In this document: in pieces, positions 1 to 64,000 of the stretch
Numbering within the stretch: position 1 is the first letter of the stretch
How the letters are laid out: every line of letters starts with the position of its first letter
DNA from: Bacteroidales bacterium
GTDB taxonomy: Bacteria; Bacteroidota; Bacteroidia; Bacteroidales; P3
Length of the DNA stretch: 64,000 nt
Assembly (NCBI GenBank): GCA_017934545.1
Contig: JAGBJI010000009.1
Coordinates: 1 to 64,000 of the forward strand
Direction of reading: 5' to 3'
Position numbers and translations under genes: made by a program
Notes under the pieces: generated by a model
The model's input: the letters and a program-made list of their open reading frames with translations, nothing else
Database searches by the model: none
Told to the model about the DNA's origin: nothing

Positions 1-45
1 GTCTTCTCCGCTTCCTCTTCAGCGTTTCTTCCCGTTTTGGAGTTG

Positions 46-77
46 CAAAATTACTACCTTTTAACATTCTGACCAAA
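46..77 (-). promoter_or_regulatory. Promoter reading leftwards out of the window
   Basis: On the minus strand TAATTTTG lies at 53-46 and TTTG at 77-74, separated by 20 bp. This fits the Bacteroidetes sigma-ABfr form (TTTG near -33, TAnnTTTG near -7). It would drive a gene whose start lies beyond the left edge. Known: the motif. Inferred: that it is active. Confidence 0.6.
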
Positions 78-159
78 TATTTTATCAACTTTTTTTGCTC
101 CTTTTTCTTATTTTGCTGATTTTGAGAACGAAAAATTTTAAGATTTTTTCGTTTTTTAT

Positions 160-410
160 TTTTCTTTACTGCGTTTTTCAGTGTTTTTTTGCGTTTTTTA
201 GGGCGGTTTTTATGGTTTTGTTCAGTTTTTTAGCGGTTTTATCTGTTTTTTTCTTGTTTTTTTGAGGGTTGTTTCGTCGGTTTGTTGGATTTATGTTGTA
301 GTCGGTGGGGATGGTTTCTTCGGTTCGAGGGGATTGTTTTTGCAGTTCGGGAGATTGTTTTTTCGGTTCGGGGGATTGGTTCGTCGCTTTGGTTTTGCCG
401 ATTCTGATTT
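160..410. repeat. T-tract-rich intergenic stretch with rough 20-22 bp periodicity
   Basis: Runs of five to seven T alternate with short G/C-containing words. TCAG occurs at 178 and 222 (44 bp apart) with AGGG at 200 between them. TTCG words start at 324, 346 and 366, and ATTG words at 333, 354 and 374. I see no credible gene: open frames here encode low-complexity Phe/Gly/Lys-rich peptides. It looks like a degenerate continuation of the regular array at 421-500. Confidence 0.45.
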
Positions 411-420
411 AAGTAATAAA

Positions 421-500
421 AAAACCTGCTTTTTCATCAGAAAAAAAGTGGTTTTTTGTTGCAAAAAAAGTGGTTTTTTCACTCAAAAAACCTGCTTTTT
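421..500. repeat. 22-bp A/T-tract array, core words CCTGC and GTGG
   Basis: Four units each have an A tract, a short core and a T tract. The cores are CCTGC (425), GTGG (448), GTGG (470) and CCTGC (491), so the outer pair is identical, the inner pair is identical, and 425 to 491 is exactly 3 x 22 bp. The cores are not palindromic, unlike the CATATG arrays, but the geometry is the same. It lies downstream of the leftward TPR gene, beyond that gene's putative terminator. Confidence 0.75.
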
Positions 501-605
501 TATTCTCTAAAGCGGCGTTCGGCTAAAACGGATTCTGATTGCAGAGGGTTATTTTAGGGTTTTACTCTTATACATTAATATATATGTACTGCAAATTATA
601 AAAAC

Positions 606-637
606 AAAGGGAATAATTTTTAGAATTATCCCCTTTT
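606..637 (-). terminator. Putative terminator after the TPR gene
   Basis: An inverted repeat (arms about 607-618 and 624-635, one mismatch) is followed on the minus strand by a T run. It sits about 35 bp past the stop of the small TPR gene, where the leftward unit should end. Confidence 0.5.
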
Positions 638-670
638 AATATATTTATTAAAATGAAATTAGTGCTGTGA

Positions 671-952
671 TTACGGGTTATACAATGTTTTGTCGTAAAA
701 GTTGAGTATATCTTTGCATATTCTCCGCATTGTAGTGGCGGGGTTTGCAGGGTTTATGGCTATAGCCTGGCTGTAAGAATTTATTGCTTGCTGCCATTGT
801 TCCTGTTTTTTGTATATGTTGCCTTTCAAATACCACGCCCAATCGTTCTCGGGTTCGTTTGCCAACAATGCTTCAACGGTTTCCAACGCCTGAGTATATT
901 GTTCGCTTTCGGTCAAATTGCGTATGGTTTGAAGTATTTGCTCTGTCTGCAT
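671..952 (-). CDS. Small TPR-repeat protein
   Basis: This 93-residue protein has no signal peptide. Residues about 30-70 form one clear tetratricopeptide repeat (WAWYLKGNIYKKQ...AINSYSQAIAINP, with the W/G/Y/A/P pattern), preceded by a helical pair that may be a second, degenerate repeat. TPRs mediate protein-protein contacts; no partner can be named. It starts 13 bp after the stop of the large T9SS cargo gene and is probably co-transcribed with it. The C-terminal 20 residues are not TPR-like and the protein is short, so it may be trimmed from a longer TPR protein. Confidence 0.75.
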   Translation of the reverse strand: MQTEQILQTIRNLTESEQYTQALETVEALLANEPENDWAWYLKGNIYKKQEQWQQAINSYSQAIAINPANPATTMRRICKDILNFYDKTLYNP

Positions 953-965
953 AGTTAAATAAATA

Positions 966-3818
966 TTAGTTGTATATGAATACCGTTCCCGTTGTTTTCT
1001 TTTCTCTTTTCGGTGAATCGGTTTGACGGTACTGCACTACCCAAGTGTATACTCCCTGCGGAACAACCTTGCCCTTGTGCGTACAATCCCACGCCTGTTC
1101 CATGTCGTCGGACTCAAAAACAACCTCACCCCAACGGTTAAACACCAACAGTTTGAACTCTTGTATTTGGTCAATATGCACACGGAACGTACGGTTTGCC
1201 ACATTGTTGTCGTGCAGATAGACTGCATTAGGCGACCAAACGTGATGGTCACGCTGAACGGCTATCTCGGTATTGGCCGAATCAACACAACCGTCAACAG
1301 TCGTACCTATCAAGGTAACGGAATATGCACGGGTGGTGTCGTCAAGGTCAAAGGTATGCAAAAATTGCTTATCCGACGATTCCGTTCCGTCGCCCAAACG
1401 CCACAAACGTTCGGTTACACCCGTCGTAGAGTCGGCAAAGACCACTTGAGGCGTCAACTCGTCAATGACGGACGGATTGTAATTGATAATAACCGTAGGT
1501 TTACGCATTACATAAACCATCATAGCGTCGGTACTTTCGCAACGAAGGGTGTCGTTGTTATATGCAGTGACTTTGTATTCAGTTGAAGCATCGGGCGAAA
1601 CCTCGTATTGAGTTCCCGTGTTGCCGTCTATGGACACGTCGGACGAAGACCATTGGTATCCTTCGGCCTGTCCCGATACGGCAATGGTAGCCAAATCGCC
1701 CTCGCACATACGTTGGTCGTCCATACATGCTATCTGAGGATAGTGAACCACGTTTACCGTAGCCGATTCTTTGGTTACACATTTGGCATCGGAGTATGTG
1801 ACGGTAACGGTGTAGGCTTGGGTTTCCGCAGGCGACACTTTGACCGAAGCTTCGGTCGTTGACAGGTTGTCGTTCCACGCATACTGCAACGCATTCGGCT
1901 TGTCAACTTTGGCAGTCAACACCGTAGATGAACCTTTGCACACATCGCGGCTGCCCTCTATACTTACCTTCGGATAATCGTAGACTGTAACCTTTGCGGA
2001 CGACTTGGCAGTGCATCCCAATCGGTCTGCAACGTTCAAGGTAAGCGTTCCCGTTGACTGCGGAACATAATCTTCCACCGCCAATTCATCTGATATTTCC
2101 TGTGAACCGTATTTCCACGAATATTTATACTCCATTGCTTCGGTTTGAGGGTCATCTGCGTCGTACAACAAGTTTTCGTACTGTATGTCAGCCCCCTTAC
2201 AAATGCTTGTATCGTTACCTATGTTGACTTCATACGCACGGTTGTAAATGACACATGAGTCATAACGGGTACACAACAACTCTCCGTCTTCGTAATTGTT
2301 GATTTGGAATTTATATTTAACGAAAGGTACGTCTGAAGGTTGGCTGACCAACAAAGTTGAATTGTTAATCGGCGAGCCTGCAAACATCTCCGGTTCAACT
2401 ACGAAGTACTCATCACCGCCTGTAAAGCGGAAACGCAACTGTTCGCCTGCACATATGGTGTCAATATATGCCGTGCTGTCCGAATTGCCTTGTTGGTTTA
2501 TAAGGTTGGTTGCACTGTTGTGCGAAATAGTAACGGTAGGCACCTGCATAGGAATAATTAATATGGAATCCAAAACGCTGAACACTTCGCCGTCTTCCAG
2601 ACGTTTTACGTCCATTGAGCAGAAAAACCAAGTCGGACCTTCTTCAAACGAAGGTTGAGCGGTCAAAACGTCGTTACCGTCCGCAGCCAAAGGACCTTGC
2701 AATTCGCCTGCCTTATCGCCGAGCGTTGCTTTTTTGTACCAAGTGTACGAATGGTCTAACTCGCCTACGGGTTTGATTCGCCACGCTTCCTTATCCGCTT
2801 TCCATTTGGTGTTGTTGTACGATTGCGTAGTCATAGTTGCCGCTCCTTCGGGCTTGTATTTCTTGTTTTCTATGGTAGTTGATTTGGTTCCCGTAAGGTT
2901 TTGTATTCCCAAAATGGCATTTGAAGAGTTGGTGCTTGTGTATGCAGCCTTGTGTTCTATATAAAACTCTATGACGTTTGTTGTTTCGTACATGACAATC
3001 ATGGATGTGGTGAAATTAGTGTCCGAACTTCCGTTGTTTCCGTAGTTAGGTATTTGGTTCATTGAGATAATACATGTACGGCAAGGGTACTCACCGATAA
3101 AGTTGATAAACATTCCCTTGGTCAAATCGTTCTCTATCTTTCCGTAATGTATGTCTTGGAAAGGTCCGCATATAGCATTCAATACAGGCGATGTATATAT
3201 AATATTTCCCGTTTCGCTCCACAGTTTTCTCGGGTCGGGAAGTTCTTTTGAATAATCATAGGGACACCAAAGATTACTGGACGTTGTGGGTTTTAAAAAC
3301 AGGTTTACGTTTTTCTGAACTGCATAATCGTAAATAGGTGCGTCCTCGTCGTAGAACGTAACCGCTCCGTTAGAGTTTGCCATTACGTGGTCGTAAGTGT
3401 TTTCATAGAATCTGAACATAAAAGGCGGTATTCCCGAGCCGGGCTGTGTATTGTTGAAATAGTCCAAAGAGAACAATTGGCTCCAGCAGTCGTCCTGCGG
3501 CAGATATATACGCTCACCAGCAGTGAAAGTTGTAGGCGGGTCGTAAGGAATGGATTCGTATGTGTAGTAATCTTTCGTAGGGTCCGGGTAACCGGGTGCA
3601 AAACCTACGGGAAGCAACTTGCGGGCCGAAGTGTCGCAAGTCAACTGTATACCGCTTTTGATTTGGGCATCGGTAAACTCAACCGTATCTTTGTTTATAA
3701 GCTGTTTGATTTTGATGTTGGCACAACCCTGTCCTGCATCCTGCGAATATGCCTTGGGTGCGGCAAACATGCCCGCCAACAATAATAAAATGACCGATTT
3801 ATTCAACTTTATCTTCAT
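966..3818 (-). CDS. Secreted T9SS cargo protein with type B sorting domain
   Basis: This 950-residue protein starts with a signal peptide (hydrophobic VILLLLAGMFAAP, cleavage near AYSQ, residue 26). The last ~90 residues match the gliding-motility-associated C-terminal (type B T9SS sorting) domain: WSPN, a central FNRWGEVVFES, then QGVYTWVVQY. Between them, roughly residues 430-850 look like PKD/Ig-type beta repeats containing D-x-S-x-C and YTVTVTY-like strands. The N-terminal ~350 residues show no recognised enzyme motif. It should be exported through the SprA channel, encoded nearby and divergently, and stay on the surface or be released. The ligand or substrate is unknown. A promoter lies just upstream. 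Confidence 0.85.
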   Translation of the reverse strand: MKIKLNKSVILLLLAGMFAAPKAYSQDAGQGCANIKIKQLINKDTVEFTDAQIKSGIQLTCDTSARKLLPVGFAPGYPDPTKDYYTYESIPYDPPTTFTAGERIYLPQDDCWSQLFSLDYFNNTQPGSGIPPFMFRFYENTYDHVMANSNGAVTFYDEDAPIYDYAVQKNVNLFLKPTTSSNLWCPYDYSKELPDPRKLWSETGNIIYTSPVLNAICGPFQDIHYGKIENDLTKGMFINFIGEYPCRTCIISMNQIPNYGNNGSSDTNFTTSMIVMYETTNVIEFYIEHKAAYTSTNSSNAILGIQNLTGTKSTTIENKKYKPEGAATMTTQSYNNTKWKADKEAWRIKPVGELDHSYTWYKKATLGDKAGELQGPLAADGNDVLTAQPSFEEGPTWFFCSMDVKRLEDGEVFSVLDSILIIPMQVPTVTISHNSATNLINQQGNSDSTAYIDTICAGEQLRFRFTGGDEYFVVEPEMFAGSPINNSTLLVSQPSDVPFVKYKFQINNYEDGELLCTRYDSCVIYNRAYEVNIGNDTSICKGADIQYENLLYDADDPQTEAMEYKYSWKYGSQEISDELAVEDYVPQSTGTLTLNVADRLGCTAKSSAKVTVYDYPKVSIEGSRDVCKGSSTVLTAKVDKPNALQYAWNDNLSTTEASVKVSPAETQAYTVTVTYSDAKCVTKESATVNVVHYPQIACMDDQRMCEGDLATIAVSGQAEGYQWSSSDVSIDGNTGTQYEVSPDASTEYKVTAYNNDTLRCESTDAMMVYVMRKPTVIINYNPSVIDELTPQVVFADSTTGVTERLWRLGDGTESSDKQFLHTFDLDDTTRAYSVTLIGTTVDGCVDSANTEIAVQRDHHVWSPNAVYLHDNNVANRTFRVHIDQIQEFKLLVFNRWGEVVFESDDMEQAWDCTHKGKVVPQGVYTWVVQYRQTDSPKREKKTTGTVFIYN

Positions 3819-3849
3819 AATACATCTATTTATCAGCGTTTACAATTTG

Positions 3850-3883
3850 CAAATATAACAATTTTCATCAATACTGACACAAA
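3850..3883 (-). promoter_or_regulatory. Promoter for the type B cargo gene
   Basis: On the minus strand TATATTTG is at 3857-3850 with TTTG at 3883-3880, 22 bp apart. The cargo start codon lies about 32 bp downstream. This matches the Bacteroidetes -7/-33 pattern. Confidence 0.6.
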
Positions 3884-3961
3884 AAAAACGTTTTTTTTGC
3901 AAAATCCACGACTTTTTAATCATTGTTCCGCCCGATTAAAAAGCGTGAATAAAAATTTGTT

Positions 3962-4077
3962 TTCAGAAAAGAAAAATAAAAAACATATGTATTTTTTCAA
4001 AAAAACATATGAATTTTAATCAAAAAACATATGTTTTTCGTTTCAAAAACATATGTTTTTTTTAATTCGGTTTCTGA
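3962..4077. repeat. 22-bp CATATG array, copy 1 (direct)
   Basis: Cores start at 3962 (TTCAGA), 3984, 4006, 4028, 4050 (all CATATG) and 4072 (TTCTGA): six cores at exactly 22-bp steps. Each CATATG is flanked by 5-7 A and usually 5-8 T, so several units approach the 18-bp palindrome AAAAAACATATGTTTTTT. It sits in the 458-bp divergent gap between the cargo gene and ruvA, between their two promoters. The rest of the gap, apart from those promoters, shows no gene. Confidence 0.9.
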
Positions 4078-4242
4078 AAACAATTTTTTTAAACGTATAT
4101 ACATATATATTATATAAGGTTTTATCACCGAAGAAAAACAAAAAGGCACGGAGCAAATGCAAATCCAAAAGAAAAAAAAGGCAAAACAACAACGGTAAAA
4201 ATAAAAAAACATACTGAAAATCGGTATTTAAAAATATTATCT

Positions 4243-4250
4243 TATCTTTG
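4243..4250 (+). promoter_or_regulatory. -7 promoter element for ruvA-sprA
   Basis: TATCTTTG fits TAnnTTTG and lies 27 bp before the ruvA start, giving a short leader of about 20 nt. No clear -33 TTTG is visible. Confidence 0.55.
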
Positions 4251-4276
4251 CGTTTTCAATAACATGCGAAACAACT

Positions 4277-4867
4277 ATGTACGAATTTTTAGACGGTAAA
4301 TTTGAAGAACTGACACCGTCGTATGCGGTGATAAACTGCAACGGCGTAGGCTATATGGCGGAAATATCCGTCACCACATATTCGGCTTTGAAAGACAAAA
4401 AAGAAGGCAGAGTGTTCATTCATTTTGCGGTAAGGGAAGACGCACACGTGCTGTACGGCTTTGCCACAAAACAAGAGCGGGAATTGTTCCGCCAATTGAT
4501 AACGGTGAGCGGCATAGGAACTAACACTGCACGCATGATGCTGTCGTCCTTGAGCGTAGAGGAGCTGGTAGGTGCGATAATCAACGAAGACAGTGCCGCA
4601 GTGAGCAAAATAAAAGGCATAGGCACTAAAACATCGCAACGCATAATAGTGGATTTGCACGACAAGTTGAAAAAAGCCTCGTTTGTAGAGCCTGATGCAA
4701 TAAATATTGTGCGGCAGGACAATAAAATACGGCAGGAAGCGTTATTAGCATTGCAGACATTGGGATTTAATAAGGTTATTATAGAAAAAACACTTGACAA
4801 ATTATTGAAAGAAGACAACAGTTTAACGGTTGAAAGTCTTGTACGCGAGGCTTTAAGACGGATGTAA
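4277..4867 (+). CDS. ruvA: Holliday junction DNA helicase subunit RuvA
   Basis: This 196-residue protein is close to the usual ~200 for RuvA, which binds four-way junctions as a tetramer and loads the RuvB motor for branch migration in recombination repair. Residues 1-62 are the OB-fold domain. Two helix-hairpin-helix motifs follow (TVSGIGTNTA near 77-86 and KIKGIGTKTS near 111-120), and a C-terminal three-helix RuvB-contact domain covers about 150-196. It opens the rightward unit, with sprA beginning 21 bp downstream. The ruvA-sprA pairing is, as far as I recall, common in Bacteroidetes. No Shine-Dalgarno is seen. Confidence 0.96.
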   Translation: MYEFLDGKFEELTPSYAVINCNGVGYMAEISVTTYSALKDKKEGRVFIHFAVREDAHVLYGFATKQERELFRQLITVSGIGTNTARMMLSSLSVEELVGAIINEDSAAVSKIKGIGTKTSQRIIVDLHDKLKKASFVEPDAINIVRQDNKIRQEALLALQTLGFNKVIIEKTLDKLLKEDNSLTVESLVREALRRM

Positions 4868-4888
4868 AAAATTTTTATATCTATCATT

Positions 4889-7800
4889 ATGATAAGGCGA
4901 TTAGGTGTTTGGATAACTTTTGTATTCATTCTGATGTGTTGCTTGGCCAACGCAGTCAGGGCAAACGTCCGTTTGTCACAACCCGATTCGCTTCATTTTC
5001 CCATAAAAGACTCGGTTAAATCGCCTTTTTACCTTAACGACCCGTCAAACATCACCACCGAAGTGGAATATGATGCGGTTAACAACGAGTACGTCTTGGT
5101 AAAAAAAGCGGGCGACGTGGTTTTGGACAAACGGAGCCTTACTTTTGACGAGTATCAAAAGTATGACATGGACCAAATGATAGATTCGTATTGGAAAAGC
5201 CGCATAAGCACGCCCGCAACCGCCTCTTCGCCGCAAAACGAAGGCTCTCTGTCGTCCATAATTCCGCAGATGAGGGTAAACAGCGACCTGTTTGAGTCCA
5301 TATTCGGCGGACAGGAGATAGTAATACGGCCGAGCGGTTCTTTGGATTTGAAGTTCGCCATTGTCAACAACCGCAACGAAAACATGGCGTTGAGCGAAAA
5401 CCACCGCAGCACCACAAGGTTTGACTTTGACGAGGATTTGCAGGTCAACCTTATGGCACAAATAGGTACGGCTATCAACGTCAACCTGAACTATAATACG
5501 GGTGCTACTTTCGATTTTGAAAAAGAAGTCTTCAAACTCAAATACGAAGGCAAAGAAGACGACATAGTACAGTTGTTGGAGGGCGGAAACATATCCTTTG
5601 CTCTGCCTACAACATTGATAACAGGTGTACAGAATCTGTTCGGAGTAAGAAGCAAACTAAAATTCGGCAACCTTATGATTGACGCAGTCATATCCGAACA
5701 GAAGAGCGAAAGCAGTTCAATAACCGTACAAAACGGGGCGCAGAGCCAAGAGTTCAATTTCAGTGCAGACAATTACGAAGACAACAAACATTTTTTCCTT
5801 TCGCAATATTTTTATGACCATTACAACAAGGCAATGGAAACTTTCCCCGTTGTCAACAGCAATATAATCATAAAAAGAGTTGAAGTTTGGAGAACCAATG
5901 TAGGAAGTGCGGTCAACAACAACCGCAACATTGTGGCGTTTGCCGACTTGGGCGAAAAAAATCCTTACGGTACCATGCCTTACATAGCCAACCCTTACGG
6001 TTCGGAGTTGCCCGACGAGAGCCAATCAAACAATTTGTTGTCAACGGTTGACAAAAGCACTTTGCGTAACATCAACTCCGTAAGTTCTTACTTGCAGGGA
6101 ATGGGATTCGTTTCGGGACAAAACTTTGAAAAAGTTGAAAGCGCCCGCAAATTAAGCTCAACCGAATACACGGTAAACGAGAAATTGGGATTTATTTCCC
6201 TGACCCAAGCCTTGAGCAACGACCAAGTGTTGGCAGTGGCTTTCCAATATCAGATAGTGGGAGATTCTACCGTTTACCAAGTAGGTGAATTCAGCGACGA
6301 CGGAATAGACGACCCGAACACTTTGGTCGTAAAACTTTTGAAATCTTCTACGCTTAACGTCCGCAATCCTATGTGGAAACTGATGATGAAGAACATCTAT
6401 TGGATTGGTTCGTCGCAAATAGCACAGGAAGACTTCCGTTTAAACATAATGTATCTCGGTGATGAAGGCGGAATAGAAACGGGTTATTTCAACGAAGGGC
6501 CTTTCAAAGGCGTTCCTCTCTTGCAGGTGTTCGGTTTGGACCGCATGGACAACCAACAAAACATGTATCCTGACGGAGTTTTTGACTTTGTACCGGGTGC
6601 GGAACACGGAGCGGGAACGGTAAACGCTTCACGCGGTTTGATATATTTCCCTACCGTTGAGCCGTTCGGCAAAGATTTAAGGGAAAAACTCAACGATAAC
6701 GATTTTGCGGACAAGTATTGTTTTGATTCTTTGTACACCCTTACCAAGAGTCAGGCAATGCAATACACCGAAAAAGACAAATATTACCTTGAAGGCCGTT
6801 ACAGGTCGTCGTCTTCGGGCGGTGAAATTTCTTTGGGTGCGGTCAACGTGCCTCAGGGCAGCGTAACGGTGATGGCAGGAGGCATAAAACTGCAGGAAGG
6901 CGTGGATTACACGGTGGATTATGCTATGGGAAGGGTGAGAATTATAAACAATGCTTATCTGTCTTCAGGTACGCCTATCACCGTTTCCACCGAAAGCAAC
7001 TCGGTTTTCTCCATGATGAGCAAGAGAATGTTCGGTATAAGGGGTTCGTACACCGTTTCGCCCGAACTGTCTTTAGGTGCTACGATAATGAAGTTGCACG
7101 AAACTCCGATAACTACCAAAGTTAATTACGGCGATGAGCCTATAAGCAACACCGTCATCGGCGGAGATATTCATTTTACCAAGAACCTGTCTTTTATTAC
7201 CAAGATTTTGAACTGGCTTCCTTTCTATGACACCAAGACACAAAGCACTATGGTGTTTGAAGGTGAGGTTGCGGCGTTTCTTCCCGGCAATTCCTCGGCA
7301 ATAGGCCGCAGCGGAACGTCATACATTGATGATTTTGAAACCAGCAAAAGAAGTTACGATTTGAAATCTTACCACATGTGGTTCCTGGCCTCCACTCCGC
7401 AGGACTTCAACACATCGGGTGCAATGTTCCCCGAAACGTTTAAAAACTCGGGATTGGCTTACGGGTTCAACAGAGCCAAGATTGCATGGTATTCAATTGA
7501 CGAAACGTTTTACGGAGCGGGCGCTCCGTCAAACATAAGCAAGAACGACATATCCGAACCTTATGTAAGACGTATCAGCGAACACGAAATATATCCTAAC
7601 AAAGACCTTCCCGACGGTCACAACCAGCAACTGCGTACGTTCGACATAGCCTTTTACCCTTCCGAACGCGGACCTTACAATTACGACACTGCATCGGCTT
7701 GGAGTGCGGGGTTGGATGAAGACGGCGGATTGAAAGAACCGCAGAGCAGATGGGGCGGTATAATGAGAAAAATTGACGCTACGGACTTTGAAGCAGCCAA

Positions 7801-10800
7801 TATAGAATATATAGAATTCTGGTTGATGGACCCGTTTATTGACAACACTTCGTCACAAGGCGGAAAACTGTATTTCAACTTAGGTGATATAAGCGAAGAT
7901 ATATTGCGTGACGGCCGCAAAAGCTACGAAAACGGTCTTCCGACCACTGCGGAAGTCACCAATGTGGACACTACGCTTTGGGGAAGGGTGCCTAAACTGC
8001 AGGCAGTGGTCAATGCGTTCAGCAACGAAGACAATTCACGCCAATACCAAGACATTGGATACGACGGATTAAACAGTTCGGACGAGCAAAGTTTCTTCTC
8101 CGACTTCCTTAATGCCGTTCAACCGCATTTATCCGCACAGGCATTGCAAAAAATATCCGAAGACCCTTCGGCAGACGATTACATGTATTTCCGCAGCGGT
8201 GAATATGACCAAAGCAATGCTAAAGTTTTGGAGCGGTACAAAAAATTCAACAACCCCGAAGGCAATTCCGCCATGACAGGCAGCGGAGAAAGCACCCAGA
8301 GTTCGTCACTTCCGAATGTTGAAGACATAAACCAAGACAATACTTTGAGTGAAGCGGAGAATTATTACGAATATGAAATAAATCTTTCGCCCGACCACAT
8401 GAACGTAGGCGAGAATTACATCACCGACGTTCAGATTATAAACAATTTAGACCTGCAAAACGGCGGACATACTTCGTGTAAATGGTATCAGTTTAAGATT
8501 CCGGTACGCGAACCGAGCCGTAAAATCGGAACAATTGACGGTTACCAAAGCATAAGATTTATACGTACGTTCTTAAAAGGTTTTTACGAGCCGATAGTTT
8601 TGCGTTTTGCCACCTTGGAACTTGTAAGTGCGGAATGGAGAAAGTACACTGACAATTTATTGGAAACAGGTGCGTACGTTCCTTCCACTCACAGCGAAAA
8701 TACAACGTTCACTGTCGGCACCGTAAACATAGAAGAAAACGGCAACCGCTCACCCGTACCATATACATTGCCACCGGGAATTGACCGGGAGTTGATGTAC
8801 TCGTCTTCAACGTCGGCTCACAAACAAAATGAGCAGGCTTTAAGTCTTAAAGTGGGCAATCTGTCGGACGGAGATGCCAGAGCGGTTTACAAAACCATGG
8901 ATTACGACATGCGGCAATACAAAAAACTAAAACTTTTTGTACACGGGGAGAAAATGAATGCCGATGAAGATTACAAGGACGGCGAAGTTACCATGTTTAT
9001 ACGGCTCGGTGCAGACTTTATTTCCAATTATTATGAATATGAAATGCCTATTAAATTCACTCCGTGGTACACTTCAGTCGTGGACGACGACATTATATGG
9101 CCCAAAGAAAACGATATAGAAATACATTTGGACTCTTTGGTAAAAGTAAAAGAGAACAGAAACGCTTTAGTACGCGGAGGTAATAAAAATTATTCCAATA
9201 CCGAACCGTTTACCGAATACATCGGCAACAGGAAAATAACCGTTCTGGGCAATCCGAACATTGCCAATGTCAAGGTATTGATGATTGGTATCCGCAATCC
9301 GAAGAAACAAAGTATCAATGACGACGATGACATGCTTCCGAAGAATGTTGAAGTATGGGTAAACGAATTGCGTTTGACGGATTTCAACAAAAAAGCCGGT
9401 TGGGCGGCAAGAGGTTCCATGCGGACCAACCTTGCGGACTTGGGAGATTTGGCTATAAGCGGTTCGTACAAGAGTGCGGGATTCGGAACCATAGAACAAA
9501 AAATATCAACTATATCACAGGATAACATAGGTTCATTCGATATTGCAACGAATTTGGAATTGGGAAAATTTTTCCCTGACAATTTTGGTTTAAGAATTCC
9601 TTTCCACTACGATTATTCAAGAACCGTCAGCAACCCACGCTACAATCCGCTTGACCCTGACGTACTTCTCAAAGACGATTTGTTGTCTTACCGAACCGAA
9701 AAGGAAAGAGATTCCATCAGACACATAGTCCAGGACTATACATCTATATCTAATCTGTCCATAATGAATCTGCACAAAGACAGATTGGGAGCATCCAACC
9801 TTAAACGGCATTTCTACGATATAGAAAACTTCAACCTGTCGTATTCTTACTCGCATATGTTCAAACGTTCCATAGATATAGAATACAACACCCAGACTCA
9901 AAACCGACTTATTCTGAACTACCAATACGAATCTCCGAACAAAAGTTGGAAACCTTTCGGAAAAGCCAAAGCATTTAAAGGCCGCCAATGGACGATTGTA
10001 AGGGATTTTACCGTAAACTTCTTCCCTAAAACATTAACATTTAAAAGTGACATGTTGAAAGATTACCAAGAAACTTTGCTACGCAGCAAAAGTGCTGGTT
10101 TAGTCATAATGGAACCTTATTTTTATAAGAATTTCTACTGGAACAGGGAATACGGACTGAAACACGACTTCACTAACTTTTTGCGTATGGAGTATTCCTC
10201 AACAATGAATTCACTGATTGAAGAACCACGCGGCCGTATAGACACCAAAGAAAAGAAAGACAGCATATGGCAAAGTATTTTTGATTTGGGTAAAGCCCAA
10301 CAATTCACACAGAAATTTCAGTTTACGTACAATTCATCTATAAGTAAAATACCTGCATTGAATTGGATTAGACTGAGCGGAACCTATGCTGCACAGTATA
10401 CTTTCCAATCTTCAACCAATGCAACCGAGCAATTGGGCAACACTATTGAAAATTCACGGCGTTTAAGTGCAACGGGACATTTTGCATTCAACACCTTTTT
10501 CAACAAAATACCTATTGTCAAAAAAGCATACGACGCCCGGGACAAAAAAAATCAGAAAAATTTCACTCCGTCTTCACCGCGAAGACAACCCAACCAACCT
10601 AACGAAAAAGACAAAAACAATTTAAACGAAAAAGACACCGTAAATAAAAACTATCTGCAGGACGCTTTGTATTTTTCAATACGGCTTTTGACTTCGTTAA
10701 AATCCGCTTCAATCACCTATTCGGGCAACGACGGAACTTACATACCGGGCTTTATGCCGAGAGCAAAATATTTCGGAATGTCGTCTTCACAACAATGGGC

Positions 10801-12073
10801 TCCTGGATGGAAATTTATTTTGGGTTCTCAACAAGATATAATGCCGCAGGCTATATCCAAGGGATGGTTAACCCAAGACACGATGTTCAATTCAGCTTTA
10901 ATCCAAAAGAACAGTCAAACCATAAACGCACAAATGAAGTTTGAACTTGCCAAAGACTTCAACATTGATTTATCTTTCAAACGCAGCCAAAGCGAACAAT
11001 ACTCCGCATACTACAAATTTGACCCCGAAGCCGACAATATCAACGGTCCGCTTTCTGCATACAGAAACGGAAGTTTTTCAATAAGCACTATCGCCATCGG
11101 AACCATGTTTAAAGGCATGGATAAAAACAATATAAGTTCGGTCTTTGAGCAATTCATAAAAAACAGACAAAGCATTGCCGAACGCTTGGCTGAAAAAAAT
11201 GCAAAAAACAACTCCGATTACAGCAACCAAATGATATGGGACAGCGTTTCCAACCAATATTGGCCTGACGGATACGGCCCTACGTCGCAACAAGTACTTG
11301 TTCCGTCGTTTTTGTCTGCATATTTGGGTAAAGACGTTTCCAAGCAATCTTTATCTCCGTTTGTCAAAATGCCGTTGCCGAATTGGCGTATAACATGGAC
11401 GGGATTGGGAAAACTTGACGCAGTGAAGAAATGGGCTAACTCCATAACTATTTCCTCCAACTACACATGTAATTACAACATTACTTCGTTCTACACCAAC
11501 TCCGCCGTTCCCGACGTTAACTCGTACGATTACGGCACTGAATGGATACGCAATTCACTGAACAACAATTTCATTGCAAAACATGTGATGGACCAAATAG
11601 TAATCAGCGAACAATTAAGCCCGCTTGTAAAGGTGGACGTTAACCTGAAGAACTCATTGCAACTGAATTTTGAAATACGGAAGGAACGCAACCTTACACT
11701 TTCGTTTTCCAACAATCAACTTACGGAGATTAACCGCAACGGTATAGTGTTCGGAGGCGGTTACAGGTTCAAAGACGTAAGGGTAAACGTAAGAACGGGA
11801 CAATCAACAAGGGAATTCAAAAGCGACATATTGGTAAAAGCCGACTTAACCGTAACAAGCAACAAGACGGTGTTGAGAAAGATAGACCAAGACGTCAACC
11901 TTATATCCGCGGGAAGCAAAGTAACGACACTCAATCTGTCGGGCGAATACTCTTTGACGGAAAAAATAATATTGAAAGGATTCTTTGACATTACAATCAA
12001 CACGCCTTATATATCTTCGTCGTTCCCTAACTCAACCACGGAGGGCGGTTTTTCGTTCAAAATAATACTTTAA
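4889..12073 (+). CDS. sprA: T9SS outer-membrane translocon SprA/Sov
   Basis: At 2394 residues this is the typical size for SprA (Sov in Porphyromonas), the giant single-chain beta barrel through which type IX secretion cargo crosses the outer membrane; family structures show a 36-strand barrel. A signal peptide is present (MIRRLGVWITFVFILMCC, cleavage near residue 26). The rest is rich in alternating aromatic/polar strands and Asn/Asp-rich loops, and includes SprA-type segments such as IDDFETSKRSYDLKSY near residue 815. The chain ends in a barrel-closing strand (FSFKIIL). It lies directly behind ruvA. The cargo proteins at 966-3818 and 40526-43804 are expected clients. No other T9SS core gene is in this window. 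Confidence 0.95.
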   Translation: MIRRLGVWITFVFILMCCLANAVRANVRLSQPDSLHFPIKDSVKSPFYLNDPSNITTEVEYDAVNNEYVLVKKAGDVVLDKRSLTFDEYQKYDMDQMIDSYWKSRISTPATASSPQNEGSLSSIIPQMRVNSDLFESIFGGQEIVIRPSGSLDLKFAIVNNRNENMALSENHRSTTRFDFDEDLQVNLMAQIGTAINVNLNYNTGATFDFEKEVFKLKYEGKEDDIVQLLEGGNISFALPTTLITGVQNLFGVRSKLKFGNLMIDAVISEQKSESSSITVQNGAQSQEFNFSADNYEDNKHFFLSQYFYDHYNKAMETFPVVNSNIIIKRVEVWRTNVGSAVNNNRNIVAFADLGEKNPYGTMPYIANPYGSELPDESQSNNLLSTVDKSTLRNINSVSSYLQGMGFVSGQNFEKVESARKLSSTEYTVNEKLGFISLTQALSNDQVLAVAFQYQIVGDSTVYQVGEFSDDGIDDPNTLVVKLLKSSTLNVRNPMWKLMMKNIYWIGSSQIAQEDFRLNIMYLGDEGGIETGYFNEGPFKGVPLLQVFGLDRMDNQQNMYPDGVFDFVPGAEHGAGTVNASRGLIYFPTVEPFGKDLREKLNDNDFADKYCFDSLYTLTKSQAMQYTEKDKYYLEGRYRSSSSGGEISLGAVNVPQGSVTVMAGGIKLQEGVDYTVDYAMGRVRIINNAYLSSGTPITVSTESNSVFSMMSKRMFGIRGSYTVSPELSLGATIMKLHETPITTKVNYGDEPISNTVIGGDIHFTKNLSFITKILNWLPFYDTKTQSTMVFEGEVAAFLPGNSSAIGRSGTSYIDDFETSKRSYDLKSYHMWFLASTPQDFNTSGAMFPETFKNSGLAYGFNRAKIAWYSIDETFYGAGAPSNISKNDISEPYVRRISEHEIYPNKDLPDGHNQQLRTFDIAFYPSERGPYNYDTASAWSAGLDEDGGLKEPQSRWGGIMRKIDATDFEAANIEYIEFWLMDPFIDNTSSQGGKLYFNLGDISEDILRDGRKSYENGLPTTAEVTNVDTTLWGRVPKLQAVVNAFSNEDNSRQYQDIGYDGLNSSDEQSFFSDFLNAVQPHLSAQALQKISEDPSADDYMYFRSGEYDQSNAKVLERYKKFNNPEGNSAMTGSGESTQSSSLPNVEDINQDNTLSEAENYYEYEINLSPDHMNVGENYITDVQIINNLDLQNGGHTSCKWYQFKIPVREPSRKIGTIDGYQSIRFIRTFLKGFYEPIVLRFATLELVSAEWRKYTDNLLETGAYVPSTHSENTTFTVGTVNIEENGNRSPVPYTLPPGIDRELMYSSSTSAHKQNEQALSLKVGNLSDGDARAVYKTMDYDMRQYKKLKLFVHGEKMNADEDYKDGEVTMFIRLGADFISNYYEYEMPIKFTPWYTSVVDDDIIWPKENDIEIHLDSLVKVKENRNALVRGGNKNYSNTEPFTEYIGNRKITVLGNPNIANVKVLMIGIRNPKKQSINDDDDMLPKNVEVWVNELRLTDFNKKAGWAARGSMRTNLADLGDLAISGSYKSAGFGTIEQKISTISQDNIGSFDIATNLELGKFFPDNFGLRIPFHYDYSRTVSNPRYNPLDPDVLLKDDLLSYRTEKERDSIRHIVQDYTSISNLSIMNLHKDRLGASNLKRHFYDIENFNLSYSYSHMFKRSIDIEYNTQTQNRLILNYQYESPNKSWKPFGKAKAFKGRQWTIVRDFTVNFFPKTLTFKSDMLKDYQETLLRSKSAGLVIMEPYFYKNFYWNREYGLKHDFTNFLRMEYSSTMNSLIEEPRGRIDTKEKKDSIWQSIFDLGKAQQFTQKFQFTYNSSISKIPALNWIRLSGTYAAQYTFQSSTNATEQLGNTIENSRRLSATGHFAFNTFFNKIPIVKKAYDARDKKNQKNFTPSSPRRQPNQPNEKDKNNLNEKDTVNKNYLQDALYFSIRLLTSLKSASITYSGNDGTYIPGFMPRAKYFGMSSSQQWAPGWKFILGSQQDIMPQAISKGWLTQDTMFNSALIQKNSQTINAQMKFELAKDFNIDLSFKRSQSEQYSAYYKFDPEADNINGPLSAYRNGSFSISTIAIGTMFKGMDKNNISSVFEQFIKNRQSIAERLAEKNAKNNSDYSNQMIWDSVSNQYWPDGYGPTSQQVLVPSFLSAYLGKDVSKQSLSPFVKMPLPNWRITWTGLGKLDAVKKWANSITISSNYTCNYNITSFYTNSAVPDVNSYDYGTEWIRNSLNNNFIAKHVMDQIVISEQLSPLVKVDVNLKNSLQLNFEIRKERNLTLSFSNNQLTEINRNGIVFGGGYRFKDVRVNVRTGQSTREFKSDILVKADLTVTSNKTVLRKIDQDVNLISAGSKVTTLNLSGEYSLTEKIILKGFFDITINTPYISSSFPNSTTEGGFSFKIIL

Positions 12074-12086
12074 AACTTTTCAATGT

Positions 12087-12602
12087 ATGACCGTTTTGGA
12101 CAGAGAATATTTCAGACAGGACGCCGTAACGGTTGCAAAGGACATTGTGGGCAAACTACTGTGTGTAAATGTGAACGGCAAAACCGTAAAAATGCGTATT
12201 ACCGAAACGGAAGCCTATCTCGGTTCTGACGATACTGCGTGTCACGCCCATAAAGGACGCACCGCAAGAACGGAAGTCATGTTTTGCCAAGGCGGAGTTA
12301 CGTATATATATCTTTGCTACGGCATTCACTATATGCTGAACATTGTTACGGGAGAAGAAAATTCGCCCCAAGCGGTGCTTATCCGCGGTTTGGAGGGCGT
12401 ATACGGCCCGGGCAGACTGACTAAACAACTCGGTATAACCAAAACTTTGAACAATAAAGAACTCTGCACGGCAAACGGTATATGGGTTGAGCAAAGCGGC
12501 GAAAGCGTAAAGATAAAAAAGGGCAAACGGATAGGCATTGCATATGCTGATAAAAAAGACCGCAACAGATTGTGGCGGTTTACTATAGACTCAAATCAGT
12601 GA
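12087..12602 (+). CDS. DNA-3-methyladenine glycosylase (AAG/MPG family)
   Basis: This 171-residue protein belongs to the mammalian-type alkyladenine glycosylase family, which flips out and excises 3-methyladenine, 7-methylguanine and hypoxanthine to start base excision repair. RITETEAYLG places Glu42 and Tyr44 at the positions of the catalytic Glu and intercalating Tyr of human AAG. The family block GGVTYIYLCYGIHYMLNIV and the VLIRGLE...GPGRLTKQLGI stretch follow. It is slightly shorter than the usual ~190-200 residues but looks complete. It begins 13 bp after sprA and is probably on the same transcript. Confidence 0.93.
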   Translation: MTVLDREYFRQDAVTVAKDIVGKLLCVNVNGKTVKMRITETEAYLGSDDTACHAHKGRTARTEVMFCQGGVTYIYLCYGIHYMLNIVTGEENSPQAVLIRGLEGVYGPGRLTKQLGITKTLNNKELCTANGIWVEQSGESVKIKKGKRIGIAYADKKDRNRLWRFTIDSNQ

Positions 12603-12648
12603 TTTGACCGAACGTATTTAAGAATATAAAAAACAATTATAATATATT

Positions 12649-14028
12649 ATGGAAGAAAAGAAGATAATCAACAGACGTGAATTCATCAAGCGGCTGGGTC
12701 TTGTAGGCGGAGCAACGGCTGCAACCATGTTTTTGGACCCTGTGACAAGCGTTGCCAAAAACGTGATAACACCAATGAAAGACGTAAAAGGCGAAAACAA
12801 GATGACCTACCGTGTTAACAGAAACACCAACGACAAAGTTTCATTGTTAGGATTCGGTATGATGCGTCTGCCGAGTGAAAACAAAGTAATCAATCAAAAC
12901 GAAGTCAACCGCATGGTTGATTACGCCATAGCAAACGGTGTAAACTATTTTGACACAGCTCCCGTTTATCACGGCGGCAAGAGCGAAACGGCTACGGGCA
13001 TTGCACTTAAACGCCATGACAGAAGTAAATTTTTCGTTGCAACCAAACTCTCCAACTTTGACAAGAGAACATGGACAAGGGAAGCGTCGGAAAAAATGTA
13101 CCACGATTCGTTTAAAAATCTTCAGGTTGACGTCATAGACTATTATTTGCTGCACAGCATAGGCGGAAACGGTGAAAACGAATTGAAAGAACGCTTTGAA
13201 GACAACGGTATGATGGATTTCTTGGTCAGCGAAAGAAGCAAAGGCCATATACGCAACTTGGGCTTTTCGTACCACGGCGACGTAAAAGTCTTTGACAAGT
13301 TTCTTTCCATGCACAAAAAATACCATTGGGATTTCGTACAAATACAAATGAACTACGTAGATTGGCGGCATGCGTCAATAACCAAGAATGATTGGGGCGG
13401 TGAATCGGACGGCGACGCCGAATATTTGTACAACAAACTTACCAAGATGAATATCCCCGTAGTTATCATGGAACCTTTACGCGGCGGAAGGCTTGCAAAC
13501 GTACCCGAAGACGTGGCTGCTAACCTGAAAAAAGCACGCCCCGAGGATTCAATAGCAAGTTGGGCATTCCGTTGGTGCGGAACATATCCTAATGTTCTGA
13601 CCGCACTGTCGGGCATGAGCCGCGAGGAACATTTGCAGGACAACATCAAAACATTCTCTCCGCTTGAGCCTTGTACCGAAAGCGAGAATGCGTTGCTTGC
13701 ACAGGCTGCCGACCTTATCGAAGGCTACCCTACCGTACCTTGCACGCAATGCAATTACTGCATGCCTTGTCCTTTCGGCGTTGACATACCCAAAAACTTT
13801 GCTTACTACAACGGCCAAATAGACAAACGCATCATTCCTTTGCCGGGCAAACAGGCAAAAGACTATGCCGAACGTGCAGCTGAATTCAAAGACGGATTCC
13901 ACAAGGCGTTGACAACCCAAGAGGATGCTTCGCGTTGCAGGGATTGCGGAGTTTGCTTGGCTAAATGCCCTCAAAAAATCAGAATCCCTAACCAATTGCA
14001 AAGGATTAAAGAAATTCTTAATGCGTAA
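12649..14028 (+). CDS. Aldo/keto reductase with C-terminal [4Fe-4S] ferredoxin domain and twin-arginine leader
   Basis: The 459-residue protein begins with a Tat-like signal (NRREFIKRLG, then a Gly/Ala-rich hydrophobic stretch to about residue 38), suggesting folded export after cofactor insertion. An AKR barrel follows (about 52-345) with the catalytic Asp and Tyr in YFDTAPVYHGG, Lys in VATKLS and His in YYLLHS. The C-terminal part has two cysteine clusters, CTQCNYCMPCPFGVDIP and CRDCGVCLAKCP, typical of [4Fe-4S] centres in the AKR-ferredoxin subfamily. It lies 46 bp after the glycosylase with no clear promoter of its own. The substrate is unknown. Confidence 0.88.
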   Translation: MEEKKIINRREFIKRLGLVGGATAATMFLDPVTSVAKNVITPMKDVKGENKMTYRVNRNTNDKVSLLGFGMMRLPSENKVINQNEVNRMVDYAIANGVNYFDTAPVYHGGKSETATGIALKRHDRSKFFVATKLSNFDKRTWTREASEKMYHDSFKNLQVDVIDYYLLHSIGGNGENELKERFEDNGMMDFLVSERSKGHIRNLGFSYHGDVKVFDKFLSMHKKYHWDFVQIQMNYVDWRHASITKNDWGGESDGDAEYLYNKLTKMNIPVVIMEPLRGGRLANVPEDVAANLKKARPEDSIASWAFRWCGTYPNVLTALSGMSREEHLQDNIKTFSPLEPCTESENALLAQAADLIEGYPTVPCTQCNYCMPCPFGVDIPKNFAYYNGQIDKRIIPLPGKQAKDYAERAAEFKDGFHKALTTQEDASRCRDCGVCLAKCPQKIRIPNQLQRIKEILNA

Positions 14029-14078
14029 AAAATAAGGCCGAACCGCAATACGGTTTTGCCACTTCGCACTTTGCATTC

Positions 14079-14135
14079 AAAAATACCCCCTTTTTTCTGT
14101 GAAAAAAGGGGGTATTTTTACTGAAAAAACCGGGT
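14079..14135 (+). terminator. Terminator hairpin forming part of a 22-bp array (CCCCC/GGGGG cores)
   Basis: Arms 14079-14097 and 14101-14119 are perfectly complementary (19 bp) with a 3-nt loop, ending in a T run: a very strong intrinsic terminator 50 bp after the reductase. Core words CCCCC (14086), GGGGG (14108) and CCGGG (14130) are each exactly 22 bp apart and flanked by A/T tracts, so the terminator is also a three-unit array of the kind found elsewhere in the window. The remaining ~150 bp of the gap is A/T-rich without genes. Confidence 0.85.
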
Positions 14136-14280
14136 ATTTTCCGAACTCTTTTCTGATTTGGCAAAAACCTAATGAGAAAACGCAACACAAAAATCTGTTA
14201 AGGCCGATTGTCCTATGTGCTTTTTTTCAGTATTTTATCTATTTTATGGTAAAAATGTTCTTTATTTCAAAATAAATACA

Positions 14281-14288
14281 TACCTTTG
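14281..14288 (+). promoter_or_regulatory. -7 promoter element for the lipoprotein gene
   Basis: TACCTTTG fits TAnnTTTG, 40 bp before the start of the 14328 lipoprotein gene. Confidence 0.6.
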
Positions 14289-14327
14289 CATTTTTAAATC
14301 AGTTATTCACATTAAATTAAAGAAATT

Positions 14328-15992
14328 ATGTTACGGAAAACACTGCTTTTTGCACTGGCAATCGGTTCAATTGCCTGGTTCAGTGCATGTATCAACGAAG
14401 ACGATTTTGACTTTGACAAGTTAAGTCAAACAACCATAAATCCCGCATTGGAAGCCAACGTTCTTTCAATGGAGTTTACCGCACGGGATTTCTTCAACCA
14501 AATAGCCGACACTGCCAACGGAGTGGAGATGTTGGTTGAAAACGATTCAAGCCTTACGCTCCGCCTGACAAAAGACTTTGAAATAAACCCCGACGAATTG
14601 GGTGAAGATTATTTCAACAGGGGCTTCAGTCTTAACGTTTTTGACTTTGAATTGGAAGACGTTTACATTCCGAGTCTTCCGGCTGCGTTCCCTGACGATT
14701 ACAACGTTATCACCAACGAGCAGGCATTGGTTACCGTGCCGCCTTTTGCCAAATTCAACGAAGACGACCCGAACGAAAAAGGACGTATCATAGACAGCGT
14801 CATATTAGCCTCGGGAAGTTTGAATCTGCATGCCTTTTCCTCACTGCCGTGTGCGGCAAAAATCATTGTTCACAGCGACAATATCATTGACAACACAGCG
14901 GGCAAAACATTCAGCGACACCATTACCGTCGGTGCATCGGAAACCATTTCCCATACAATCAATTTGGCAGGAAGAAATCTGTCGTTTCTTCACAAGCCTA
15001 ACGTAGACGACACCTCATATTTGGGCTTTACATATTCGCTTATACTGTTGACAAAAGACGTGCAACTGACTTCGGGCAACTACGCCATAGACATCAAGTT
15101 GGACGCTGCCGATTTGTTGATAGAAACCGCCTACGGAAAAGTGGGAAACCCTACAGTACCGGTTGACGGTGTGTTGGAGTTGAACTATTTTGCCGACAGC
15201 ACCATAACAAGCGACATGGTGGACATACGCAACATCAATATGTCGTTCGACGTTTACAACCACACGGGCATAAACGCCACTTTGGATTTAACTGAACTGA
15301 CTACCCGCACAAGAAACGGCCATGTGGAATATTTGTTCAACGCTCCTACCCAAGGAACTATCGTTGCCTCTCAATCGGTAACGCAACCGCAAGTATCGCA
15401 TTTCACTTTCCAACCAAATACCGAGGCAATAGAAAAACTTCCTAACGAGTTTAACTACAATATGAAGATAATCTTCGGTGACGGAAGCGAGAACAGTTTT
15501 ATCCATCCTAACCAATCGTATTTGGATATTCACTCCGTGATAGACATTCCTGTAGCTGCATCGGTCAAAGACTTCGTTTCGCAGAAAGAAACCGGCGCCC
15601 TTGACTTTTTACAAGGCGACGGCGTGGGCGAATATATAAACTCTGCCGAACTGAAATTGGATTTAAGCAATTCGTTTCCTGCAGAACTGAAATTGGAACT
15701 TTATGTTCTTAACGCAGAAGGCGTTTACGAGCCGTTGCTTGATAAAGAAGTAATAGCTTCTTCTGCATCCATTGACGCACAGGGCAACGTTACCGCAGCG
15801 TCTTCACAAAAAGAAGAAGTGGGATTGACAAAAACACAGTTTGAAAAACTGCGTCAAAGCGACAAGGTAATGTTCAAAGCCACTTTCAACACTCCTCAAT
15901 ACAACGGAACCAAACCTCACGTTGTGTTCAGAAGCGATTGCGGATTGAAAATCAAGTTAAGGGTCAAAGTAAATTCCAACATAGAGTTTTAA
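14328..15992 (+). CDS. Predicted outer-membrane lipoprotein of unknown function
   Basis: The 554-residue protein has a lipoprotein signal with Cys21 in WFSAC as the lipidation site, followed by an acidic start (INEDDFDFDKL). After residue ~40 it is a series of beta-rich segments; several contain IDIKLDAADLL- or KIKLRVKVNSN-like strands, suggesting repeated beta-sandwich modules. No catalytic motif is visible and I do not recognise the family. It heads a two-gene unit with the barrel-like protein 35 bp downstream, so a joint outer-membrane role is plausible but inferred. Confidence 0.75.
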   Translation: MLRKTLLFALAIGSIAWFSACINEDDFDFDKLSQTTINPALEANVLSMEFTARDFFNQIADTANGVEMLVENDSSLTLRLTKDFEINPDELGEDYFNRGFSLNVFDFELEDVYIPSLPAAFPDDYNVITNEQALVTVPPFAKFNEDDPNEKGRIIDSVILASGSLNLHAFSSLPCAAKIIVHSDNIIDNTAGKTFSDTITVGASETISHTINLAGRNLSFLHKPNVDDTSYLGFTYSLILLTKDVQLTSGNYAIDIKLDAADLLIETAYGKVGNPTVPVDGVLELNYFADSTITSDMVDIRNINMSFDVYNHTGINATLDLTELTTRTRNGHVEYLFNAPTQGTIVASQSVTQPQVSHFTFQPNTEAIEKLPNEFNYNMKIIFGDGSENSFIHPNQSYLDIHSVIDIPVAASVKDFVSQKETGALDFLQGDGVGEYINSAELKLDLSNSFPAELKLELYVLNAEGVYEPLLDKEVIASSASIDAQGNVTAASSQKEEVGLTKTQFEKLRQSDKVMFKATFNTPQYNGTKPHVVFRSDCGLKIKLRVKVNSNIEF

Positions 15993-16027
15993 CATCAGTA
16001 CTAACCTAAAAAAAACATTAATTCATC

Positions 16028-17464
16028 ATGAACAAAATAATAAAAATATTTGCTTTGGCCGTAATTTTCACTTTTGCTGCAAGCAACCATTCACATATAT
16101 CAGCACAGGACGTATCGCCTTTGTATTTTTCAACCCAACCGCAGGCCGCAAACTACAATCCTGCGTGGTTGACAAACAACAATTTCTATATTTCAATGCC
16201 CGTTTTCTCACGCTTGGATTTCGGCTTGCATACTTCGGGCTTTGCGTACAAGGATTTGATAAACAAACATCCGCAATACGATTCGTTGCGTGTGGACGTT
16301 GACGGATTTTTAAACAAATTGAAAAAAAGTAATTACTTTGATTTAAACTTCGCAACCGACATCTTGGGCGTTGGGTTTAAAGTAAAAAACAATTTCTTTT
16401 CCATACAAATAGGAGTAAACGTTGAAAGCAAGTTGAGATTTTCTAAACAACTGTTTGAATTTGCAGTTCACGGAACCGACATGGCTCAAAAGCATGCCGA
16501 TTTGTTGGACGCACGAATCTTTGATGCAACGGCTTACGTAACTACGGCGTTAGGCTACGCAAGGGAAATCAACGACCAATTGACCGTAGGAGGCAAATTC
16601 AAAATCTATTCGGGTATTGCAAACGTACATACCAACAAATCAACGGTAAACCTTGACATCAACGACGGAGAATTGGCTGCTTACGGCGACTTGGATATGG
16701 ACATTGCCATACCTTTCGGCAAACCTACGCTGACAAAGAACTCCGTTTTTGAAGATGATTCCGAATTTGATTTCAACACTGACGACGGTTCTTTCGGTAA
16801 AATGTTTAAAAACATGGGCTTCGGTGTAGATTTGGGATTTGCATACAAAATCAACGACCAAATGGAGATAAGTGCGTCAATCGTTGACTTGGGTTGGATA
16901 AATTGGAAGTCCAATGCAGTGAAAGTACATTCCAAAAATCCGGGAGAAAGGGTTTACTTCTCGGGATTGGAAACTGATTACGACAACATCGGCGACGACT
17001 TGGACAACTATTTTGACGATATGGCGGACAGCGTAAAGAAAGCTTTTGACCTTACAATTGACGATAACGACGGCTACAAGACCATGATGCCTACCAAAAT
17101 ATATATAGGATACAGTTGGAATTTCTTTGACAACATGTATCTTCACTCCCTGTACTACGGAAGAATAATTGCAGGAACGTTGGAAAATGCTCTGAATTTA
17201 ACCTATACATACAAAGCAGGACCGGTGCAAATGTCTGTCGGCAATACGTTCAGAAGCACGTTTTTCAATCCTAACTTTTTGTTAAGTTTGGGCAGTATAT
17301 TTTACATAGGAGCATCGTTTTCCTCATCGTTCAACGTGGCAAGCACTTCGGGCATGAATGCTTACATGGGAGTAAACATAGCCTTTGCAGCCGACAAACA
17401 CAAATCCAAAGCAAGAACGGTGAAAAAAGCCGAAACTACAAGCGAAGTGGAATTAATTTTCTAA
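16028..17464 (+). CDS. Outer-membrane beta-barrel-like protein (resembles DUF5723)
   Basis: This 478-residue protein has a signal peptide (MNKIIKIFALAVIFTFAAS, cleavage near SAQ, residue 27). The mature start, SPLYFSTQPQAANYNPAW, resembles DUF5723/PorV-like outer-membrane proteins of Bacteroidetes. The body has alternating strand patterns with glycine turns (VGFKVKNNFFSIQIGV, GFGVDLGFAYKINDQ). A Lys-rich tail (KHKSKARTVKKAE) precedes the final VELIF. It follows the lipoprotein gene closely and no separate promoter is seen. Family assignment is from memory of sequence style; function is unknown. Confidence 0.7.
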   Translation: MNKIIKIFALAVIFTFAASNHSHISAQDVSPLYFSTQPQAANYNPAWLTNNNFYISMPVFSRLDFGLHTSGFAYKDLINKHPQYDSLRVDVDGFLNKLKKSNYFDLNFATDILGVGFKVKNNFFSIQIGVNVESKLRFSKQLFEFAVHGTDMAQKHADLLDARIFDATAYVTTALGYAREINDQLTVGGKFKIYSGIANVHTNKSTVNLDINDGELAAYGDLDMDIAIPFGKPTLTKNSVFEDDSEFDFNTDDGSFGKMFKNMGFGVDLGFAYKINDQMEISASIVDLGWINWKSNAVKVHSKNPGERVYFSGLETDYDNIGDDLDNYFDDMADSVKKAFDLTIDDNDGYKTMMPTKIYIGYSWNFFDNMYLHSLYYGRIIAGTLENALNLTYTYKAGPVQMSVGNTFRSTFFNPNFLLSLGSIFYIGASFSSSFNVASTSGMNAYMGVNIAFAADKHKSKARTVKKAETTSEVELIF

Positions 17465-17526
17465 ACGCATAAAAACAGTTTAAACCACCTTTTTGCAATC
17501 TCGTTTGTGAAAAGGAAAATAAAAAA

Positions 17527-17598
17527 CATATGTTTTTGAATAAAAAAACATATGTTTTTTATTTAAAATTCATATGTTTTTTTGAAAAAATACATATG
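17527..17598. repeat. 22-bp CATATG array, copy 2 (inverted)
   Basis: CATATG starts at 17527, 17549, 17571 and 17593, exactly 22 bp apart. The asymmetric unit (ATTCATATG preceded by TTTAAAATT) shows that this copy lies in the opposite orientation to copy 1. It sits in the 267-bp gap between two rightward units, about 100 bp before the promoter of the next gene. Confidence 0.9.
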
Positions 17599-17700
17599 TT
17601 TTTTCAAAATGAATTCACAAAACAAAACCGTCAAAACTCTGAACACCTTGAACGGAATGTATTTTTCAGCGAATATTGCGGTTATTTCAAAACTTATTCT

Positions 17701-17708
17701 TAACTTTG
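17701..17708 (+). promoter_or_regulatory. -7 promoter element that fixes the start of the next gene
   Basis: TAACTTTG fits TAnnTTTG. It lies 24 bp before ATG 17732 and downstream of upstream in-frame codons, so translation cannot begin further left on this transcript. Confidence 0.65.
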
Positions 17709-17731
17709 CAATTGTTTTAAAACTTGATAAG

Positions 17732-19393
17732 ATGAGAAAATTATTGCTTTTCACGGCGGCACTTGTTCTTTGTGCCGACATTTATGCCCAGATGGAAATA
17801 AATTGGGGTAAACGTTTTTACGACATAAAGGACAACTGCAAACAAGCGGAGTTTCTTGCCGAAGACATTGACGGCTATTACATGTATTATTGCTTGGACG
17901 AATACATAGGCGACGGCAATTTTGAATACAAATATTACATAGCACGTTCCGACAAACAGGGCAATATTCAAAAAGTTGCACGCATTGATTTCGGCAACCC
18001 TAAATACAAGATTGAACAAACATGGCGCAGCGGCGATTTGGTAGGATTCATTCTTTCAAGAACCAAACAGGATAAGCCCAAAGAAACCAAACGCCAAAGT
18101 GCAGCACAGAAAAACGCCGCCAAAGAGAACACGGGCAAGCAAAACCTTTACGTTGAATATCTTCACTTGAAGGATATGCGTCTTGTGGGTGAACCTCAAA
18201 AGTTTATATCTTACAACTATTTCTCCGACTCCACGCAACAATCACCTTATCTTTTCAAATTCTCCGAAAACAAAACCAAGATGGTTTTCTGTTTGTTTGA
18301 AAACGACACCAACGGACGCAACGCCAATGTCCGCATTTACGACGACCGCATGAATATGTTGTGGGATAAAAACTATGCACTTAAGAATATACAGATGCCT
18401 TCTTACAAAGTAACCGACGTAGCCGTCAGCAATGACGGCAAAAGAGCTCTTTTGGCTATAAACGGTTACGCAACGGGCAAAAAAGTAAACCACGCCGACG
18501 ACAAAGCATTCCTAATCCACATGGAGCAATATCAAAACAAAGGCTATACACTTCAGATGGAAAAAGCGTGGGCTACGGATATGAAATGCTGTTTCAACAT
18601 GGAAGGCGATTATATTTTAGCAGGATATTACGGAAGTAACAACGAAAAACCGTATTTAGCCGACGGCTCGTTTGCATATACCTTTGACAAACGCCGCCAT
18701 TACCAAAAAAATTTCTCGCAATCAGAATTCAAAGAATACGAAACAGACAACATGGTCGCACCTTTCAAAGCCAACCCCAAAGACCGCAAAGCCGTCCGCC
18801 CCGTGAAGAACTCTAACGGACTTGTGATACCGTCCCAATTCACTACATACGTAGACCATTTGGTTCCGATGATTGGCGGCAACGTCATAATGGTGGGTGA
18901 GCAACGTTACGACAGCAAAGTAGTGCCTGCCAAACGCCGCGGCGACAAGCCGACGGGCGAAGACGCACGGTTTTTCAGGGATATAGCCATAACCAATATT
19001 GACAATACGGGGCTTATAACGGGCAATGCTTACATTGCAAAGCGTCAAAAAGAATACAAAACCAACAACGATTACAACGGATATGCCATAACCCGCGACA
19101 GATACGGCATGTACATAATGTTCAACGACCATATTGCCAATTTCAAAGACGGAAAATTCACACCCGTAAAGCAATATGACAGCGACAAGTTGAGAACGCA
19201 GGTAAGTTTCGTTCAGGTTTATTCCGACGGAAGCTTCAACTGGTTGCAGGCATTCAAATCCAAACAAGACAGCAAAGAGATGCCGTTTTACAAAACCCTG
19301 TTCTTAACCCACGACAAATACATAATATTCCTTGTACATCATGAAGACAACAACATGATAGGCAAGATTGAAACACGCGAAGGCATAAGATAA
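17732..19393 (+). CDS. Secreted protein of unknown function
   Basis: The open frame runs further upstream to 17582, but that part overlaps the repeat array and the -7 element. ATG 17732 begins a clean signal peptide (MRKLLLFTAALVLCADIYAQ), giving 553 residues. The mature protein has WD/beta-propeller-like phrases (VAVSNDGKRALLAINGY, NGYAITRDRYGMYIMFND), which could indicate a propeller, but I recognise no named family. A Lys/Gln-rich, probably unstructured insert (residues ~115-140) interrupts it. It opens a five-gene operon. Confidence 0.75.
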   Translation: MRKLLLFTAALVLCADIYAQMEINWGKRFYDIKDNCKQAEFLAEDIDGYYMYYCLDEYIGDGNFEYKYYIARSDKQGNIQKVARIDFGNPKYKIEQTWRSGDLVGFILSRTKQDKPKETKRQSAAQKNAAKENTGKQNLYVEYLHLKDMRLVGEPQKFISYNYFSDSTQQSPYLFKFSENKTKMVFCLFENDTNGRNANVRIYDDRMNMLWDKNYALKNIQMPSYKVTDVAVSNDGKRALLAINGYATGKKVNHADDKAFLIHMEQYQNKGYTLQMEKAWATDMKCCFNMEGDYILAGYYGSNNEKPYLADGSFAYTFDKRRHYQKNFSQSEFKEYETDNMVAPFKANPKDRKAVRPVKNSNGLVIPSQFTTYVDHLVPMIGGNVIMVGEQRYDSKVVPAKRRGDKPTGEDARFFRDIAITNIDNTGLITGNAYIAKRQKEYKTNNDYNGYAITRDRYGMYIMFNDHIANFKDGKFTPVKQYDSDKLRTQVSFVQVYSDGSFNWLQAFKSKQDSKEMPFYKTLFLTHDKYIIFLVHHEDNNMIGKIETREGIR

Positions 19394-19426
19394 CCCATCA
19401 AAACTACACATAAACACACAACGGTA

Positions 19427-19903
19427 ATGAAAAAGATATTGTCATTTGCAATTTCTGCGGTTTTGTTTTTCACTCTGTCGGCACAAAACAAACCTTACGA
19501 CGAAAGCCTTGACGGTTTAAAACAAATAGAACAGGCAGTCAACACGGCCAAACAACAAAACAAACATGTTCTTGTGCAGGTCGGAGGCAATTGGTGTCCT
19601 TGGTGCTTAAAGTTTTCCGAACTTGCACATCAGAATACGGCAATAAAAAACATCATAGACTCCAACTACGTATACATACACGTCAATTACTCAAAAGCAA
19701 ACAAGAACACTGCGGCGATGCAAAGGCTGGAAAATCCTGCAAGATTCGGTTTCCCCGTTTTTGTAATACTTGATAAAGACGGCAAACGCATACATACCCA
19801 AAACTCTTCCTATTTGGAAGAAGGCAAAGGGTACAATGAAAAACTTGTATGCGATTTTCTGCGTATTTGGACTGCAGATGCAATAAAAACATATAACAGA
19901 TAA
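19427..19903 (+). CDS. Periplasmic thioredoxin-fold protein (WCPWC)
   Basis: The 158-residue protein has a signal peptide (MKKILSFAISAVLFFTLSAQ) and a thioredoxin fold. The active-site-like motif GGNWCPWCLKF carries a CxxC pair (WCPWC), followed by the FGFPVFVILDKDGK strand with the cis-Pro expected opposite the active site. It resembles the thioredoxin_7/DUF255-like group of exported thiol proteins. It probably reduces or isomerises disulfides, or binds a ligand, in the periplasm. It lies 33 bp after the secreted protein gene and 5 bp before the SIMPL gene, in one operon. Confidence 0.82.
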   Translation: MKKILSFAISAVLFFTLSAQNKPYDESLDGLKQIEQAVNTAKQQNKHVLVQVGGNWCPWCLKFSELAHQNTAIKNIIDSNYVYIHVNYSKANKNTAAMQRLENPARFGFPVFVILDKDGKRIHTQNSSYLEEGKGYNEKLVCDFLRIWTADAIKTYNR

Positions 19904-19908
19904 CGGCT

Positions 19909-20619
19909 ATGAAAAACATGAACATCAGGGTTTCGTCCTCATTTTTGGCAATTGCAATCATAATTGCAGGATTTTTTATCTACAAAGGCCTGAAAAGTTT
20001 CTCGGACAAAGAGCGTGCAGTGACGGTTAAAGGCCTGTCGGAACGCACCGTGGAAGTGGACTATGCCAACCTGACCATACGCTATGCCATAGGAGGAAAC
20101 AATATGGAAGAAGTATTGAAAGGCATAGAGGAAAACAACAACAAGATAACGCAATTCGCCGTATCAAAAGGACTGAACAAAAACGAAATATCCATAAACG
20201 TTCCCAATATAAAGGACAAAAAAAACCAAGAATACGAAAGCAGTGCCAACATAACGTACAGATACTATGCAACGGTTAAGATTACGCTGATTTCCAACAA
20301 CGTCAAAAGCGTGCGGGACATAGAGATGAACCAATTTGATTTGTTTAAAGAAGGAATAAATCTGATAAAACAAGAAGATTATTACGATGCGTCAAACCAA
20401 ACCTATACTTTCACCAAACTCAACGACATAAAACCGCAGATGATACGCGAATCCATAACCAACGCAAAGAAATCCGCCGACGAATTTGCACAAAACAGCA
20501 ACGCTAAAATCAAAAGTATAAAATCTGCAAAGCAGGGGCAATTTGAAATAATCCCAACTGACGACCCGTTGAAAGTGAAACTGCGGGTGGTATCCACAAT
20601 AGAATACTTTATAAAATAG
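19909..20619 (+). CDS. SIMPL (DUF541) domain membrane-anchored protein
   Basis: This 236-residue protein has one N-terminal transmembrane anchor (residues ~9-26, SSFLAIAIIIAGFFIYKGLK) and then the SIMPL/DUF541 fold: VTVKGLSERTVEVDYANLTI at the start, a helix with NNKITQF, and the AKKSADEFAQ helix near the end. SIMPL proteins are envelope proteins, some linked to stress; the biochemical role is unsettled. The anchor leaves the domain in the periplasm. A second ATG at 19918 is an equally possible start. Five bases separate it from the thioredoxin gene and nine from the next. Confidence 0.85.
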   Translation: MKNMNIRVSSSFLAIAIIIAGFFIYKGLKSFSDKERAVTVKGLSERTVEVDYANLTIRYAIGGNNMEEVLKGIEENNNKITQFAVSKGLNKNEISINVPNIKDKKNQEYESSANITYRYYATVKITLISNNVKSVRDIEMNQFDLFKEGINLIKQEDYYDASNQTYTFTKLNDIKPQMIRESITNAKKSADEFAQNSNAKIKSIKSAKQGQFEIIPTDDPLKVKLRVVSTIEYFIK

Positions 20620-20628
20620 GTTTACGCT

Positions 20629-21297
20629 ATGGAAGAAATTCTTAATTTTCTGCGTTTGGTAAGGGTTAACAACAACCGAGAGTGGTTTCATGCTAACAAA
20701 GACTTATACCTTGCCGCCAAAGACAAATTTGAATCCTTGGCAAAGGAAATCCTTGCGGGTGTACAGGCTTTTGATGCTTCCTGCAGGGAACTTGACCTGT
20801 CGGATTGCTTGTACAGATTTTACAGGGACACACGTTTTTCCAAAGACAAAACGCCTTACAAAACACATATGGGCGTTTACATATGCCCGAAAGGCAAAAA
20901 ATCCATGTGGGCGGGCTATTATTTCCACATAGAACCCGAATCGGATTATTTGGGGTCGCATATGTTGTGCTGCGGGGCATACATGCCCGACAACGAAATG
21001 CTCAAAGTGTTGCGGGAAGACATTTTTACCAACGGCGAAGAGTATGTCAAAGCCGTCAAACAGGCAAAACATTTTACTTTATGCAGCGAGCCGTCACTGA
21101 AAAAACTCCCTAAAGAGTTTGCCGAATCGCCTTACGGCGAATACATCAAACTCAAAGCACATCTTTTGCAGTTGGATGTCAACACCCAATTCTTAATGCA
21201 GGACAATTTGGCACAAAACGTCGTCAAAGAATTCAAAACCTGCCGCAATTACGTTGCCTATCTGAACCGTGCGTTCTCCTTTACGGGCAACTACTAA
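20629..21297 (+). CDS. DUF2461 family protein
   Basis: The 222-residue cytoplasmic protein matches the DUF2461 (TIGR02453) family: NNREWFHANKDLY near the N-terminus, then YRFYRDTRFSKDKTPYKTH and the GYYFHIEPE block. The charged residues and the F/Y-R-D-R-F-S-K-D-K-P-Y-K motif are the family signature. No activity is established as far as I know. Its position between the SIMPL gene and the Dus gene, with 5-9 bp spacing, shows only co-transcription. Confidence 0.88.
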   Translation: MEEILNFLRLVRVNNNREWFHANKDLYLAAKDKFESLAKEILAGVQAFDASCRELDLSDCLYRFYRDTRFSKDKTPYKTHMGVYICPKGKKSMWAGYYFHIEPESDYLGSHMLCCGAYMPDNEMLKVLREDIFTNGEEYVKAVKQAKHFTLCSEPSLKKLPKEFAESPYGEYIKLKAHLLQLDVNTQFLMQDNLAQNVVKEFKTCRNYVAYLNRAFSFTGNY

Positions 21298-21308
21298 CCC
21301 TTTTGCCG

Positions 21309-22322
21309 ATGGGCATACAGTCTATTATACCCAAAATAAAAACACAGGACACGGTCGTTTTTTCCGTTTCGCTGTTTTCAAGCGAAGACAGACTGATTTT
21401 GGCTCCGATGCAAAACCTGACAAGTGCGTTTTTCAGAAAAACATTCAACGATTTTTTTCCGTCAAACATTGACAGTGCCGTTTCGCCTTTCATTTCCACC
21501 TCATCGTCTTCGCAAAACATAAACTCTTCTGTATACCGTGACATCTTAAAAGAAGAAAACAATAACTACATTGAACTTGTCCCGCAAATTCTCGGTCACT
21601 GTCCGACGGCCGTTGCACAATGTGCCGCAATCATTGAGCGGTTGGGATACAGGGAAGTAAACATCAACATGGGCTGTCCGAAAAAAGACATTGTCAATCA
21701 TGACCGCGGGGCAGGCCTTTTACGCAGAGCGGATTTGGTTAAACAAATCATTGAAAACATACTGACAACCACCAATCTGCAAATAAGTCTGAAAGTTCGG
21801 TTAGGCATAAACAATTCAACGGAATTGCAAAACCTTGTGCCTGTAATAAATTCCTACCCGTTGAAATCAGTAACCGTTCACTCCAGAACTCAAGTGCAAC
21901 AATACCAAGGACGCCCTAATTTAGATGAATTTGAACGTTTTGCACTCCAAATCAAACCTACCGTCGTATATAACGGAGATATTTTTTCAGCCGAAGATTT
22001 TACAAAACTCAAGATGCGGTTTCCGTTCATAAAACATTGGATGATAGGCCGCGGAATATTACAAAATCCGTTTCTTTGTGCCGATATACGCAACATTCCT
22101 TACAATAAACAACAAACACTGCTGCCCTACCTTACGGCGTTGCAGGACAATTTCGCCCAATCGCTTATGCACCCGAGCGAAACCGCCGTGCTTAACAAGA
22201 TGAAAGAAATGGTAAAATATCTTTCCGTAGGTTTCCGTTTTGAAACCGAAGAATTGCTGCACACAGAGCAACTTGCGGATTTCAACTTTAAATTAAAACA
22301 ACAAATTGAAAACATGTTTTAA
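21309..22322 (+). CDS. dus: tRNA-dihydrouridine synthase
   Basis: About 337 residues from ATG 21309 (a TTG at 21303 would add two). Dus enzymes use FMN and NADPH to reduce uridines in tRNA D-loops. Visible motifs are LILAPMQNLTSAFFRK (FMN site), NINMGCPKKDI with the catalytic Cys, LKVRLGI, VTVHSRTQVQQYQGRP, VVYNGDIFSAED and MIGRGILQNPF. About 28 residues precede the usual start of the barrel. It ends the 17732 operon; a CATATG array follows 31 bp after the stop. Confidence 0.93.
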   Translation: MGIQSIIPKIKTQDTVVFSVSLFSSEDRLILAPMQNLTSAFFRKTFNDFFPSNIDSAVSPFISTSSSSQNINSSVYRDILKEENNNYIELVPQILGHCPTAVAQCAAIIERLGYREVNINMGCPKKDIVNHDRGAGLLRRADLVKQIIENILTTTNLQISLKVRLGINNSTELQNLVPVINSYPLKSVTVHSRTQVQQYQGRPNLDEFERFALQIKPTVVYNGDIFSAEDFTKLKMRFPFIKHWMIGRGILQNPFLCADIRNIPYNKQQTLLPYLTALQDNFAQSLMHPSETAVLNKMKEMVKYLSVGFRFETEELLHTEQLADFNFKLKQQIENMF

Positions 22323-22353
22323 AAATACGCATTGACATTTGAATTTGAAAAAA

Positions 22354-22447
22354 CATATGTTTTTGAATAAAAAAACATATGAATTTTAATCAAAAAACAT
22401 ATGTTTTTTTTCTGAAATACATATGTTTTTTTTTATTCCTTTTCAGA
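22354..22447. repeat. 22-bp CATATG array, copy 3 (direct)
   Basis: CATATG starts at 22354, 22376, 22398 and 22420, followed by TTCAGA at 22442: five cores at exactly 22 bp. Linker 2 (AATTTTAATCAAAAAA) is identical to that of copies 1, 4 and 6. Linkers 1 and 3 differ, so this is a diverged copy. It fills the first part of the 323-bp gap between dus and rpsU; the remainder holds the rpsU promoter and leader. Confidence 0.9.
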
Positions 22448-22560
22448 AAAGGATTTTTTTACACATATAAATGCCGCGGCAAACTGTCGGTACAGTACGT
22501 ATTAAAAAGATGCTTTTTGCAACGAAATTAGATATTTATGCAATAAAAATTTGAAAATAT

Positions 22561-22591
22561 TTTGTCAGAACAATAAAAAGATGTAATTTTG
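22561..22591 (+). promoter_or_regulatory. rpsU promoter
   Basis: TTTG at 22561 and TAATTTTG at 22584-22591 are separated by 19 bp, a near-ideal Bacteroidetes promoter. The predicted leader is about 50 nt. Confidence 0.7.
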
Positions 22592-22628
22592 CAATTTCAA
22601 AGTAACAATTAGTATTAACATTTAAAAA

Positions 22629-22638
22629 AGAAAGAGGT
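22629..22638 (+). promoter_or_regulatory. Purine-rich Shine-Dalgarno-like site of rpsU
   Basis: AGAAAGAGGT lies 7 nt before the start codon and matches most of the anti-Shine-Dalgarno complement (one G short of AGAAAGGAGGT). Most starts in this window have only A/T-rich sequence, so a site on rpsU is notable. In Bacteroidia ribosomes bS21 helps hide the anti-SD, which makes autoregulation possible. Confidence 0.55.
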
Positions 22639-22645
22639 ATTATTT

Positions 22646-22843
22646 ATGATTATTGTTCCGATTAAAGAAGGTGAGAACCTTGAAAGGGCGCTTAAAAAAC
22701 TGAAAAGAAAATTTGACAAAACAGGAGTAGTCAGAGAATTAAGAAGCAGAAAACAATTCACCAAACCTTCCGTTATTGCCAGAGAGAAAAAATTGAAAGC
22801 AATTTATGTTCAGAAGTTAAGACAAGCCGAAATGGACAAATAA
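22646..22843 (+). CDS. rpsU: 30S ribosomal protein bS21
   Basis: This 65-residue basic protein matches bS21: IIVPIKEGENLERALKKLKRKFDKTGVVRELR, then a Lys/Arg-rich helical tail. In Bacteroidia bS21 sits with bS6 and bS18 near the 3' end of 16S rRNA and contributes to sequestering the anti-Shine-Dalgarno sequence. It has its own promoter, a purine-rich ribosome-binding site and a strong terminator, so it forms a single-gene unit ahead of xerC and hpf. The bS21-recombinase-HPF neighbourhood recurs in Bacteroidetes as far as I recall. Confidence 0.96.
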   Translation: MIIVPIKEGENLERALKKLKRKFDKTGVVRELRSRKQFTKPSVIAREKKLKAIYVQKLRQAEMDK

Positions 22844-22860
22844 TTCATAAAGCAATCATT

Positions 22861-22893
22861 AAAAACTTACAAATTTTAAATTTGTAAGTTTTT
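22861..22893 (+). terminator. rpsU terminator
   Basis: Arms 22861-22876 and 22878-22893 form a long A/T-rich inverted repeat containing ACTTAC/GTAAGT, followed by a T run. It ends rpsU transcription directly against the xerC -7 element. Confidence 0.8.
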
Positions 22894-22898
22894 TTTTA

Positions 22899-22906
22899 TA
22901 CCTTTG
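22899..22906 (+). promoter_or_regulatory. -7 element for xerC, implying a leaderless transcript
   Basis: TACCTTTG fits TAnnTTTG and ends only 5 bp before ATG 22912. With a transcription start about 5 bp past the element, the mRNA would begin at or within a couple of bases of the start codon. No clear -33 TTTG stands at normal spacing because the rpsU terminator occupies that place. Confidence 0.5.
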
Positions 22907-22911
22907 CCTTT

Positions 22912-23808
22912 ATGAAAACAGCGGAATTTGTTGCATACTTGGAAAAAACAAAAAAGAAATCCGATTTAACCGTTCAGTCCTATTTGTCGGATTTGCGGCA
23001 GTTTGAACTTTTTTTAAACACAACTGACCCCGACAATTTCCCCTCTGACGACGATTCAAAGATTGATTTTCAACTGATAAGGCTTTGGATTATGCATCTG
23101 TCCGACAGCAATATTTCGCCGCGGAGCATAAACAGAAAGCTTTCTGCGTTGCGTTCGTATTTCAGATTTATAGAAAAAAACGACACGGCGTTCGAAAGCC
23201 CGATGGCAAAGATTGTTCCGCCAAAATACACCAACAAAAAACAATCGTATCTTTCGCAAAACGACATACAGGATTTGTTTGCAGAACAACCCGATGAAAA
23301 CGATTTTGTGCAACTGCGTAATTATCTGATATTGGAAATACTCTATGCAACTGGGATACGCCAAGCCGAACTGCTGCGGTTGCATGAACAGGACATAGAC
23401 CTTGATTACAAAACACTTAAAATACACGGAAAGGGAAATAAGGAACGTTTTGTGCCGATAAACGCCAAAATTATTGACGGTTTGATAAAATATATTGACC
23501 TCAAACACCGTTTGAATATAAAAGAGGGTCACCTCATGGTAAACCAAGACGGAAGCATAATGAGTAAGATGCAGTTGTATTCAATGATTCACAAAAGATT
23601 AGACGGCTACAACATATCCAAACGGTCGGCACATGTGTTCAGGCATACCTGTGCCACGCATCTGACGGAAAACGATGCGGATATTGTGAACGTGAAAAAT
23701 CTTTTGGGTCATGCGAATTTAAGTGCCACCGAAATTTATACCCACCCGTCAATAGAGAAACTTAAACAGGAATACAAAAAAACATTCGGAAAGAAGTTTA
23801 ACAATTAA
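22912..23808 (+). CDS. XerC/D-type tyrosine recombinase
   Basis: At 298 residues this is the usual length for Xer recombinases, which resolve chromosome dimers at dif. The N-terminal SAM-like core-binding domain spans ~1-95. The catalytic domain carries Arg in YATGIRQAELLRL, Lys in HGKGNKERFVPI, the HxxR box in HVFRHTCATHL, His in LLGHANLSATEIYTH and the nucleophilic Tyr in the same segment. It lies between rpsU and hpf and has no integrase-specific extension or nearby attachment site, so a housekeeping role is likelier than a mobile-element one. Whether it is XerC or XerD cannot be settled here. Confidence 0.92.
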   Translation: MKTAEFVAYLEKTKKKSDLTVQSYLSDLRQFELFLNTTDPDNFPSDDDSKIDFQLIRLWIMHLSDSNISPRSINRKLSALRSYFRFIEKNDTAFESPMAKIVPPKYTNKKQSYLSQNDIQDLFAEQPDENDFVQLRNYLILEILYATGIRQAELLRLHEQDIDLDYKTLKIHGKGNKERFVPINAKIIDGLIKYIDLKHRLNIKEGHLMVNQDGSIMSKMQLYSMIHKRLDGYNISKRSAHVFRHTCATHLTENDADIVNVKNLLGHANLSATEIYTHPSIEKLKQEYKKTFGKKFNN

Positions 23809-23816
23809 AAAAAAAC

Positions 23817-23824
23817 AAGGAGGA
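23817..23824 (+). promoter_or_regulatory. Strong Shine-Dalgarno of hpf
   Basis: AAGGAGGA with a 4-nt gap to ATG 23829 is a near-perfect anti-SD match, the best seen at any start in the window. It suggests that translation of the hibernation factor depends on ribosomes whose anti-SD is accessible. Confidence 0.8.
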
Positions 23825-23828
23825 TATT

Positions 23829-24101
23829 ATGGAAGTAAAAGTTAATGCAGTTAATTTCAAAGCAGACGGAAAACTTATTGAATTTGTAAAAGAAAAAGTT
23901 TCCAAATTGGAACGTCATGCTGCAGGATTATTACAAGCTGATGTAACCCTGTCCGAAGACAAGGAAAAAGTAGCCGACATCCGCGTGGTTGTAAGGGGCA
24001 ACGATTTGTATGCTTCCAAACAAGCATCAAGTTTTGAAGAGGCAGTGATGTTGTCAATTGACGCATTAAAGAGCCAAATCAACAAATTCAAAGAAAAGTA
24101 A
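23829..24101 (+). CDS. hpf: Ribosome hibernation promoting factor (short HPF/RaiA family)
   Basis: This 90-residue protein of the sigma-54-modulation/HPF family starts VKVNAVNFKADGKLIEFVKEKVSKLERH and continues with a beta strand (ADVTLSEDKE), VRGNDLYASKQ and a final amphipathic helix. It has only the ribosome-binding domain, lacking the dimerising tail of long HPF. The family binds the 30S decoding region in stationary phase and silences ribosomes. It is preceded by the strongest Shine-Dalgarno in the window, 20 bp after xerC, and followed by a two-way terminator. Confidence 0.93.
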   Translation: MEVKVNAVNFKADGKLIEFVKEKVSKLERHAAGLLQADVTLSEDKEKVADIRVVVRGNDLYASKQASSFEEAVMLSIDALKSQINKFKEK

Positions 24102-24116
24102 CAGCCGCTTATTAAT

Positions 24117-24156
24117 AAAAGAGCGGAGTTTTACCTTTGGTAAAACTCCGCTCTTG
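24117..24156. terminator. Bidirectional terminator between hpf and the inositol cluster
   Basis: Arms 24121-24135 and 24139-24153 are perfectly complementary over 15 bp (GAGCGGAGTTTTACC and its complement) with a 3-nt loop, flanked by A on the left and T on the right. It serves both convergent units. Confidence 0.9.
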
Positions 24157-24173
24157 CTTTTTAAAGCAATAAA

Positions 24174-25331
24174 TTATTTCTTTTTTCTGTTTGCCTGAGG
24201 CTCGGTTAACTTGGTAAGTTTTCTTTCAGCCAACATTCTGCACTCGTATTGTGCGTCTTCAAAAGTCATAGGGAACGGAGGAGTTTTTTGAGTGAATGCA
24301 CTTGCTCCGTGTAACGAACCCGTAATACCCAATTCTCTTGCAACTTTCAAATAGCGTATAGCATCTATCACAACACCTGCACTGTTAGGTGAGTCAATAA
24401 CCGACAAACGTGCGTCAAAAGTAACAGGGCTGCCGCCGAAACCTTCAAGTTCCAAATGGAATGTTGCTATCTTGTTGTCTTTATAGAACTCTATGTATTC
24501 CGAAGGGCCTGCATGCAAGAATGAATCCGTGGTAGGAATATTTCTTATATCGTTTTGGCAACGGATAACATTCTCTTTGGAAATTTTCTTTGACTTCAAA
24601 CGGTTTTGATTCATCATGTTCATAAAGTCCGTATTGCCGCCGCAGTTCTGCTGAATGTGACATTTAACTTTGTGACCGCGTGCAAAAGCCAATTCCTGCA
24701 ACATTTGGGACAATATACTTGCACCGAATTGCGATTTCATATCATCACCTATCAAAGGCAATCCTGCATCAATGAATTTTTGTTCCCATACCGGGTCAGA
24801 TGCGATAAAAACAGGAATACAGTTAAGGAATGCTACATTGGCGTCAATTGCACATTGTGCATAAAATTTTACGCCTTCTTCGCTTCCGACAGGCAGATAA
24901 TCAATAAGGATGTCCGCTTTGGTTTCCTTCAATACCTTTACAACGTCAACTTCTTCGTGTTCGGTGTCAAGAACGAACGTTGTATCCTGCGGATATTTCT
25001 CATAATTAAGCATGTGTTCGGACACTCCGTCCATAACAGGAGCTTTTTGGACAATGACATTGCTCTTCGGGAATTTCTGTGGGTCTATTATGTTAATAGT
25101 ACAGTTAGGTTTTGCATATATAGCCTCGCTTAAAGGTTTGCCGACCTTACGTGCATCAATATCAAAAGCAGCAACCACCTCAATATCTTGGGCAGTGTAT
25201 CCGCCGATATTGGCAGCCATCATACCCTCAGGGGCGTTTTGATGCTTCGGATTGCCGTAATACTCTAATCCTTGTATCAATGCAGAGGCACAATTTCCTA
25301 TACCCGCAATTGCAATTTTTATTTTTTCCAT
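24174..25331 (-). CDS. ino1: myo-inositol-3-phosphate synthase (MIPS)
   Basis: The 385-residue enzyme converts glucose 6-phosphate to 1L-myo-inositol 1-phosphate with NAD. The N-terminal Rossmann motif is AIAGIGNCASALIQG, followed by AAFDIDARKVG. The family core includes IDYLPVGSEEGVKFYAQCA, FIASDPVWEQKF, GDDMKSQFGASILSQ, HIQQNCGGNTDFMNM, SKKISKENV and the FHLELEGFGGSPVTFDARLSV block. It is of the short archaeal/actinobacterial type. It is the last gene of the leftward inositol cluster and supplies the head group. Confidence 0.95.
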   Translation of the reverse strand: MEKIKIAIAGIGNCASALIQGLEYYGNPKHQNAPEGMMAANIGGYTAQDIEVVAAFDIDARKVGKPLSEAIYAKPNCTINIIDPQKFPKSNVIVQKAPVMDGVSEHMLNYEKYPQDTTFVLDTEHEEVDVVKVLKETKADILIDYLPVGSEEGVKFYAQCAIDANVAFLNCIPVFIASDPVWEQKFIDAGLPLIGDDMKSQFGASILSQMLQELAFARGHKVKCHIQQNCGGNTDFMNMMNQNRLKSKKISKENVIRCQNDIRNIPTTDSFLHAGPSEYIEFYKDNKIATFHLELEGFGGSPVTFDARLSVIDSPNSAGVVIDAIRYLKVARELGITGSLHGASAFTQKTPPFPMTFEDAQYECRMLAERKLTKLTEPQANRKKK

Positions 25332-25432
25332 TTCATTAAAATACTTTTATAGTTTTTTACTTTATGTTAATATTCTCTTTTATGGTTTGTATCCCGTCTG
25401 GTCTTTAACGCAATTTCTTTAAATTTATTATC

Positions 25433-26146
25433 TCAAAGTATATCATTAACCTGCATGATATCCGTTATGATTGCGTCGGCAAACGGTGTGTTAACAGGGT
25501 TGTCTTTCCACCCTTGGCCTTTGAGCCATATGGTTGAACAACCCAACTGTTTGGACGGAATAATATCTTTCTTGTACGAATCGCCTATAACCGTAGCATC
25601 TTGGGCTTTGGTTTGCAACTTGTCCAACGCATATTGCCACAACCGCTTATCAGGTTTGGAAATGCCCACTATTGCACTCTCAATCACATCGTCAAAACAA
25701 TCCCTTATACCGAAATCTTTCAGCACTTCGTCCAAGTTGCCGTAGAAATTGGAAACCAATCCAACCTTATATTCTTGGTTTAAACGCTGCAACAAGGGTT
25801 TTACATTTGCAGTGTTTTCTTTTGCTTTCTGATAACATGCCTGTGCAATGGCTTCTACGCAACGGTTTTCCGATTTTACTATTCCTTTGTTCTGAAGATA
25901 ATCAAACTGAAGGTTGACTTTGATGTACAGAGTGTCCAAAAAATTGTGCATAGTGTCAATGGAATGCAATGCCGCTATCTGTCTTTCGCCGTAAACGTAT
26001 GCTTCACGCATTTGTTCGTCGGTCAAAAAATCATTGTGCAGCAGATGTTGCCGTGCAAAAATATGATACCAATGCACACCGTTAGTATCCAACGTTGCAC
26101 CGTAATCAAATATCACCGTTCTATCCTTATTATCCGTCATATTCAT
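25433..26146 (-). CDS. HAD-superfamily phosphatase, probable phosphatidylinositol-phosphate phosphatase
   Basis: From ATG 26146 (a TTG at 26155 is a less likely start) this is 237 residues. HAD motifs: I is VIFDYGATLD, II is LVSNFYGN, III is the Lys of GISKPDKRLW, and IV is IGDSYKKDI. Motif I has Gly where most HAD phosphatases carry the second Asp. Position between MIPS and the flippase-like gene matches the gene assigned as the PIP phosphatase in the Bacteroides thetaiotaomicron inositol cluster (from memory, around BT_1525), so dephosphorylating phosphatidylinositol phosphate is the best inference. Its start overlaps the upstream gene. Confidence 0.8.
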   Translation of the reverse strand: MNMTDNKDRTVIFDYGATLDTNGVHWYHIFARQHLLHNDFLTDEQMREAYVYGERQIAALHSIDTMHNFLDTLYIKVNLQFDYLQNKGIVKSENRCVEAIAQACYQKAKENTANVKPLLQRLNQEYKVGLVSNFYGNLDEVLKDFGIRDCFDDVIESAIVGISKPDKRLWQYALDKLQTKAQDATVIGDSYKKDIIPSKQLGCSTIWLKGQGWKDNPVNTPFADAIITDIMQVNDIL

Positions 26147-27149
26147 GTTTTCCAAAACGTTTAAACTTAATCATCACCACTCCTATAATTATCCACGCCA
26201 ACTCGCTGATGCGGGTTATAATTCCTGCAACAACGCCGAGCGAACCCGGAATGCCGACCGTAGCAAGAGCCAATGCCAATCCGCCCTCACGTATTCCCAC
26301 CTGCATGGGAAAAACAAAGCCTATATTGGCTATCAATGATGTTTCGGTAACAATGATAATGGAATCAATTATATCAATGCTACACCCAACAGCCAACAAA
26401 ATTACTAAAATTTCCGCACATGACAAAATTCTTGACATGGTTTCTAAAAAAAGTGACTTGTAAAACTCCTTGCGGTGATAATTATATAAATCCGTGAACT
26501 GTTTATCAGTATCTGTTAAAGTCTGTTTAAATTCAGGTGTCATCTTTTTTGAAACCACACGGTTCAACAGCGGAATTTTCAGCAAAAATTTAAAAAATCC
26601 GACGATAATTCCTTTTTTGTATGCCCTGACTATATATATTATGGCGATAATGCTCAACAATATAAACACCAAAGAGGAAATAAATATAAACCTCGGCACT
26701 TTTGAATATTCAAAAAATATAAGAAGCAAAAATCCGATTATCCAAAAAACGAAATGCGACAGAATGTGCATCATGGCATAATTCAAAACGCTGGATGTAG
26801 CCCGCTTGACGCCCAAATCTTTTTTCATTGCCATGATACGGTACGGCTCTCCGCCCAACGCCATAACGGGTGTAATGTAGTTGATTGCATATCCGCTTAT
26901 GGTCAAACGGAACATACGCCACCATGAAACGCGTTTTTTTTCTTCTTCGTTCAGATACGACAGCGTACGCCATGCCATTGTATTGAGAGGATACATCAAC
27001 AGACGGGTGGCTATGATAAGAAATATCCACCAGCCTACTTTTTGCAGATTGTCAACCAACGCATGCCAACCCAAATTGTAAAGCATGAACGCAATGATGA
27101 GTATACCTATTGCAAAAAATACAGCACCTACCCTGTTTGTTTTGTTCAT
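26130..27149 (-). CDS. Flippase-like integral membrane protein (LPG synthase TM domain family)
   Basis: The 339-residue polytopic protein has about eight hydrophobic segments, the first at residues ~8-27. It belongs to the lysylphosphatidylglycerol synthase TM/UPF0104 family: LMYPLNTMAWRTL, YAINYITPVMALGGEPYRIM, and a C-terminal GFVFPMQVGIREGG followed by ALATVGIPGSLGVV. Stand-alone members are thought to move or present lipids. Here it lies in the inositol-lipid cluster, so handling of inositol (phospho)lipids is plausible; a catalytic role is not excluded. It overlaps the HAD gene by 17 bp. Confidence 0.82.
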   Translation of the reverse strand: MNKTNRVGAVFFAIGILIIAFMLYNLGWHALVDNLQKVGWWIFLIIATRLLMYPLNTMAWRTLSYLNEEEKKRVSWWRMFRLTISGYAINYITPVMALGGEPYRIMAMKKDLGVKRATSSVLNYAMMHILSHFVFWIIGFLLLIFFEYSKVPRFIFISSLVFILLSIIAIIYIVRAYKKGIIVGFFKFLLKIPLLNRVVSKKMTPEFKQTLTDTDKQFTDLYNYHRKEFYKSLFLETMSRILSCAEILVILLAVGCSIDIIDSIIIVTETSLIANIGFVFPMQVGIREGGLALALATVGIPGSLGVVAGIITRISELAWIIIGVVMIKFKRFGKHEYDG

Positions 27150-27203
27150 TTAAAAAATCTCAATCAACTTTATAAAAAATCACAACGTTGTTTTCTTTAA
27201 ACT

Positions 27204-27262
27204 CTTTTCAGAAAAGAATTTTTTCTTTTCTGAAAACAATTTTTTCTTTTCTGAAAAGGATT
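27204..27262. repeat. 21-bp array built on TTCNGAA cores
   Basis: Three units, TTTTCAGAAAAGAATTTTTT, TTTTCTGAAAACAATTTTTT and TTTTCTGAAAAGGATTTT, repeat at exactly 21 bp. The core is the 7-bp palindrome TTCNGAA. The same core closes most CATATG arrays at the next register position. It lies in the 126-bp gap inside the inositol operon, between the CDP-alcohol transferase and the flippase-like gene. Confidence 0.8.
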
Positions 27263-27275
27263 TTACCCAATGACA

Positions 27276-28244
27276 TCACCGTTTTTGTTTTGCTTTTTCT
27301 ATTTGGTGCAACTCTTTGTCGTAAGAAAAAAACAATTGTTCTTCCTTGCGTATAAGATAAATCAAAATCAGATTCATTACCGTTACGTCAAAAACAAAAT
27401 ACAACCACACCTGCGAAATCAACAAGGTGAAAAACAAAAACATAACCCTTGTGTTGAATTGCAATATATTGGTCAGCGGCATGTATTTTTTGTTCTTTTC
27501 CCGTAACTCCTCCCTCAAATCAACGGGCATCTTATCGCCGTACATACGCTTAACGGTTGCGGAAAACGCCTGCAACTTGGGCGACAAGCACTCTTGGGTA
27601 AGCGTATAACGGTAATAAAACCACATGGATACCTTTGCAAAAGGTTGCTTTGAGAATTTAATTTCTTTAAAGTCCGATTTTATCTTATCCGATTTATCAT
27701 GTTCGCTGCCGCTTTCGCCTTTAAGCAAGAACAAATGCACATTGCGGTAATAGTCTGCCATACTTGCCGCCAACACATGCGACACGCCCGCCGCTATTGC
27801 CAACAGCCACATCGCCCAAACGGAATAACCCTCAAGCAAAGTAAGTCTTAAAACCAATGCCAAATAAATAACGAAAAACCAAATGTCGCCTGCCAATCCG
27901 TCCAATATCCTTCCCAACCGTGTTTTATTACCCGTAAGCCGTGCAAGTTGGCCGTCGGCCGAATCAAAAGTATTTGCCAATACCAAAAGTACCATTCCGA
28001 TTATATTCAACTTAAAATCCGTGTAATAAAACAACCATCCGCCCACTGCACCTATGAATATGCTTGCAATGGTTATCATGTTTGGGGTTATATGAAGAGG
28101 TATCGCACATTTAGCCCAGAAGAATCCGATAGGGCGGTTGAAATGTATGTCCCACCACTCCTCCGTATCGGACGATTTCAACGAGTCTTCAAAACGTATT
28201 TTCTTTGTCTTACTGTCTAAATTGTCTTCTATATTATCAGCCAT
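27276..28244 (-). CDS. CDP-alcohol phosphatidyltransferase, probable phosphatidylinositol-phosphate synthase
   Basis: The 322-residue membrane enzyme has the CDP-AP signature near residues 93-118: DSADGQLARLTG, then GRILDGLAGD. D1, D2, G, A, R, G and D3 are at canonical spacing, but the last Asp lies four rather than three residues after D3. The family joins CDP-diacylglycerol to an alcohol. Its neighbours (MIPS, HAD phosphatase) indicate inositol phosphate as acceptor, as in the gut-Bacteroidetes inositol cluster. The C-terminal third is long and charged. It lies 33 bp after the nucleotidyltransferase gene. Confidence 0.85.
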   Translation of the reverse strand: MADNIEDNLDSKTKKIRFEDSLKSSDTEEWWDIHFNRPIGFFWAKCAIPLHITPNMITIASIFIGAVGGWLFYYTDFKLNIIGMVLLVLANTFDSADGQLARLTGNKTRLGRILDGLAGDIWFFVIYLALVLRLTLLEGYSVWAMWLLAIAAGVSHVLAASMADYYRNVHLFLLKGESGSEHDKSDKIKSDFKEIKFSKQPFAKVSMWFYYRYTLTQECLSPKLQAFSATVKRMYGDKMPVDLREELREKNKKYMPLTNILQFNTRVMFLFFTLLISQVWLYFVFDVTVMNLILIYLIRKEEQLFFSYDKELHQIEKAKQKR

Positions 28245-28277
28245 ATACCGTATCTTTAGTTTATCCGTATAAATAAA

Positions 28278-29819
28278 TTATATACTGCACTTTTCAATAA
28301 ATCTCTTTGCTATATTTTCCGCCGCAATATCCCTGCATGCCGAAAACGAAGGGAAATCGTTCATGTCTATTATATACACCCGTCCCTGCGCATCTACTGC
28401 CGCATCGCCTCCGTAAACATCCAAATCCAACGCTTCGGCGGCTTTTCTACACATAAGTGCAAACGCCTCACGGTCAATAGGCGTTCTGTTTGGCGTAGTG
28501 TTGATTTGGTTTTCAAATTTATCGGTTTGAGGGTAATAGTACCAGAACCAATCCGTACCGCTTACGCCGTAAAATTTGATTATATCGCCGTCAATGTTTT
28601 CGGAAAGCACTGCCGAAGTTATTCCCTGCGAAAAATAAGTTTTTAAGATTTCTTCCGCATGCTTTACGTCTTCCACTTTGATTACGTCAACGGCGTTTAT
28701 GGTTTGGAAATCCCCGCGTTTAATCCAATAAGGCGAAAATTTGATACATGCAAGTTTATCATTGTCGCTGCCGTCGGTGCGTATTGTCAAAGTATGAGGT
28801 ATTGATATGTTGTTTTCCTGCAATATTTTTATCTGCCTTTCCCTGTAACAATTCAAACATGCTACAGAAGAATTGATTACAATGCTGCCATGTTTTTCCC
28901 AATCTGTATAGCATTGTATCACGTTCTCGTTTCTTGCCATTGACAACACATAAGGATAGTATTGTTTTTGAAAATCTATATCCATTTCGTCAATGCACTG
29001 CGTTTGATAGCCCTCCTGCGAAAATTTTTGCATAACCGCATTGAGTATTTGTCCGTCTTTGTCTTGGGAATTGGGCGAATAGCGGGAATATCTTTTGACA
29101 CAAAGAATGGTTTTTTCAAACTTTTGAAGCAAACTTTCCGCTTTGGCTATATCAGTTACATGGTCTATGTCTATGACTTTTGAAAACAAAAACGATTTAA
29201 CCTTAAGTCCCGCCTGAGTTAAACTGCGTTGATAGTTACGCATACGCGACACGTTGTTTTCTATACACTCCCCCGCCTTTGCTATTGCCTTTGAACGCAA
29301 ACAATAAATGCCTGCAGAAATTTTATCAGTCTTTGCCTGCGTGTTGTCATCGCAAAATGCAAGTATATTATCCTGTCCGTCTGTTTGTATGTAAAGAGGT
29401 TTTTCGTCATCAACATAAGATGTAACCGCCATCAAGGCATCCAAATCCCTGTTAGCTTGAAAACACTTTATATAAGAAGCGAAATCTTTTTCACTGAACA
29501 CCGTATCAACGGTTGTAAGACAACATTCCTCAATACCCGTTTGGCTGACAATATTCCAAAAACTGTGCAATGACGACGGTGTACTTTTGACTATAAGGTT
29601 TATCTTCACACCGAAATCTTTTCCGTTTAAGAATTCTCTCAACTCTTCGCTTTGTTCGTTGATGATAACAGACACGCTGCGGGCATCATTATCGCAAAAT
29701 ATACGTATCAAACGTTCTATCAAATATTCTCCGTTTATTTTCACCAAAGGTTTTACGTTTTTAAAACCTTCCTGTCTTAATCTGCTTCCTTCACCTGCTG
29801 CTATTATTGCGTAATTCAT
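28278..29819 (-). CDS. Nucleotidyltransferase fused to an ATP-grasp domain (inositol-lipid cluster)
   Basis: The 513-residue protein has two parts. Residues 1-~230 are a sugar-nucleotidyltransferase-like fold beginning IIAAGEGSRLRQEG...KPLVKINGEYLIERLI, as in NTP-transferases acting on sugar or cyclitol phosphates. Residues ~240-513 look like ATP-grasp: an N-terminal Rossmann-like part, KRGDFQTINAVDV, then GGDAAVDAQGRVYIIDMN with the metal-binding Asp/Asn and DFPSF, reminiscent of inositol-polyphosphate (ITPK) kinases. It heads the inositol cluster, where an NTP-transferase gene is known. The cyclitol role is inferred, and the ITPK likeness needs a profile search. Confidence 0.75.
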   Translation of the reverse strand: MNYAIIAAGEGSRLRQEGFKNVKPLVKINGEYLIERLIRIFCDNDARSVSVIINEQSEELREFLNGKDFGVKINLIVKSTPSSLHSFWNIVSQTGIEECCLTTVDTVFSEKDFASYIKCFQANRDLDALMAVTSYVDDEKPLYIQTDGQDNILAFCDDNTQAKTDKISAGIYCLRSKAIAKAGECIENNVSRMRNYQRSLTQAGLKVKSFLFSKVIDIDHVTDIAKAESLLQKFEKTILCVKRYSRYSPNSQDKDGQILNAVMQKFSQEGYQTQCIDEMDIDFQKQYYPYVLSMARNENVIQCYTDWEKHGSIVINSSVACLNCYRERQIKILQENNISIPHTLTIRTDGSDNDKLACIKFSPYWIKRGDFQTINAVDVIKVEDVKHAEEILKTYFSQGITSAVLSENIDGDIIKFYGVSGTDWFWYYYPQTDKFENQINTTPNRTPIDREAFALMCRKAAEALDLDVYGGDAAVDAQGRVYIIDMNDFPSFSACRDIAAENIAKRFIEKCSI

Positions 29820-29850
29820 AGATAAATAAGTTTTGGGATTAATGCTTTTA

Positions 29851-32430
29851 TCAGAACGTAAAGCGGAATCTGAACCTTATACCCCACTTTGATATATTCG
29901 GGTTGTCCAAGTAAGTAAACCTTCTCACATAATCCAACCGCAGAACTTTAAACACATTGTCTATACCTACGTTTGCTTCAATGTAAGGTTTCTCTTCCAA
30001 ATGATAGGTCCTGTATTCCCCGTCGGCATTCTTGGCAAAATCTATCAGATTGTTATCTGCAGACGGAGTGTTTGTCTTGGTCAGTCCGCCCCAAATAGCT
30101 TTGACGGCAAACACTTCACGCAGTTTCAACCTGCGGATAAGAGGTATTCTGTTAAATATAAAGCCGTTGAAATTGTAATTAAGTATGGCCTGTGCGTAGT
30201 AATCACTTACAAATTCAAAATAGTTCATCAAGTTAAACGATTCGTCCTGATATGCCCAGTTTTGGTTGGCTTGATGAACGAACAACAACGGATAAGCCGC
30301 CTTACCGAAGGTCTTACCGCCCTGAAGCGTTATATCGGCAAAGCCGAACGAGAGTATAAACCAACGTTTTTGTATTGAAGCCTGCAATTTATGAAACTCG
30401 TAGTCCGCTCCGAATATATTGGCTCCGTAAGTATAATTCAAAGTGTATATAGGAGTGGTTGAGTTCATGGTCATTCTGTATTTTTGACTTTGGAAAAACT
30501 GCTCGTTCTTTGCATAACGCAATTCTATGTTGAACGTTGTCGTAGTTAAAGGATTGTCAGAGTTGAAATCAACTGAATATTCCCCGTTTTGATTTAACGA
30601 AAGCGAATGGAAAGTTCCCTCCAAATTGGCAAGAGGTTCGGTACGTTTATGTTCTATTCTCAATTTTGTTGACAATTGCGACATGGTTTCGTACCAATAC
30701 TCTGCATAAATCTTTGTATTAAGGGTCATCATGTCTATATCACCGCGGTTAAAAGACAGGAACAATCTGTCGTATGTTCCCATAAGCAAACTTTGTCCGG
30801 GTATTTCCGTGTTTCTTTCAACACCGAAAGTCAACAAATTAACGGGAAACTCCCATTGATGGTAGAGTTTGTCGGCAAAGTTATACATAACCTCCGCATT
30901 GTACTTAACTGTTTTGTCCTTGGTTCCGTATGCAACAAAACCGTTTAGGAATATGTGTTTGTCAAACTTAACATTGGTCTTACCGCCTACACGCATACGC
31001 ACTCCTTCTACATTGTTCCACGAAACTGTATTCTCCAACGGACCGTAATCAAACTTACCGCAATCAATGTAACCCGACACAAAAGCCATCAAAGTGTTTA
31101 ACAAAACCTTGTAGGTTGTGATGGAATTAAATTCATTCGGTATATTATATGTATTTTGTTCGTTTTGGGTAAGGGCGGATATTCTGTTTTCTTCCCACCA
31201 TGTTGCATTACGTTTATTAAAACCGTCTACTCTTTGCGTTACGTCGTTATTGTTGTAAAACTTTTCACCCCTGTTTTGTCCGAATTCATAACCGTCGTAA
31301 AACGTTTGCTTCTTTCCGTATATCAAAGCACCGAATACGCTGCCCTCCATCAACACCTTGTTCTCCGTAAGGCACAATTGATTGTTTATTCTTGAGTATT
31401 CCTGGTTGATACTTAAGTTTTCAACAAAGTTAACCGACGATTTCTTGGGAAATTCCAAGTAAATCTTCTTCACGGCATACGAACTGTCTTTGGTCACCCA
31501 TAGTTTGCCCGAAAAACCAATATCTCTCATATTGGCAGGATTAAAAGAAACGACTATGCAACTATCACCGTTGTGACATACGGTGTCGGTCAAAAAGAAT
31601 TGATAGAACCTTGTGGCGAACGGAGCAAGAGGGGAAATCAAGTCATTGGACAATATTCTGATACTGTTGTCGTAAACATTGACATCACCGAACACGTCCT
31701 GGAGCATGAAATCTATTGTCTGTGTTTCTATAAACTTACTTATCGTCACGTCTTTCTGTCCTATCAACATGGTTTTTGCACACGAAGGGTCTTTTCTGTA
31801 ATGTTCCTCATATATTTTCTCCATAAAATATACAGGCATGTACTTTCTGTCGGACAATTCCGACACTTGAATATTATCAAAAAGAAATCCTAATTTTTTG
31901 AAACCTTTGATGTAACGCAACGAATCGTTGACTCCCAAAACGGAAATCTCCGCTTTCTCGTGTTTTTTATACTGATAATAATCTTGGTTGGTGATATTGT
32001 TATCTTTTTTGTGCAGTTGAACATTCTCCATAAGTATAACTGCCGGATTGTCTTTTCGCTTGTACTTGGCCTTCTTACCGACTACGACCGCCTCTTGCAG
32101 CATAACGGCTTCGGGTTGCATTTCCACGGTAATATTTTGTGAAGTATGCGGTTTTATCTTCTTATACGCAGTCTTATATCCTACAAATTGAAAAATCAAA
32201 GTGTCAAAATTTTGCGACGCTTTAAGCGTAAACTTTCCTTCAGTGTCGGTTATAGTTCCGATAAATACGGAAGACTTGGTATTTGTTGTTATATTTACAA
32301 AAGGCAATACTTCTCCCGTTTTGGCATCAATAATTTTTCCGTTCACAACTGTATTTTGCGAACGGGCATAATCTGTACCCAACAAAAGAATAACGGCAAT
32401 TATTATAATATGACAAATATTTTTCTTCAT
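29851..32430 (-). CDS. DUF5686-like outer-membrane protein with carboxypeptidase regulatory-like domain
   Basis: The 859-residue protein has a signal peptide (IIIIAVILLLGTDYARSQ) and an N-terminal CarboxypepD_reg-like beta sandwich (~27-110: VVNGKIIDAKTGEVLPFVNI, GTITDTEGKFTL, FQFVGYKT), as seen in TonB-dependent receptors. The rest matches the DUF5686 style (KRKDNPAVILMENV, YQYKKHEKAEI, then barrel strands) and ends in the barrel strand KWGIRFRFRFTF. No TonB box or plug is seen. It lies 31 bp upstream of the inositol cluster on the same strand with its own promoter, so it may be co-transcribed. Confidence 0.8.
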   Translation of the reverse strand: MKKNICHIIIIAVILLLGTDYARSQNTVVNGKIIDAKTGEVLPFVNITTNTKSSVFIGTITDTEGKFTLKASQNFDTLIFQFVGYKTAYKKIKPHTSQNITVEMQPEAVMLQEAVVVGKKAKYKRKDNPAVILMENVQLHKKDNNITNQDYYQYKKHEKAEISVLGVNDSLRYIKGFKKLGFLFDNIQVSELSDRKYMPVYFMEKIYEEHYRKDPSCAKTMLIGQKDVTISKFIETQTIDFMLQDVFGDVNVYDNSIRILSNDLISPLAPFATRFYQFFLTDTVCHNGDSCIVVSFNPANMRDIGFSGKLWVTKDSSYAVKKIYLEFPKKSSVNFVENLSINQEYSRINNQLCLTENKVLMEGSVFGALIYGKKQTFYDGYEFGQNRGEKFYNNNDVTQRVDGFNKRNATWWEENRISALTQNEQNTYNIPNEFNSITTYKVLLNTLMAFVSGYIDCGKFDYGPLENTVSWNNVEGVRMRVGGKTNVKFDKHIFLNGFVAYGTKDKTVKYNAEVMYNFADKLYHQWEFPVNLLTFGVERNTEIPGQSLLMGTYDRLFLSFNRGDIDMMTLNTKIYAEYWYETMSQLSTKLRIEHKRTEPLANLEGTFHSLSLNQNGEYSVDFNSDNPLTTTTFNIELRYAKNEQFFQSQKYRMTMNSTTPIYTLNYTYGANIFGADYEFHKLQASIQKRWFILSFGFADITLQGGKTFGKAAYPLLFVHQANQNWAYQDESFNLMNYFEFVSDYYAQAILNYNFNGFIFNRIPLIRRLKLREVFAVKAIWGGLTKTNTPSADNNLIDFAKNADGEYRTYHLEEKPYIEANVGIDNVFKVLRLDYVRRFTYLDNPNISKWGIRFRFRFTF

Positions 32431-32458
32431 TATTTACTATATTTTGAAAAATAAATTG

Positions 32459-32466
32459 CAAAGGTA
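32459..32466 (-). promoter_or_regulatory. -7 promoter element for the DUF5686 gene
   Basis: The minus strand reads TACCTTTG 29 bp before the start codon, fitting TAnnTTTG. It could serve the DUF5686 gene and the inositol cluster behind it. Confidence 0.6.
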
Positions 32467-32505
32467 ACTTATTTATTTTATAAAGATATAATCTTTTTAT
32501 CCATT

Positions 32506-32868
32506 TTAATTGTCTTTACTCCGCATTGCTTTTACTTGGGAAGATGAAAAAAACAGATGTTTTGCTACTAAAGAAAGAAAATTGCAATCATCTTCGTCAC
32601 GGAATTCTTCATTGCTTGCCAAAATACCAGAACTAACCAAGGTTGAATCTTCCAATTGACAGGCATATTCCAAGTTTCCGTTGTCATTATATAATAATGT
32701 ATAGCCGTCCAATGTTTCACACCAATGTACGAATTCATCTCCCTTGATATAAAAGGTAAGTATTTTTCCGTTAGGTTGTGTAACAGTTACGGGTCTTGGG
32801 TCTGCCGGAACGGCCGATAGCAGTGTTAAAAAAAATAAAACAAGTGTTATTATAATTGTTTTTCTCAT
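32506..32868 (-). pseudogene. N-terminal fragment of an M6-type metalloprotease
   Basis: From ATG 32868 the frame gives 120 residues: a signal peptide (MRKTIIITLVLFFLTLLSA), then PADPRPVTVTQPNGKILTFY and GDEFVHWCETLDGYTLLYND, which is the propeptide start of secreted M6 (immune-inhibitor-A-like) proteases of Bacteroidetes. It stops after HLFFSSSQVKAMRSKDN, just where the catalytic domain should begin; no HExxH zinc motif or sorting domain follows in the 75 bp before the next gene. It is either a decayed gene or a stand-alone propeptide. It lies 10 bp after the gene upstream. Confidence 0.6.
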
Positions 32869-32878
32869 AACAATACAA

Positions 32879-33985
32879 TCAATCTTTAAATCTGTCTTTC
32901 CAATAAGGGAATACATCGGATAATTCTCCCGAATAATAAAAATCAAATCCTATTACTCCGAAAGTATATACTCTGTCCCCTACCGTTATATGCGAACCTC
33001 CGCACTGCGGATTGGGAGATGGATTTGACGAAGCGAAACCTACGTTAAACAAAGTAAACAATATGTCAGGGCGGTTACTTATATCATATCCGGCTTTCTT
33101 CCATTGATTCCTTGTTTGATGGATTATACATCCTGTATATATATATGAATAGGTATGGTCCCTGTAATTAACCAAACGTTTTATACGTACAGAATCGTTA
33201 ACGTAGCCTTCGTAATCAAGGATATGCTCATATTTTTCACCCATATAAAAAGGAGAATTTTTATCTTTAAGATGTTCTTCCACCATTCTTGCTGTAAAAT
33301 CTTTTATTCCGTTAACTCCGAACGAGAATTGGCTTTGAACGCTCAATACTTTCACAGGTCCGAGATACTTTTTAAACATCTCACGTTTGCTGTTAAACAA
33401 TCGGATTTGTTCCCCCACCAAACAACCGACAATCATCCGCGGTTCCACGCCTGTAATATCCGCTGCTTTGTTGATTGCTGCACTGTCCTTGATGATAGAA
33501 AGTTTTAATGCCTGCCATTCAGGTGTATTCATCCATTGTATAACATTGTAATTATTGTCCAAAGTGGAAGAATTACCGTATACATCAAAACCCGATTTGA
33601 GCAAAGTCTGATATTTCTCATTATTTTGTAAGTACATTTCGCAGGCACGTAGCATTTGTGCCAACTGATTGTCGTCGGAAGAATTTCTCAAACCGTCTAC
33701 TATAAGCTTTGCATTGTGAGGATAGAGTTTTCCAAGACAGAGTAATTTCAGATAATTCTGAGTTCTGAAACGGTATGTTGTGTCTGCGGGATTGGAAGTA
33801 CTGTCTTCGGAAACGGAAGCTAAATATCTGTTGTTTTTATCCACCAATCCGCCGTTGTTAGTAAGCCCTAATTCATAAACAGCCCATGCTCCGAATACAC
33901 CCAATCCGAATAATGCAAAACCATAGACGAATATTTTTCTTATTATTTTGACAGGTTTTTTGTAGTAAAACTCTTTAATTGTCAT
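32879..33985 (-). CDS. Membrane-anchored protein of unknown function, possibly lysozyme-like
   Basis: The 368-residue protein has a single N-terminal transmembrane segment (residues ~18-40, FVYGFALFGLGVFGAWAVYEL) and a long periplasmic domain. The segment ADITGVEPRMIVGCLVGEQIRLF, with a Glu in a helical context followed by QSQFSFGVNGIKDFTA, resembles the catalytic region of lytic-transglycosylase-like folds (DUF1402 has a similar pattern). That likeness is impressionistic. It is followed by the M6 fragment and preceded by truB with a 35-bp gap. Confidence 0.6.
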   Translation of the reverse strand: MTIKEFYYKKPVKIIRKIFVYGFALFGLGVFGAWAVYELGLTNNGGLVDKNNRYLASVSEDSTSNPADTTYRFRTQNYLKLLCLGKLYPHNAKLIVDGLRNSSDDNQLAQMLRACEMYLQNNEKYQTLLKSGFDVYGNSSTLDNNYNVIQWMNTPEWQALKLSIIKDSAAINKAADITGVEPRMIVGCLVGEQIRLFNSKREMFKKYLGPVKVLSVQSQFSFGVNGIKDFTARMVEEHLKDKNSPFYMGEKYEHILDYEGYVNDSVRIKRLVNYRDHTYSYIYTGCIIHQTRNQWKKAGYDISNRPDILFTLFNVGFASSNPSPNPQCGGSHITVGDRVYTFGVIGFDFYYSGELSDVFPYWKDRFKD

Positions 33986-34020
33986 GGTAAGTTATATTTT
34001 GTGCTGATATATAATGCAAA

Positions 34021-34713
34021 TTATAATCCATTTATTATTTCCTGCTGCCATTGGTCAGGAGTTTTTGCCGATTCTACGTTGTATTGTCCTATGGATTCGC
34101 GTCTTAAAGAAGACAGATATGCCCCCGAATTCAACCGTTGTCCGAAATCCCTTGCAATACTTCTTATGTATGTGCCTTTGGAACATTTGATGCGGAAATA
34201 AACTTCAGGCATTTTTATTTTCTCTATAACAAAATCGTAAATACAAACATTTTTGGTTTTCACCTCTACTTCCTGTTGTTGCCTTGCATAAGAAAACAAA
34301 CGTTTTCCTCCTACTTTTAACGCCGAATATACGGGCGGTACTTGTTCTTGGTTGCCGATAAAAGACTGTGCAACCGTGTTTATAAGGCCGTCGGTTATGT
34401 GTTCGGTAGGATACCATGCATCTTCTTCATGTTCCATATCAAAACTTTTGGTGGTCGCTCCTAAATGAAAAGAACCCGTATAGACTTTGTCCAACTGTTG
34501 AAACTCCTCTATCCGCTTTGTCCACGAGCCTAAACAGATTACTAACAATCCTGTTGCCAACGGGTCTAACGTTCCAGCATGCCCTATCTTAAATTTTTTC
34601 TCTCCCGTGAGCTTTATCAAAGCCGTTTTTAACTTTTTCACAACTTGGAACGAAGTCCATGTATAAGGTTTATCTACTAAAAAGTAACCGCCTTGTTTTA
34701 AATCTATATTCAT
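34021..34713 (-). CDS. truB: tRNA pseudouridine-55 synthase TruB
   Basis: The 230-residue enzyme isomerises U55 in the T-loop of tRNAs. The N-terminal block GGYFLVDKPYTWTSFQVV and KFKIGHAGTLDPLATGLL contain the catalytic Asp (GTLDPLATG). Later blocks are KVYTGSFHLGATTKSFD, QVPPVYSALKVGGKRLFSYAR and CSKGTYIRSIARDFG. It is short for the family, ending soon after the core without the C-terminal PUA extension, as is usual in Bacteroidetes. It directly abuts uppP (no spacer) at the end of the ftsX operon. Confidence 0.96.
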   Translation of the reverse strand: MNIDLKQGGYFLVDKPYTWTSFQVVKKLKTALIKLTGEKKFKIGHAGTLDPLATGLLVICLGSWTKRIEEFQQLDKVYTGSFHLGATTKSFDMEHEEDAWYPTEHITDGLINTVAQSFIGNQEQVPPVYSALKVGGKRLFSYARQQQEVEVKTKNVCIYDFVIEKIKMPEVYFRIKCSKGTYIRSIARDFGQRLNSGAYLSSLRRESIGQYNVESAKTPDQWQQEIINGL

Positions 34714-35514
34714 TTAACCTAAAGCTATGGAAAAATCTATTCCGCAAAACATAAGAATGAGAATAACGGCTCCTGCAATAATTCTGTAATAGCCGAAAGC
34801 TTTAAATCCGTATTTGGTAAGAAAAGATATAAAAAATTTTATCGCCAATATGGCAACTATAAATGCAACAATGTTTCCTAACAAAAGCACGCCTAAATTG
34901 GAAACTACCAACTCCCTGCCGGCATCGGTTATCAAAAGTTTCATCAACTTATAACCGCTTGCCGCAGCCATTGTAGGAACGGCAAGGAAGAACGAGAACT
35001 CCGCCGCAGTTTTGCGTGAAAGTTTTTGGCTCATACCTCCCGCTATGGTCGCCATACTTCTACTTACGCCCGGTATCATGGCTATACACTGACACAAACC
35101 GATGATAAAACTTTTCTTATATGTGATTGTCTGGTCTTGGGCAGGATGGTTAAACATCCTGTCAAGGAACAGCATGAAAATACCTCCTAAAACCAACATC
35201 ACCGCAACTACCGTCGGATTTTCCAAAAGCGAATCTATGGCATCGCTGAACAAAAATCCCAAGACGGCAGCGGGAATAAATGCAACTAAAAGTTTCCAAT
35301 AAAATTCCCAAGTCTGAAAAAAACGTTTCCAATATATGAAAATAACGGAAAGAATGGCACCGAACTGAATGCAGACGGTGAACATTTTAACGAAATCATC
35401 GCTTTTTATTCCCATTATTCCCTGTGCCAAAATCATATGACCCGTAGAAGAAACAGGCAAAAACTCCGTCAAGCCCTCAACTATGGCTATTATTATGGTT
35501 TGAATAATACTCAT
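34714..35514 (-). CDS. uppP: Undecaprenyl-diphosphatase UppP (BacA)
   Basis: The 266-residue polytopic membrane enzyme recycles undecaprenyl pyrophosphate to the monophosphate lipid carrier for cell-wall synthesis. Two family motifs are present: [17 protein letters not shown] (residues ~14-30) with the catalytic Glu, and [11 protein letters not shown] near residues 144-154. About seven to eight transmembrane helices are visible. It lies 6 bp after the DUF3098 gene and abuts truB; the ftsX-DUF3098-uppP-truB order is common in Bacteroidetes as far as I recall. Confidence 0.96.
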
Positions 35515-35520
35515 TTATGT

Positions 35521-35790
35521 CTATTTTGACTTGTTAGCGTTGTTATCAGTCTTTTTCATAATGGCATACACTTCCGTAACCAAACCTGCCAGTATCAAAA
35601 CAGGTGCAACGACCAAACGTCTTGTGTTAAACAGTGCATAATTGAACACATCTGCATCATTGCTTCCTCCGCCTATAAGCAAAATGTAACCGATAATCAT
35701 CATAGCCACTCCGACAGCCATCCATATGTAGTTGGTTTTGGTGAATGCGAAACGGAATTGCGGATTGTTTTTAGTATCTTGCGTATTCAT
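35521..35790 (-). CDS. DUF3098 small membrane protein
   Basis: The 89-residue protein has two hydrophobic helices (~25-43, IWMAVGVAMMIIGYILLIG, and ~58-77, VVAPVLILAGLVTEVYAIM) separated by GGGSNDADVFNYALFNTRR, with a polar N-terminus starting FAFTKTNY. This is the DUF3098 pattern, typically found between ftsX and uppP. The function is not known; the setting suggests a link to divisome or lipid-carrier steps. It is separated from ftsX by 2 bp and from uppP by 6 bp. Confidence 0.85.
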   Translation of the reverse strand: MNTQDTKNNPQFRFAFTKTNYIWMAVGVAMMIIGYILLIGGGSNDADVFNYALFNTRRLVVAPVLILAGLVTEVYAIMKKTDNNANKSK

Positions 35791-35792
35791 AA

Positions 35793-36668
35793 TTAATTAT
35801 ACAGTTTATAATTTTTCAAATTCATGTTCCGTAACACCGCTATATAAGAAAATACAAACGTAAGCACCACACCCAACACTACGACCGCCGCTCCGATGAT
35901 TACATACAAAGAAACAAACGGCGTAAAATCAAATCCTTTGAATATGGTGTAAACCCAAAACATAACGGCAAAGACTAACAAATCGGCAGTCAACCCCGCT
36001 ATCAATCCTAACCACAATCCTTTCAAAAGGAAAGGTCTTCGGATAAACGAAACATTGGCTCCGACCAACTGCATGCTTCTGATAAGAAGTTTTTTGTTGG
36101 ATATTGTCAGATTGATTGTATGGTTTATAAGTGTTACGGATATGATAAGCAAGGCTGCAAGTATGATTATAAAAAACGCACTTGCATCATACATATCGCT
36201 GTTTATCTTGTTAATCAATTCATCTCTGTAATCAACCAAATCAACTTCGGGTTTGGCTTCGGTAGTGCGGATAAACTGTTTGATTTCCTTGACCGAAAAA
36301 TTTTCCGCCTTCAAATGAACTTCTATAGACGCCTGATAAGGATTGAAACCGTCAAGAACGTCCGTATGGTTTTCACCCATCACTTTGTTCATCATAAGCA
36401 TTGCCTTGTCCGAAGATATATATTCGGCACTCTTAACCATCTTGTTTTTGGCTATAATGCCTGTCAACTGCTCTCCCTGCTGCACGGAACAACTGTCGGT
36501 AAGATATACGGTGAACGAAACTTCTTCTTTTATCTGTTGGGAAAGATACCATGCGTGAAAAGTGAACAACGCCATAGCAGCGATAAGGAACAACACCAAA
36601 GCGATACTGAGTACCGTTGAAAAATTGGCGGTAAAAAGCCTCCTTTTATTGCGATGATTATCCGTCAT
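35793..36668 (-). CDS. ftsX: Cell division protein FtsX
   Basis: At 291 residues this is a typical FtsX: a cytoplasmic start, a first transmembrane helix (~14-38), a periplasmic domain (~40-165) with SFTVYLTDSCS and the YISSDKAMLMM motif, then three more helices with an ABC-permease segment (LIRSMQLVGANVSFIRRPFLLKGLWLGLIAG). With FtsE it couples the divisome to peptidoglycan hydrolases; no ftsE lies nearby. It opens the operon with a well-formed promoter just upstream. Confidence 0.94.
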   Translation of the reverse strand: MTDNHRNKRRLFTANFSTVLSIALVLFLIAAMALFTFHAWYLSQQIKEEVSFTVYLTDSCSVQQGEQLTGIIAKNKMVKSAEYISSDKAMLMMNKVMGENHTDVLDGFNPYQASIEVHLKAENFSVKEIKQFIRTTEAKPEVDLVDYRDELINKINSDMYDASAFFIIILAALLIISVTLINHTINLTISNKKLLIRSMQLVGANVSFIRRPFLLKGLWLGLIAGLTADLLVFAVMFWVYTIFKGFDFTPFVSLYVIIGAAVVVLGVVLTFVFSYIAVLRNMNLKNYKLYN

Positions 36669-36688
36669 ATATAATATATTTTAAGTTG

Positions 36689-36720
36689 CAAAGTTACAAT
36701 TTACTTTTCAATCTGCCAAA
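36689..36720 (-). promoter_or_regulatory. ftsX operon promoter
   Basis: On the minus strand TAACTTTG is at 36696-36689 and TTTG at 36720-36717, with 20 bp between them. The leader to the ftsX start is about 15-20 nt. It overlaps the space just after the menA stop. Confidence 0.7.
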
Positions 36721-36737
36721 CAATTTATTATATTTAT

Positions 36738-37598
36738 TCAAAAACTTAACGTTATGCCCAAAAGCAATACATATATCATGTTTATCAGCCCCGTATAAAA
36801 CAAACAACGGTTCAAATCGCTCTTTTTGTCCGAGGCCTTAACGCAAAGCAAAAGCATCAAAACAGGAACTGCCAAAACCAAAGACAATCCCAAAGAAGCA
36901 TATGCAAAAACCGCCGCAAGCAAAGCATACACTGTCAAAAGCAAATACGCAAATCTCCTGCCCATACGCACAACTACGGTCTTTTTGCCTGAAAGGGCGT
37001 CATCTTTTTCATCACGTATATTGTTTATCATCAACACCATACTGCTGATAAGCCCGTTTATAGCACCCAAAAACACATAATCCGTATTTACAAACGAAGA
37101 CAAATCGTCTGTAAGCAAATATGCCGTACCAGTAAAGGGTATTATTCCGTAGTAAACGAACACGAAAATGTCGGCTATACCCAAATAAGACAGCGAAACC
37201 GACGTTGCGGTATAAAGCCATGCAAACAACAGGCTTGTCAACCCTATTGCCAACACGGGCAATCCGCCCTTGAGTACAAGGAACAGCCCCAACATCAAGC
37301 ACAAAGCCAAACAAATGTATACGGCTTTTTTCATTTGAGCGACACTGACCGTACCTTCGGCCAATGCACGTTTAAACCCTATTCGTCCTTTTTTGTCCGT
37401 TCCTTTTTTGTAATCATAGTAATCGTTTATCAGATTGCTCAATACCTGTAAACACAAGGCACAAAACAGCACTGCAACAAACATTCCCGTTTTTTTATAG
37501 CCTGTTGCTATATATGCACACGCAACGGGACAGAGCGAAGCAAACAATGTCTTGGGACGTATTATCCGCCACCAAAGTTTTATCTTATCCGTAAGCAT
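36738..37598 (-). CDS. menA: 1,4-dihydroxy-2-naphthoate polyprenyltransferase MenA
   Basis: The 286-residue membrane protein is a UbiA-family prenyltransferase that attaches the isoprenoid tail to DHNA in menaquinone synthesis. The first Asp-rich motif is NLINDYYDYKKGTDKKGR (~56-73) and the second is NNIRDEKDDALSGKKT (~192-207), with eight or nine hydrophobic helices. It follows menG with a 6-bp gap, so the last two steps of menaquinone synthesis are encoded together, consistent with anaerobic respiration to fumarate or similar acceptors. Confidence 0.95.
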   Translation of the reverse strand: MLTDKIKLWWRIIRPKTLFASLCPVACAYIATGYKKTGMFVAVLFCALCLQVLSNLINDYYDYKKGTDKKGRIGFKRALAEGTVSVAQMKKAVYICLALCLMLGLFLVLKGGLPVLAIGLTSLLFAWLYTATSVSLSYLGIADIFVFVYYGIIPFTGTAYLLTDDLSSFVNTDYVFLGAINGLISSMVLMINNIRDEKDDALSGKKTVVVRMGRRFAYLLLTVYALLAAVFAYASLGLSLVLAVPVLMLLLCVKASDKKSDLNRCLFYTGLINMIYVLLLGITLSF

Positions 37599-37604
37599 AT
37601 GTTT

Positions 37605-38342
37605 TTATGGTTTGTAAGCCGTATATATATTCGCAATGCCGAAAGTCAGCGGTTTGTGTTTAACGTCTTTGAGATGCAGGGATTGCAATATGGAGGTAAA
37701 ATCTTCGGTCTTTGGAAAAACTTTCACACTTTTGCAAAAATATTTATACGCCGAAATCTTACCGCTTAACAATCCGCCGATGTATGGCAAGAAATATGTA
37801 AAATAAATATTGTAGAAAAACCTTACCAATTTGTTTTCAGGGTACGAAAACTCCGTAATGACAAGTTTTCCTCCGCTTTTCATCACCCTAATCATTTCGT
37901 ACAACCCTTTGTTCAAATCATCAAAGTTTCTAACGCCGAAAGCACATGTTACGGCATCGAACGAAGAGTCTTTGAACGGCATGGTTTTCACGTCTGCGAC
38001 CACTATATCATATTTGGCGGAATGTTTTTTGCCGCATATAAAAGCCATTGTAGGACTTATGTCCGCACCCGTTATATCTATGCGTTTGTTTCTTGCATAT
38101 TTGTTACCCGCTTTCTCAACGGCGGTTATCATATCACCCGTTCCGCAGGCTACATCCAATACTGCCGTACGGCTTACCGATTTGTCCGCCAATATGTCTT
38201 TGAGTTGCCGTGCCGCTTTCTTTCTCCACAAGATGTCTATGCCCAACGTCAGAACATGGTTTATCAAATCATAACGTCCTGCAATGGAGTTGAACAGTTG
38301 GTCTATATGTTTTTTGTTGTCATTAACGTTATTTGCATCCAT
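37605..38342 (-). CDS. menG: Demethylmenaquinone methyltransferase MenG/UbiE
   Basis: The 245-residue SAM-dependent methyltransferase has FNSIAGRYDLINHVLTLG at the start, motif I VLDVACGTGDM, ITGADISPTMA, the DAVTCAFGVRNFDDLNKGL block and VMKSGGKLVITEFSYP, all classic for the UbiE/MenG family. It performs the final C-methylation of menaquinone. Its start overlaps the end of the nudix gene by 14 bp, suggesting translational coupling. Confidence 0.95.
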   Translation of the reverse strand: MDANNVNDNKKHIDQLFNSIAGRYDLINHVLTLGIDILWRKKAARQLKDILADKSVSRTAVLDVACGTGDMITAVEKAGNKYARNKRIDITGADISPTMAFICGKKHSAKYDIVVADVKTMPFKDSSFDAVTCAFGVRNFDDLNKGLYEMIRVMKSGGKLVITEFSYPENKLVRFFYNIYFTYFLPYIGGLLSGKISAYKYFCKSVKVFPKTEDFTSILQSLHLKDVKHKPLTFGIANIYTAYKP

Positions 38343-38862
38343 AGTCCGTTATCTCCCGCTTCAAATGTGTTATCTGCCCGTCGGTAAAATCATCTTTCAA
38401 AAAGTCAAAAAACGCTTTGTCAATCAATATCTTCTCTTTCAACCGTTGCAATGCCATATTCAACATCTGTCTGTGGTCAAACGCCAACTCTGGTACGGCG
38501 TTCAATTTGAACCAACAAGCCCTTTGGGCATCATCGCCCGCAGTTACCGTCTGCATTTTGGCAAAGCAAATAAAAGCAATGCTCACCACACGCTCTCTCG
38601 GGTCACGGTTCACCGACGAAAAACACGCCAACTGTTCACTTTTTTCAACTTTCAATCCCGTTTCTTCCGCCAATTCCCTGCTTGCACATTGCTCTATGGT
38701 TTCGTCAATATTCATAAAACCACCCGCAAAAGCCCAACAATTCTTAAACGGGTCGGCTTTGCGTTCTATCAAAAGCACGTTCAAATTCTGTCCGTCGTAA
38801 GCGAACACTATGTTGTCCGCCGTAAGTGCAGGATGGGGATATTTATAACAATATTTATCCAT
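38329..38862 (-). CDS. NUDIX hydrolase
   Basis: The 177-residue protein has a complete Nudix box near residues 47-69: GGFMNIDETIEQCASRELAE followed by ETGL, matching Gx5Ex7REUxEExGU. The N-terminal strand LTADNIVFAYDGQNLNVLLI and the C-terminal half fit the ADP-ribose/nucleoside-diphosphate-derivative group. The specific substrate cannot be inferred. It heads the nudix-menG-menA unit and overlaps menG; a -7 promoter element lies 26 bp upstream. Confidence 0.9.
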   Translation of the reverse strand: MDKYCYKYPHPALTADNIVFAYDGQNLNVLLIERKADPFKNCWAFAGGFMNIDETIEQCASRELAEETGLKVEKSEQLACFSSVNRDPRERVVSIAFICFAKMQTVTAGDDAQRACWFKLNAVPELAFDHRQMLNMALQRLKEKILIDKAFFDFLKDDFTDGQITHLKREITDYGCK

Positions 38863-38887
38863 ACAGTTGTGACTTTAAATCCGTTGA

Positions 38888-38895
38888 CAAAATTA
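38888..38895 (-). promoter_or_regulatory. -7 promoter element for nudix-menG-menA
   Basis: The minus strand reads TAATTTTG, fitting TAnnTTTG, 26 bp before the nudix start. No clear -33 TTTG at standard spacing. Confidence 0.55.
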
Positions 38896-39050
38896 CTCAA
38901 TTTTTTCATTATACCGCTCCGCTTGCATCATTTACTCTGCAACATCATATTTATACGCCGACCGAAAACGTATTTCACTATAAATATTCCGCCCTGATTT
39001 CAACAAAACCGCACCCAGACGTTTTACTTTTTAGTTTTAATTTCAAAAAA

Positions 39051-39144
39051 CATATGTATTTTTATAAAAAAACATATGAATTTTAATCAAAAAACATATG
39101 TTTTTGAAAAGAAAAACATATGTTTTTTTTCTGCGTTTTCAGGA
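39051..39144. repeat. 22-bp CATATG array, copy 4 (direct)
   Basis: CATATG starts at 39051, 39073, 39095 and 39117, then TCAGGA at 39139: five cores at exactly 22 bp. Linker 1 (TATTTTTATAAAAAAA) is shared with copy 5 and linker 2 with copies 1, 3 and 6. It occupies the 348-bp gap between the leftward nudix gene and the leftward 39211 gene. Apart from the nudix promoter and the terminator at 39174, I see nothing else in this gap. Confidence 0.9.
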
Positions 39145-39173
39145 ATGGATTTTTTTATATCATAAAAATAAAA

Positions 39174-39201
39174 AACGCCGCACTTTTTTCCGTGCGGCGT
39201 T
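39174..39201 (-). terminator. Terminator after the 39211 gene
   Basis: AACGCCGCAC (39174-39183) and GTGCGGCGTT (39192-39201) are perfectly complementary with an 8-nt loop. On the minus strand the hairpin follows the stop codon of the barrel-like protein and is followed by a T-rich run. Confidence 0.85.
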
Positions 39202-39210
39202 GCAAGAGTT

Positions 39211-39846
39211 TTAATGAAATATTGGGATATTCACCGACAACTGAACAAAGAATTGGTTTGTTCTGTCTTTAGGCAAATCCTGTATATCGGCAACGGACTG
39301 CCATCTGTGTTTATTCAAACCGAACAAATAGCCTGCCTGTACATTCCATGCCTTGTTTTTGTATCGCAAATAAGGTCCTAACGAATGCACTTTTATACAA
39401 TATTGATTGACAAATGCACCTTCATCGTATGAAAACCGTGTGTATTCGTCCTGCCATTTAACTCCTAAAGAACAGTAATACTTTTCCTTTTCAAACAACT
39501 GCATATCTATTGAAGAAGAAAGAACGGTTTTTGAAGCAAAATCATCGTCCTGCAAAATCCCTATGCTGTATTCCGATTGGAAGCAAATCCATTCATCAAA
39601 GGCTTTGTATCTTCCGCCGATTGTAAACATCAAGGAATTTTTCAAATCTTTTGCCTTGTCAAAATCAAATCCAGCAGAATAACCATCAGTCAAGCCTGCA
39701 TACAACTCAACTCTGTCCTGCAATCTCCATTCACTGCTTTGTGCATATGCAGTTTTAACAAACATCGGCAAAACCGCAAGACTTAACACAATTGCAAAAC
39801 GTTTAATCATCTCTGTATTCATTTTTACACAAGTCAATTTCTTCAT
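39211..39846 (-). CDS. Secreted/outer-membrane beta-rich protein of unknown function
   Basis: The 211-residue frame starts MKKLTCVKMNTEMIKRFAI; the signal peptide proper (MIKRFAIVLSLAVLPMFVKTAYAQ) ends near residue 36, so a start at the internal MNTE is also possible. The upstream ATG is favoured by a good Shine-Dalgarno (AAAGGAGT, 4 nt away). The mature part has amphipathic strands (YSAGFDFDKA, LMFTIGGRYKAF, YCSLGVKWQDEY, WNVQAGYLFGLNKH) ending NIPIFH, like a small 8-10-strand barrel. It has a long leader and its own terminator. I recognise no named family. Confidence 0.75.
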   Translation of the reverse strand: MKKLTCVKMNTEMIKRFAIVLSLAVLPMFVKTAYAQSSEWRLQDRVELYAGLTDGYSAGFDFDKAKDLKNSLMFTIGGRYKAFDEWICFQSEYSIGILQDDDFASKTVLSSSIDMQLFEKEKYYCSLGVKWQDEYTRFSYDEGAFVNQYCIKVHSLGPYLRYKNKAWNVQAGYLFGLNKHRWQSVADIQDLPKDRTNQFFVQLSVNIPIFH

Positions 39847-40130
39847 AGGTACTCCTTTAAAATATAAACACTTTATTTCATTCTGTTCTTAAAAATATCA
39901 ATTTCAATCAATTTACCGATTCTCATGCGGCTTTATTTCCCAAAACCTTTACTACGCCTTAACAAAAATCATTTTCAGTTTTATTAAACAAAACATTCAA
40001 TTTGTCCCTGCAACCGAAGTAACGGATAAAAAACTAATAAAGGCATATTTAATACATGAATCTGCGTAACTCAATTATGAAAAAATTTGTTTTTTCATCT
40101 TTATTAAATTTAATTGGTTAATATTTATGA
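39847..40130 (-). other. Long 5' leader (about 280 nt) of the 39211 gene, ending in a Shine-Dalgarno
   Basis: The best promoter is at 40134-40165, which puts about 280 nt before the start codon, far more than other leaders here (15-65 nt). It holds only a seven-codon open frame and ends in AAAGGAGT at 39858-39851. No known riboswitch class is recognised by eye. The rest of the 679-bp gap up to 40525 holds this promoter, CATATG array copy 5 and a terminator. Confidence 0.45.
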
Positions 40131-40133
40131 CTG

Positions 40134-40165
40134 CAAAATTATAAATATTCTTTGTATCACGCAAA
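40134..40165 (-). promoter_or_regulatory. Promoter of the 39211 gene
   Basis: On the minus strand TAATTTTG is at 40141-40134 and TTTG at 40165-40162, with 20 bp between, a full match to the Bacteroidetes form. Confidence 0.65.
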
Positions 40166-40328
40166 TACAATTATATAAAAAGCGGCATAAAGACCGTTTT
40201 TTTCGGATTTTATCCCATAAATACCACTAATCATAACTATCAGCACGATGTTTAAACTGTCAATGCGGCAACAAAATAGACTGTTCCGCACAACCGTCCG
40301 ACTGTTTTTTGAAAATAAAAATAAAAAA

Positions 40329-40422
40329 CATATGTATTTTTATAAAAAAACATATGAATTTTAATTAAAAAACATATGTTCTTCGTTTCAAAAACATATG
40401 TTTTTTTTCTGCGTTTTCAGAA
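40329..40422. repeat. 22-bp CATATG array, copy 5 (direct)
   Basis: CATATG starts at 40329, 40351, 40373 and 40395, then TCAGAA at 40417: five cores at exactly 22 bp. It differs from copy 6 mainly by single substitutions (ATTAAAAAA for ATCAAAAAA; TTCTTCG for TTTTTCG), as expected of drifting copies of one block. It lies between two leftward genes, beyond the terminator of the upstream one. Confidence 0.9.
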
Positions 40423-40470
40423 AAGGATTTCTTTTATTCTATAAAAAACTGCAATGCTTTATATAAACAA

Positions 40471-40502
40471 AACGGGCGGCACGCATATGCGTGCCGCCCG
40501 TT
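40471..40502 (-). terminator. Terminator of the type A cargo gene, a perfect 32-bp palindrome
   Basis: 40471-40502 is a perfect inverted repeat (AACGGGCGGCACGCAT and its complement) with no separate loop, GC-rich in an AT-rich gap. It lies 24 bp past the stop codon of the 40526 gene. Its centre, GCATATGC, contains the CATATG word of the arrays but is not in their 22-bp register. Confidence 0.85.
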
Positions 40503-40525
40503 AAACATAAACTTTAACTTATCAG

Positions 40526-43500
40526 TTACTTAACAATCAATTTGGCTGATTGTGTGTTTTTGTTCGTAGTCATTCTTATCATGTAAACGCCTCTTTGCAA
40601 TCCGCGTACATCCAACACCTGCGTGTGAGTGCCTTTTGACTGACGCGGCATCTCAAATACCGACACTTCTCTTCCGTTCATATCTATCATAGTAAACGTT
40701 ACATCGTCAGGAGTGTCCAATGTATAGGCGATAGTTGCCTGCGAAGATGCAGGGTTAGGATAAACCGTTACATTCAATTGTGATTGGTTGTTGATAACAC
40801 CGTCTATTGATACGAACGTACGGGTAGTATCCAAATATACATTGTTCATATACAATCCTTTTCCGTATGTTGCTGCATACATAACTCCTCTGTTTACAGG
40901 TGCATCGTACTGCATAGCCTCGGAATTGTCGCCCGTGTAAGCAAGGAAGTTCCATTGAGGAAGATTGGTGCGTTGTTGGTACAAATCGTAAACAGGTACT
41001 GCAGGAATTGATTCGTCCTTTGTCCATGAAGAACCGTTGGTTGTGTAATACAATCCGTCGTCGCTTCCTACGTAAATTCTGCCCGAACCGCCTACTTTTT
41101 CGTACAATGCGGAAAATACAGGCTTAACATTGTCGCTGCTGTTCTCCGGGTTAAGGTCCATTGCCGTAAAGGTAGGTGCATCTGCCAATGCATTGGTAGT
41201 TCTCATTACGTTTGCGTTCGTGCTGTTATAACCGTCAAAAGTTATAATCATATTGTTTGAGTTGTCAGGGTCACATACTATAGACGATATCTGACGGGTG
41301 TATGTTCCGATAACCGTTGAAGTAAATTTCTCAACTTCATTTCCCACTCCGACGAACAATCTGTCGTTGCTTATGTCTACATCGTTCAATCCGCTTATTC
41401 TTATCAATTCGGTGTTTTCATATGTAGTCATACCGGAGAAATGGTCAACGGACAAAAATGCACTTGTTCCGTCCTGTGACAATGCAACTGCATGTATTCT
41501 TGTGTTAAGTGTGGATGTTTCTGCGTCAATAGGCAAACCTGCAGTGTAGATACGCGCCCATGTAAGGTTGCCGAAACTTTCTGGGTCTGTGTTTATCGTC
41601 TTTGAGAAGTCAAATATTTTTCCGCAAATGAATGCTCCCGTCGTTGTTGCGACCAATGCTCTTGACTGAACCTTCTGCGGAACTTTCATGGAAAAGTCTG
41701 CATTTTTGTAGAACAATACATCGCCGCTTCCCAATTCGTAAGCATCGGAAGCAACACTGCTCAATGTATTCACATCTGTAGCAGAGAACACATGGAAGAA
41801 TGGATAACCCAAAATATCGCTTATAACCAAAACGGAGTCACCCGCTTTTATCTCTCTTCCGTCTTTGCAATCCAACGATTCTCCGTTTCTGTGAATGGTT
41901 GTATACTTGGTTAATTTCACCAAAACGCTGTCAAACTTGCTGTCAAAGTCAAACGATTCCCACAAAGCTGCAGGTGTAACGAATTGGTCGTAGGTTTCAT
42001 TGCCTCCCATTGTGGATATAAGCAATACTTGTGAAGATACGCCTGAATTTGCTGCCGCTCCGTAAGTCCATGTTTGGTCATCAACGGCAGTAAAGTCGCC
42101 TTGGTTACCGTAAGTTCTGGTTACGTTGGTTCCCGGACGTGACAACAACATAGGTTTTCTCTTTGAAGGAAGAGTTCTGTATATGCCTGATGTTCCCACA
42201 TAGCCGGCACTGAAGATGGAAGGTTCGTTTGCGTAATATCCGTTCATTGCCGAATAGGTCAAAGGGTTGCTTGTATACGGATAACCGGCATTGTTTACCG
42301 ACCAAATCTTCATTCCTCCCTTTGCAACTGAATCCGAAACAGATGACATGTACATTACGGCATTTGATTGCGTTGCTGCCAAAACAGAACCGTCAACTGC
42401 AGCTGCTATCTTGTAAGATTGAAGCGTGTTAACGTTCTTTGCAGACGACAACCACTGATATTGCTGCAAATAATTGTCGTAATAATAGCGGTAAGGTCCG
42501 CAATCAGTCATGGCAAACATCAAAGAATTGCTGTCAGCATCAACTGTTCTTATTATAGAATGGATATTCGGTGCAACATAGTATGTCAAAGTATCGCTTG
42601 CAACCGAAGAGGTGATAGGAGAAAATGAAAACAATCCTTCGCCGTTAACATCCGTACCCGACAAAACTATTTCTCCGCCCAAGTAAATGGTTTCTTCGTC
42701 CGAAGATTCATCGTCCACGTTTATAGCCATTGCTTCTCCCAAGTTGTAACCTAAACTGTAAGCCGTAACCTGCGGAGAAATTTTAGTCCATTTCTCTGCT
42801 TCGGTGCCTATGTTGTTAATTCCGTTTTCCGTATCTGCAGGACGGTAAATGCCAAGCAATATTCCCGTCATCTTGTTTGTCAAGTCGGCTCCTTTCAACG
42901 AACCTGCTACCATAACGAAAAGATTGTTCGGATTTTTCTGTCCGAAAGTAAGTTTTATTCTTCCTATTGCACGGTTTGATTCTACTGTAGTTTCGTTCAT
43001 TACAGTGGTAAACGCCGAAGACGAACCCTCTTGGTTAAGGGCTACAAATGCCATTGACTCGTCTATATCGGTTGCTGCAACGGCTACTCTTCCGTCAGCG
43101 TTGACTGCAATGTCGTTTATAACCAACACTGTTTGTCCGCCTATCTGAACGTTTGTAAATGTCTGACCGCCGTCAGCGGACATTTTCAAACCCGAATTGT
43201 AAGTTCCTACATACAAAGTGCCGTTGACATAAGCCATATTGTTGATAAATGCCCATGCGTCTTCGTTGTCATATTTGTTTGCAGGCACCGTGGCAGGTAA
43301 TACCGTGAATTTGAAATTCTGTGCTATGTAATCATATTTTTGTGCATCGGTTGTAAGATTGGCCGACCACTGTTTTTCAGCACCGGAATTTTGTTTGTAA
43401 ACACCACTTCCTATTTTGCCGGAAGTATGGTTGCTGTGTCCCAAAGGATTTTCTTCGTTAAGCGTAACTCTGTAATATCCTTCGCCCGTGCCTATATAAA

Positions 43501-43804
43501 GCAATCCGTCATCGTCCTGGGCTATGGCGGTAACATTGTCAACCGTGCTGCCCAATGCAACTTCCTGCCAATTGTGACCGTAGTTTACGCTCACGTAAAG
43601 ACCTCCGACAGTACCCATCCATATAACGCCCGGGTTAAACTTGTCAAAGACTGCCGTACGGGAACGTCCTGCCTGATTGTTTGGACCGATTAAATTCCAC
43701 TGATCCTCTTCCGCATTAATATACGGAGATGCCATTGCCGAATTGACCATCATTCCCATGACAGCACAAAGCAATACACTCAAAAGAAACTTTCTGTTTT
43801 TCAT
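40526..43804 (-). CDS. Secreted T9SS cargo protein, beta-propeller with type A sorting domain
   Basis: The 1092-residue protein has a signal peptide (MKNRKFLLSVLLCAVMGMM, cleavage near residue 25). The N-terminal half has sortilin/BNR-type propeller phrases (GVIWMGTVGGLYVSVNYGHN, DDDGLLYIGTGEGYY, NGTLYVGTYNSGLKMSADGG), repeated later (GRIYVGSDDGLYYTTNGSSW). The last ~80 residues are a type A T9SS sorting domain (VTVYPNPASSQATIAYTL, DMNGREV, LQRGVYMIRM, SAKLIVK). It should pass the SprA channel and be cleaved and anchored. No catalytic residues are recognised; ligand binding or a glycosidase-like role are both possible. It has its own promoter and terminator. Confidence 0.9.
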   Translation of the reverse strand: MKNRKFLLSVLLCAVMGMMVNSAMASPYINAEEDQWNLIGPNNQAGRSRTAVFDKFNPGVIWMGTVGGLYVSVNYGHNWQEVALGSTVDNVTAIAQDDDGLLYIGTGEGYYRVTLNEENPLGHSNHTSGKIGSGVYKQNSGAEKQWSANLTTDAQKYDYIAQNFKFTVLPATVPANKYDNEDAWAFINNMAYVNGTLYVGTYNSGLKMSADGGQTFTNVQIGGQTVLVINDIAVNADGRVAVAATDIDESMAFVALNQEGSSSAFTTVMNETTVESNRAIGRIKLTFGQKNPNNLFVMVAGSLKGADLTNKMTGILLGIYRPADTENGINNIGTEAEKWTKISPQVTAYSLGYNLGEAMAINVDDESSDEETIYLGGEIVLSGTDVNGEGLFSFSPITSSVASDTLTYYVAPNIHSIIRTVDADSNSLMFAMTDCGPYRYYYDNYLQQYQWLSSAKNVNTLQSYKIAAAVDGSVLAATQSNAVMYMSSVSDSVAKGGMKIWSVNNAGYPYTSNPLTYSAMNGYYANEPSIFSAGYVGTSGIYRTLPSKRKPMLLSRPGTNVTRTYGNQGDFTAVDDQTWTYGAAANSGVSSQVLLISTMGGNETYDQFVTPAALWESFDFDSKFDSVLVKLTKYTTIHRNGESLDCKDGREIKAGDSVLVISDILGYPFFHVFSATDVNTLSSVASDAYELGSGDVLFYKNADFSMKVPQKVQSRALVATTTGAFICGKIFDFSKTINTDPESFGNLTWARIYTAGLPIDAETSTLNTRIHAVALSQDGTSAFLSVDHFSGMTTYENTELIRISGLNDVDISNDRLFVGVGNEVEKFTSTVIGTYTRQISSIVCDPDNSNNMIITFDGYNSTNANVMRTTNALADAPTFTAMDLNPENSSDNVKPVFSALYEKVGGSGRIYVGSDDGLYYTTNGSSWTKDESIPAVPVYDLYQQRTNLPQWNFLAYTGDNSEAMQYDAPVNRGVMYAATYGKGLYMNNVYLDTTRTFVSIDGVINNQSQLNVTVYPNPASSQATIAYTLDTPDDVTFTMIDMNGREVSVFEMPRQSKGTHTQVLDVRGLQRGVYMIRMTTNKNTQSAKLIVK

Positions 43805-43858
43805 AGTATTTTGTTTATTCTTATTATTATTTCAACACTAAATTATGCTTTTAAGCGG

Positions 43859-43866
43859 CAAAAATA
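43859..43866 (-). promoter_or_regulatory. -7 promoter element of the type A cargo gene
   Basis: The minus strand reads TATTTTTG, fitting TAnnTTTG, about 55 bp before the start codon. Confidence 0.5.
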
Positions 43867-44086
43867 CGCAAAAAAAATCACATGACAAGATTTTATGCCG
43901 AATTTTTTCTGTCCGTCTGCATTTTTATAACATTTACATTCACATCTTGCATTTGAAAATCAACAAAATATATAGTTTATACTTACTTTTACAACTGCAA
44001 ACTCCGTGCCGACATTAATTTTACGGTTTTTCCCCGCCGCAAAACCGAATTAAAAAATATTGTTTTGAGAAACGAAAAATAAAAAA

Positions 44087-44180
44087 CATATGTATTTTTT
44101 CAAAAAAACATATGAATTTTAATCAAAAAACATATGTTTTTCGTTTCAAAAACATATGTTTTTTTTATTTAGATTCTGAA
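44087..44180. repeat. 22-bp CATATG array, copy 6 (direct)
   Basis: CATATG starts at 44087, 44109, 44131 and 44153; TCTGAA follows at 44175 and a TTGAGA core precedes at 44065, all on the 22-bp grid. Linkers 1-3 are identical to copy 1, although the two lie 40 kb apart. It sits in the 546-bp divergent gap between the cargo gene and moxR, between their promoters; I see no gene in the rest of the gap. Confidence 0.92.
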
Positions 44181-44272
44181 AACAATATTGTGCAGTATGG
44201 TTTAAACCGTTTTAAACGCAAAGACTTTACAAATAAAATCAGGCACGGGGAACGTTATTTGCAATTTTATAT

Positions 44273-44280
44273 TAAATTTG
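44273..44280 (+). promoter_or_regulatory. -7 promoter element of the moxR-bat operon
   Basis: TAAATTTG fits TAnnTTTG; the leader to ATG 44351 is about 65 nt. Confidence 0.5.
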
Positions 44281-44350
44281 CAATAATTTAACCTTTCTGA
44301 CGTTAAATTTAACGGTAATCTTTACTGAACAATATATTATATATAATAGT

Positions 44351-45334
44351 ATGGACATAACGGAATTAAACAAAAAGATAGAGAGCGAAAGTGCTTTCGT
44401 AGATTTAATCACCAACGAAATAGGCAAAGCCATAATCGGTCAAAAGGCGATGATAGAAAGATTGATGATAGGCTTGCTTTCGGACGGACATATACTGTTG
44501 GAAGGTGTTCCGGGATTGGCAAAAACTTTGGCAATATCGGCTCTGGCAAAAACAATTGACGCCGGATTTTCACGCATTCAGTTTACACCCGATTTATTGC
44601 CCGCCGACGTTATAGGAACCATGATTTACAATCCGCAGAATGCAGGATTTGTAGTCAAACAAGGCCCCGTGTTTTCAAATTTCGTACTTGCCGACGAGAT
44701 AAACCGAGCCCCTGCCAAAGTGCAGTCGGCTTTGTTGGAAGCAATGCAGGAAAGACAGGTGACAATAGGCGACAACACCTACAAATTGGATAATCCTTTT
44801 TTGGTACTTGCCACACAAAACCCGATAGAACAAGAAGGTACTTATCCTTTACCCGAAGCACAGTTGGACCGTTTCATGCTTAAAGTGGTTGTTTCCTATC
44901 CTTCAATAGAGGAAGAAAGACAGATTTTGCACCAAAAACTGCAAACAACCCAACCCGTTATATCAAAAGTGGTAAACACCGCACAGATAGAACGGGCAAA
45001 AGAAGTGGTAAAACAGGTTTATTTAGACCCGAAGATTGAGAATTATATAACCGATATAGTATTTGCTTCACGGTACCCTGAAAACTATAAATTGGAAAAA
45101 ATAAAACCTTTCATCGCTTACGGAGCTTCGCCAAGGGCGTCCATCAATTTGGCATTGGCTGGCAGGGCTTATGCATTTATCCACCGCAGAGGCTATGTGA
45201 TACCCGAAGATATTATAGCCGTATGCCCTGATGTGTTGCGTCACAGAATAGGATTGACCTACGAAGCCGAAGCCGAGAGCATTGCAAGCACCGATATTAT
45301 AAATGAGATAATCAACAGGGTTGACGTTCCTTAA
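44351..45334 (+). CDS. MoxR-family AAA+ ATPase
   Basis: The 327-residue ATPase has Walker A EGVPGLAKTL (51-60), Walker B FVLADEINRA (111-120), sensor-1 LVLATQNPIEQEG and an arginine-finger region near LPEAQLDRFMLK. MoxR ATPases act as chaperones for partner proteins with von Willebrand A domains, here BatA and BatB. It heads a gapless operon with the DUF58 gene 3 bp downstream. The operon is linked in other Bacteroidetes to envelope stress or aerotolerance. Confidence 0.94.
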   Translation: MDITELNKKIESESAFVDLITNEIGKAIIGQKAMIERLMIGLLSDGHILLEGVPGLAKTLAISALAKTIDAGFSRIQFTPDLLPADVIGTMIYNPQNAGFVVKQGPVFSNFVLADEINRAPAKVQSALLEAMQERQVTIGDNTYKLDNPFLVLATQNPIEQEGTYPLPEAQLDRFMLKVVVSYPSIEEERQILHQKLQTTQPVISKVVNTAQIERAKEVVKQVYLDPKIENYITDIVFASRYPENYKLEKIKPFIAYGASPRASINLALAGRAYAFIHRRGYVIPEDIIAVCPDVLRHRIGLTYEAEAESIASTDIINEIINRVDVP

Positions 45335-45337
45335 TCA

Positions 45338-46207
45338 ATGGAATATTCTGATTTAATAAAGAAAGTACATAAGATTGAGATAAAGGCCAAAGGCCTGTCA
45401 AAGAATGTATTTTCGGGTCAGTACCGCAGTGCATTCAAAGGACGGGGTATGACCTTTTCGGAAGTAAGGGAATATACATACGGCGACGAAGTGCGGAGCA
45501 TTGATTGGAATGTGTCGGCAAGGTTCAACAAACCGTATGTCAAAATCTTTGAAGAAGAAAGGGAGCTGACCATAATGCTGATGATTGATGTCAGCGGGTC
45601 AACGGGATTCGGCACAAAGCATTGTCTGAAAAGCGAAACCATAACGGAAATCGCCGCAATACTTGCTTTTTCCGCCGTTTCCAACAACGACAAAGTCGGA
45701 GCATTGCTTTTTTCGGACAAAGTTGAGATGTATATCCCGCCGAAAAAGGGTTCGCCGCATTGTCTTCGCATAATAAGGGAGTTGCTTTCTTTCCGTCCTA
45801 CCGTCAACCGCACATCGCTCAAAGAGCCTTTCGTATATATTAATAATGTAATCAAACGCCACTGCACTTGTTTTTTGATTACCGACGGTTTGGCGGAGTT
45901 TGACAAAAGCCTTACCATATTTTCGCGTAAACACGACGTATGTTCCGTTTTGGTTAACGACCGTGCGGAGTTTAAACTTGCAGACGTAGGATTGGTTTTG
46001 TTTGAAGATGCGGAAACCAAACGCAGGGAATGGGTGGACACTCATGATAAACAGACAAGGGAATCGTTTTCGCAGATGATGATTCAAAGACAGACCCGTC
46101 TGACAGAGGAACTGAAAAAATCAGGAATAGATTATGTAAACATTATGACTGATTCTGACTATACCAAAGAGTTGATAAAATTATTTACGGACAGGGAACG
46201 GTTATGA
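45338..46207 (+). CDS. DUF58 domain protein of the MoxR-Bat operon
   Basis: The 289-residue protein carries the DUF58 signature (FSEVREYTYGDEVRSIDWNV, residues ~41-60) followed by a von Willebrand A-like fold with a MIDAS motif MLMIDVSGSTGFG. DUF58 proteins are constant partners of MoxR ATPases; they are probably metal-dependent adhesion-type modules that MoxR remodels. No membrane segment is seen. Its stop overlaps the next start (ATGA). Confidence 0.92.
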   Translation: MEYSDLIKKVHKIEIKAKGLSKNVFSGQYRSAFKGRGMTFSEVREYTYGDEVRSIDWNVSARFNKPYVKIFEEERELTIMLMIDVSGSTGFGTKHCLKSETITEIAAILAFSAVSNNDKVGALLFSDKVEMYIPPKKGSPHCLRIIRELLSFRPTVNRTSLKEPFVYINNVIKRHCTCFLITDGLAEFDKSLTIFSRKHDVCSVLVNDRAEFKLADVGLVLFEDAETKRREWVDTHDKQTRESFSQMMIQRQTRLTEELKKSGIDYVNIMTDSDYTKELIKLFTDRERL

Positions 46208-47142
46208 AAAAACGTATATATATAATATATGTATTATGTATTATTTGCTGCACTTCTTATTTGAATGCACAAAACCTTACGGGCAAAGCCGACAAGGGCA
46301 AATACATGATAGGCGAACCTATAAAATATTATTTTGAAATCCCCGACAGCAAGGCCAATCTCAACTTTACGTCCGATTTTCACTTCTCCGACACCTTGAT
46401 GTTGATAAACTCTTCCGTTGACACCTCTTCGGGCAAGATTAAATACAGTTATACATTCGCTTCATTCTTTGAGGGAAAACATAAACTGCCGGAGTTTCAG
46501 TTTTATCAGGCGAACACCGCCAAACAGGTATACAACATTGTTTCGCCCGTTGTGGAAATATCTTCGCCTGTTATAGATACAGTTAACATAGAAACCAAAC
46601 AACTGAAACCGATTATCAAAGTACCGCCTACTTTTAAGGAAGTATTACCGTTTTCTTTAGGTGCATTGCTGGCAGCAATAATAACCATTGCCGTAATATA
46701 TTTCTTTAAAAAGAAAAAGCAACAAGGCAGCGTTGTAAAAACGCAGGACGTTCCGTCCGTACCAGAAGACACCGAAGCGTTGGATCATTTAAACAAACTG
46801 AAACAGGCACGTCTTATTGAAAACAATCAAACCAAACAACACTATATACTGTTGAGTGAAATATTGTGGCAATATATATTCAGAAGGTTTGACATCAATG
46901 CTTTTGAAATGACAACGGGGCAGATTATGGAAAGCTTGCATTCAAAAGAAATATCGCAAGACGACATAAAAACACTGAACAACATCTTTTCAACTTCCGA
47001 CTTTGTCAAATTCGCAAAATATTTGCCTGACATGCAAACCAATGTCAAATTGATGGAAGACAGCGTTAACATTGTTAAACATAACGGCAGTTCTATTACA
47101 GACGAACAACCGACGGACAAAAAGGAGGAAGACGATGCATAA
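46204..47142 (+). CDS. Bat-operon membrane protein of unknown function
   Basis: The 312-residue protein has a signal peptide (YVLCIICCTSYLNAQ, cleaved near residue 23), an N-terminal beta-sandwich (~25-140), one transmembrane helix (~150-170, FSLGALLAAIITIAVIYFF followed by KKKK), then a cytoplasmic helical domain with LLSEILWQYIFRRFDINA. This architecture is that of the protein usually between DUF58 and BatA (DUF4381/BatD-like). It probably anchors or senses for the complex. It overlaps the DUF58 gene by 4 bp and batA by 8 bp. Confidence 0.8.
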   Translation: MKKRIYIIYVLCIICCTSYLNAQNLTGKADKGKYMIGEPIKYYFEIPDSKANLNFTSDFHFSDTLMLINSSVDTSSGKIKYSYTFASFFEGKHKLPEFQFYQANTAKQVYNIVSPVVEISSPVIDTVNIETKQLKPIIKVPPTFKEVLPFSLGALLAAIITIAVIYFFKKKKQQGSVVKTQDVPSVPEDTEALDHLNKLKQARLIENNQTKQHYILLSEILWQYIFRRFDINAFEMTTGQIMESLHSKEISQDDIKTLNNIFSTSDFVKFAKYLPDMQTNVKLMEDSVNIVKHNGSSITDEQPTDKKEEDDA

Positions 47143-48127
47143 CATATCTTTTTCATATCCCATTTTTCTGTGGTTGCTAATCTTAATTGTGCCTTTGATG
47201 ATTTTTATCATCAAAAAGGAAAAACAAAGATTTGCTTACATAAAATATTCCGACGTCAGCCAATTTTCAAACAAAAAGAAAACTTGGCGTATATATCTGC
47301 GTAATATAACGGATTATCTGCGTATTGCCGTTGTGGTAATACTTTGCTTTGCCGCATCACGTCCGCATTTTTCTTTATCCAAAGATGACAAAAGCATAGA
47401 GGGAATTGACTTGGTGTTAACCCTTGACGTATCGCCGTCAATGCTGGCCGAAGATTTTAAACCCAACCGTTTGGAAAGTGCAAAAAACGTTGCACGGGAA
47501 TTTATTCAGAACAGAAAAAACGACGAAATAGGTTTGGTTGTTTTTTCGGGCGAAGCCTTTACACAATGTCCGCCTACAATAGACCACGACGTACTGTTGT
47601 CACTGTTGAAAGAAACAAAAAGCGGGGAATTGCAGGACGGAACGGCAATAGGTGACGGATTGACCACGGCAGTAAACCGCATAAGGACGAGCAAAGCAAA
47701 AAGCAAAGTGATAATACTTATAACCGACGGCGTCAACAACTCCGGTCAGGTTGACCCTTTGCAAGCTGCATCGTTTGCCAAACAATACGGAATACGTGTA
47801 TATACCATTGGTGTGGGCACACAAGGCTTGGCACCGTTCCCCGTTCAAACTCCGATAGGCAAACGTTACGAACAAATGAAAGTGGAAATAGACGAAACTC
47901 TGTTACAAAATATTGCTTCTTCAACAGGTGCTAAATATTTCAGGTCAACAAAGAACTCTTCTTTGGAAAAAATATTCAAAGAAATAGATGCAATGGAAAA
48001 ATCCATAATAAATGTATCGTTATACAACCAAACAAAAGACGTAGGTTTTAAGTTCGCTTTAGTTGCACTTGTTTTATTGATTGTTGAATGTGTACTTAAT
48101 TATTGCGTTATCAGAAGAAACTATTAA
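47135..48127 (+). CDS. batA: BatA, membrane-bound VWA protein
   Basis: The frame is open from 47072, but ATG 47135 starts the conserved N-terminus (MHNISFSYPIFLWLLILIVP), giving 330 residues. Two N-terminal helices (~10-28, ~58-78) and a C-terminal helix flank a VWA domain with MIDAS motif DLVLTLDVSPSM and ILITDGVNNSG. A strong AAAGGAGGAAG ribosome-binding sequence lies inside the preceding gene's last codons. With BatB, C, D and E it forms the Bat complex; in Bacteroides fragilis Bat genes affect aerotolerance. Confidence 0.93.
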   Translation: MHNISFSYPIFLWLLILIVPLMIFIIKKEKQRFAYIKYSDVSQFSNKKKTWRIYLRNITDYLRIAVVVILCFAASRPHFSLSKDDKSIEGIDLVLTLDVSPSMLAEDFKPNRLESAKNVAREFIQNRKNDEIGLVVFSGEAFTQCPPTIDHDVLLSLLKETKSGELQDGTAIGDGLTTAVNRIRTSKAKSKVIILITDGVNNSGQVDPLQAASFAKQYGIRVYTIGVGTQGLAPFPVQTPIGKRYEQMKVEIDETLLQNIASSTGAKYFRSTKNSSLEKIFKEIDAMEKSIINVSLYNQTKDVGFKFALVALVLLIVECVLNYCVIRRNY

Positions 48128-48145
48128 CAAACGACGGTAAAAAAA

Positions 48146-49186
48146 ATGTTTAGATTTGAATTTCCTTATATATTATGGTTTTTAATCTTTGTTCCGTTAA
48201 TGGTTGTTGTGTTTATATTTATCCAAAGACACAAACTCATTCAACTGAACAAAGCCGCAGACAATCATTTGCATAATCACATTCTGCCTTTACTGTCTTT
48301 CGGAAAGCAAAGACTGAAGTTCATTCTTGTAATGATTGCCTATACATGTTTGGTTCTTGCTGCAGCCAACCCGCAAAAAGCAACCACTGCGGACAACAAA
48401 GAACGCAAAGGATGCGATATTATGATATGTTTGGATGTTTCCAACTCTATGCTTGCCGAAGACTTACAACCCAACCGTCTTGAGAGGGCGAAATTGGCGA
48501 TAACCCAATTAATATCCCAACTGAACGGCGACAGAATAGGACTTGTCGTGTTTGCAGGAAGCAGTTTTACGTTTTTGCCGCTCACAAGCGACTATGCAAC
48601 GGCTAAAATGTTCACCGACGTTGTGGATACTAAACTTATAGACAATCAAGGTACGGATATTCACCAAGCATTGCTCACGGCAATCAAAGGTTTCGGCGAA
48701 ACGGATAGCGGAAACAAACGTACGCGTACAATTATACTTATATCCGACGGTGAAGACAACCAACCCGAAGCGGAAAATATTGCAAAAGATTTGTCAAAGA
48801 AAAACATCACCGTCAATTGTATCGGAATAGGAAGTCCGCAGGGTGCAAAAATTCCGGTAAAAGAAAATGGTATAACAACGTTCAAAAAAGATAAAGACGG
48901 CAATATAGTAATAACCAAGTTGAATGAAGCGACTCTTAAGAACATTGCTTCGGCTACTAACGGCAAATATCTGCGGGCAACGGGGGCATCTTTGGGATTA
49001 AACACCATAATGCAATCCATAAACAATATGGATAAAAAGAATTACAACGATTTATCGTTCAAAGACTATGAAACTTTGTTCTACATTCCCGCCATTATAG
49101 CGTTGATTTTGCTGCTTGCGGAATTCGTTATATTCAATTCAAAAAACAAATATATCAACAGAAAATTATTCTTCGGAAAAGATTAA
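48146..49186 (+). CDS. batB: BatB, membrane-bound VWA protein
   Basis: The 346-residue protein is a paralogue of BatA: N-terminal transmembrane helices (~11-28, ~58-76), a VWA domain with MIDAS motif IMICLDVSNSM and ILISDGEDNQPEA, and a C-terminal helix (FYIPAIIALILLLAEFVIF). It lies 18 bp after batA. The operon order moxR-DUF58-X-batA-batB-batC-batD/E is the standard one. Confidence 0.93.
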   Translation: MFRFEFPYILWFLIFVPLMVVVFIFIQRHKLIQLNKAADNHLHNHILPLLSFGKQRLKFILVMIAYTCLVLAAANPQKATTADNKERKGCDIMICLDVSNSMLAEDLQPNRLERAKLAITQLISQLNGDRIGLVVFAGSSFTFLPLTSDYATAKMFTDVVDTKLIDNQGTDIHQALLTAIKGFGETDSGNKRTRTIILISDGEDNQPEAENIAKDLSKKNITVNCIGIGSPQGAKIPVKENGITTFKKDKDGNIVITKLNEATLKNIASATNGKYLRATGASLGLNTIMQSINNMDKKNYNDLSFKDYETLFYIPAIIALILLLAEFVIFNSKNKYINRKLFFGKD

Positions 49187-49190
49187 ATAT

Positions 49191-49829
49191 ATGAAAAAGA
49201 TATTGACCTTGATGTTGGTGGTTTTGTGTTTGTCTTCGTGTGACAAAACCAGGCAATACACGAGAAAAGGTAACAAAATGTACAATAAAAAGGAATATAC
49301 AAAGGCTCAACAATCATATTCCGACGCATTGAAAGAAGATTCAGCCTTTTCGGCTGCAAATTTCAACATGGGCAATGCCGTAATGCAGGACAAAGACAGT
49401 AATTTTCAGCAAGCCGTAGAATATTATAATAAGTATTTGGATAAAAAAACGGGCAATACGAAGAAAGACAAATTGAATTACTCCAAAGGATTGTACAACC
49501 GCGGCAACGCATTGTTCGCCCTGTCGCAGCAAGACAACGCTTCGGAACAGGGAATGAAATATTTGCAACAAGCCGCAACGGATTATAAAAACGCCATGTT
49601 GTTGAATCCTTCCGATACTGACGCAAGATATAACTATGCATTGTGTTTGTGGCTGCTGAAAAACAACAATCAATCAAATGACGGCAACAACAATCAAAAC
49701 AATAACTCGTCAAACAGCGAAATAAATCAAATGTTGGAGGCGATGAAAAACAACGAGAAGAACACCATCAGCAAAGTAAAGAAACACAAAGAGAATCTGC
49801 AAAACCAAAGAAATGAAAAAGATTGGTAG
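49191..49829 (+). CDS. batC: BatC, TPR lipoprotein
   Basis: From ATG 49191 this is 212 residues; upstream frame is open but lies in batB. The lipoprotein signal ends at Cys17 (LCLSSC). TPR-like helices follow (~20-150: KMYNKKEYTKAQQSYSDAL, YNRGNALFALSQQD, AMLLNPSDTDARYNYALCLW). The C-terminal ~55 residues are Asn/Gln/Lys-rich and probably unstructured. BatC is thought to scaffold the Bat complex on the periplasmic side. It starts 4 bp after batB and overlaps batD by 17 bp. Confidence 0.9.
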   Translation: MKKILTLMLVVLCLSSCDKTRQYTRKGNKMYNKKEYTKAQQSYSDALKEDSAFSAANFNMGNAVMQDKDSNFQQAVEYYNKYLDKKTGNTKKDKLNYSKGLYNRGNALFALSQQDNASEQGMKYLQQAATDYKNAMLLNPSDTDARYNYALCLWLLKNNNQSNDGNNNQNNNSSNSEINQMLEAMKNNEKNTISKVKKHKENLQNQRNEKDW

Positions 49830-52407
49830 AATATATATATTATCGGTACTGATACTTGCCTGCTTATCGCTCAATGCACAAATAAATTTCTACGCAAAGG
49901 CTCCCGTGTCGGTAGGCGTCAATGAGGGCTTTACATTAAACCTTACCATTAACGCAGGAAGCCCGTCACATTTCCAACCTCCCGAAGTCAAGGGTGCAAA
50001 AATAGTGGCTGGTCCGTCGCAATCGTCATCTTCTTCCACTACAATAATGAACGGCAAGGTTTCTTCGTCCAAATCGTTCACTTATTCCTATACTTTGGTA
50101 GCTTCAAAGGAAGGTTCGGTCAGTATTTCGCCCGCAAAAATAACGGTAAACGGCCAAACCTATACTTCCAATCCCGTAAAAATTCAGGTAACTAACAATC
50201 CTGTTTCAACGCAACGTCAAAACAATACCCGCAATCAGTCATACTCTTCTTCCCAACCGCAGACAAACACCCAAAACTCTTCAAACGGCAGAGACGGAAT
50301 ATCGGAACAATCGCTTTTTGTTAGGGCTATACCGAACAAAAACGATGTAGTAAAAGGCGAAGAAGTCATTATAACTTATAAACTCTACACTTTATATCCC
50401 GTAAGTGAGTACCAGATTGAACGTATTCCCTCTTCTTCGGGCTTTTGGATAGAAGACCCCGACAACCAAACCAACCCTCACTTACGTACGGAGGTATATA
50501 ACGGAAGACAATATCAGGTTGCCGACCTAAAAAAAGTCATTCTATATCCGCAAAAAAGCGGAACGCTGACCATAAAACCCATGTCTTTGACGGTAACTGC
50601 CCATATTGCCACACGTTCAAGGCAGAACGTGTCAACGGGCGACCCGTTTTTTGACCAATTTTTCAACGACCCGTTCTTTTCTTCGGTCAGAACATCGGTA
50701 AGAACGGTTGAAAAAAAACTGTATACCAACGCTGTAACCTTCAATGTTAAAGAATTACCCGCAAAACCCGACAATTACTGCGGCGGAGTAGGCGGTTTTT
50801 CGGTTAAAGCGGACACTGTAACCAAAAAAATCAAAGCTTTTGAGCCGTTTTATTTGACTTACACTTTGTCAGGCAGCGGAAATCTGACGCTTATCAACAA
50901 TCTGCCGTTAAATCTTCCCGACGAATTCCAACTTTCCGACCCTGAAATAACGGACAACATCACCCGCTCGGCATCAGGCGTCAGCGGAAGCCGTACATTC
51001 AGGTATTTAGTCATACCGCAGGTTGAAGGCGACTTTGTAATCCCCGGTTTGAATGCGTCGTATTATGATATAAACAAAAAAGAATACGTAACCCTGTCAA
51101 CCGAACAACACAAAATCCATATAGACAAGGGAGATGTCAGCGAAGAATACGCCGTTCAATTGGAAGACCGAGCCAAATACCGCAATATGAAGATAAAAAG
51201 CGGTATCAAAACATCGTCTTTGGACAGGGAATACCACATCTTTGACAACTTATTCCTATATATAATACCGTTAATTTTCGTTTTACTGACGGCAATCGCC
51301 GTTTTGCTGTTCGCACGTTACCGAAAAATGTCGGCAGACGTTGTAAACATGAAGATGAAACGGTCAACCAAGGTGGCGGTACGCCGCTTGAAGAAAGCCA
51401 AACGCTTTTTGGACAAAGGGGAAACCGAAAAATTTGAGGACGAAACCGCAATAGCACTGTGGAATTACCTGTCTGACAGATTCAAAATAGACAAAACACA
51501 ATTAAGCGTGCAAGCCTGCACTGAAATTCTTAATTCTGCGGGAATAGACAGTCGGACTACCGACAAATTACAGGAAACTTTGAACCGCTGTCAGTACTTA
51601 CGCTTCTCGCAGGATAAGACTGCAACGGCTGATTTGTCGCTTTACGACGATGCAATTGATGTTATATCTTCAACGGAACAACAGATGAAACGGTTAAAGA
51701 AATCAAAAAAAGAAGAAAAACCTACAACGGGGCGTACCATCAACATTCCTACGGCGATGATTTGGCTGTTTATGCTGACCTTTGCGGCGTTAAACTCCGT
51801 AAATGCGTCAAACACAGATGCCACTGCCTATTGTGCCAAAGCCGACAGTTGCTTTAAACACAGCGATTACGCCAATGCCGTGCTTTATTACGAGAAAGCC
51901 CTGAAATTTTCGCCGTCCAATAAAGACATAAAGCTCAATATAAACATCACCAAGGCAAGACTTGTGGGCAATACCTACGTTATACCCGAATTCGTACTTG
52001 TCAGGTGGGTAAAAAACATTGCCAGCCTGCTGCCGATTCCCGTTTGGGCAGTGATGTTTACGGGGTTGTTTCTCATTGCATGCGTAATGTTTTTCGTCTA
52101 TCTGTTCACTGCCGACAGAAAAGTGCTGTTTTTCTACCTCACAACAGGTTTTCTCATCTTGTCATTGTGCAGTATGGCTCTGGGAACAGTCCGTCAAAAC
52201 ATACAAAACGACACTTCACATGCCATACTTATGAAAAGCAACATACACCTCAAGCAAACACGGCAGCAAAACGCCAAAGACGTACAGATAATGTACAAAG
52301 GACAAAAGGTAAAACTGATTGACGAGGGTACAAAACAATGGATAAAGGTTCGCACTGAAGACCATAAGGAAGGTTATATGGAGAATAAAAACTATAAACG
52401 GATTTAA
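49813..52407 (+). CDS. batDE: BatD-BatE fusion protein
   Basis: The 864-residue frame joins two genes that are normally separate. Residues 1-~620 are BatD: signal peptide (YILSVLILACLSLNAQ), beta-sandwich domains (FYAKAPVSVGVNEGFTLNL...), a Ser/Gln-rich linker near 130-160, a transmembrane helix near 475-500 and a cytoplasmic helical domain. Residues 649-864 are BatE-like: MIWLFMLTFAALNSVNA looks like BatE's own signal peptide, then a TPR (ADSCFKHSDYANAVLYYEKA), two transmembrane helices and an SH3-like end (VQIMYKGQKVKLIDEG...WIKV). No frameshift is needed. An internal start at 51757 is possible. Confidence 0.88.
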   Translation: MKKIGRIYILSVLILACLSLNAQINFYAKAPVSVGVNEGFTLNLTINAGSPSHFQPPEVKGAKIVAGPSQSSSSSTTIMNGKVSSSKSFTYSYTLVASKEGSVSISPAKITVNGQTYTSNPVKIQVTNNPVSTQRQNNTRNQSYSSSQPQTNTQNSSNGRDGISEQSLFVRAIPNKNDVVKGEEVIITYKLYTLYPVSEYQIERIPSSSGFWIEDPDNQTNPHLRTEVYNGRQYQVADLKKVILYPQKSGTLTIKPMSLTVTAHIATRSRQNVSTGDPFFDQFFNDPFFSSVRTSVRTVEKKLYTNAVTFNVKELPAKPDNYCGGVGGFSVKADTVTKKIKAFEPFYLTYTLSGSGNLTLINNLPLNLPDEFQLSDPEITDNITRSASGVSGSRTFRYLVIPQVEGDFVIPGLNASYYDINKKEYVTLSTEQHKIHIDKGDVSEEYAVQLEDRAKYRNMKIKSGIKTSSLDREYHIFDNLFLYIIPLIFVLLTAIAVLLFARYRKMSADVVNMKMKRSTKVAVRRLKKAKRFLDKGETEKFEDETAIALWNYLSDRFKIDKTQLSVQACTEILNSAGIDSRTTDKLQETLNRCQYLRFSQDKTATADLSLYDDAIDVISSTEQQMKRLKKSKKEEKPTTGRTINIPTAMIWLFMLTFAALNSVNASNTDATAYCAKADSCFKHSDYANAVLYYEKALKFSPSNKDIKLNINITKARLVGNTYVIPEFVLVRWVKNIASLLPIPVWAVMFTGLFLIACVMFFVYLFTADRKVLFFYLTTGFLILSLCSMALGTVRQNIQNDTSHAILMKSNIHLKQTRQQNAKDVQIMYKGQKVKLIDEGTKQWIKVRTEDHKEGYMENKNYKRI

Positions 52408-52413
52408 AAAAAC

Positions 52414-52839
52414 ATGGCAAACACTGATTGCAACAAAGACGTAGGCATAATAACCGCAATAGAGGGCGGAAAAATCTCGCTGCACATAGCACAAAACGAA
52501 TCATGCAACGGATGTGCCGCCTCATCGCTCTGTGAAAAGACGTCAAACGCCGGAAAAGATTTAACAATAGTCCAAGACAACGCAAACATCTTCGCTGTAG
52601 GCGAAAAAGTCAGCGTCAACACACCGCAAAACAAGGTGTTAAAAGCCGTAAGGCTCGCATTTATGTATCCCGTTTTGGCAGTTATTGCGTTTTGTACTCT
52701 CAAATATTTCTTTTTAAACATCAACGACACCGCTACGGCTTTGATTTGCTTGGCTTTGATATGCATTTATTTCCTTTGTCTGTACCTTAACCGCAAAAAA
52801 CCGCTGTTTAATTTCTCCATTTTTATCACAAAACTGTAA
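52414..52839 (+). CDS. rseC: RseC/SoxR-reducing family protein
   Basis: The 141-residue protein belongs to the RseC (SoxR-reducing system) family: an N-terminal domain with the cysteine cluster ESCNGCAASSLC (about residues 29-40), then two transmembrane helices (~74-95, ~105-123). In Bacteroidetes this gene normally leads the rnf operon. Here it follows batDE by 6 bp and no rnf gene follows, so it seems to belong to the Bat transcript. A redox or Fe-S role at the membrane is likely from family knowledge. Confidence 0.85.
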   Translation: MANTDCNKDVGIITAIEGGKISLHIAQNESCNGCAASSLCEKTSNAGKDLTIVQDNANIFAVGEKVSVNTPQNKVLKAVRLAFMYPVLAVIAFCTLKYFFLNINDTATALICLALICIYFLCLYLNRKKPLFNFSIFITKL

Positions 52840-52963
52840 CCTTTGCGGCGTTTTCAACCGTAAAAACCATGTTTGAAAGCAAAAAAACAACGTATCAAAA
52901 CATAAAAACATATAAATAACCGAACCGCAAGCCCGGCGGGATAAACACAGGGCGGAAAACAAG

Positions 52964-53572
52964 ATGAAAAAAACATTTATTACAACATTGGCTCTTGTTT
53001 GTCTGACATTGGGAGCCTACACGGCGAAAGCACAGAAAAGTTTTATTGAACTCAACGCAGGATATTCCATGTACACAATGGATTACAAAGTCGGCGGAAC
53101 TACCCTTTCCGACGATATCAACGTGTTCAACGTCAATTTGGGGTACAGTTACAACATTGCAGGCGACTTTTATTTCGGCGGAACGCTGGGTTACACAGAT
53201 TTAAGCGGCGATAAAGACGACAACGGCGTAAGTCTTTACACTCTGACGCCCAAACTTACGTATTTTATGGCGTTAGGCAGCAAAATGTATTGGACTCCGA
53301 ACGTATATGTTACCTTCGGATACGGCAAAACTGACTTAGGAACGGTTGCAGGGGTTGATTTGGGCGACATCAACAAACTGAACGTCCGCATAGGATTGAG
53401 TCCTTTGTCGTTGGATTTCAGACTTTCCAACAGTTTTTCGCTTAATGTCACCGCTCTTACGCCGTATTACAACATACTGCGGTACAGTTATTCCAAAAAC
53501 AGCAACACAAACTTCACGCAAAAAGATTTTGTATACTTGGGAGGTCAGATAGGACTGAAACTATACTTTTAA
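52964..53572 (+). CDS. Small outer-membrane beta-barrel protein
   Basis: The 202-residue protein has a signal peptide (MKKTFITTLALVCLTLGAYTAKAQ). The mature part shows eight or so amphipathic strands with tight turns (FIELNAGYSMYTMDYKV, FNVNLGYSYNIAGDFYFGG, YWTPNVYVTFGYGKTDL, LSLDFRLSNSFSLNVTA) and ends in a barrel-closing GGQIGLKLYF. It resembles the outer-membrane beta-barrel family (OmpW/OMP_b-brl-like). No function is assigned. It has a 124-bp gap before it with a weak promoter-like TAACCTTTG at 52837. Confidence 0.78.
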   Translation: MKKTFITTLALVCLTLGAYTAKAQKSFIELNAGYSMYTMDYKVGGTTLSDDINVFNVNLGYSYNIAGDFYFGGTLGYTDLSGDKDDNGVSLYTLTPKLTYFMALGSKMYWTPNVYVTFGYGKTDLGTVAGVDLGDINKLNVRIGLSPLSLDFRLSNSFSLNVTALTPYYNILRYSYSKNSNTNFTQKDFVYLGGQIGLKLYF

Positions 53573-53663
53573 TTACGGAATCTTTTTTTTGAATCACGGG
53601 ATATAAACCGCATTTTTTTAACATAACCGACGGTTTTTAATTTATAAAACCGCAAAACAAAGA

Positions 53664-53689
53664 CGGCGTACCGGCTATACGGTACGCCG
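53664..53689 (+). terminator. Terminator after the small barrel gene
   Basis: CGGCGTACCG (53664-53673) and CGGTACGCCG (53680-53689) form a perfect 10-bp stem with a 6-nt loop, followed by a T-rich run. Confidence 0.85.
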
Positions 53690-53756
53690 CCTTGTTATAT
53701 TTTTTCCGCAAAACGACTGATAAAATTAATAAAGTACCGCTTTGATTCTTGAAAAG

Positions 53757-53872
53757 TCATACTTTTTTATTAATGTAATCAGACTTTTCATATCAAAAAG
53801 TCTGACTTTTATAAAGAAAAAATCTGATTTTTATAAATAAAAAGTCTGACTTTTTGATATAAAATATCAGAC
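53757..53872. repeat. 22-bp array with six TCTGAC-like cores
   Basis: Cores start at 53757 (TCATAC), 53779 (TCAGAC), 53801 (TCTGAC), 53823 (TCTGAT), 53845 (TCTGAC) and 53867 (TCAGAC), all exactly 22 bp apart and flanked by A and T tracts. None contains CATATG at core position. It fills the middle of the 538-bp gap between the barrel gene and panB; the rest holds the terminator, the panB promoter and A/T-rich sequence without genes. Confidence 0.9.
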
Positions 53873-54035
53873 TTTTTCAAAGTTACAACGGCGTTTTACG
53901 GATTTTTATACATCGTTTTAATACGGTATACATTAACTTCTTCGTATTAAAAAATCACTTAACATTTAAAAATCCGTCATCTGTTGAAAAAAAAGAAGCA
54001 ATCTGTAATAAAAAAAAGGACTTTTTCTTATTGTT

Positions 54036-54065
54036 TTGTCAGTTCATAAAATTGTATTACTTTTG
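54036..54065 (+). promoter_or_regulatory. panB promoter
   Basis: TTTG at 54036 and TACTTTTG at 54058-54065 are 18 bp apart. The element lies after an upstream in-frame ATG at 54036, so the start at 54111 is favoured. Confidence 0.6.
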
Positions 54066-54110
54066 CGTTTTGAATTTTTACACACAATATTTACAAAACA
54101 ATTGCGGATT

Positions 54111-54932
54111 ATGTCAGCAGTTTCAAACATAAACAACAAAAAGGTCACCGTGCATACGCTTGAAAACATGACGCACAGGGGCGAAAAGATTTCTATGCTA
54201 ACGGCTTACGACTATTCAATGGCAAAACTTGTGGACGCATCAAATATAGACGTCATCTTGGTGGGCGACAGTGCCGCAAATGTGATGGCAGGCTATGAAA
54301 CTACACTGCCCATCACGCTTGAGGAGATGATTTACCATGCACGGAGCGTGGTCAGAGCGGTAAACCGTGCGCTGGTTGTGGTGGATATGCCGTTCGGAAC
54401 GTATCAAGGCAACAGCAAAATGGCGTTGCAAAGTGCCATTCAGATAATGAAACAGACGGGGGCGGGTGCTATTAAGTTGGAAGGAGGCCAAGAAATTTTG
54501 GAATCCATCTCCCGTATTCTGTCGGCGGGCATTCCCGTGATGGGACACTTGGGTTTGACACCGCAATCCATCAACAAATTCGGAACATACGCCGTCAGAG
54601 CAACTACGGAAAATGAAGCCGAACGTATCGTTGCCGATGCACATGCCTTGGAAAACGCCGGTTGTTTTGCTTTAGTGCTTGAAAAAATACCCGCAATATT
54701 AGCAAAACGTATCGCACAAGAGCTGACTATTCCCGTAATAGGGATAGGTGCGGGCAAATATACCGACGGTCAGGTATTGGTTCTGCACGATATGCTCGGA
54801 ATAACGCAGGATTTTTCGCCGCGTTTCTTACGCCGTTACCATTCTTTGGGCGATGAGATACGCTCGGCGGTACGCCAATATTCATCGGACGTCAAAAACG
54901 GCACGTTTCCTTCGGAAAGCGAACAGTATTAA
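54111..54932 (+). CDS. panB: 3-methyl-2-oxobutanoate hydroxymethyltransferase PanB
   Basis: The 273-residue enzyme adds a hydroxymethyl group from 5,10-methylene-THF to ketoisovalerate, the first step to pantoate and coenzyme A. Motifs: [32 protein letters not shown] with Mg-binding Asp, [11 protein letters not shown] with the second Asp, [34 protein letters not shown] with the catalytic Glu, and [23 protein letters not shown] 54111 is chosen because the promoter element lies inside the upstream open frame. Its stop is 2 bp from the stop of the convergent hydrogenase. Confidence 0.95.
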
Positions 54933-54934
54933 GG

Positions 54935-56362
54935 TTATTTGGTTGTAGGCATTATCTGTTTGGCTGCGGTTTTCGGCAGTGCTATGGTGTCGCAACCGTT
55001 AACGCATCCGCCCGGACATGACATTACTTCTATAAAATTGCCCGGTGCCGCACCTTTTTTAGCCCATAGTTTCAAATCTCTGATGCTTTGTTTGGTCAAA
55101 CCGTCAATTACTATGTCGTTTATTATACTCGGGTCTTTTGCAGTGGCTTTTACCGAGGCCGTAACGCCAGCTACCATTGCAAAACCGCGTCCGTGTCCCA
55201 AAATCTGGCTGTCCAAAACTGTTTCTTCCTGCGATGCTATGTCTATCTGGGCTGCTTTCAACAAGGCTTCCAACTCTTCGTACGACAAAACATAGTTTAC
55301 ATCGGGGTTAGTGTGGCATTCGCTGCGTTTTCCAACACACGGAGATACGAAAACCAGCACTGCGTCTTTCTCGGTTTGGCGTAACCACTGTGCAGTATAG
55401 CCCATCGGTGTGAGTGCATCGGAAACATACGGCTGAATTTCGGGCAGATGTTTCTTGTAAAGTTCTCGCCATGCAGCGCAACACGACGTTGTCATAAAAC
55501 TTTCCCCCTGTTGCATGCGGTGTTCAAACTCCCGGGTTTCGTTTTCCGTAGTCATGTTAGCACCCTTTGCTACTTCCACCACGTCCGCAAAGCCGAGTTT
55601 TTTGATTGCAGTGAGTACTTTTCCGTACGGTTGGTTGAATTGTCCGCCCAAAGACGGTGCAACCATGGCTATAACACGCTTTCCGTCCCTGATGGCAGTC
55701 ATTATTTCAAACATAAAACTCTTTTCAAAGATGGCACCGAACGGACAAGCGACCATACATTTGCCGCAATATATACATTTGTCGGGGTCTATATGTTCCA
55801 CTCCGTCTTCCCGCTTGCTTATTGCACCCACAGGGCATGCTTCTTCGCAGGGTACTGGTTGGAAAATGATGGCGTGATACGGACAAGCCTGCATGCACAG
55901 TCCGCAGTTGACGCATTGCGAGGTGTCAATGTGTGCCTGAGAGTGTTCGGTCTTAATCATAGCTCCTTTTTTGCAGGCATACGTACACGGATGGGCTGTA
56001 CACGAACGGCAAAGGTTGGTTACAATGTACGAACTCTTGACACACGACGAACAAGCTTCGTCTACAACGGTCAGCATCACCTCCGTACTCTTTTCTCTCT
56101 GCTTTGCCAACTCTGCATAGTGGGACAGATTGTCAAATTCGTCCTTTTCGTCGTCAACATTAAAGCCCATAACCGCCATAGTTTTGTATTTGGCAACGGC
56201 ACGTGCCTTATGGATGCAGCAACGCGTGTGTTGCGTTCCTTTAGGGTACATGTCAAAAGGAAGTCTGTCTATTTTCTCCGCAACATTGCCTTGATAAATC
56301 AATTCAGCCAACATCTGCAATATGGTCCTTCTGATTTCTACTACATTATTAAATTGAGCCAT
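54935..56362 (-). CDS. [FeFe] hydrogenase, monomeric group B type
   Basis: The 475-residue protein carries ferredoxin-type cysteine sets (C118-C130; C150-C160; C172/C176; C196-C206) and a catalytic H-cluster domain. H-cluster ligands are present: L1 MTTSCCAAW (C294/C295), L2 FVSPCVGKRSE (C342), L3 FIEVMSCPGGCVNGC (C449 and C453). C294 matches the proton-relay Cys, so it should be catalytic. L1 reads SCCAAW instead of SCCPxW and L2 has Gly for Ala, as in group B enzymes. It probably exchanges electrons with ferredoxin. It is last in the leftward cluster behind the sensor, phosphatase and [2Fe-2S] genes. Maturases HydE/F/G are not in the window. Confidence 0.9.
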   Translation of the reverse strand: MAQFNNVVEIRRTILQMLAELIYQGNVAEKIDRLPFDMYPKGTQHTRCCIHKARAVAKYKTMAVMGFNVDDEKDEFDNLSHYAELAKQREKSTEVMLTVVDEACSSCVKSSYIVTNLCRSCTAHPCTYACKKGAMIKTEHSQAHIDTSQCVNCGLCMQACPYHAIIFQPVPCEEACPVGAISKREDGVEHIDPDKCIYCGKCMVACPFGAIFEKSFMFEIMTAIRDGKRVIAMVAPSLGGQFNQPYGKVLTAIKKLGFADVVEVAKGANMTTENETREFEHRMQQGESFMTTSCCAAWRELYKKHLPEIQPYVSDALTPMGYTAQWLRQTEKDAVLVFVSPCVGKRSECHTNPDVNYVLSYEELEALLKAAQIDIASQEETVLDSQILGHGRGFAMVAGVTASVKATAKDPSIINDIVIDGLTKQSIRDLKLWAKKGAAPGNFIEVMSCPGGCVNGCDTIALPKTAAKQIMPTTK

Positions 56363-56468
56363 TGTTTTGTTTCTTACTTCTTTTTTTGTTATTAACCTTT
56401 TTTATACCTTATATTTATATGTATTGTTTGAATATACATTCATTTTTCCGAGTCAAAAAGCCGTTATA

Positions 56469-56723
56469 CTACAATTCTATATCGCCTTCCAACTGTTTTT
56501 CTATCTCTTCCACTACTTTTTCCGCCGTTGCACGTTCAATAACCACGTTTCCTACTTTTACGTAAGGCGGTTTTGCCGTATCTTCTTTGCATCCCAAGCA
56601 GGCAGAACCCAAAAACGTCACCTTATCCTGCAAATGCGACGGAACGTAATTACGCCATTGTGCCAACTGTTGTCCTCCCTGCAAATAGCAATACGTTCCC
56701 ACACAAACTTTAACTGTTACCAT
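56469..56723 (-). CDS. Thioredoxin-like [2Fe-2S] ferredoxin (NuoE/HydA-partner type)
   Basis: The 84-residue protein has the thioredoxin-like [2Fe-2S] pattern: VCVGTYCYLQGG (CxxxxC) and GSACLGCKEDTA (CxxC), then the strand PPYVKVGNVVIE. Such proteins carry electrons to [FeFe] hydrogenases or NuoE-like modules. It lies between the PP2C gene and the catalytic hydrogenase and is preceded by a purine-rich AAGGAAAGGAAC sequence. It probably feeds the adjacent hydrogenase. Confidence 0.88.
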   Translation of the reverse strand: MVTVKVCVGTYCYLQGGQQLAQWRNYVPSHLQDKVTFLGSACLGCKEDTAKPPYVKVGNVVIERATAEKVVEEIEKQLEGDIEL

Positions 56724-56773
56724 AATTGTTCCTTTCCTTGTTTTTATAAAGTCAAACCACTGTCAACTTCTTA

Positions 56774-57970
56774 TTATATAAATTCTAAATTAACCGTTTT
56801 CAACAATTTTTCTTCTATCAAACGCTTTATTCTTTTCATAACGTTACGCCTTATCTCCAATTCCACGGGTAATGACGGGTCTTGGTGGGCAACGTTTATC
56901 TTCGTTCCTACCAAAATATCAATAATATCGGCGTTCATAACGTATTTAAGTATATTCCACGCCGCATCATCCTTCGCATTTTCGTTGTATTTATCCTCTT
57001 CAAGCAATTTACCCAACGCTCCCAAGGTGATAATACCTTCGGTCACCAAATCTATTCCCTCAATATGCGATTCAGGAGGCAGACCCGAGGCAAGTTTATC
57101 CAAATCCATGTCAACTTCAATCTCACGGTTCAACTCACGGGCTATAATCTGCGAAGTTGTTCCGCCGCAAACTATCTTTTTACCGTCGTACGAAGAAATG
57201 ACTTCCGCCAAATATTTGTCTTTTTCTTCAGTAAACGGCGGTCCCGAACAGATAAGTAACCTGCGCGGTTGGCGGACATACAGGCATACACACGAAGTGT
57301 CATCTTTGGATTTCAGCCCGTCGTTCATCTCGGCTTTCTTTACAATGCGTTTGGTCAGCTCTCTGGCGGAGATATTTTCATCTTGTGCTATAAGTTCTTC
57401 TATAAAACGCTCCACTCCTTCTTCCCATCCGAAAGGTTTGTTCGGGTTTCCTATCCCGCTTTGGCTCACTCCGTCGGAATAAACCACCAACCTGTCGCCT
57501 TTTTGCAGCGTTACCAACGAATGTTTTACCACTCTTTCGTACGAAGTGTCCCCGTTTTTCTCGTTTATTTCAAATGTTTCCGATTTTAAATGCTGAACTT
57601 TACCTCCGCGTATCAACAAAAGCGGAGGATTGTCAAACTCCACCGTCCTTGCTTCGCCGCTTACGTCAATGTCTATTATTGTAAAAGTGGAATAAGATAT
57701 ATTACGCTTGCTGTCAACGGGCAGAGTGTCCATGATTATCTGTGCAGTACGCAGTATAGGTTCTCTTTTTATTCTGAAATTCATAGCCATTGATGCCGTC
57801 ATTGTACTCAACACATTGGCTTTTATTCCGCTTCCCAATCCGTCCGACAACACTGCAATACAACGTTCCTGCTTGGGAAACTTACGCAGCAACACCGTAT
57901 CCCCGCAAGCAATATTTCCGTGTTTGTTAAGTTGGAAACTCCCCGCTTCTACAAATATATTATCAGACAT
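56774..57970 (-). CDS. SpoIIE-type PP2C protein phosphatase with C-terminal extension
   Basis: The 398-residue protein has an N-terminal SpoIIE/PP2C domain (~1-230): VLSDGLGSGIKAN with the metal-binding Asp, EARTVEFDNPPLLLIR, VVYSDGVSQSG and DDTSCVCLYV. Residues ~235-398 are a separate mixed alpha/beta region (LLICSGPPFTEEKDKYLAEV, KIVCGGTTSQIIARELN, DLVTEGIITLGALGKLL) often seen with hydrogenase-linked SpoIIE proteins but of unknown role. It starts inside the end of the sensory hydrogenase gene (8-bp overlap), so the two are translationally coupled; the sensor probably controls it. Confidence 0.88.
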   Translation of the reverse strand: MSDNIFVEAGSFQLNKHGNIACGDTVLLRKFPKQERCIAVLSDGLGSGIKANVLSTMTASMAMNFRIKREPILRTAQIIMDTLPVDSKRNISYSTFTIIDIDVSGEARTVEFDNPPLLLIRGGKVQHLKSETFEINEKNGDTSYERVVKHSLVTLQKGDRLVVYSDGVSQSGIGNPNKPFGWEEGVERFIEELIAQDENISARELTKRIVKKAEMNDGLKSKDDTSCVCLYVRQPRRLLICSGPPFTEEKDKYLAEVISSYDGKKIVCGGTTSQIIARELNREIEVDMDLDKLASGLPPESHIEGIDLVTEGIITLGALGKLLEEDKYNENAKDDAAWNILKYVMNADIIDILVGTKINVAHQDPSLPVELEIRRNVMKRIKRLIEEKLLKTVNLEFI

Positions 57971-59750
57971 TTAAATCAAAAGTTATGTTTTTGTTTTCTT
58001 CTTCCCCGTCTTTTCCTTGGTGCGATTCAACGATGGAATTAAGCATACTCTCCGTGTAAGAAGCGTTTTCGCCCAAAAGGAATGCTATCTGCTGTACCAC
58101 TTTCATATTCTGTTTGATAACATCCTGCGTACGCGTCAGCACAATGTCTTTTCTGACCTCGGGAGCGTGCATGTTTTCAATTATTCCGCACACTTGCTGA
58201 TGGTCCTGTACTGAAAAAACGCTCAAACGGTAATAATTTTCCCCGTCCCTTATATCTTGTTCCGATATATCGGCACAAGTATTCAACACACGTGAGAAAT
58301 ATTTGTGGAAAGACAACTCTTTGGTGATGTCCAATCCCGCCAATCCCGGCCGTAAATTATACAGTTCCTGCATTTCGGAGCCTAAAGTAAGGGCGAATTT
58401 CTCGTTTGCCTGTATTATCTTCAGATTTTCGTCAACGATGACCACGCCCTGCGGCATTTTTTTGAGCAATATATTGGTTTTATCTCTTGCCACACGCCGC
58501 ATATACGACACGCACATGTCGTTTTCCGCCAATCCGTCGAGCAAAGCACAGGCAAAAGATTTGCAGTTGTCGTATCCGCAGCCGCCGCAATTCAAATAAT
58601 CGTCGTCGCTTACCTTGTTGACGCGTTTCAACGCTTGAACAATATCTTTTTGTGTGTATGTTTTCCGGTCAAATGAGCCTATGTCGGAGAAATCGGCTGT
58701 AATGTCAACGGAGAAAAGAGTTTTGTACAAATCGTTTTGTTCGCTTTCGGTAACATTGTCCGCAACCTGAATACGTTTAACCAAAGCCGATGTGTATTTT
58801 ACGGCCTGCGGTCCCATGACACATCCGCCCTGACAACCCAAAATCTCAACGAAATATTTTTTATCCTTATCAAACTGCGGCACGTCTTCCAATACCGCCC
58901 GTACGTTCTCAACGCCCGAAACCGTAAGCAACGAAGCACCGTTGCAGTTCAAGCTTAAATCTTCTTTTTTACTGTCCTGCTGTCCGTTAATCATACATTG
59001 TAGCATGCCTCCGTCGGTAGGATAAAGGTTTCCCATGCCCGCTTTCATCGGTATAAATCTGTCCTGGTCGGTAGGTTTTTGAAATTCAAAGTCTACGCCC
59101 ACCGCTTCGAACAACTCTTTCACTTCCCTGAACGTCAAAACATAGTCAAGATAATTTTCTTTCAAATCCAACTCCGTTTTCTTGGCTATGCAAGGACCTG
59201 CAAACGCCACCTTGCAGTCGGGATATATTTGTTTTAAAAACTTAGCATGTGCTTCAACGGGAGATGATATAGGAGATATACTATCGGAATATTGCGGGTA
59301 GTATTTTCTTATCAATTGTACCGTTGTAGGACAACAAGACGAAAAATAAACTCCGCAAGGCTGTTTGTCCAACCATTGTTTTGCACGCCGCGCAACCAAT
59401 TCCGCACCCAACGCCGTTTCGCTTACACCGTAAAAACCCGCATCTTTAAACGCTGCTATCAATACGCTTTTGTCCGTATCAGCGAATTCGCTCAAATAGC
59501 TCGGGGCCAAAGAAACTATTATATTTTCTTTGTTCTTTAAGGCTTTCAGCACCGAATCCGCATCATTGCGGACTTTTTTCGCATCCGCAGGACATATCTC
59601 AACGCAGGCTCCGCACCAAATGCAACGGTCGGCAACTATACTTGCCGAATAATCTTCAAACTTTATAGCCTTAACAGGACATACTTTTATACATTTATAA
59701 CAGTCCTGACAATTATTCGTTTCTGTATATACCGGAAAATTATTTTTCAT
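57963..59750 (-). CDS. Group C sensory [FeFe] hydrogenase with PAS domain (HydS-type)
   Basis: From ATG 59750 the protein has 595 residues; an upstream ATG at 59795 overlaps the -7 promoter element, and a GGAGAGG sequence precedes 59750. Two [4Fe-4S] motifs open it (C14-C24 and C43-C53), then an H-cluster domain with L1 FSSCCPTT (C139/C140), L2 AGPCIAKKTE (C187) and L3 EILGCQGGCVMG (C306/C310). A four-cysteine motif CGGCGYDNCKSFAC (388-401) follows, then a PAS domain (~435-540). This is the layout of group C enzymes believed to sense hydrogen. The overlapping PP2C gene suggests signalling by dephosphorylation. Confidence 0.9.
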   Translation of the reverse strand: MKNNFPVYTETNNCQDCYKCIKVCPVKAIKFEDYSASIVADRCIWCGACVEICPADAKKVRNDADSVLKALKNKENIIVSLAPSYLSEFADTDKSVLIAAFKDAGFYGVSETALGAELVARRAKQWLDKQPCGVYFSSCCPTTVQLIRKYYPQYSDSISPISSPVEAHAKFLKQIYPDCKVAFAGPCIAKKTELDLKENYLDYVLTFREVKELFEAVGVDFEFQKPTDQDRFIPMKAGMGNLYPTDGGMLQCMINGQQDSKKEDLSLNCNGASLLTVSGVENVRAVLEDVPQFDKDKKYFVEILGCQGGCVMGPQAVKYTSALVKRIQVADNVTESEQNDLYKTLFSVDITADFSDIGSFDRKTYTQKDIVQALKRVNKVSDDDYLNCGGCGYDNCKSFACALLDGLAENDMCVSYMRRVARDKTNILLKKMPQGVVIVDENLKIIQANEKFALTLGSEMQELYNLRPGLAGLDITKELSFHKYFSRVLNTCADISEQDIRDGENYYRLSVFSVQDHQQVCGIIENMHAPEVRKDIVLTRTQDVIKQNMKVVQQIAFLLGENASYTESMLNSIVESHQGKDGEEENKNITFDLNV

Positions 59751-59792
59751 AACGACCTCTCCGCTTCTTTTGCTCATCTTCACTTCATTTGA

Positions 59793-59800
59793 CAAAATTA
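59793..59800 (-). promoter_or_regulatory. -7 promoter element of the hydrogenase cluster
   Basis: The minus strand reads TAATTTTG, fitting TAnnTTTG, 43 bp before ATG 59750. It excludes the upstream start at 59795. Confidence 0.6.
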
Positions 59801-59864
59801 TATATTTTCCGTCAAATTATTTTCGGAAAAGAAAAATTTATTTTCTCAATCCGTTTCAAAAAAA

Positions 59865-59958
59865 CATATGTTTTTGAAATAAAAAACATATGTTTTTTGA
59901 TTAAAATTCATATGTTTTTTTGAAAAAATACATATGTTTTTTATTTTTCTTTTCTGAA
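59865..59958. repeat. 22-bp CATATG array, copy 7 (inverted)
   Basis: CATATG starts at 59865, 59887, 59909 and 59931, followed by TCTGAA at 59953: exact 22-bp steps. The asymmetric unit shows that it is inverted relative to copies 1, 3, 4, 5 and 6, as is copy 2. It lies in the 253-bp gap between the 60004 gene and the hydrogenase cluster, upstream of that cluster's promoter; nothing else is seen there. Confidence 0.92.
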
Positions 59959-60003
59959 AACAAAACAGTCAAAACACAAGGCAAAAAAATTTTATCCGTT
60001 TTT

Positions 60004-60252
60004 TCAATTGCCGAATGCTTTGTCCAATATATCTTCAAGTTTTATTCTGTTAACCTCTTTATATACCTGTCCGTCAATAATAATAACGGGACCTTCGTTG
60101 CAAAGTTTACTGCACAGTTTTCCCTTAAAGTTCACGCTGTCCATCAGATTGCGTTGTTTCAAATACTCCTGTATGAACTTCAAATTATTGTTGTTTCCCC
60201 GTGCAAAGCATGATGAACCCAAACAAATGGTTATTTCTTTTTTCTCTGCCAT
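60004..60252 (-). CDS. Thioredoxin-like [2Fe-2S] ferredoxin
   Basis: The 82-residue protein has ICLGSSCFARGNNNN (CxxxxC) and KGKLCSKLCNEGPVIIIDGQ (CxxxC), the thioredoxin-like [2Fe-2S] arrangement of NuoE. It is a distant paralogue of the 56469 protein. It lies 5 bp after recJ and so is made on the mfd-recJ transcript, yet it sits just upstream of the hydrogenase cluster. An electron-carrier role with the sensory or catalytic hydrogenase is inferred. Confidence 0.85.
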   Translation of the reverse strand: MAEKKEITICLGSSCFARGNNNNLKFIQEYLKQRNLMDSVNFKGKLCSKLCNEGPVIIIDGQVYKEVNRIKLEDILDKAFGN

Positions 60253-60257
60253 GGTTT

Positions 60258-62048
60258 TTAAAAATTATTATTGTCAGCTGATTCTTTTATATCCTTAACA
60301 TTCAATTGCAATTCCCTGTGTCCCTGATAATTGTTTTCCTCTATGGAATAGCATATATCTATCATGTTTCCCTGTTTTAACAAATCGTAATACTGGGCAA
60401 GGGAAAATCCTATACAGGAAATGGGTAATATGTTTTCGTTGAGCGGTATTGCCGAAAATTTCAGGTGGTTCTTGCCTACCTGACGCACTTTGTTGGCGTC
60501 GTAAATCTCGGTTGAAACAAATACGGGTTCGTTGTTTTCGGGTCCGAACGGCTGAAATTGCTGAAGTATACGCAACAATTTATCGCTCACATCGCCCAAC
60601 CTTATCTCCATATCTATTTCTATCTCGGGGATAACGTCTTCGGTGGTTATATTTTCTTCAACCTCTTTTTCAAACAAAGCTTGGAATTCCGCAAAGTTTT
60701 CTTCCTTTAACGACAATCCCGCAGCAAATTTGTGTCCTCCGAAATGTGTGAGCAAATGACGGCATTTCTCTATTGCCGAATAGATGTCAAAATTCTTTAC
60801 GCTCCGTGCCGAACCCGTCATAATGCCGTTGCTCTTGGTGAAAATGATAGTCGGCTTGACCTCATCTTCGGAAACCCTTGAGGCAACTATACCTATAATT
60901 CCCTGATGCCACTGTTCGTTGCAAAGAACTATACATTTCTTATCCTTAAGATTAAGGTCTTCTATAGCCTGTTTGGCTTCTTTGGTCGCCTGTTGGTCTT
61001 TGAGTTTTCTTTCTTCGTTGTTTCGGTTTATCTCTTCCGCTATACGTTCGGCTTTCTCCGGGTTTTTGGTTTTCAACAAGTCAACGGCGTTTCTTCCGGA
61101 CTCCATACGTCCCGCTGCATTGATTCTCGGGCCTATCAAAAAGCTTAAATCCGTAATTGTAAGGGCGCGGTTGAAATAATAAGGCGGGTTGTCGTTGACG
61201 TGCGTTATGTTTGAACAAGCCAAAATGGCTTCTATTCCCACACGCGGACGGCGGTTTATTACCTCCAAACCGTGATAAGCCAATATTCTGTTCTCTCCCG
61301 TAACGGGTACAACGTCGGCTGCAATGCTTATAGCCACCAAATCCAAGTATTGGATTATGTCGTTGGCGGGTTTTTCACGTTTTTTCTGCAAGGCTTGTAT
61401 CAATTTAAAACCTATTCCGCAACCGCTTAACTCGTCGTAAGGATAACGCGAGTTCTCCATCTTCGGGTCCAAGATGGCATATGCCTTTGGTATTTCCTTA
61501 CCGGGAAGATGGTGGTCGCAAACAATGAAATCTATGTTTTTTTCTCCTGCATAGGCTATTTCTTCCGTCGCTTTGATTCCGCAATCCAGGCATATTATCA
61601 GTTTAACGTCAGTCTGTGCCGCATAATCCACTCCTTTGAACGACACACCGTAACCTTCCTCGTACCTGTCAGGTATATAGTAGTCTATATTGTTGTAAAA
61701 CGTTCCCAAATATGAATAAACCAATGCCACGGCACTTGTTCCGTCCACGTCGTAATCGCCGTACACCAAAATTCTTTCCCTTGCCGCTATGGCTATCATT
61801 ATCCTTTCCACCGCATGTTCCATATGCTCCATAAGAAAAGGATTGTGCAGTTTGTTCAAATCGGGACGGAAAAAATCACGGGCTTTTTCAAAGGTGTCTA
61901 TTCCGCGTTGCAACAAAAGATTTGCTATAACCCTGTAACATCTTATGTCTTTTGGAGTGGCGTTTATCTTCGGCATACACAGCTCTTCCGCCAATCTGTT
62001 AACTTTTTCTATATCTCCGTCTTCTTTATATGCCCATATCTTTTTCAT
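60258..62048 (-). CDS. recJ: Single-stranded-DNA exonuclease RecJ
   Basis: The 596-residue DHH-family 5'-3' exonuclease shows VYGDYDVDGTSAVALVYSYL (motif I), LICLDCGIKA, VCDHHLPGKEIPKAYAILDPK (motif III), GCGIGFKLIQAL, IGPRINAAGRMESG and GIIGIVASRVSED, then an OB-fold end. It acts in recombination and mismatch repair. It starts 9 bp after mfd and runs into the [2Fe-2S] gene, forming one leftward operon. Confidence 0.96.
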   Translation of the reverse strand: MKKIWAYKEDGDIEKVNRLAEELCMPKINATPKDIRCYRVIANLLLQRGIDTFEKARDFFRPDLNKLHNPFLMEHMEHAVERIMIAIAARERILVYGDYDVDGTSAVALVYSYLGTFYNNIDYYIPDRYEEGYGVSFKGVDYAAQTDVKLIICLDCGIKATEEIAYAGEKNIDFIVCDHHLPGKEIPKAYAILDPKMENSRYPYDELSGCGIGFKLIQALQKKREKPANDIIQYLDLVAISIAADVVPVTGENRILAYHGLEVINRRPRVGIEAILACSNITHVNDNPPYYFNRALTITDLSFLIGPRINAAGRMESGRNAVDLLKTKNPEKAERIAEEINRNNEERKLKDQQATKEAKQAIEDLNLKDKKCIVLCNEQWHQGIIGIVASRVSEDEVKPTIIFTKSNGIMTGSARSVKNFDIYSAIEKCRHLLTHFGGHKFAAGLSLKEENFAEFQALFEKEVEENITTEDVIPEIEIDMEIRLGDVSDKLLRILQQFQPFGPENNEPVFVSTEIYDANKVRQVGKNHLKFSAIPLNENILPISCIGFSLAQYYDLLKQGNMIDICYSIEENNYQGHRELQLNVKDIKESADNNNF

Positions 62049-62057
62049 ATACCGTGT

Positions 62058-64000
62058 TTATTTTATCCCGTTTAAATAATTTAAAATTTTGCCTGCCTGT
62101 TGTACCGTCTTAACATCCGAAACAATCAACTGCAAAACTTCGCCGTTTTCTTTCAGTTGGCATTTCTGCGGATATTGATTGACAAACAACAACACGTGAG
62201 TGAAGTTTCCGCCGTCGGTAAAATCAATTTTGTCAGAATTAAAATTCAAAACCATCTTCCCTCTTTTCAATATCATCTTCTCAATATTCATTAACGACGC
62301 CGTACCGCGTATTCTTACTATTTCAAAGAGGTCTTTGGTTTGTTGCGGAATCTCACCGAAACGGTCTGTGAGTTCATTTTGCAGGTTTGCAAGGTCTTCT
62401 TCCTTGGTTGCACAGTCCAATTCTTTGTATATTTTCAGTCTTTGGGTGATGTTTGTTATGTAATAATCGGGTATAAGCACTTCCAAATCCGTTTCAATCA
62501 CACATTCCTTGCGGCTTACCGCACTTTCCTGCGGCGTTACGCCCTCTTGGGAATACAAATCCTTGAATTCATCGTCTTTCAACTCCTGTATAGCCTCGTT
62601 AAGTATCTTGTTATACATGTCGTATCCTATTTCGCTGATAAAACCGCTTTGTTCCGCTCCGAGAATGTTGCCTGCTCCGCGGATATCCAAGTCACGCATT
62701 GCAATGACAAAGCCGCTTCCTATTGACGAAAACTCTTCTATGGCTTGCAAACGCTTATATGCTTGGTCTGTCAACAGATTTTCGCCCGGCACTAACAGAT
62801 AACAAAATGCTTTTTTGTTGGTACGCCCCACTCTTCCCCGCAATTGATGCAAATCACTCAACCCGTAATTCTGTGCATCGTTGATTATAATGGTGTTGGC
62901 ATTTGATATATCCAATCCGTTTTCTATTATTGTGGTTGAAACAAGCACATCAAACTGGCCGTTTATAAAATCCATCATTATGTTTTCCAACTCCGTGCCG
63001 TCCATCTGTCCGTGTCCTACGCATATACGGGCATCGGGTACAAGACTTTGCAGCAATGAAGCTATCTGATATATATTCTGCACCCTGTTGTTGACAAAAT
63101 AAACCTGTCCGCCGCGGCTTAATTCGTGCAGAACGGCATCCCGTATCAATGCTTTGTCAAAAACACTGACCTGTGTCGTCACAGGCTGGCGGTTGGCAGG
63201 CGGAGTGTTGATAACGGACAAATCCCTTGCTCCCATAAGAGAGAATTGCAATGTACGCGGAATAGGAGTTGCGGTCAAGGTCAGCGTGTCTATGTTGACT
63301 TTCATCTGCTTTATCTTTTCCTTTATACTTACCCCGAACTTCTGTTCTTCGTCTATGACAAGCAAACCCAAATCTTTAAAGTTCACATCTTTTCCTACCA
63401 ACTTGTGTGTACCGATTAATATATCTATTTTACCTTCTTTTAAATCTTTAAGTATTTTCGTCTTGTCTTTTGCCGTTCTGAATCGGTTTATATAGTCCAC
63501 CCTGCACGGCATGTCTTTAAGCCGTTCGGTGAAAGTCTGATAATGCTGGAACGCAAGTATGGTCGTGGGAACCAAAACCGCCACCTGCTTGCTGTCACAC
63601 ACCGCTTTGAACGCTGCTCGTATGGCTATCTCCGTTTTTCCGAAGCCCACGTCGCCGCATACTAACCTATCCATCGGATATGGTTTCTCCATATCACGCT
63701 TGACAGCGGCCGATGCTTTGTATTGGTCGGGAGTATCCTCGTACATAAACGATGCTTCCAACTCGTTTTGCAGATATGTGTCGGCTGAAAACTGAAAACC
63801 TTTTGCCGCTTTGCGTTGGGCATAAAGTGCAATCAAATCCCGTGCTATGTCTTTGACCCTTTTCTTGGTTTTTTGTTTAAGTTGCTGCCATGCGTTGCTG
63901 CCCAAACGGTTCAACTTCGGTTCTACGCCGTCTTTGCCTGCGTAACGGCTTATCTTGTGCAGCGAATGGATGGACACGTACAACATGTCGTCGTTTTTGT
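62058..64000 (-). CDS. mfd: Transcription-repair coupling factor Mfd (partial, N-terminus beyond the right edge)
   Basis: The frame is still open at the window edge; 648 residues are visible, about the C-terminal 55-60% of a ~1100-residue protein. The start is the RNA-polymerase-interaction region (MLYVSIHSLHKISRYAG), then the RecG-like translocase: Walker A DRLVCGDVGFGKTEIA, DEEQKFGV (DEEQ box), TATPIPRTLQFSL, GQVYFVNNRV, STTIIENGLDISNANTI, QLRGRVGR, and the C-terminal TRCF domain. Mfd removes stalled polymerase at lesions and recruits the UvrABC system. Confidence 0.95.
   Translation of the reverse strand, partial: KNDDMLYVSIHSLHKISRYAGKDGVEPKLNRLGSNAWQQLKQKTKKRVKDIARDLIALYAQRKAAKGFQFSADTYLQNELEASFMYEDTPDQYKASAAVKRDMEKPYPMDRLVCGDVGFGKTEIAIRAAFKAVCDSKQVAVLVPTTILAFQHYQTFTERLKDMPCRVDYINRFRTAKDKTKILKDLKEGKIDILIGTHKLVGKDVNFKDLGLLVIDEEQKFGVSIKEKIKQMKVNIDTLTLTATPIPRTLQFSLMGARDLSVINTPPANRQPVTTQVSVFDKALIRDAVLHELSRGGQVYFVNNRVQNIYQIASLLQSLVPDARICVGHGQMDGTELENIMMDFINGQFDVLVSTTIIENGLDISNANTIIINDAQNYGLSDLHQLRGRVGRTNKKAFCYLLVPGENLLTDQAYKRLQAIEEFSSIGSGFVIAMRDLDIRGAGNILGAEQSGFISEIGYDMYNKILNEAIQELKDDEFKDLYSQEGVTPQESAVSRKECVIETDLEVLIPDYYITNITQRLKIYKELDCATKEEDLANLQNELTDRFGEIPQQTKDLFEIVRIRGTASLMNIEKMILKRGKMVLNFNSDKIDFTDGGNFTHVLLFVNQYPQKCQLKENGEVLQLIVSDVKTVQQAGKILNYLNGIK

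Follow-up and report, generated by a model that had tools for sequence, protein, structure and literature searches.

Four CATATG cores whose starts lie exactly 22 bp apart, each preceded by an A tract and followed by a T tract, form an array that recurs between genes of this genome. In the stretch of DNA analyzed here (64,000 nt, hereafter the window), such arrays occupy seven places, each of which was recovered by a search for CATATG-N16-CATATG pairs. This search returned 21 exact pairs, three at every locus, and none in 100 dinucleotide shuffles of the window. The earlier note had described the seven loci, their exact pitch and the A tracts 5′ and T tracts 3′ of the cores, and the array sequences bear it out on each of these points. 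Chance or low complexity as the source of the arrays is excluded by the shuffles and by the distribution of pair distances given below. We propose that each array is a fixed-geometry, four-site binding platform, located between transcription units, for a putative protein, and would put the probability of this reading at a little under one half (about 0.47).

With its outer boxes, the element measures about 138 bp, compared with the 116 bp delimited earlier (Table 1). The middle spacer is reverse-complemented in the arrays at 17527 and 59865. The outer flank of array 2 extends past the start of the next gene as chosen by the gene caller (17609). Array 3 is flanked on one side by a stop codon (22322) and on the other by a promoter-like stretch that precedes an S21-like gene, where both the gene name and the promoter are our own reading. 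Arrays 4 and 5 lie beyond terminator-like hairpins (39174–39201 and 40471–40502) that belong to the genes at 39211–39822 and 40526–43759, respectively. We also note that the promoter-like stretch, about 70 bp long and present at 22538–22605 ahead of the S21-like gene and at 31–111, recurs in genus relatives.

Table 1. Arrays of phased dyads in the 64-kb window
Feature	Position	Strand	Description
CATATG array 1, with outer boxes	3951–4088	+	cores at 3984, 4006, 4028 and 4050; divergent gap
CATATG array 2, with outer flanks	17494–17631	−	cores 17527–17598; tandem gap
CATATG array 3	22321–22458	+	cores 22354–22425
CATATG array 4	39018–39155	+	cores 39051–39122
CATATG array 5	40296–40433	+	cores 40329–40400
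CATATG array 6	44054–44191	+	cores 44087–44158; divergent gap
CATATG array 7	59832–59969	−	cores 59865–59936
Sister array	416–504		four A-tract/core/T-tract units at 22 bp, cores ACCTGC / GTGG
Sister array	14080–14146		three units at 22 bp, C5 / G5 / CCGGG cores
Outer-box array	27198–27262		three TTTTC(A/T)GAAAA dyads at 21 bp, without CATATG
Sister array	53751–53882		about six AAAAGTC(A/T)GACTTTT-type units at 22 bp

The whole assembly (G000; 2,376,997 bases in 14 contigs) contains 106 matches to four CATATG cores at this pitch with up to two mismatches and 215 matches to three cores, and the backward-read controls gave none in either search. Because 215 three-core matches amount to about two per array, few arrays can carry an altered core. 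Among the matches listed for the four-core search, 96 are perfect arrays that can be oriented. Three arrays on contig C4 are repeated with the same spacing on contig C7, and the 6001 bases compared between the two are 100% identical, so that the number of distinct arrays is about three fewer than 106. A large segment seems to be represented redundantly in this assembly, whose contamination estimate is 8.1.

The anatomy of the element was examined in 80 stretches chosen around listed arrays together with the window (544,482 bases). The unit is A5-CATATG-T5, and a TTTTC(A/T)GAAAA box is located one 22-bp step outside each end; these outer boxes read approximately AAAAAATTGTTTTCAGAAAA and its inverse. 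Conservation drops sharply at positions −33 and +104. Runs of at least two cores contain four cores in 94 of 96 cases and two cores in the other two; one single-core site of the array form is also present in the fetched stretches, and the two-core and single-core sites look boxed too. In these stretches, which were selected around arrays, CATATG pairs no more than 70 bp apart are separated by 22 (284 pairs), 44 (188) or 66 bp (94) in 566 of 571 cases, with five pairs at other distances. Freely varying spacing, which the earlier note had named as a sign against its claim, is thus not seen. The A5N6T5 units of the same stretches form 88 clusters at 22 bp, five at 21 bp, five at 23 bp and none at the remaining pitches within 18–28 bp, and block shuffles of the window contained no such clusters.

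A mismatch-tolerant four-site scan of the fetched stretches, with a lower limit of 44 of 56 letters, recovered 94 arrays, all with scores of 51–54, and no half-decayed arrays (scores of 44–50); the stretches scanned surround perfect arrays, and arrays elsewhere with three or more altered letters would escape. Deviations from the consensus were tabulated for 91 orientable arrays that had been picked for perfect cores, so that the 0 of 2184 deviating cells in the cores reflects this choice. The A5 and T5 tracts depart from consensus in 26 of 3640 cells, the spacer centers in 350 of 1638, the outer boxes in 1230 of 3822 and the far flanks in 6717 of 10,920. The third spacer center is mostly directional (CGTTTC-like or its complement) and not palindromic.

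A constant core in drifting spacers, a fixed pitch and unit number, and a different core on the same frame in a sister species (see below) are how an array of bound sites would behave. In our model, a putative sequence-specific and probably dimeric protein would place one dimer on each A5-CATATG-T5 dyad. Given a pitch of about two helical turns, the four dimers would be located on nearly the same face of the DNA and could bind co-operatively, and the outer TTTTC(A/T)GAAAA boxes would mark the ends of the platform. A binding array was one of several roles suggested previously and is the one that fits best, since the core and tract letters hold while the spacers vary in the mismatch-tolerant scan; the protein that would occupy it is putative.

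Placement among genes, which were called with a simple gene caller of our own, is consistent with such a platform. None of the 94 four-core stretches (72 bp each) overlaps a called gene, and scattering of copies inside genes, anticipated as a second sign against the arrays, is therefore not observed. The arrays occupy 37 divergent, 47 tandem and 8 convergent gaps (92 classed), with two more at stretch ends. Called starts are never closer than 71 bp to the cores, with the exception of window array 2 (10 bp), for which the caller may have placed the start too early. The dispersal of the platforms over divergent, tandem and convergent gaps points to a genome-wide role, and their location, between one transcription unit and the next, is suggestive of anchoring or insulation. 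The likely function would be to anchor the nucleoid or to keep neighboring transcription units apart, rather than to serve one regulon. The regulon reading was rejected because there is no common neighbor family by sequence similarity: among 311 array-neighbor proteins from this genome, the sister species G081 and other species, the largest similarity clusters comprise five proteins from three to four species groups, and no family is common to most species. Even spacing along the contigs was not seen, as counts in 20-kb bins look random (variance/mean 1.12, P 0.19; 98 positions, made up of 96 listed four-core and two three-core arrays, with contig C4 left out).

The same positions bear on the possibility that the arrays act in RNA or in transcription termination, with the tandem dyads giving, on each strand, hairpins that precede T runs. 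Indeed, 34 of the 47 tandem-gap arrays start 10–88 bp past a stop codon, six arrays (three of them CATATG arrays) have folding z-scores of −4.4 to −7.5, the sister array at 14080 makes a good hairpin in either direction, and in G081 the cores within one array often complement each other. However, 37 of the 92 classed arrays are in divergent gaps, and at 39051 and 40329 the gene is already separated from the array by a terminator-like hairpin. Across our stretches, such hairpins accompany 8 of 56 stop sides and none of 120 start sides (eight sides were too short). Within tandem gaps, 33 arrays run against transcription and 14 with it. No covariation links the left outer boxes with the right ones (z −2.7 to 2.2). 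Complementarity across the whole array is no higher than in shuffles (z −3.3 to 1.5); in spacers 2 and 3 it does not exceed the shuffled level, and only spacer 1 has an excess of pairs (z up to 4.4). The arrays also lack the intrinsic-terminator form, a G+C-rich stem and a T run after genes, with two G/C per CATATG core, and no known RNA family was matched at gathering score. We therefore regard an RNA role as improbable. The related suggestion of a transcription boundary holds for the location between genes, but the divergent-gap arrays argue against it.

Among 149 genomes of the same family, the exact CATATG form was found in our own genome and was absent from the rest. The frame is more widely distributed. 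A core-free pattern (three A5N6T5 at 22 bp, up to two mismatches) matches 18 of the 149, with 481 matches in our genome, 179 in G027, 121 in G081 (several per array) and at most 10 in the others, and G037, G054, G058, G062, G070 and G078 are among the genomes with none; the backward-read control of this search recovers these arrays again, displaced by half a pitch, and thus supplies no null. G081 is a sister species in the same genus, whose arrays were found by similarity to one window array and have the same frame. In 12 of the 20 that were fetched, a run of at least three cores is captured by one regular expression at the exact pitch; the remaining eight have four units by eye, with more divergent cores and occasionally one base off. 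The cores include CCTATG, CCATGG, CCCAGG and CATAGG and are mostly mirror-imaged around the middle core. Two sister families of G081 have near-perfect terminal inverted repeats, and elements of this kind are related to the window array at 14080–14146. The array at 416–504 has relatives in G016 and G027. Sister core words include ACCTGC/GTGG, ATAGGT/TCAGAT/TGTGGT, GCCCC, ACTGT and ACTCT. We also observed that the spacer words GACTC, ACCCT, GAGGT and GGGGT recur between units across genomes, as if they formed a second set of sites.

Further frames were sought by lag scans, from which low-complexity matches were omitted (limits of 0.36 for our own stretches and 0.32 for relatives). In our own stretches (lags of 12–60 bp), the 22-bp matches comprise the 94 CATATG arrays and three others, at window positions 416 and 53761 and at L131 637. 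The last, at L131 637–735, is a G+C-richer 22-bp array of ACCGTCCGAAA units in a divergent gap and represents a further family. At 21 bp there are three matches: the 27198 box array, and repeats in L095 and L160 that seem to be coding and were discarded. Six of the 12 genus relatives that were sampled (10–88 kb each) have 21- or 22-bp lag matches; those of G027, G066, G004, G037 and G078 were retained, and the 21-bp match of G016 (L255 8222–8302), inside a called gene, was dropped. The relatives' arrays that were checked are intergenic or touch only the end of a gene, and most, although not all, have a clear dyad. Stretches of G234, which is from another family, contain 22-bp arrays with another core; those of G084 contain none.

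Four CATATG at 22 bp are also present in at least 73 stretches of a named genome collection. By record title, 67 of these are from Bacteroidota among the matches listed, a figure that is no census of taxonomic share. Xylanibacter caecicola, a cultured species, accounts for 10 of the listed stretches, and its arrays lack A tracts. The listed arrays in other Bacteroidales have spacers that differ by genome and, apart from short side runs, contain 4 to 12 units. Genes are present on both sides of 44 of 67 such arrays (22 tandem, 16 convergent and 6 divergent gaps), 23 are cut by a stretch end, and none of the 67 is inside a gene. In a drawn sample of the order, three CATATG at 22 bp occur in 4 of 393 genomes, our own included. 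The backward-read control, three GTATAC at 22 bp, gave 17 matches in G234 in this sample and, in the family scan, eight in G084, two in G095 and one each in G024 and G034; those in G234 and G084 may hint at other cores. A random order sample (16 stretches, 284 kb) contained no 21- or 22-bp lag match and one of 23 bp, which indicates that arrays of this kind are not universal in Bacteroidales. No plasmid or phage source was matched in a test weakened by its low-complexity filter, and two viral contigs with four CATATG look unrelated by eye.

These comparisons also address whether the element is one of curvature or stiffness, in which the phased A and T tracts would be all that counts and the cores would be incidental. 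We judged this from the layout of the tracts. The A5-N6-T5 frame at 22 bp is indeed kept in many arrays that have different cores, and a curvature function, as suggested earlier, is possible within the genus, where the frame outlives the core word. However, altered CATATG cores are rare although nothing in curvature calls for that word, and most same-pitch arrays listed elsewhere in Bacteroidales lack A tracts by eye, which argues against a general function of this kind. We give this explanation little credence.

A more substantial question is whether the element is a mobile repeat of the MITE kind, with the boxes as terminal inverted repeats and the inner dyads as transposase-binding sites. 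Copies would then be mobilized in trans, and only those between genes would survive. The sharp limits of conservation support this possibility, as do the terminal inverted repeats themselves, which the consensus shows as inverted outer boxes (in individual copies these are imperfect and do not covary) and which are near-perfect in the G081 sister families. Relatives also lack some of the sites. The outer-box array at 27198–27262 is absent from the orthologous gap of G081, G016 and G066. Array 59865 has an orthologous gap in G081 that is about 133 bp shorter (by match ends), close to the 138 bp of the element. Furthermore, 13 of the 20 G081 arrays have no neighbor with an ortholog in our own-genome stretches, which surround most of our arrays, so most G081 positions have no counterpart found there. 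The BrickBuilt element, as far as the available portions of its description go (PMC4596501), provides a precedent.

Several observations speak against such a repeat. No target-site duplication emerged from 3600 combinations of boundary and length (z −3.6 to 3.4), and there are no half-decayed copies in the stretches read. Array 44087 is absent from the orthologous gaps of G081 and G016, but these are shorter by 199 and 246 bp, which is not the size of the element. At 59865, the alignment has no clean join, and G081 retains only a solitary outer-box-like TTCTTTTCTGAAA. Moreover, some positions are kept with changed cores: in a test of 43 gene sides of ortholog pairs, four of the seven array-bearing G081 sides also have an array on the same side in our genome, compared with 6 of the 36 others (Fisher p 0.04, resting on the seven array-bearing sides), and alignments of the common positions show changed cores. 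Thus, some array positions may persist and many appear to have been gained or lost. L227/L117 is a possible fifth common position; here, a gene beside the array in our genome (L117 1848–2912) is called as two pieces and its G081 ortholog (L227 1873–2887) is one open frame. On this evidence, a MITE-like origin is possible but doubtful, although it is the strongest alternative to the binding array. The proposal of a small selfish repeat gains from the inverted boxes, the G081 families and the sites that relatives lack, but not from the duplications or decayed copies that might accompany it.

The binding-array reading is favored by the kept positions with changed cores, the absence of all 94 arrays from genes and the 94 of 96 core runs that have four cores. 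It is disfavored by the positions that are mostly not shared with G081, including 44087 and 59865, by the terminal inverted repeats of the G081 families, which resemble those of mobile elements, and by the strong RNA folding of the arrays. A broader and rather unlikely extension of the binding array is a modular chromosome-organizing code in Bacteroidales, in which a fixed frame would carry interchangeable core words, each matched to one member of a DNA-binding protein family. The frame would consist of dyads every 21–23 bp, with three or four units between end boxes and between transcription units, and in this genus it would read A tract–core–T tract. Core words would turn over with their protein between species, and the frame and some positions would persist.

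To our knowledge, little is known of what organizes the Bacteroidales chromosome, and a literature search turned up nothing on it. An element of constant four-site geometry that occupies about 106 intergenic positions and has a different core in a sister species may offer a direct handle on this question: one oligonucleotide could fish out the protein, and core swaps could tell whether site and protein co-evolve.

Two classes of known element share features with the arrays. REP/BIME palindromes, with their RAYT transposase, are likewise dispersed, intergenic and species-specific dyads in many copies, but the four-unit, 22-bp layout is not a REP form. A REP/RAYT identity was rejected, since the Y1 transposase domain (Y1_Tnp, PF01797) was found in none of nine genus genomes searched, our own included, with the control positive in 5 of 14. 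Clustered operator or centromere arrays of the parS/parC type have several dyads in phase with a constant core, as do the CATATG arrays, which differ in being dispersed in about a hundred copies.

No description of this array form was found in the open literature, as judged by title or start of abstract. The passages available from PMC5771137 and from a MITE review (PMC10969869) contain nothing of this form, and phased A tracts and nucleoid proteins are the topic of PMC3940949. The earlier statement that no described family has this form is nearly right, except that the BrickBuilt MITE or minisatellite of Porphyromonas gingivalis is related in kind and is the nearest described element (PMC4596501). 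According to the portions available, BrickBuilt is also from Bacteroidales, has all of its copies between genes, and combines a tandem repeat of near-identical pitch (23 nt) with inverted-repeat ends (PMC4596501). Where copies of its consensus, AGAYCATARTATCCTCTCRTRTG (PMC4596501), follow one another in direct repeat, their junction can read TCTCATATGAGA, a CATATG dyad; this dyad is our own reading, with R = A, and is not named by the BrickBuilt authors in those portions. BrickBuilt differs in its 23-nt unit, a unit number that expands and contracts between strains, a length of 84–991 nt, 19 copies in ATCC 33277, separate leader and tail segments, and terminal inverted repeats like those of IS elements (PMC4596501, same portions). 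The CATATG arrays have no distinct leader or tail segments, only short symmetrical boxes, and are characterized by a 22-bp pitch, four units, about 106 copies and other core words in the sister species. If they are a mobile repeat instead of a binding platform, it is in our judgment an unusually regular one, and elements of the BrickBuilt kind would then be known from a wide group rather than a single species.
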